The position numbers and the translations under genes are program-made. A model generated the notes under the pieces. The model searched no databases and was not told where the DNA came from. It was given only the letters and a program-made list of their open reading frames with translations. From Candidatus Mancarchaeum sp. (GTDB lineage Archaea; Micrarchaeota; Micrarchaeia; Micrarchaeales; Micrarchaeaceae), in the NCBI GenBank assembly GCA_027364995.1, contig DAHXOG010000009.1, positions 1 through 14,462 of the forward strand: a stretch of 14,462 bases of DNA, written 5' to 3'. How positions within the stretch are numbered: the stretch's first letter is position 1; each line of letters opens with the position of its first letter. Below are positions 1-14,462 of the stretch, in pieces.

Positions 1-355
1 GAAACCGTTATCTAAACTCTTTTTTGACTACATAGACAATAAAGAAGAGAAATATGATGGTGATATTGGCGTTTTACACCGCAAACATGTTATCATTGAT
101 AACGTAGAGTACATAGGAAAAGAGTCAAATAACCTTGAAGAAAGCGAGGTAATTGGTGTTTCGGATGATGATATTGTTATCTATGATAACAAAACTAAGC
201 AAAAAATAGCAGATGTTATCAGAAAACTAACACCAAAACAAGCAAAACAGATAGGCATATCGAAAAGGAACTTGCGTTATCTGAGAAAGAAAGTTAAAAC
301 TGGAGAGCAAATAGTTTTAAAGAAGAAAACGCTAAGTAAGTTAATGAAGTTATAA
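1..355 (+). CDS. 3' end of an unrecognised gene, C-terminal 117 residues, HTH-like tail
   Basis: An open frame (codons starting at base 2) enters from the left edge and stops with TAA at 353-355. I do not recognise the family. The visible part opens with a segment containing FFDYIDN, YDGDIG, HRKHVI and YIGKES, which read like conserved blocks of a folded domain, then an acidic linker. The last ~45 residues contain LTPKQAKQIGISKRNLRYLR, a good match to a helix-turn-helix pattern (helix, glycine turn, recognition helix), followed by a lysine-rich end. A DNA-binding role is inferred from this alone. The stretch is clearly more AT-rich, with different codon choice (many GTT, ATC, GAT), than the genes after position 1000, which could mean transfer. 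The next gene starts 21 bases downstream on the same strand, so co-transcription is likely. Confidence 0.6.
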   Translation, partial: KPLSKLFFDYIDNKEEKYDGDIGVLHRKHVIIDNVEYIGKESNNLEESEVIGVSDDDIVIYDNKTKQKIADVIRKLTPKQAKQIGISKRNLRYLRKKVKTGEQIVLKKKTLSKLMKL

Positions 356-376
356 GGAAACAAAAGAGCGAGCAAC

Positions 377-652
377 ATGGCAAGAAAGATAACGCTTTAT
401 ACTAACAATAATGAGCAATCCAACCTAGCACGCAAATACCTATTGGAAAACCATGTGATATTTGAGGAGATAAACGTTACTAAGGGAAAAGAGAAGCCAA
501 TTATAATCAAGGCGGAAAGAATACCCTTATTGATTGTAAAAGGTTCACATGGAATCAGTACAGTATCTGGATTTGACGAGTTCAAATACGCTAGTGCAAT
601 GAATCCGAGCCTGAGTCATGATGAATGGATAAGGATGAAGAATGATAAGTAA
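377..652 (+). CDS. Glutaredoxin/thioredoxin-fold protein lacking the CxxC motif
   Basis: 91 residues with the size and order of a glutaredoxin: beta strand ITLYT at residues 5-9, a long helix (NLARKYLLENH), strand FEEINVT, then RIPLLIV with the conserved cis-proline position, and a final GFDEFKYA segment matching the usual GFDE.KL ending of archaeal glutaredoxin-like proteins. The position that normally holds CPYC reads NNNEQSN, and the whole protein has no cysteine, so dithiol redox catalysis is not possible. The fold assignment is pattern-based. A binding or scaffold role is inference. The start follows the upstream gene's stop by 21 bases with no clear Shine-Dalgarno; the pair is probably one transcript. 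Like its neighbour it is AT-rich relative to the rest of the window. Confidence 0.65.
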   Translation: MARKITLYTNNNEQSNLARKYLLENHVIFEEINVTKGKEKPIIIKAERIPLLIVKGSHGISTVSGFDEFKYASAMNPSLSHDEWIRMKNDK

Positions 653-780
653 GCACCCTCTCTCTTTCTGATGACGGCGATCTGGTGGTGGCGAGGCTAA
701 GATATTGTTAGAATCTTAGGTCTAATAAACATGTAATTTTACGACGACATATTTTGACTTCGACGACAAAGAGGGGGTGC
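653..780. other. Structured non-coding element bounded by complementary ends
   Basis: No convincing ORF lies here. The left end (653-663) and right end (770-780) can pair over 11 positions with one G-U, extendable past a small bulge into an A/T stretch. Inside is a perfect 7-bp hairpin, CTAAGAT (697-703) with ATCTTAG (713-719) around a 9-nt loop. The octamer CGACGACA occurs twice, at 742-749 and 761-768. A TATA-like TTATATATAAG on the minus strand near 793-803 could drive minus-strand transcription into it, although it could equally serve the other strand. I cannot match it to 5S, SRP, RNase P or C/D-box RNA. It may be a small RNA or a structured intergenic region. Confidence 0.35.
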
Positions 781-816
781 AAAATGAACGACTTATATAT
801 AACCCCTGTTTCGATT

Positions 817-891
817 TGCTCCCGCCGGGATTTGAACCCGAGTTTCAGACTTGAGAGGCCTGCGTCCTTGACCGGACTAGACGACGGGAGC
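817..891 (-). tRNA. tRNA-Glu (anticodon CTC)
   Basis: Read on the minus strand from 891, GCTCCCG pairs perfectly with CGGGAGC, U8 is present, the D-arm closes GTCT with AGGAC, and the anticodon arm is CAGGC-CTCTCAA-GTCTG, giving anticodon CTC, which reads GAG. The variable loop has 4 nt; the T-arm is TCGGG-TTCAAAT-CCCGG. Discriminator A73 lies at 817; the bases after it are AAT, so CCA is not encoded. There is no intron. A small plus-strand ORF running over this gene is not credible. The region on its 3' side (below 817) is the AT-rich segment noted at the window's left end. Confidence 0.95.
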
Positions 892-920
892 GCACAAATA
901 ATATGCGTAAATTGCGTGCT

Positions 921-929
921 TATATTTAA
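921..929 (-). promoter_or_regulatory. TATA box of tRNA-Glu
   Basis: On the minus strand TTAAATATA lies 30-38 bases before the mature tRNA 5' end, the spacing expected for an archaeal TATA box with a short 5' leader. The surrounding 892-1005 gap otherwise holds only AT-rich sequence and the end of the upstream gene. Confidence 0.5.
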
Positions 930-1005
930 TGTTAAGCTAATTAAATCAATGCTGAATAAACCAATGCTAAAATCTAACGCTAAAATATTAATGCATGTCG
1001 GATTC

Positions 1006-1833
1006 TCATTTCCTGATTATGCTTGAGCGCTTTGCGTTGTACGGAGCTGATATGGACTCTATGACATTGTCTATCGGGAATCCTGTCGACTCGCCAATGT
1101 CATGCATCTCCTGCATGAGCTCCAGCTTTTTCGTTTCAATGACGTCATAACTCTTAACCAGGCCGTGCATGTTCTCTATCATTCCATCTATTTCGTAAAG
1201 CCTTTTGTTGACAAGGTCTAAATCAAGGGCAGTGCCGCCTAATGCAGTGGAGTTCCTGAAAAGCTCTATGCTCGCCATGGATTTTATCGCCTGCTTGATT
1301 ACTAAGAATGATTTCCTGTGTACTCCAGTAAGTATGCTGAACGATGCCTTGCCTATCGGGATATTGTTGGCCGCGAGCATGGAAGGCAATAATACTATAT
1401 TATTCTCATTGGACAGGTTCTTGCCTATGCCGTCGCTCATTATCGCGGACATGAAGGCATTCCTGTCATTTTCGCTCGCGCCGTAGAAAAGATTCACATA
1501 AGCAATGGAGCATAGCCTGAGCTCCCTGTATAATATTTCAGGGTCAACGTATTCGTCAGTGTGCAGCGAATCAGCAAGTGCGTTAAGCCTGGAGATGTAA
1601 AAGCCGATGCGCTTTATCCTATTCATGTTCTCCTTGTTGTGCGAGAAAACAGCCTCGGCGTACTTGAGCGATACCTGCATGGCCATCAATATAGTCTTTA
1701 CCGAGCTTAAGTTGGACATGTTGACGAGCTTTGAGGCCTTTGCAGTGGACAATGCCTTTGCAATAGTCCTATGCCTTGTCGTGGTTCCTACTCTGCTGCG
1801 AGTATCCCTACTGCGTGTTCTCGTTACATTCAC
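1006..1833 (-). CDS. Uncharacterised helical protein with Arg-rich N-terminus
   Basis: 275 residues starting at GTG (1833); AAGGCGAT just upstream resembles a Shine-Dalgarno and supports this start. I do not recognise the family. The first ~22 residues are rich in Arg, Thr and Ser with no acidic cluster (RTRSRDTRSR), suggesting a disordered nucleic-acid- or ribosome-binding tail. The remainder reads as a soluble, nearly all-helical protein with many Ile/Leu/Met heptad-like stretches (for example residues 40-90 and 210-245) and no transmembrane segment. Only one cysteine is present. It begins 9 bases after the RNase H-fold gene on the same strand, so the two are almost certainly co-transcribed and may act together. 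Function unknown. Confidence 0.75.
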   Translation of the reverse strand: MNVTRTRSRDTRSRVGTTTRHRTIAKALSTAKASKLVNMSNLSSVKTILMAMQVSLKYAEAVFSHNKENMNRIKRIGFYISRLNALADSLHTDEYVDPEILYRELRLCSIAYVNLFYGASENDRNAFMSAIMSDGIGKNLSNENNIVLLPSMLAANNIPIGKASFSILTGVHRKSFLVIKQAIKSMASIELFRNSTALGGTALDLDLVNKRLYEIDGMIENMHGLVKSYDVIETKKLELMQEMHDIGESTGFPIDNVIESISAPYNAKRSSIIRK

Positions 1834-1842
1834 CGTATCGCC

Positions 1843-2337
1843 TTATCCCCATACGTTCTTGCTATGAAGCCTGTTCTGGCTCTTGTTCTCAAGTGCCTCG
1901 TTTATGGAATATTTCATTATTACCTTTGCAAGTATTGTATCTATATCCTTTATATTCCTCTCTTCTGCCTTGTGCTTTGCCTGTTTAAGCTTATTCACAT
2001 AATAATTATAAGCCTTTATAGCAGCCACATAGGCATCGCGCTCATGTGGGTCCTTTAGCGATTCCATGTATGCGAACTGCCTCTTCTCCACTACGGGTAT
2101 GTTCTCTTTAGGCATGAACAGCACAGCGTTAAATGCTGAGCTTATCTTCCTTACCATGCCGCCCTTGGTGCTCTTGTCGCTCGCTATCACGCTTGGTACG
2201 CCAGTGCTCCGTATGCTGCTTATTATCCACTGCTCTCCTCCGTTCTTCATATGCGCCGAATGCAAGAGCCTGCCCTCAAGGTCTATGCATGCCACCGCAA
2301 CGGTCTTTCCGGTATCAACTCCTGCTATTATATGCAT
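1843..2337 (-). CDS. RuvC/YqgF-type RNase H-fold protein, standalone COG2433 (DUF460) domain
   Basis: 164 residues from ATG at 2337; a TTG three bases earlier is in frame but less likely. The start IIAGVDTGKT is the first RNase H-fold strand with its catalytic-type aspartate (about residue 8), followed by VACIDLEGRLL. A second acidic site lies in VIASDKSTKGG (about 54), then LFMPKENIPVVEK, and a C-terminal block DPHERDAYVAAIKAYNYY (about 96-113) matches the DxHERDA.AAA.KAY signature of COG2433. Archaeal COG2433 proteins I know are usually much longer, about 600 residues, with coiled-coil regions; here only the RNase H-like domain plus a short lysine-rich helix remains. Nuclease activity is plausible from the acidic residues but unproven. 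It sits 9 bases after the DsbA-like gene and 9 before the helical protein. Confidence 0.8.
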   Translation of the reverse strand: MHIIAGVDTGKTVAVACIDLEGRLLHSAHMKNGGEQWIISSIRSTGVPSVIASDKSTKGGMVRKISSAFNAVLFMPKENIPVVEKRQFAYMESLKDPHERDAYVAAIKAYNYYVNKLKQAKHKAEERNIKDIDTILAKVIMKYSINEALENKSQNRLHSKNVWG

Positions 2338-2346
2338 CAAACCTAC

Positions 2347-3393
2347 TTAGCTCTTCAGTGTTTTAATCGAATAATTTATTGCCTCGCTCTCGGTTGCGGG
2401 TATGGCCTCGTACTTGCAGTTATTTATGAATACCGGGGTGAACGTCACATTGTAGAAGCTAGCCAGCTGCGCCTGTGCCGCCAGCGTCGTAGGGGCATTG
2501 ACCATGCAGTCGCCGAACGAGCTCATGTTGAAGCCCGCAGCCTCTGCCATGGAATAAAGGCTGTCGTTGGTTATTGGCAATCCGTTATACGTGGAGTTCA
2601 ATATGCTCATGAATTGCGGGAATTTTTGCTGTGCCGAGCCGCATGCAAGGTAAGCGCCCAGCAATTGCGTCCTTTCAACTCCATACTGCTTATAATGGCT
2701 TATTGAATAGCCTGAGAACACGAACTTGTAGCTCATGTTTATCTCATTATTGTATCTCTTGCTCATGTTTATTGCCTGGATTATGCTGCTAATCGCTCCA
2801 GGGGCGTAAGGATCCGTTATCAAATATACGGGTATTGGCGTATTGGATACGCATGTATACTTATTGCTTATGCCTATAACGCCTTTTGCAACAACGCTGT
2901 TGTTGCTAATTATCTTTGGCTTCAGCATCTGTATGAATGGCGTTTCCAGGGTTAGGTTAGACCCGTAGAACTCCATGGACACGTTCAATGTGGTATTCGT
3001 ATATGGGTCATCGTAAGGCACTATGACGGACCACGTATTGGTGGATGGCTGGTATGATACCTTGGATTGGTTAAGGAGCGAGTAATAAGCCAGAACTGAA
3101 AGCGTCGTGTTTACATACTGGTAATTTGCAAGTACTTTGCCTGCTGCGCTAAGCACCTGCGATTGAGTGTACTTTGGCGTAATGCACGTGCTGTTGCTCG
3201 ATATGCCGTACTGGCATACAATCACGGATTTGAAATTCGAAAGCGAGAATGCCAGGGCTACGAGTATTACTACAAGCACAATGAGCGCTACGTGTAAGTA
3301 GTCCAGCCCGCCCAGGTTGGAGGCCTTCTTCACCAAGAAAACCGGTCCCTTGTCCTGTTTCTTACTCTTATTTGCGTTCGTTTTCTTCTCCAT
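2347..3393 (-). CDS. Membrane-anchored DsbA-fold protein with CxxC replaced by APGA
   Basis: 348 residues from ATG at 3393. The open frame extends 12 codons further, to an ATG inside the tRNA-Arg intron, but that would overlap the tRNA, so I chose the later ATG. A lysine-rich cytoplasmic tail (1-30) precedes one transmembrane helix (about 31-51); the rest should be extracellular and carries many N-glycosylation sequons (NST, NTT, NVS, NLT, NMS). The C-terminal part follows DsbA/thioredoxin-fold order: strand IPVYLITDPY, helix after APGA (197-200), a helical insert with GAYLACGSAQQKF and ALGF-like GFNMSSFGDC, then the cis-Pro strand VTFTPVFINN (P320). Both active-site cysteines are alanine. 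Other cysteines (60, 70, 181, 251, 296, 326) may form structural disulfides. A chaperone or binding role is inferred. It starts 15 bases after the tRNA. Confidence 0.8.
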   Translation of the reverse strand: MEKKTNANKSKKQDKGPVFLVKKASNLGGLDYLHVALIVLVVILVALAFSLSNFKSVIVCQYGISSNSTCITPKYTQSQVLSAAGKVLANYQYVNTTLSVLAYYSLLNQSKVSYQPSTNTWSVIVPYDDPYTNTTLNVSMEFYGSNLTLETPFIQMLKPKIISNNSVVAKGVIGISNKYTCVSNTPIPVYLITDPYAPGAISSIIQAINMSKRYNNEINMSYKFVFSGYSISHYKQYGVERTQLLGAYLACGSAQQKFPQFMSILNSTYNGLPITNDSLYSMAEAAGFNMSSFGDCMVNAPTTLAAQAQLASFYNVTFTPVFINNCKYEAIPATESEAINYSIKTLKS

Positions 3394-3408
3394 GCTATCA
3401 TCGTTAAG

Positions 3409-3500
3409 CGGGCCCGGCGGGATTTTCATATTTTTTTATTTTGAACCCGCGACCTTCACCTTAGGAGGGTGCCGCTCTATCCAAGCTGAGCTACGGGCCC
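3409..3500 (-). tRNA. tRNA-Arg (anticodon CCT) with a 17-nt T-loop intron
   Basis: From 3500 on the minus strand, GGGCCCG pairs perfectly with CGGGCCC, U8 is present, the D-stem is GCTC/GAGC, and the anticodon arm GCACC-CTCCTAA-GGTGA gives CCT, reading AGG; 27-43 is a G-A mismatch. The T-stem GCGGG/CCCGC is intact, but its loop is 24 nt. Removing 3439-3423 restores TTCAAAT exactly. UUCA (3445-3442) pairs with UGAA (3428-3425), leaving three-base bulges on opposite strands (AAA and AAU); cutting each after its second base, the rule of the archaeal splicing endonuclease, yields that product at position 59/60. Discriminator G73 is at 3409; CCA is not encoded. The gene sits between argS and the DsbA-like gene, all on one strand. 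Confidence 0.9.
3423..3439 (-). other. tRNA-Arg intron at position 59/60
   Basis: The 17-nt intron is almost pure A/T with seven consecutive A residues on the minus strand. It also contains an ATG (3429-3427) in frame with the downstream DsbA-like gene and a TATA-like AAAAAAATATG. If that acted as a TATA box, transcription would begin near 3405, between the tRNA end and the ATG at 3393. The splice sites are supported by the bulge geometry and the restored T-loop. Confidence 0.8.
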
Positions 3501-3526
3501 GCGCTATTAATTCTTCAAGCAGAGAA

Positions 3527-3539
3527 AATTTAAAATTAA
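3527..3539 (-). promoter_or_regulatory. Possible TATA element of tRNA-Arg
   Basis: The 69-base gap between argS and tRNA-Arg contains an A/T-only run on the minus strand (TAATTTTAAATTT) about 27-39 bases before the tRNA 5' end, suitable for an own promoter in addition to read-through from argS. Confidence 0.35.
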
Positions 3540-3569
3540 ATGATTTATACCTTTGTTTTTAGTTTGTCT

Positions 3570-5468
3570 TTACATGCGCTTTACTGCAGTTATGCCAAGC
3601 GCATCAAGCAGCTCGGAGCTGAGCCTTGCGAATGCCTGCGTTATTGCCAATCTGGATTCCCTGATGTCATCGCTTTCAGCCTTGAGTATTGGCACAGCCT
3701 CATAGAATTTGCCGAAGCTCGTAGATAGGTCCATAAGGTATTCTACTACTATGTTGGGCTTGCATTCCCTTACTGCCTTCTCGAGTATTATGTTTGCGTA
3801 TGATATCCTTTTTACCAGTTCAAATTCCTGGCTTGAGAATGAATACCCATTTTTTATGTCGTAACGCTTATTGCCATTCCCTGCGCTCTCGAGTATGCGC
3901 TCGGCCCTTGCATGCATGTATTCGCAGTACGGACCGGAATCTCCCTCGAAATTAAGTGCCCTTTCCCATGAGAACACGAGCTTCTTCTCGTTCGAGAGCT
4001 TAAGGAATTCGTATTTTATGGCGGATAGCGCCACCGCCTTAATTACATCTGCCTTCTCGCCTTCGCTAAGGTTGAACCTGTCTGTTATCAGCGCCGATGC
4101 CTTCTCCTTTGCCTCCCTTATAAGGTCATCGCACGTATACCCTACCCACGTTCCCTTCCTGCCGGATAAGGAAATGCCTTCAAGGTCAACTACTCCATAA
4201 GCTACGTGCTTTATGCTTTCTGAATAGTCCTTTCCGCCTATCATGGCTATAACTAATCTTACCAATGACTGCTCGTAACTCTGCCTGGCGTCTATAGTGT
4301 TTATCGCAATGTCCGCAGCGCCGAAGCCGGCTTTGCTTCCTTCTTTACCTGTAGAATACAATGGCCTGCCGCTTTGCCCCTGCTCCATGAAAATACCATA
4401 GGAGAAGCTGTCCTCGAGCAATCCAAGCTTCCACATATGGAAGGCTATGTCCTTCGAAACATAATTGGGAGCGCCGTTGCTTCTTACCAATACCTTTACG
4501 CCTTCCTTCAGGCCTTCGAACTCCTTCGGAAGCTCGCCCAGCTTCGAGTGCTCTATAATTATGCAATTGGCGTAATCGCCATCCTTCGGTTTTGCGATTA
4601 TGCCCTTCTCATCCATTTTCGCGAGCGCCTTCTCCAAGAGCCTTTTTCTTACTATGTCGCTCTCCCATACCAATACATCATGGTATATTCCCATCTCCAA
4701 AAGCGTATCATACTCGGCCTTTACGAAGCTCTCTGCCATCTCCCTTGCGGCCTTTGCTTCGTATGTGCCATCCTGGTCCATACTTACCAATACATTATTT
4801 ATCTCGTCTTTTATCTCCTTATTGTCCAATGCCTTATTCACCGCTACATAGATTTCGCCTATCATGGTATCGAATTTCCTGTTGCTGTCGAATACTATGC
4901 CAAGCTTGTCCATGTGCGCCAATCCCCATATGACCTCGGCCACCTGCAGCCCGAGGTCGTCGATGTAGTCCTCACGCTCTACCTTATACCCTGCGCAGGC
5001 GTACAGCCTTGCTATCGAATCGCCGAGCAGCACGTTGCGCACCTGCCCCATATGCATCGGGTGCGCGGGATTTATGCTAGGGTATTCTATTATCGCCTTC
5101 TTGCCCGTGCCTTTGTCTGATGCGAATATATGATCGGAAGAAAGCGCATATGCTATCGCGGATCTCGAATACGAATCACGGTCTATCGTGAAATTTATGA
5201 AGCCGTTCTTCTCGGTTATTTCTGAAATGTAATCGGGCTTTTTCATGCTTTCCATTATGCCTGAAGCTATGGCATGAGTGTCAAGCCCCTTTGCCTTTGC
5301 AATCCTGAGTGCTATAGTGGACGATATATCCCCGAAGGATCTGGACAATTCGACGCTCTTTTCAATATCGCTAAACTCAAATTCGCCATTGTAAAGCCCG
5401 TCTATGGCTTTATGGAGCGAAGATGCTATGCTCTCCATCAATGCATTATAAGGCGCTTTTTCATCCAT
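3570..5468 (-). CDS. argS: Arginyl-tRNA synthetase
   Basis: Charges tRNA-Arg with arginine using ATP, in the cytoplasm. 632 residues, near the usual class Ia ArgRS length of 550-650. The N-terminal Add-1-like domain covers about 1-110. The ATP-binding signature is at 132-145 (INPAHPMHMGQVRN), where HIGH appears as HMGQ (139-142). DYIDDLGLQ (168-176) matches the family's D..GxQ block. The KMSK equivalent is LSGRKGT (434-440). GDSGPYCEYMHAR precedes the C-terminal DALR anticodon-binding helical domain, ending ITAVKRM, close to the family's usual final LGI.A..RM. ATG at 5468 is the first start after nnr, 34 bases away, so the two are probably co-transcribed. Its cognate tRNA-Arg lies directly downstream. 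The altered HIGH histidine is unusual but the rest is intact. Confidence 0.95.
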   Translation of the reverse strand: MDEKAPYNALMESIASSLHKAIDGLYNGEFEFSDIEKSVELSRSFGDISSTIALRIAKAKGLDTHAIASGIMESMKKPDYISEITEKNGFINFTIDRDSYSRSAIAYALSSDHIFASDKGTGKKAIIEYPSINPAHPMHMGQVRNVLLGDSIARLYACAGYKVEREDYIDDLGLQVAEVIWGLAHMDKLGIVFDSNRKFDTMIGEIYVAVNKALDNKEIKDEINNVLVSMDQDGTYEAKAAREMAESFVKAEYDTLLEMGIYHDVLVWESDIVRKRLLEKALAKMDEKGIIAKPKDGDYANCIIIEHSKLGELPKEFEGLKEGVKVLVRSNGAPNYVSKDIAFHMWKLGLLEDSFSYGIFMEQGQSGRPLYSTGKEGSKAGFGAADIAINTIDARQSYEQSLVRLVIAMIGGKDYSESIKHVAYGVVDLEGISLSGRKGTWVGYTCDDLIREAKEKASALITDRFNLSEGEKADVIKAVALSAIKYEFLKLSNEKKLVFSWERALNFEGDSGPYCEYMHARAERILESAGNGNKRYDIKNGYSFSSQEFELVKRISYANIILEKAVRECKPNIVVEYLMDLSTSFGKFYEAVPILKAESDDIRESRLAITQAFARLSSELLDALGITAVKRM

Positions 5469-5502
5469 GCTACAAACCTGCTCATTGCTTACATTAAAAT
5501 AT

Positions 5503-7050
5503 TCAATAATTTATCCTGTCAAACTCTTTTATTACATTCGGTATCGCCATCGCAACATCGTAGGCGGTCGCATGCAGGCCAACCTCCTTGTAGAGCCTGT
5601 CCCCTATCGTGGAGTGCACATAAACGCCGGCAACCGCTGACTCAAAAACCATGCCCTTGTTTATCGCTATATAACTTGCTATAATGCCTGAAAGAACATC
5701 TCCAGTCCCCATTGTCCCCAATGTCGGGGTTTCGGATTTGTTTATCTTGAGCACCTTTCCATCTGTTATTATGGTTTCGTTGCCCTTCAATACCAGCGTG
5801 CAATCATAATTCTTGGCAAAGTCAACCGCAACGTTTATCTTCGAATCCATGCTGTGCTTCGACAGGTCTATCCCGGACAATTGCTTGAATTCGCCGATAT
5901 GCGGTGTCAATATCATGTCTTTGCCTATTAATTCCTTGTGCCTCGCCAACATCCTAATGGCAGATGCATCTATCACTATTTTGCGGTTTTTATCCCTCTC
6001 AAGCTTTAAAAGCGCTTTAAGCTGCTCATAGCCTATGTAATCCTGGCTAAGCCCTGGGCCTATGACTATGGCATCATGCTTGGTGCGCGCCATGTCGATT
6101 ACGTCAGAGTCGGATAATTGCTCCTTCGAGGTATTGCGCACTATCAACTCAGGCAATGCCTTATTGCTGTCTCCAGATGCGCCTTTGGGTGACATAACAG
6201 TAACATAGCCCGAGCCTGTCTTTAAGGCCGCCAGCGCGTTTTCAGCGGCTATCCCTGACAATAGCGGTGCGCCTTTGTAATCAGTGCTTCCACCAAGCAC
6301 AAGAACGTTTCCATGCTCATATTTATTGGCATATATGCTGCGCGGCCTTGTGGCCAGCATCACGTCCCCTGGCCCTGTGAGCAACTCTATCGAAATAGGG
6401 ATACCTATGCTTATTAGATTAGTGCTGTAATTTGCGGTGCTTAATGACAGATAATTCTTCATCTTATATATTGCAAGGACAAGATCAGGGTTTACTGCTC
6501 CTGTATTTTTGGCTCCAGTATCCGCGTTTATCCCAGAAGGCACATCTATCGATATCACGTATTTATTTGCCTCATTTATCAATTTTATTATGTTAAGCAA
6601 AGTGCTGCTAAGCCTGCCATGCAGGCCAACGCCAACTATCGCGTCAACTATGTCGTCTGTTTTTTTGAGCATGCGCTTAAGTTCCTGTATGTTCTCAGTG
6701 CCTATTTCAGTTACATCAATAATATTTTCCAGTATCTTGTAATTGAACAAATTGCTTTCATTTGTTATTGGCTTGGAATCCGTTATCAATGCAACATTCA
6801 CATTGGCAAAATCCATCATGTGCCTTGCTGCAGCCATGCCTATGGCCCCATTGCCCCCTGTCCCGCACACGAATGTAATATTATGGTTCCTGTGCTTCCT
6901 TTTGAGGTTTTCCGCGATAGCGGATCCAGAGTCATCGGCTATAAGCCTTCTATTCATTCCAAAACTTTCGGCATTTTTCATTATTGCGTAAGTATCGCCA
7001 ATGCTAAGGTATTTTTTGGTATAAATGACAAACTCTTTTAGATTTTGCAT
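5503..7050 (-). CDS. nnr: Bifunctional NAD(P)H-hydrate epimerase / ADP-dependent NAD(P)H-hydrate dehydratase
   Basis: Repairs hydrated NAD(P)H: an N-terminal YjeF_N domain (about 1-220) interconverts R and S forms, and a C-terminal ribokinase-like domain (about 235-515) dehydrates the S form. The second half has its hallmarks: VLVLGGSTDYKGAPLLS, AIVIGPGLSQD, TPHIGEF (382-388), LVLKGNETII and GTGDVLSG (448-455) with the catalytic-base aspartate 451. The family's DADGL is DASAI here (361-365). In the first half SIDVPSGINADTGA is kept, but the loop usually reading GNNGGDG is GGNGAIG (65-71), losing an asparagine and an aspartate, so epimerase activity is doubtful. The start ATG has a TATA-like run about 20-25 bases upstream, suggesting a nearly leaderless mRNA. 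It heads the long minus-strand block. Confidence 0.92.
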   Translation of the reverse strand: MQNLKEFVIYTKKYLSIGDTYAIMKNAESFGMNRRLIADDSGSAIAENLKRKHRNHNITFVCGTGGNGAIGMAAARHMMDFANVNVALITDSKPITNESNLFNYKILENIIDVTEIGTENIQELKRMLKKTDDIVDAIVGVGLHGRLSSTLLNIIKLINEANKYVISIDVPSGINADTGAKNTGAVNPDLVLAIYKMKNYLSLSTANYSTNLISIGIPISIELLTGPGDVMLATRPRSIYANKYEHGNVLVLGGSTDYKGAPLLSGIAAENALAALKTGSGYVTVMSPKGASGDSNKALPELIVRNTSKEQLSDSDVIDMARTKHDAIVIGPGLSQDYIGYEQLKALLKLERDKNRKIVIDASAIRMLARHKELIGKDMILTPHIGEFKQLSGIDLSKHSMDSKINVAVDFAKNYDCTLVLKGNETIITDGKVLKINKSETPTLGTMGTGDVLSGIIASYIAINKGMVFESAVAGVYVHSTIGDRLYKEVGLHATAYDVAMAIPNVIKEFDRINY

Positions 7051-7092
7051 AGTATTAATTTACTAATTTAATAATAAAAACATGGTGTTTGA
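7051..7092. promoter_or_regulatory. Divergent promoter region between nnr and the AbrB-type gene
   Basis: This gap is nearly all A/T from 7051 to 7081. TATA-like stretches can be placed on both strands (centre near 7068-7074), predicting transcription starts close to the nnr ATG on one side and around 7093-7098 on the other. Shared regulation, possibly by the AbrB-type protein itself, is inference. Confidence 0.4.
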
Positions 7093-7977
7093 ATAGCGAA
7101 AGTCTATAAAACAAAGGACAGCCTGGCAATAAGCATGCCGCGAGAGATAATCAAGGCCATGGACTTAAAGGCAGGCGACGATATAGACTTCATACCTTAC
7201 AAGGATTACTTCATAATAACGAAAAGGAGCGATATAGCAAAGCTAATAACCAGCCAGCAGCGAGAAGGCCAAAATACCCAGCAACAACGCAAGCAATTCA
7301 GCGTGCCAAAATTATCGGAGGATGAATTGAAGGTATTGAAGAAGCTGGACACGTTAAGGTACAGCATGAGGACAACTGCGGAGGTAAGCAAGCTCCTTGA
7401 CAAGGAGGAGCGCATAACATTCAGGCAGCTTGAGAAGAAGGGCATAATAACCCCATTCAAGGACGCAGAGCAGAAAACGCATTACAGCATACAAAAGATG
7501 TTCTATGACAATTACCTTATGCGCAAAAGGCCTGCCGCAAGCGCTCCGGAACCCCAAAAGCATTCTTACAATATAAGCCCAAGCAATGCAAAGGCACCTA
7601 TAGAAGCGCAGGCAAATGCTACGCCTACCGGAGCCATAGAGAAGTACATTAGCGTGCTTCAGGAATCAGGATACTTAGTCGTACCTACCGAGGCTGACGC
7701 ATCTGCATTATCCGCTGCATTGGAGGACAGCATAAGGCAGGGCCAAGTAATAGGGACCAGGGCTTTCAACAAGAAGTTTTACATAGCCACGCGAACTTTC
7801 ATATTAAAGGAAACGCCAATGATAACCTCGCAGCTTTCCAACAAAAGCTCATCATCCATATCGGATATAGCAAAGGCGTGCAAAATCGACGAAGAAGCCG
7901 CCAGGGCAGTTCTTTACATACTTGGCGAGAACGGCGATATAACCGAAGTAAGGAAAGACGTATTCAGGTTGGCATAA
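7093..7977 (+). CDS. AbrB/SpoVT-type DNA-binding protein with C-terminal winged-helix-like segment
   Basis: The first ATG is at 7135, but the frame is open back to a TGA at 7090-7092, and the 14 codons before the ATG read IAKVYKTKDSLAIS. Joined to MPREIIKAMDLKAGDDIDF they complete a swapped-hairpin AbrB domain (first strand, IPxEI-type helix, GD turn, second strand), so the real protein should start upstream: at a rare ATA (7093), or at ATG 7082 if one base is missing from the sequence. From 7135 it is 280 residues. A charged helical middle (about 60-140) leads to a Pro/Ala-rich linker, then about 150-280, ending SDIAKACKIDEEAARAVLYILGENGDI, which looks like a winged-helix module. A transcription regulator is the best guess; targets unknown. 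It is divergent from nnr. Confidence 0.75.
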   Translation: MAKVYKTKDSLAISMPREIIKAMDLKAGDDIDFIPYKDYFIITKRSDIAKLITSQQREGQNTQQQRKQFSVPKLSEDELKVLKKLDTLRYSMRTTAEVSKLLDKEERITFRQLEKKGIITPFKDAEQKTHYSIQKMFYDNYLMRKRPAASAPEPQKHSYNISPSNAKAPIEAQANATPTGAIEKYISVLQESGYLVVPTEADASALSAALEDSIRQGQVIGTRAFNKKFYIATRTFILKETPMITSQLSNKSSSSISDIAKACKIDEEAARAVLYILGENGDITEVRKDVFRLA

Positions 7978-8064
7978 GCACAATAGCTTATGCAAATGCT
8001 GGCAAATGAATAGCCGTTACATTACATTTTTCATGAAATCTAAAAAGCAGAACGTTGTGGGAAA

Positions 8065-8262
8065 ATGGCACAAAAATCAATAAAAAAAGATAAAGAGAAC
8101 GTAGATAAAATCATAACAGACCTTAGTAATTCAGATTTTATCGTGATAACAAAAAAAGAACCAAAAAATAAGGAATCCCTGCCAATACTAAACCTAATAA
8201 CCAATAAGATAGGATATGGGCATCCGATAGAATATGGCCATAAAATAAAAATTAGAAAATAA
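8065..8262 (+). CDS. Small lysine-rich hypothetical protein
   Basis: 65 residues, about one quarter lysine, with no cysteine or transmembrane segment: a charged N-terminal helix (KKDKENVDKIITDLSN), a short strand FIVITKK, then LPILNLITNKIGYGHPIEYG and a basic end. No family recognised. The ATG lies about 22 bases after a TATA-like TCTAAAAAG, which would fit a leaderless mRNA, and there is no clear Shine-Dalgarno. AT-rich codon choice differs from its neighbours. It converges with the Sec61-beta gene. It may be real but could be a chance ORF. Confidence 0.45.
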   Translation: MAQKSIKKDKENVDKIITDLSNSDFIVITKKEPKNKESLPILNLITNKIGYGHPIEYGHKIKIRK

Positions 8263-8338
8263 TCCGCAGTAATAGAAAAATATCCTGCCTTATTGATCTA
8301 ATATTAATAGGGCTTAAGCTAACCGTCTAGGCAAAAAT

Positions 8339-8494
8339 TCATACATAGATGAAGTGATCCAGCAGTATTACAGCAAAAGCGAATACCATTATGGCAATAA
8401 GCACTATCTTAGGGTTTACCTTAGGTCCCTTCGAGGGTGCATCGTAAAAGCTCATAACTCCTGCTGAAGACTGCGGTGAATATAATGAAGCCAT
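8339..8494 (-). CDS. secG: Preprotein translocase Sec61-beta (SecG) subunit
   Basis: A 51-residue protein from ATG at 8494 to TGA at 8339-8341. Residues 9-18 (SSAGVMSFYD) match the archaeal Sec61-beta signature SaAGlmrFfd. It is followed by KGPKVNPKIVL, which fits the k...v.P..vl block just before the membrane, and a single C-terminal helix (about 30-48, IVLIAIMVFAFAVILL). Length is typical of archaeal Sec61-beta (about 50-60). It is a small accessory subunit of the SecY/Sec61 channel, with its N-terminus in the cytoplasm, and it contacts the ribosome and targeting factors. A TATA-like TTTATTAATATTG lies about 40-50 bases upstream on its strand. It is monocistronic, between two plus-strand genes; secE lies 4.3 kb away. 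Confidence 0.88.
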   Translation of the reverse strand: MASLYSPQSSAGVMSFYDAPSKGPKVNPKIVLIAIMVFAFAVILLDHFIYV

Positions 8495-8608
8495 GCATAT
8501 ACCTTTTTACAATAACCCATTTTCCCAATCAATATTAATAAAGCTTTTGCAAAAAAGCCTTTGCCAAAGCCATAAGCAATGTGCCAATATCAATGCCTGA
8601 ACCAAACG

Positions 8609-8616
8609 TTATATAT
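8609..8616 (+). promoter_or_regulatory. TATA box of the four-TM membrane protein gene
   Basis: TTATATAT preceded by a purine-rich CAAACG (BRE-like). Transcription would start about 26 bases downstream, near 8638, immediately before the Shine-Dalgarno AAGGTGAT. Confidence 0.55.
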
Positions 8617-8638
8617 CTTTGATGGTCAATATCCATAT

Positions 8639-8646
8639 AAGGTGAT
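8639..8646 (+). promoter_or_regulatory. Shine-Dalgarno AAGGTGAT that argues for a non-ATG start
   Basis: AAGGTGAT is complementary to the usual archaeal 16S 3' end (AUCACCU). The first in-frame ATG lies 72 bases further on, with no ribosome-binding site of its own. An in-frame CTG at 8650 lies 3 bases after this motif (4-5 after GGTGA). Confidence 0.6.
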
Positions 8647-8649
8647 TCA

Positions 8650-9192
8650 CTGGCTGCACAGCAAGGGTACAAAACAGACATAAAGGGCGAAGAGCCGTGG
8701 ATACAGAATCCAGTCCCTATGGCAGGGCTTTCAAAAAATGATGAAGGCGATAACGACAGGGTAAGCCTATTTGGCCCTCTTTTCCTGTGGGCGCTTATCA
8801 TAATAATAGGCATAATACTCGAAGTGGTAGTGCCTGCGGTGCTGGGTAAGGGGTTCGCATCATATGCAGCCATATACAAGACTGCCGGCAATTACATATT
8901 GACACTTCCGGGGGCAATAATACTGCCTCTAATAATATCCGTATGGATAGGACATAAGGTCGGGGAGACTGCGAGAAATGCCATTTCAGCAGTAAAGCTT
9001 GGCTTGATAAACGGGGTCTACGCATCCATAGTCTATGGCGTAATAATATTCATAACCCAGCTCATACTGAAATACACCACTACATATGCGCTGACCACGG
9101 ATTTCATAATAAAATACCTTGTAGCAATACCAATAGCCATAGTCATAATTTTCACTATAATAATAGCACTGCTAAACGAGATGAGGCACTGA
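8650..9192 (+). CDS. Four-transmembrane-helix protein of unknown function
   Basis: The first ATG is at 8719 (157 residues), but TATA box, Shine-Dalgarno and open frame place the likely start at CTG 8650, adding 23 residues (AAQQGYKTDIKGEEPWIQ and on) for about 180. I do not recognise the family. After a charged, soluble N-terminal tail of about 40 residues come four hydrophobic helices: LFLWALIIIIGIILEVVVPAV, LTLPGAIILPLIISVWIG, LINGVYASIVYGVIIFITQL and YLVAIPIAIVIIFTIIIALL. The loop GHKVGETARNAISAVKLG after the second helix is polar and glycine-bearing. Its TGA directly abuts the stop of ychF on the other strand, sharing the palindrome TGATCA. Confidence 0.75.
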   Translation: MAAQQGYKTDIKGEEPWIQNPVPMAGLSKNDEGDNDRVSLFGPLFLWALIIIIGIILEVVVPAVLGKGFASYAAIYKTAGNYILTLPGAIILPLIISVWIGHKVGETARNAISAVKLGLINGVYASIVYGVIIFITQLILKYTTTYALTTDFIIKYLVAIPIAIVIIFTIIIALLNEMRH

Positions 9193-10365
9193 TCACTTCG
9201 CAGTGCTCACTATCTTTATTATGTCTGAGTCCTTAAGCACATAATCCTTGGCAAGGCGCATCTTGCTCATCGCGTCTATGGCATAAAGCATGCCATTGGC
9301 TATGTCCGTATGTATCCTCATCGCAAGGTCGTGCGCTGTAGAGCCTTGCTCAAGCATTATCGCATCTGGCAGCACATTTCCGAAACTGTCGGTGTATTTG
9401 TTCTCATCCTCTACAGGATACACCACAATTTGCCTCATTGTTTTGAAAACCAGCCTGTTTATCAGCTCCTGGACTCCGGTGCCGTTCTCGGAAATGAAGG
9501 ACTTCATATACTCCAATGCCTTCTTCTGCTCTTCCTTTGGCTCGCCTATTACATTAAAACCATTCTTCCATGGCCTGTAATCCACCATTCCCAAGCCTTT
9601 GGCCTTGTTAAGCGCAAGCTCTATGGCTGCGGAGCAAGCCACCATATCGATGCCTAACGCCTTGGCCTTCTCCTTGAGCGGTCCCAGATTGCCTTTCGAT
9701 TCTGGGTCGTCCGACTTGTTGGCAGCTATTATGAAACGCTTGGATCCGAGCACTGCCTTTCTGGAGAAGGCATTTATTTCGTCATCGCTCCATGATATAC
9801 GAGAGCTGGTAAGCCCAAGCTTGGCTATGGCATCTTCTATTGCAATTTTATCAACGTTGAATCCGGTAAGCACATTCGCCAATCCATCAACTCCAGAATC
9901 AACCCTAGATAAGCTGTGCATATGCCTCTTTATTATGCCGGCAATCCAATCCGTGAGCTCATCCATTATTGTGTCTAGGTCATCAGACGGGTTTCCAACT
10001 CCATTATTGCCATAAGCGTCGGTTTTCCCGCTTGCATCAACAACGATTATGAATGCGTCCGCAGATGAAAGGTCATTCAGGAACTGGTTCCCCATCCCCT
10101 TGCCCTCGTGCGCTCCCGGGACAAGCCCTGCAACGTCTATTACGTTTATGGATATGAGCCTTGTGCCGTTATCGCAAAGCGAATTCCTCGGCTTGCATTT
10201 CTTGTTTATGCGCTTCTCGGCGCATTCAGTAGTGGCATAGGCTATGCCCTTGTTCGGGTCTATCGTGGTAAATGGGTAATTCGCCGCCTTGGCATCTATG
10301 CCAGTAATGGCTGAGAAAAGCGTGCTCTTGCCCTTGTTCGGCGCCCCTATTATCCCTACCAACAT
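9193..10365 (-). CDS. ychF: YchF/OLA1-family translation-associated GTPase, archaeal type
   Basis: 390 residues. G1 is GAPNKGKST (7-15) with lysine where most have valine, followed by NYPFTTIDPNKG, the switch I region of the Obg/YchF class. G3 is DVAGLVPGAHEGKGMGNQFL (77-96), a near-invariant stretch of the family, then VVDASGKTD. G4 is NKSD (216-219), favouring GTP, unlike bacterial YchF and human OLA1, which use ATP. A helical insert (about 135-200) and a C-terminal TGS-like domain (about 310-388, including VYPVEDENKY and HTDIANGMLYAID) complete the order. Family members bind ribosomes; the exact role is unsettled. ATG at 10365 is 19 bases after the permease stop, so the two genes are probably one transcript. 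Confidence 0.93.
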   Translation of the reverse strand: MLVGIIGAPNKGKSTLFSAITGIDAKAANYPFTTIDPNKGIAYATTECAEKRINKKCKPRNSLCDNGTRLISINVIDVAGLVPGAHEGKGMGNQFLNDLSSADAFIIVVDASGKTDAYGNNGVGNPSDDLDTIMDELTDWIAGIIKRHMHSLSRVDSGVDGLANVLTGFNVDKIAIEDAIAKLGLTSSRISWSDDEINAFSRKAVLGSKRFIIAANKSDDPESKGNLGPLKEKAKALGIDMVACSAAIELALNKAKGLGMVDYRPWKNGFNVIGEPKEEQKKALEYMKSFISENGTGVQELINRLVFKTMRQIVVYPVEDENKYTDSFGNVLPDAIMLEQGSTAHDLAMRIHTDIANGMLYAIDAMSKMRLAKDYVLKDSDIIKIVSTAK

Positions 10366-10384
10366 AAAAAAACCTAAATAAATC

Positions 10385-11701
10385 CTAATTGAAAAGCTTC
10401 TCCTTCACCGGCTTCTTTTCGTCTATTTCAACTATGGCGTAATATACTACTATCAAAGACATTATAAGGATTACTCCGAGCACCAGCGCCTCCTTCGGCA
10501 TGCCTATCATAAGAGCCATAACCGCAACTATGGATATTATGGGCACATACGGATATCCTGGGGTTCTAAAGCTGCCGATCTTTCCTATGCGCCTGAAATG
10601 TATTACCGCAAAGCTTGATATTATATAAGAAAAGAGCAGCCCGAAATTGCTTATTGCTGCTATTACGTAAATATTCCCGGCGAACAGCATTACAACGCCT
10701 ATGCCTGCAGATACTATAACGCCATTTATCGCGACATCCCTGAACTTGTTGTATTTCCTTAACTGCTTCGGGAGCAGCTTGTCCTTGCTTATCTGGTAAA
10801 GAACTCTTGATGACGTAAGTATCATCGCAAGAGTAGCAGATGTGGTTGCGACCATCGCGCCGATGTCCACAATTATCCTTATGTACGATGGCGCGTGCGC
10901 ATACGCAAGGGCAAAAGATAACGGATCTGCGGCTATCGTGTACTTTGCCGCAGGCACCAGGAACATCAAAGCCAGCGCAACCAGGAAGTATATTACTATG
11001 CTTATGACCACTGCATATAATATCGCCATTGCGGCATTGTTAGCACCTCCTTGTATATCGGAGGTAAACGTGCTTATGGACTGGAATCCGGAGTATGCGA
11101 AGAATATGGCAACGCTTGCCGCAAAAATCGCAGTAAGGCTGGCCTCTTTTGACGGAGTGTAAAAATTGGCCAGGCTGAAACCCGTATGCCCGAAAAGCGC
11201 CACGAAAGCGGCGAACGCTATGAACAGCGCCAGTATGCTTATCTTAACGACCACCAGCCCGAAATCCGCTTTTGCCGCCTTCTTTATGCCAACTATGTTG
11301 ACAAGCGAAAGCACGAATATAAGCCCCATGGCAAAGTAGATTGCATAAGACGAGCTCATTCCGAAAAGGCTTGCCGCATAGGAGCCGAAGCCCAGCGCAA
11401 CCGCAGCTATTGCCGTAGCGAAGCTGAAATACAGCAGTATGCCTGTTATAAAGCCAAGCTGGCTGCCGAACGCCCCATAAACATATGAATAAGCCGCGCC
11501 CTTTGCATGAGGCATTATGGAGCCGAGCTCGCCAAGCTGTAATGCTATAAGCACTGCGATTATGCCTACGAATACAAACGCTATGAGCGAGTAAGCCCCG
11601 GCCAGTGCTATGGCCGTGCCGCTCAGCACGAATATCCCGGCGCCTATTATGGCTCCGAGCCCTACAGCGGTAGCGACAGCAACGCTTATCTTCTTGGCCA
11701 C
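10385..11701 (-). CDS. APC-superfamily amino acid permease
   Basis: 438 residues from GTG at 11701. The first helix carries GLGAIIGAGIFVLSG (15-29), the conserved unwound substrate-binding helix of the amino acid-polyamine-organocation family. ALQLGELGSIMPHAKGAAYSYVYGAFG (about 54-80) matches the family's helix 2-3 block (EL...P..GG.Y.Y). Further hydrophobic segments bring the total to about 12. VAIFFAYSGFQSISTF resembles the helix 6 motif (F.ay.Gf). It should import amino acids or amines by secondary transport across the cytoplasmic membrane; the substrate cannot be told from sequence. A TATA-like ATAAATAATATTTG lies about 35-47 bases upstream. ychF follows after 19 bases. Confidence 0.92.
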   Translation of the reverse strand: MAKKISVAVATAVGLGAIIGAGIFVLSGTAIALAGAYSLIAFVFVGIIAVLIALQLGELGSIMPHAKGAAYSYVYGAFGSQLGFITGILLYFSFATAIAAVALGFGSYAASLFGMSSSYAIYFAMGLIFVLSLVNIVGIKKAAKADFGLVVVKISILALFIAFAAFVALFGHTGFSLANFYTPSKEASLTAIFAASVAIFFAYSGFQSISTFTSDIQGGANNAAMAILYAVVISIVIYFLVALALMFLVPAAKYTIAADPLSFALAYAHAPSYIRIIVDIGAMVATTSATLAMILTSSRVLYQISKDKLLPKQLRKYNKFRDVAINGVIVSAGIGVVMLFAGNIYVIAAISNFGLLFSYIISSFAVIHFRRIGKIGSFRTPGYPYVPIISIVAVMALMIGMPKEALVLGVILIMSLIVVYYAIVEIDEKKPVKEKLFN

Positions 11702-11874
11702 GTTTAAAACCTATGCCTACAAAACAAACCAGAATACAAATATTATTTATGAATACAACTTCGGTATTATTATCAAAGCCAGCATTTAAGCCTTTGTTGG
11801 TATATCATTATTAACATTTAAAATATGTAATGCAAAAAGAGTAATGCTTTCATTGGTCTTATATAATCTTTGAT
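11702..11874. other. Intergenic region between permease and tRNA-Leu
   Basis: No ORF seen. It contains AT-rich promoter-like stretches for the permease (minus, near 11735-11748) and for tRNA-Leu (plus, TTTAAAATATG near 11817-11827, about 50 bases before the mature 5' end). A closer TTATATAAT at 11859-11867 is too near the tRNA start to give a proper precursor. Confidence 0.35.
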
Positions 11875-11960
11875 GCAGGGATAGCAAAGTCTGGCCAAAT
11901 GCGACGGGTTTAGGGCCCGTTCTCCTAGCGGGTTCGAGAGTTCAAATCTCTCTCCCTGCA
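11875..11960 (+). tRNA. tRNA-Leu (anticodon TAG)
   Basis: A class II tRNA of 86 nt: acceptor GCAGGGA/TCCCTGC, U8, D-arm with GCA/TGC, anticodon arm ACGGG-TTTAGGG-CCCGT with anticodon TAG (reads CUN leucine codons), a long variable arm TCTCCTAGCGGGTTC, and T-arm GAGAG-TTCAAAT-CTCTC. Discriminator A73 is at 11960; CCA is not encoded. There is no intron. It converges with the NFACT-R gene. Confidence 0.95.
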
Positions 11961-11972
11961 TATTTTTATTTG
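11961..11972 (+). terminator. T-rich terminator after tRNA-Leu
   Basis: TATTTTTATTTG directly follows the discriminator base, typical of archaeal oligo-T termination at tRNA genes. Confidence 0.5.
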
Positions 11973-12002
11973 ATTACCTACGGTTCTTCTTTGCAACGCT
12001 GG

Positions 12003-12776
12003 CTATCCTTTGAGCTCGACGTCGAATGCTCCTGCAGGCAATTGCTGCATTATATAATCCAAATCATCGTATTCCAATGCCTTGCCTATGTACTTTGCGG
12101 CATCGCTCTTCTTTTTCTGCCCCTGCGATATTGCGACGTATTTATCAACATCAAGCGTTTTCATCATCGAGATCGGAACGACATAAAGCTTTTCCTCATA
12201 TGCATAAGCTGCAAGCCCTAACTGCACATTCCTGAACCATTCACGTTCGCCGCTAAGCAAAAAGCTTCCTGTCCCGAGCCCTCCTTTCGCCGTTGCCTTG
12301 CTTACCTGGTCCCTCCTCATCGCGTATACGTCCACGCTCTTCTGCATCTTTTCCCATGCGCTGGAATAGCTTCCTGCGAATTGCGCAACATACGCCTTAT
12401 CTTCCGCATTTGCATCCTTGCCGTTCTTCAATATCGTCACGGATGCGCCGAATATGTCGGCATGGAAAAATAGGTCATTATCCTCGAAATAATCAGAATT
12501 CATCTTTTCATTCTGCTTGGCATCCCTGCCGCCTATGACCAACGAGCCGCCGCACATGAACCAGTGGAATCTCTCGTACCATTCCCTCTTACGTATTATC
12601 TTTACCTTCGGCTTCTCTTCTTCCTTGAAATCATCCTTCTCCTTCTTCGCCCTTTTTTCAAGCTCACCGATAATGTGCTTTGCACCGTCTATCTTGTGCG
12701 AAAGCCTTTTGGCCCTGTTATAATAATCATTGGCGTTTTCCTGCGCACTCTTGGTAAAATCTATTTTTACCTCCAT
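12003..12776 (-). CDS. Standalone NFACT-R (DUF814) protein, reduced Rqc2/NEMF homologue
   Basis: 257 residues. An N-terminal helical, strongly charged coiled-coil-like region (1-55) leads into an NFACT-R domain (about 64-200). Its signatures are WYERFHWFMCGGSLVIGGRD (66-85), AKQNE, FFHADIFGAS (103-112), SYSSAWEKM (136-144), RDQVSKATAKGGLGTGSFLL (155-174) and GEREWF. Full-length Rqc2/NEMF/FbpA proteins are about 550-1000 residues and start with NFACT-N and HhH domains, which hold the residues for recruiting tRNA. Those are absent. Family members bind the 60S/50S subunit with stuck peptidyl-tRNA; a role of this short form in ribosome rescue or rRNA/tRNA binding is inference. ATG at 12776 lies 4 bases after the secE stop. 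Confidence 0.88.
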   Translation of the reverse strand: MEVKIDFTKSAQENANDYYNRAKRLSHKIDGAKHIIGELEKRAKKEKDDFKEEEKPKVKIIRKREWYERFHWFMCGGSLVIGGRDAKQNEKMNSDYFEDNDLFFHADIFGASVTILKNGKDANAEDKAYVAQFAGSYSSAWEKMQKSVDVYAMRRDQVSKATAKGGLGTGSFLLSGEREWFRNVQLGLAAYAYEEKLYVVPISMMKTLDVDKYVAISQGQKKKSDAAKYIGKALEYDDLDYIMQQLPAGAFDVELKG

Positions 12777-12780
12777 GATA

Positions 12781-12984
12781 TCATATTAAAGACAGATTGC
12801 CCACTATAACCAGCGATATTACGATTCCGAGTATAAGCCCCAGCACTCCGACTATGAGTATTCCTATTATTATGACCTTTGCGGTTTTTTTGAACTCATC
12901 AGTCTTGGGCCTATAGCTTATATTGATCACATGCCTTGAGTTTATCCAAAAGCTCCTGAGCCTTTTTCCTAGATTCATATTCAT
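12781..12984 (-). CDS. secE: Preprotein translocase SecE / Sec61-gamma subunit
   Basis: 67 residues: a short amphipathic N-terminal helix (LGKRLRSFWINSRHVINIS), then RPKTDEFKKTAKV (residues 25-37), the RPt..Ef...kv signature that precedes the membrane in archaeal SecE/Sec61-gamma, and a single transmembrane helix (about 38-64) with GVLGLILGIVI. Length fits the archaeal type (about 60-75). It clamps the SecY channel for protein export and membrane insertion. ATG at 12984 is preferred; a second in-frame ATG lies two codons later. A TATA-like element 18-27 bases upstream suggests a leaderless mRNA. In many archaea secE is followed by nusG/spt5 and ribosomal protein genes; here NFACT-R follows after 4 bases. 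Confidence 0.9.
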   Translation of the reverse strand: MNMNLGKRLRSFWINSRHVINISYRPKTDEFKKTAKVIIIGILIVGVLGLILGIVISLVIVGNLSLI

Positions 12985-13000
12985 GGAGATACCATAACGT

Positions 13001-13010
13001 AATTATAAAC
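13001..13010 (-). promoter_or_regulatory. TATA box of secE
   Basis: On the minus strand GTTTATAATT is centred about 22 bases before the secE ATG, placing the transcript start at or within a few bases of the start codon. Confidence 0.5.
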
Positions 13011-13022
13011 TGCGCCATATAA

Positions 13023-13078
13023 AAATAGCACATTGCATATTTATTTTTTAACTGTGCATTATTAAAAATATGCTATTT
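13023..13078. repeat. Inverted repeats in the secE-thiI divergent gap
   Basis: AAATAGCA (13023-13030) is the perfect inverse of TGCTATTT (13071-13078). A second, overlapping pair is GCATATTT (13035-13042) with AAATATGC (13066-13073). They flank the presumed thiI TATA region (TTAAAAATATGC). A regulator-binding site is possible, but short inverted repeats are common in such AT-rich sequence. Confidence 0.3.
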
Positions 13079-13119
13079 GCCTGCTTTTGGGCCAATGGTC
13101 AAAAACATAAGGCCGTATC

Positions 13120-14289
13120 ATGCAAAATACTAAAGACAAAATCATTTACGATGGCATTATTGTACATTTCGGCGAGCTATGGCTGAAGGGCAGAAACCGC
13201 CACGATTTTATAAACACTCTTATCAGAAACATAAAGGCCGCGCTCGGCCCTGAGCTCGGCTCAAAGCTGATTCCGCTAAGGGACAGATTAATCATAGATG
13301 TGCATACAGAGCGCGAATTGAAATCATGCAAAAGCATGCTTTCAAATGTATTCGGAATATCATGGTATGCGCCTTTTATAAAATGCGAAAGCAATATGGA
13401 CGCAATAGTTGAAAAGTCAAATTCGCTATTCCATAAAGGGGAGAATGTAAGGGTTGAGCCGCACAGGTCGAATAAATCGGTAGCCTTCAACACAATGGAC
13501 ATAGTTTCCGCATTCATAAAAGACCCGAGTGCATTGAAGTTTGTTCCGGAAAAATTCGGCAAAAAAACATTATACATAGAGGTTCTCGATAAATTCTCAA
13601 TCCTGCATAAGGAAAAAATACAAGGATTGGGAGGCCTCCCTATCGGATCGTCTGGTAAAGCCATAGTGCTGCTCTCAGGCGGCATAGATTCACCTGTTGC
13701 TGCGTACTACGCCATGAAAAGAGGACTTGAGCCCATATACGTGCATTTCTATGCGCTGCAAAACATAGAAGAGCTCAAAGCATCAAAAATGCCTGCAATT
13801 CTGGAAATGCTGTTGAAATACTCGAATACTGCAAAGGTGTACTACATACCTATTCATATGTTCCAGATTGCAGCGATGAAGGAATCGCAGAAATATGAGG
13901 TGTTGTTATTCAAGCGCTTCATATTCAAGACAGCACAAATCATAGCAGAAAAGGAAAATGCGAAGATAATAGTGACTGGCGAAAGCCTTGGGCAGGTATC
14001 ATCGCAGACTGCGGAAAACCTGATTGCAACATCAAATGGCATAAAATGCCTATTCTTCAGGCCTCTTCTGGGCTTGGACAAGCAGGAAATAATAAACGTC
14101 TCAAAGGAATTGGGCATCTATGCCAAATCCATACTGCCATACAAGGACGCATGCTCCCTCAGATCAAAAAATCCTGTAACGCGTATAAGCGCAAACGCGC
14201 TGGACTCGATATACAACCGCAATGGGCTTGAAGAATTGTCCGAGCTAAGCATTTCCAAATCAGATGTAAGGTATGCAAAGCCAGCATAA
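13120..14289 (+). CDS. thiI: tRNA 4-thiouridine synthetase ThiI, archaeal type without rhodanese domain
   Basis: 389 residues. The N-terminal ferredoxin-like part (HFGELWLKGRNRHDF, residues 16-30, the usual gE..lKg.nr..F) is followed by a THUMP domain (about 60-165) and a PP-loop ATPase whose signature is LLSGGIDSPVAAY (184-196). TGESLGQVSSQT (286-297) and LPYKDACSLRSKNPVT (339-354) complete the ThiI set. Cys345 sits where the active cysteine of the catalytic domain lies in E. coli ThiI (Cys344). Only four cysteines exist (70, 89, 310, 345), and no rhodanese domain is present, so the sulfur relay differs from E. coli. It uses ATP to thiolate U8 of tRNAs; all three tRNAs in this window have U8. 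Its promoter is the AT-rich stretch near 13060-13073. Confidence 0.94.
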   Translation: MQNTKDKIIYDGIIVHFGELWLKGRNRHDFINTLIRNIKAALGPELGSKLIPLRDRLIIDVHTERELKSCKSMLSNVFGISWYAPFIKCESNMDAIVEKSNSLFHKGENVRVEPHRSNKSVAFNTMDIVSAFIKDPSALKFVPEKFGKKTLYIEVLDKFSILHKEKIQGLGGLPIGSSGKAIVLLSGGIDSPVAAYYAMKRGLEPIYVHFYALQNIEELKASKMPAILEMLLKYSNTAKVYYIPIHMFQIAAMKESQKYEVLLFKRFIFKTAQIIAEKENAKIIVTGESLGQVSSQTAENLIATSNGIKCLFFRPLLGLDKQEIINVSKELGIYAKSILPYKDACSLRSKNPVTRISANALDSIYNRNGLEELSELSISKSDVRYAKPA

Positions 14290-14292
14290 AAA

Positions 14293-14328
14293 ACGTAATA
14301 AAAATAAGATATAAATATAAAATTACGT
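14293..14328. repeat. Inverted repeat ACGTAAT / ATTACGT after thiI
   Basis: Perfect 7-base arms at 14293-14299 and 14322-14328, with 22 A/T bases between, just after the thiI stop (14287-14289) and upstream of the next gene's TATA region. It might be a terminator-like hairpin or an operator; nothing in the sequence decides between these. Confidence 0.3.
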
Positions 14329-14331
14329 CAT

Positions 14332-14375
14332 ATTTTTAAATATTGGCATAGTATATCATATAAAAAATAAGGTGA
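14332..14375 (+). promoter_or_regulatory. Promoter and Shine-Dalgarno of the last gene
   Basis: TTTTTAAATATT (about 14333-14343) would place transcription start near 14365. AAGGTGA at 14369-14375 is a clear ribosome-binding site 5 bases before the ATG at 14381, and serves as a local reference for Shine-Dalgarno spacing in this genome. Confidence 0.55.
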
Positions 14376-14380
14376 AACGG

Positions 14381-14462
14381 ATGGCTGAAAAAAGAATGGC
14401 TGAAAAGAAACCACAAAAAATGGTTGTAGAAATAGACCCTAGCATGTCATATTCTAGGCGCT
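14381..14462 (+). CDS. 5' end of an unrecognised gene (27 codons)
   Basis: A lysine-rich start (AEKRMAEKKPQK) leads to VVEIDPSMSYSRR at the window edge. The initial MAEK is repeated a few residues later. Strong Shine-Dalgarno and TATA support the start. Too little remains to assign a family. Confidence 0.65.
   Translation, partial: MAEKRMAEKKPQKMVVEIDPSMSYSRR

Follow-up and report, generated by a model that had tools for sequence, protein, structure and literature searches.

The window, that is, the whole 14,462-nt stretch of the Candidatus Mancarchaeum sp. contig DAHXOG010000009.1 that was analyzed, carries on its minus strand a tRNA-Arg(CCT) gene behind argS (Table 1). The acceptor stem of the tRNA is formed by GGGCCCG (3500–3494) and CGGGCCC (3416–3410), with a G as discriminator (3409); a D-arm is present, and the anticodon loop reads CTCCTAA. 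In the T-arm, however, the stem strands GCGGG (3450–3446) and CCCGC (3421–3417) enclose a loop of 24 nt (3445–3422) instead of the usual 7. Once the 17 nt from 3439 to 3423 are removed, a complete, standard tRNA-Arg(CCT) is left, with TTCAAAT as its loop and GGGTTCAAATCCC as the predicted spliced junction. An earlier note on this DNA had claimed a tRNA-Arg(CCT) with a 24-nt T-loop, a 17-nt insert at position 59/60 and the restoration of TTCAAAT upon its loss, all of which is borne out by the minus-strand layout. Since both exons lie in normal order inside 92 nt, a permuted or split tRNA was ruled out.

Table 1. Features of the tRNA-Arg(CCT) locus in the window (nucleotide numbers are those of the tRNA).
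Feature	Position	Strand	Evidence
tRNA-Arg(CCT) precursor with T-loop intron	3409..3500	-	Missed by ARAGORN; Rfam 3500-3442, 30.6 bits
5' exon, nucleotides 1-59	3440..3500	-	Spliced exons identical across 8/8 species of the genus
17-nt intron, between nucleotides 59 and 60	3423..3439	-	TTCAAAT restored on removal; junction common to 72/72 distinct family introns
3' exon, nucleotides 60-73	3409..3422	-	Sequence layout; exon identity within the genus
Central BHB helix, exon strand UUCA, nucleotides 54-57	3442..3445	-	Partner 3428-3425; 4/4 pairs in 68/72 distinct family introns
Central BHB helix, intron strand UGAA	3425..3428	-	C opposite G57 in 5/6 other T-loop-intron tRNAs
5' bulge AAA; inferred cut after second base (3440/3439)	3439..3441	-	Sequence
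3' bulge AAU; inferred cut after second base (3423/3422)	3422..3424	-	Sequence
Outer helix = T-stem 5' strand GCGGG, partner 3421-3417	3446..3450	-	Sequence
Anticodon CCT	3463..3465	-	Sequence
argS (arginyl-tRNA synthetase), directly upstream, same strand	3570..5468	-	Pfam PF00750, PF05746, PF03485

With regard to its sequence, the junction agrees with the definition of the BHB motif given in the accessible text of PMC6379350, namely a 4-bp central helix with two 3-nt bulges. As the earlier note had read it, UUCA pairs with UGAA between the bulges AAA and AAU, and the second helix, the outer one, sits in the exons as the 5-bp T-stem. The inner helix comprises at most two A-U pairs (3438/3429 and 3437/3430), and contiguous inner helices of 0 to 10 bp were observed across the family. 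The description of the motif as relaxed consequently applies to the short inner helix only; the central helix is of the canonical form, and so are both bulges. The minimum-free-energy fold of the window precursor lacked the UUCA/UGAA helix and contained only the T-stem and a 3-bp AUA/UAU pairing; the central helix was present in such folds for one out of five intron-bearing precursors (L062). As folding does not show the central helix of the window RNA, the case rests on comparison.

A failure of normal tRNA prediction on this gene had been anticipated, and this was indeed what we found: ARAGORN run on the window did not report the tRNA-Arg(CCT) gene, and Rfam RF00005 gave merely a partial and misaligned match close to its cut-off of 29 bits. 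Two other tRNAs of the window, both without a T-loop intron, were found whole by ARAGORN, i.e., Leu(TAG) (11874–11961, plus strand) and Glu(CTC) (817–891, minus strand). In the list of open reading frames, the protein gene downstream of the tRNA, likewise on the minus strand, begins at an ATG located inside the intron (3429). An in-frame ATG at 3393, 15 nt past the tRNA end, is the more probable start, and it suggests co-transcription of tRNA-Arg(CCT) and the downstream gene, whose product had no Pfam match at E ≤ 0.001.

We compared the gene with its counterparts in congeneric genomes. All eight species of the window's genus share a single spliced tRNA-Arg(CCT) sequence, while its introns comprise seven sequences (mean identity 0.61); for tRNA-Arg(TCT), the mean identities are 0.98 in the exons and 0.65 in the introns. 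Searching the own genome by pattern with up to three mismatches revealed one CCT and one TCT gene, each with a T-loop intron. A second, intact tRNA-Arg(CCT), for which the earlier note had proposed to look, was not found in this genome, which is 87% complete, so that another CCT gene could sit in the missing part. Because the exons are invariant while the introns vary, and one CCT gene was found, we infer strong selection on the intron-bearing gene, which probably encodes the sole tRNA with anticodon CCT in the genome. The insert itself appears to be a passenger, in which the helix strand near the 3' end and the bulges are kept and the remainder changes in both sequence and length. A tRNA pseudogene, decayed and with an insertion in its T-loop, would be in line with the failure of ARAGORN, but it would be most improbable in view of the identical exons of eight species next to introns of such low identity, of the role of the gene as the only one found for CCT, and of the recurrence of the same insertion site and motif in 21 of the 27 genera of the family.

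This recurrence emerged from a survey in which the tRNA-Arg(CCT) pattern, with up to three mismatches, was run on 85 family genomes; it matched in 80 of them and in none of the other five, and the reversed-pattern control matched in no genome. The 143 tRNA-Arg(CCT/TCT) genes that were parsed fell into 78 with a T-loop intron alone, 42 with an anticodon-loop intron alone, 23 with neither and none with both. This set leaves out, at contig ends, the TCT gene of G028, the CCT gene of G107 and a further CCT match of G020, as well as a second 5' part in G117 (locus L132) and one tRNA-Ile matched by the pattern; the gene of G033 was counted from L064, where it is whole, and its partial copy in L052 was left out. 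The comparison with related genomes that the earlier note had suggested thus yielded both states of the gene, the loop being intact in orthologues such as that of G027, where TTCAAAT is carried directly; locus L042 shows such an intact orthologue at the same place. In L132 (G117:C15:32219 and 32900), two tRNA-Arg(CCT)-like 5' parts lie about 0.7 kb apart, one of them complete; the second runs into unrelated sequence within the parsed range and is perhaps a partial duplication or the sign of a long intron.

The family T-loop introns, 72 of them distinct, measure 13–43 nt with a median of 32, and all 72 begin with TTCAAA and splice to TTCAAAT. A short intron in the T-loop, considered unusual in the earlier note, is therefore ordinary in the lineage, with lengths down to 12 nt in the sister family, and the proposed cut after the second base of each bulge holds, as a predicted one, throughout this sequence comparison. 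All four central pairs occur at the expected register in 68 of the 72 introns, the other four having a partial central helix only, and at each of seven other registers they occur in none; shuffled introns reached four pairs in a mean of 1.4 out of 72 cases (maximum 8, 1000 rounds). The central helix is hence not due to chance. If the insert were retained, yielding a tRNA with an enlarged T-loop, its edges would hardly restore TTCAAAT in each of the 72 cases despite the variable length, nor would intronless orthologues be expected, and we regard this alternative as very improbable.

Introns at the same site were also observed in other tRNAs. A T-loop-intron pattern for any tRNA, run on the eight genomes of the genus, gave four to six matches per genome and one to six with the reversed control, and given this high control a match was counted only if its exons, once joined, gave a readable tRNA. 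In the own genome, five tRNAs harbor a T-loop intron, i.e., Arg(CCT), Arg(TCT), Cys(GCA), Ala(GGC) and one read as Ser(GGA), with a sixth pattern match (C109) left out of this count. Introns of 13–16 nt are common there. The tRNA read as Ser(GGA) has introns at both 37/38 and 59/60 in this genus, and because of the additional 37/38 intron several of these genes are called Ala or Thr by ARAGORN, which itself gives Ser for L295 only. A general rule of one intron per tRNA, to which the absence of both sites together from all 143 Arg genes might point, was rejected because the tRNA read as Ser(GGA) bears both.

Once L216, a tRNA-Met whose loop is intact and whose downstream match is due to chance, and the loci that yielded no tRNA (L205, L207, L213, L273, L275, L287 and L290) had been set aside, 27 distinct introns of other tRNAs were obtained, 25 of which form all four central pairs. 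In these 27, the pair between nucleotide 57 and the intron is A-T in 20 cases and G-C in five, with a mismatch in two. Specifically, A57 is paired with U in 70 of the 72 Arg introns and, in other tRNAs, in 20 of 21, and G57 with C in five of six. Even between orthologues of tRNA-Ala(GGC) the pair differs, with G57/C in the own genome (L026) and A57/U in G006 and G007 (L225 and L208), which is a compensatory change in the central helix. A permissive tRNA scan returned mostly chance matches. By eye, L189:480-680 (Candidatus Micrarchaeota isolate CSMAG_1100) resembles a tRNA-Arg with a T-loop intron and insertions near the anticodon and the variable region, and is possibly a multi-intron tRNA.

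As to the enzyme, a three-unit splicing endonuclease had been expected, and the own genome contains one tRNA-intron endonuclease frame, a single fused frame of 401 aa, whose best match, collinear along its whole length, is the ARMAN-2 epsilon2 enzyme (4fz2/9w2k; E 2.7e-164, residues 17–400 of 400, 62% identity). The catalytic residues Tyr236, His251 and Lys282 and Lys161 of the ARMAN-specific loop, as named in the accessible text of PMC6379350, which assigns 4fz2 to Candidatus Micrarchaeum acidiphilum, are the same in the own endonuclease when the alignment is read by eye. Relatives of the enzyme, some of them partial, were detected in 83 of the 85 family genomes. One of these genomes, G023, encodes an endonuclease with 100% identity to 4fz2 across the 381 aa compared, and is therefore ARMAN-2 or very near it; its introns at 59/60 interrupt Arg(CCT), Arg(TCT), Ala(GGC) and a tRNA read as Ser(GGA). 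As G023 belongs to the same family as the window, this identity would also place the window in Micrarchaeota, within the family of Micrarchaeum. According to the accessible text of a 2025 structural paper, the ARMAN-2 enzyme cleaves a BHB tRNA-Ile precursor and a bulge-helix-loop tRNA-Cys precursor of ARMAN-2 in vitro (PMC12397907), and the ARMAN enzyme type is reported, in the part of PMC4033280 at hand, to cut non-canonical introns at various positions.

The exon-intron anatomy, the conservation of the motif across the family, the single intron-bearing copy and the matching endonuclease gene are together best explained if the tRNA-Arg(CCT) gene is functional and its T-loop contains, at 59/60, a BHB intron of 17 nt, a reading that we hold, on sequence grounds, to be very probably correct, with splicing as its predicted consequence. 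In the precursor, T-loop nucleotides 54–57 would pair with UGAA of the intron, with the T-stem forming the outer helix; the epsilon2 endonuclease, as a predicted homodimer, would cut behind the second base of each 3-nt bulge, and nucleotides 59 and 60 would be joined by a ligase, upon which the T-loop would be able to form.

The 3' half of tRNA genes is a usual integration site of archaeal viruses and plasmids. An intron that is spliced might also have a use of its own, such as shielding this half, a proposal already published (Randau and Soll 2008, cited in the accessible part of PMC3293823), or coupling maturation to the co-oriented argS. The presence of some intron, in the T-loop or in the anticodon loop, in 120 of the 143 parsed tRNA-Arg(CCT/TCT) genes would fit such a use, as would the finding that, in 15 of the 30 loci fetched, argS is followed by tRNA-Arg(CCT) at a distance of no more than 400 nt. 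However, this adjacency was not seen in the other 15, some of which end at contig ends and which include the intron-bearing G023, and with adjacency in just half of the loci the coupling to argS was rejected. Furthermore, the interior of the intron is not conserved, and intron-bearing genes have intron-free relatives (G027, G123 and the TCT gene of G056); the intronless gene of G027 lies 58 nt behind its argS match, as does the intron-bearing gene of the congener G049. We consider a use of its own unlikely.

For the phylum, 301 genomes, which all belong to one class, were scanned with an anchored exact pattern that admits 0–30 nt and then 31–46 nt in the loop; this pattern misses many genes, so that its counts are lower bounds, and G273, G275, G284, G295 and G299 are among the matches left out. 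The order also includes a sister family, of which at least 24 of 27 genera have tRNA-Arg genes with a T-loop intron, and there the matches listed, with identical strings and one partial match (G098) left out, comprise 72 distinct introns, 61 with four and 11 with three central pairs. Outside the order, all 52 genes among the matches listed with the 0–30 nt pattern have a plain loop, and the 31–46 nt pattern revealed at least nine introns in three genera (G162, G163, G164, G165 and G167; G211; G213), seven of them with all four pairs. The order's ancestor thus probably had T-loop introns at 59/60, which were later lost in places, replaced by introns at 37/38 or copied between tRNAs, and separate gains are the simplest reading outside the order. 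In an ArgRS tree of 30 proteins without an outgroup, the anticodon-loop and intronless states are nested among the T-loop ones. The T-loop label changes three times in this tree, and 67 of 500 label shuffles do as well; with no outgroup and with clustering within the shuffled range, a single origin is not proven by it.

Further evidence bears on the movement of introns. In 26 genomes, both CCT and TCT genes have a T-loop intron, and the two introns are 93–100% identical in three of them (G045, G031 and G007), 81% identical in G023 and at most 55% identical in 18, the own genome being lowest with 40%; between genera, identity reaches a maximum of 71% (574 comparisons). In G045 and G023, similar introns are shared by Ala and Arg tRNAs too. 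We also built a profile from 26 anticodon-loop introns, with the 16 of 42 shorter than 30 nt left out. Among 159 T-loop introns, it matched three at 22.8, 22.8 and 18.8 bits (G042, and G073 and G064 of the sister family), compared with 13.0 bits for the best of 3180 shuffles. The core of this profile, the motif CTTYTTNNNAAGAAGTTTAATCAAGAAG of about 28 nt, has 66 copies in 36 of the 85 family genomes and none in the reversed control; the own genome has no copy of it at up to three mismatches.

Inspection of 30 loci with this motif (L234-L263; e.g., L235:1501, L243:1501 and L246:1501) showed 14 tRNA introns, by reading 13 at 37/38 of Thr, Gly or Arg and one at 59/60 (G042), and 16 that were unparsed as tRNA introns. 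Among these 16, one begins 4 nt past the end of 16S rRNA and three begin 5 nt past that of a tRNA, and Rfam at gathering thresholds gave no family at the motif, save for a partial tRNA match that possibly overlaps it (L262:69-130, 37.9 bits). In G058:C22:24822-24969, the motif is present four times with a spacing of 40 nt. Its sequence, judged by eye, would allow two alternative hairpins that compete with each other. Our tentative reading, to which we give slightly less than an even chance, is that the tRNA introns of the order may be a spreading family, in which the ancestral 59/60 Arg intron was cleanly lost, swapped for one at 37/38 and copied within genomes, and whose core CTTCTTnnnAAGAAGTTTAATCAAGAAG, found at both sites and behind 16S rRNA and tRNA genes, is maybe a small mobile RNA element tolerated by the broad-specificity endonuclease.

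Both the intron site 59/60 and the type of endonuclease are already known. Non-canonical archaeal BHB tRNA introns, site 59/60 included, were reportedly described by Sugahara et al. in 2008, and the tRNA introns of ARMAN-1/2 together with their epsilon2 splicing endonuclease are said to have been the subject of Fujishima et al. in 2011. The window intron has the position, the BHB motif and the standard T-loop product of the former. With ARMAN-1/2 it shares the enzyme type and, in G023, the site in tRNA-Arg(CCT), whereas the genus and the interior of the intron are different. The accessible text of PMC4090602 lists 59/60 among non-canonical archaeal intron sites and gives Crenarchaeota and Nanoarchaeota as rich sources, whereas the present order consists of ultrasmall archaea, most genera of which have retained the site. 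Permuted tRNAs of Thermofilum pendens and of Cyanidioschyzon merolae, tRNA-Arg(CCU) among the latter, likewise have a BHB between nucleotides 59 and 60 in the part of PMC3218864 available, although there the 3' half comes first. Intron transposition has been described for Thermoproteales (PMC4033280 and 2010 work cited in PMC4033280 and PMC4090602, each as far as accessible), again with similar introns across different tRNAs and sites; here, another phylum is concerned, and the likeness is seen in some introns only. Order-wide retention, site switching and copying between tRNAs were not found in the literature searched, and the T-loop introns of ARMAN-2 itself may be in print.

A non-canonical tRNA intron can thus persist across most genera of an order with its interior free to change, which fits a broad-specificity endonuclease that makes such introns nearly neutral. 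Because a standard tRNA finder misses this gene and many of its relatives, decoding sets derived from such genomes are understated. The history of the family is the interesting part of this case, and the many alleles at hand, with an intron at 59/60, at 37/38 or with none, make the gain, loss and copying of introns directly testable.
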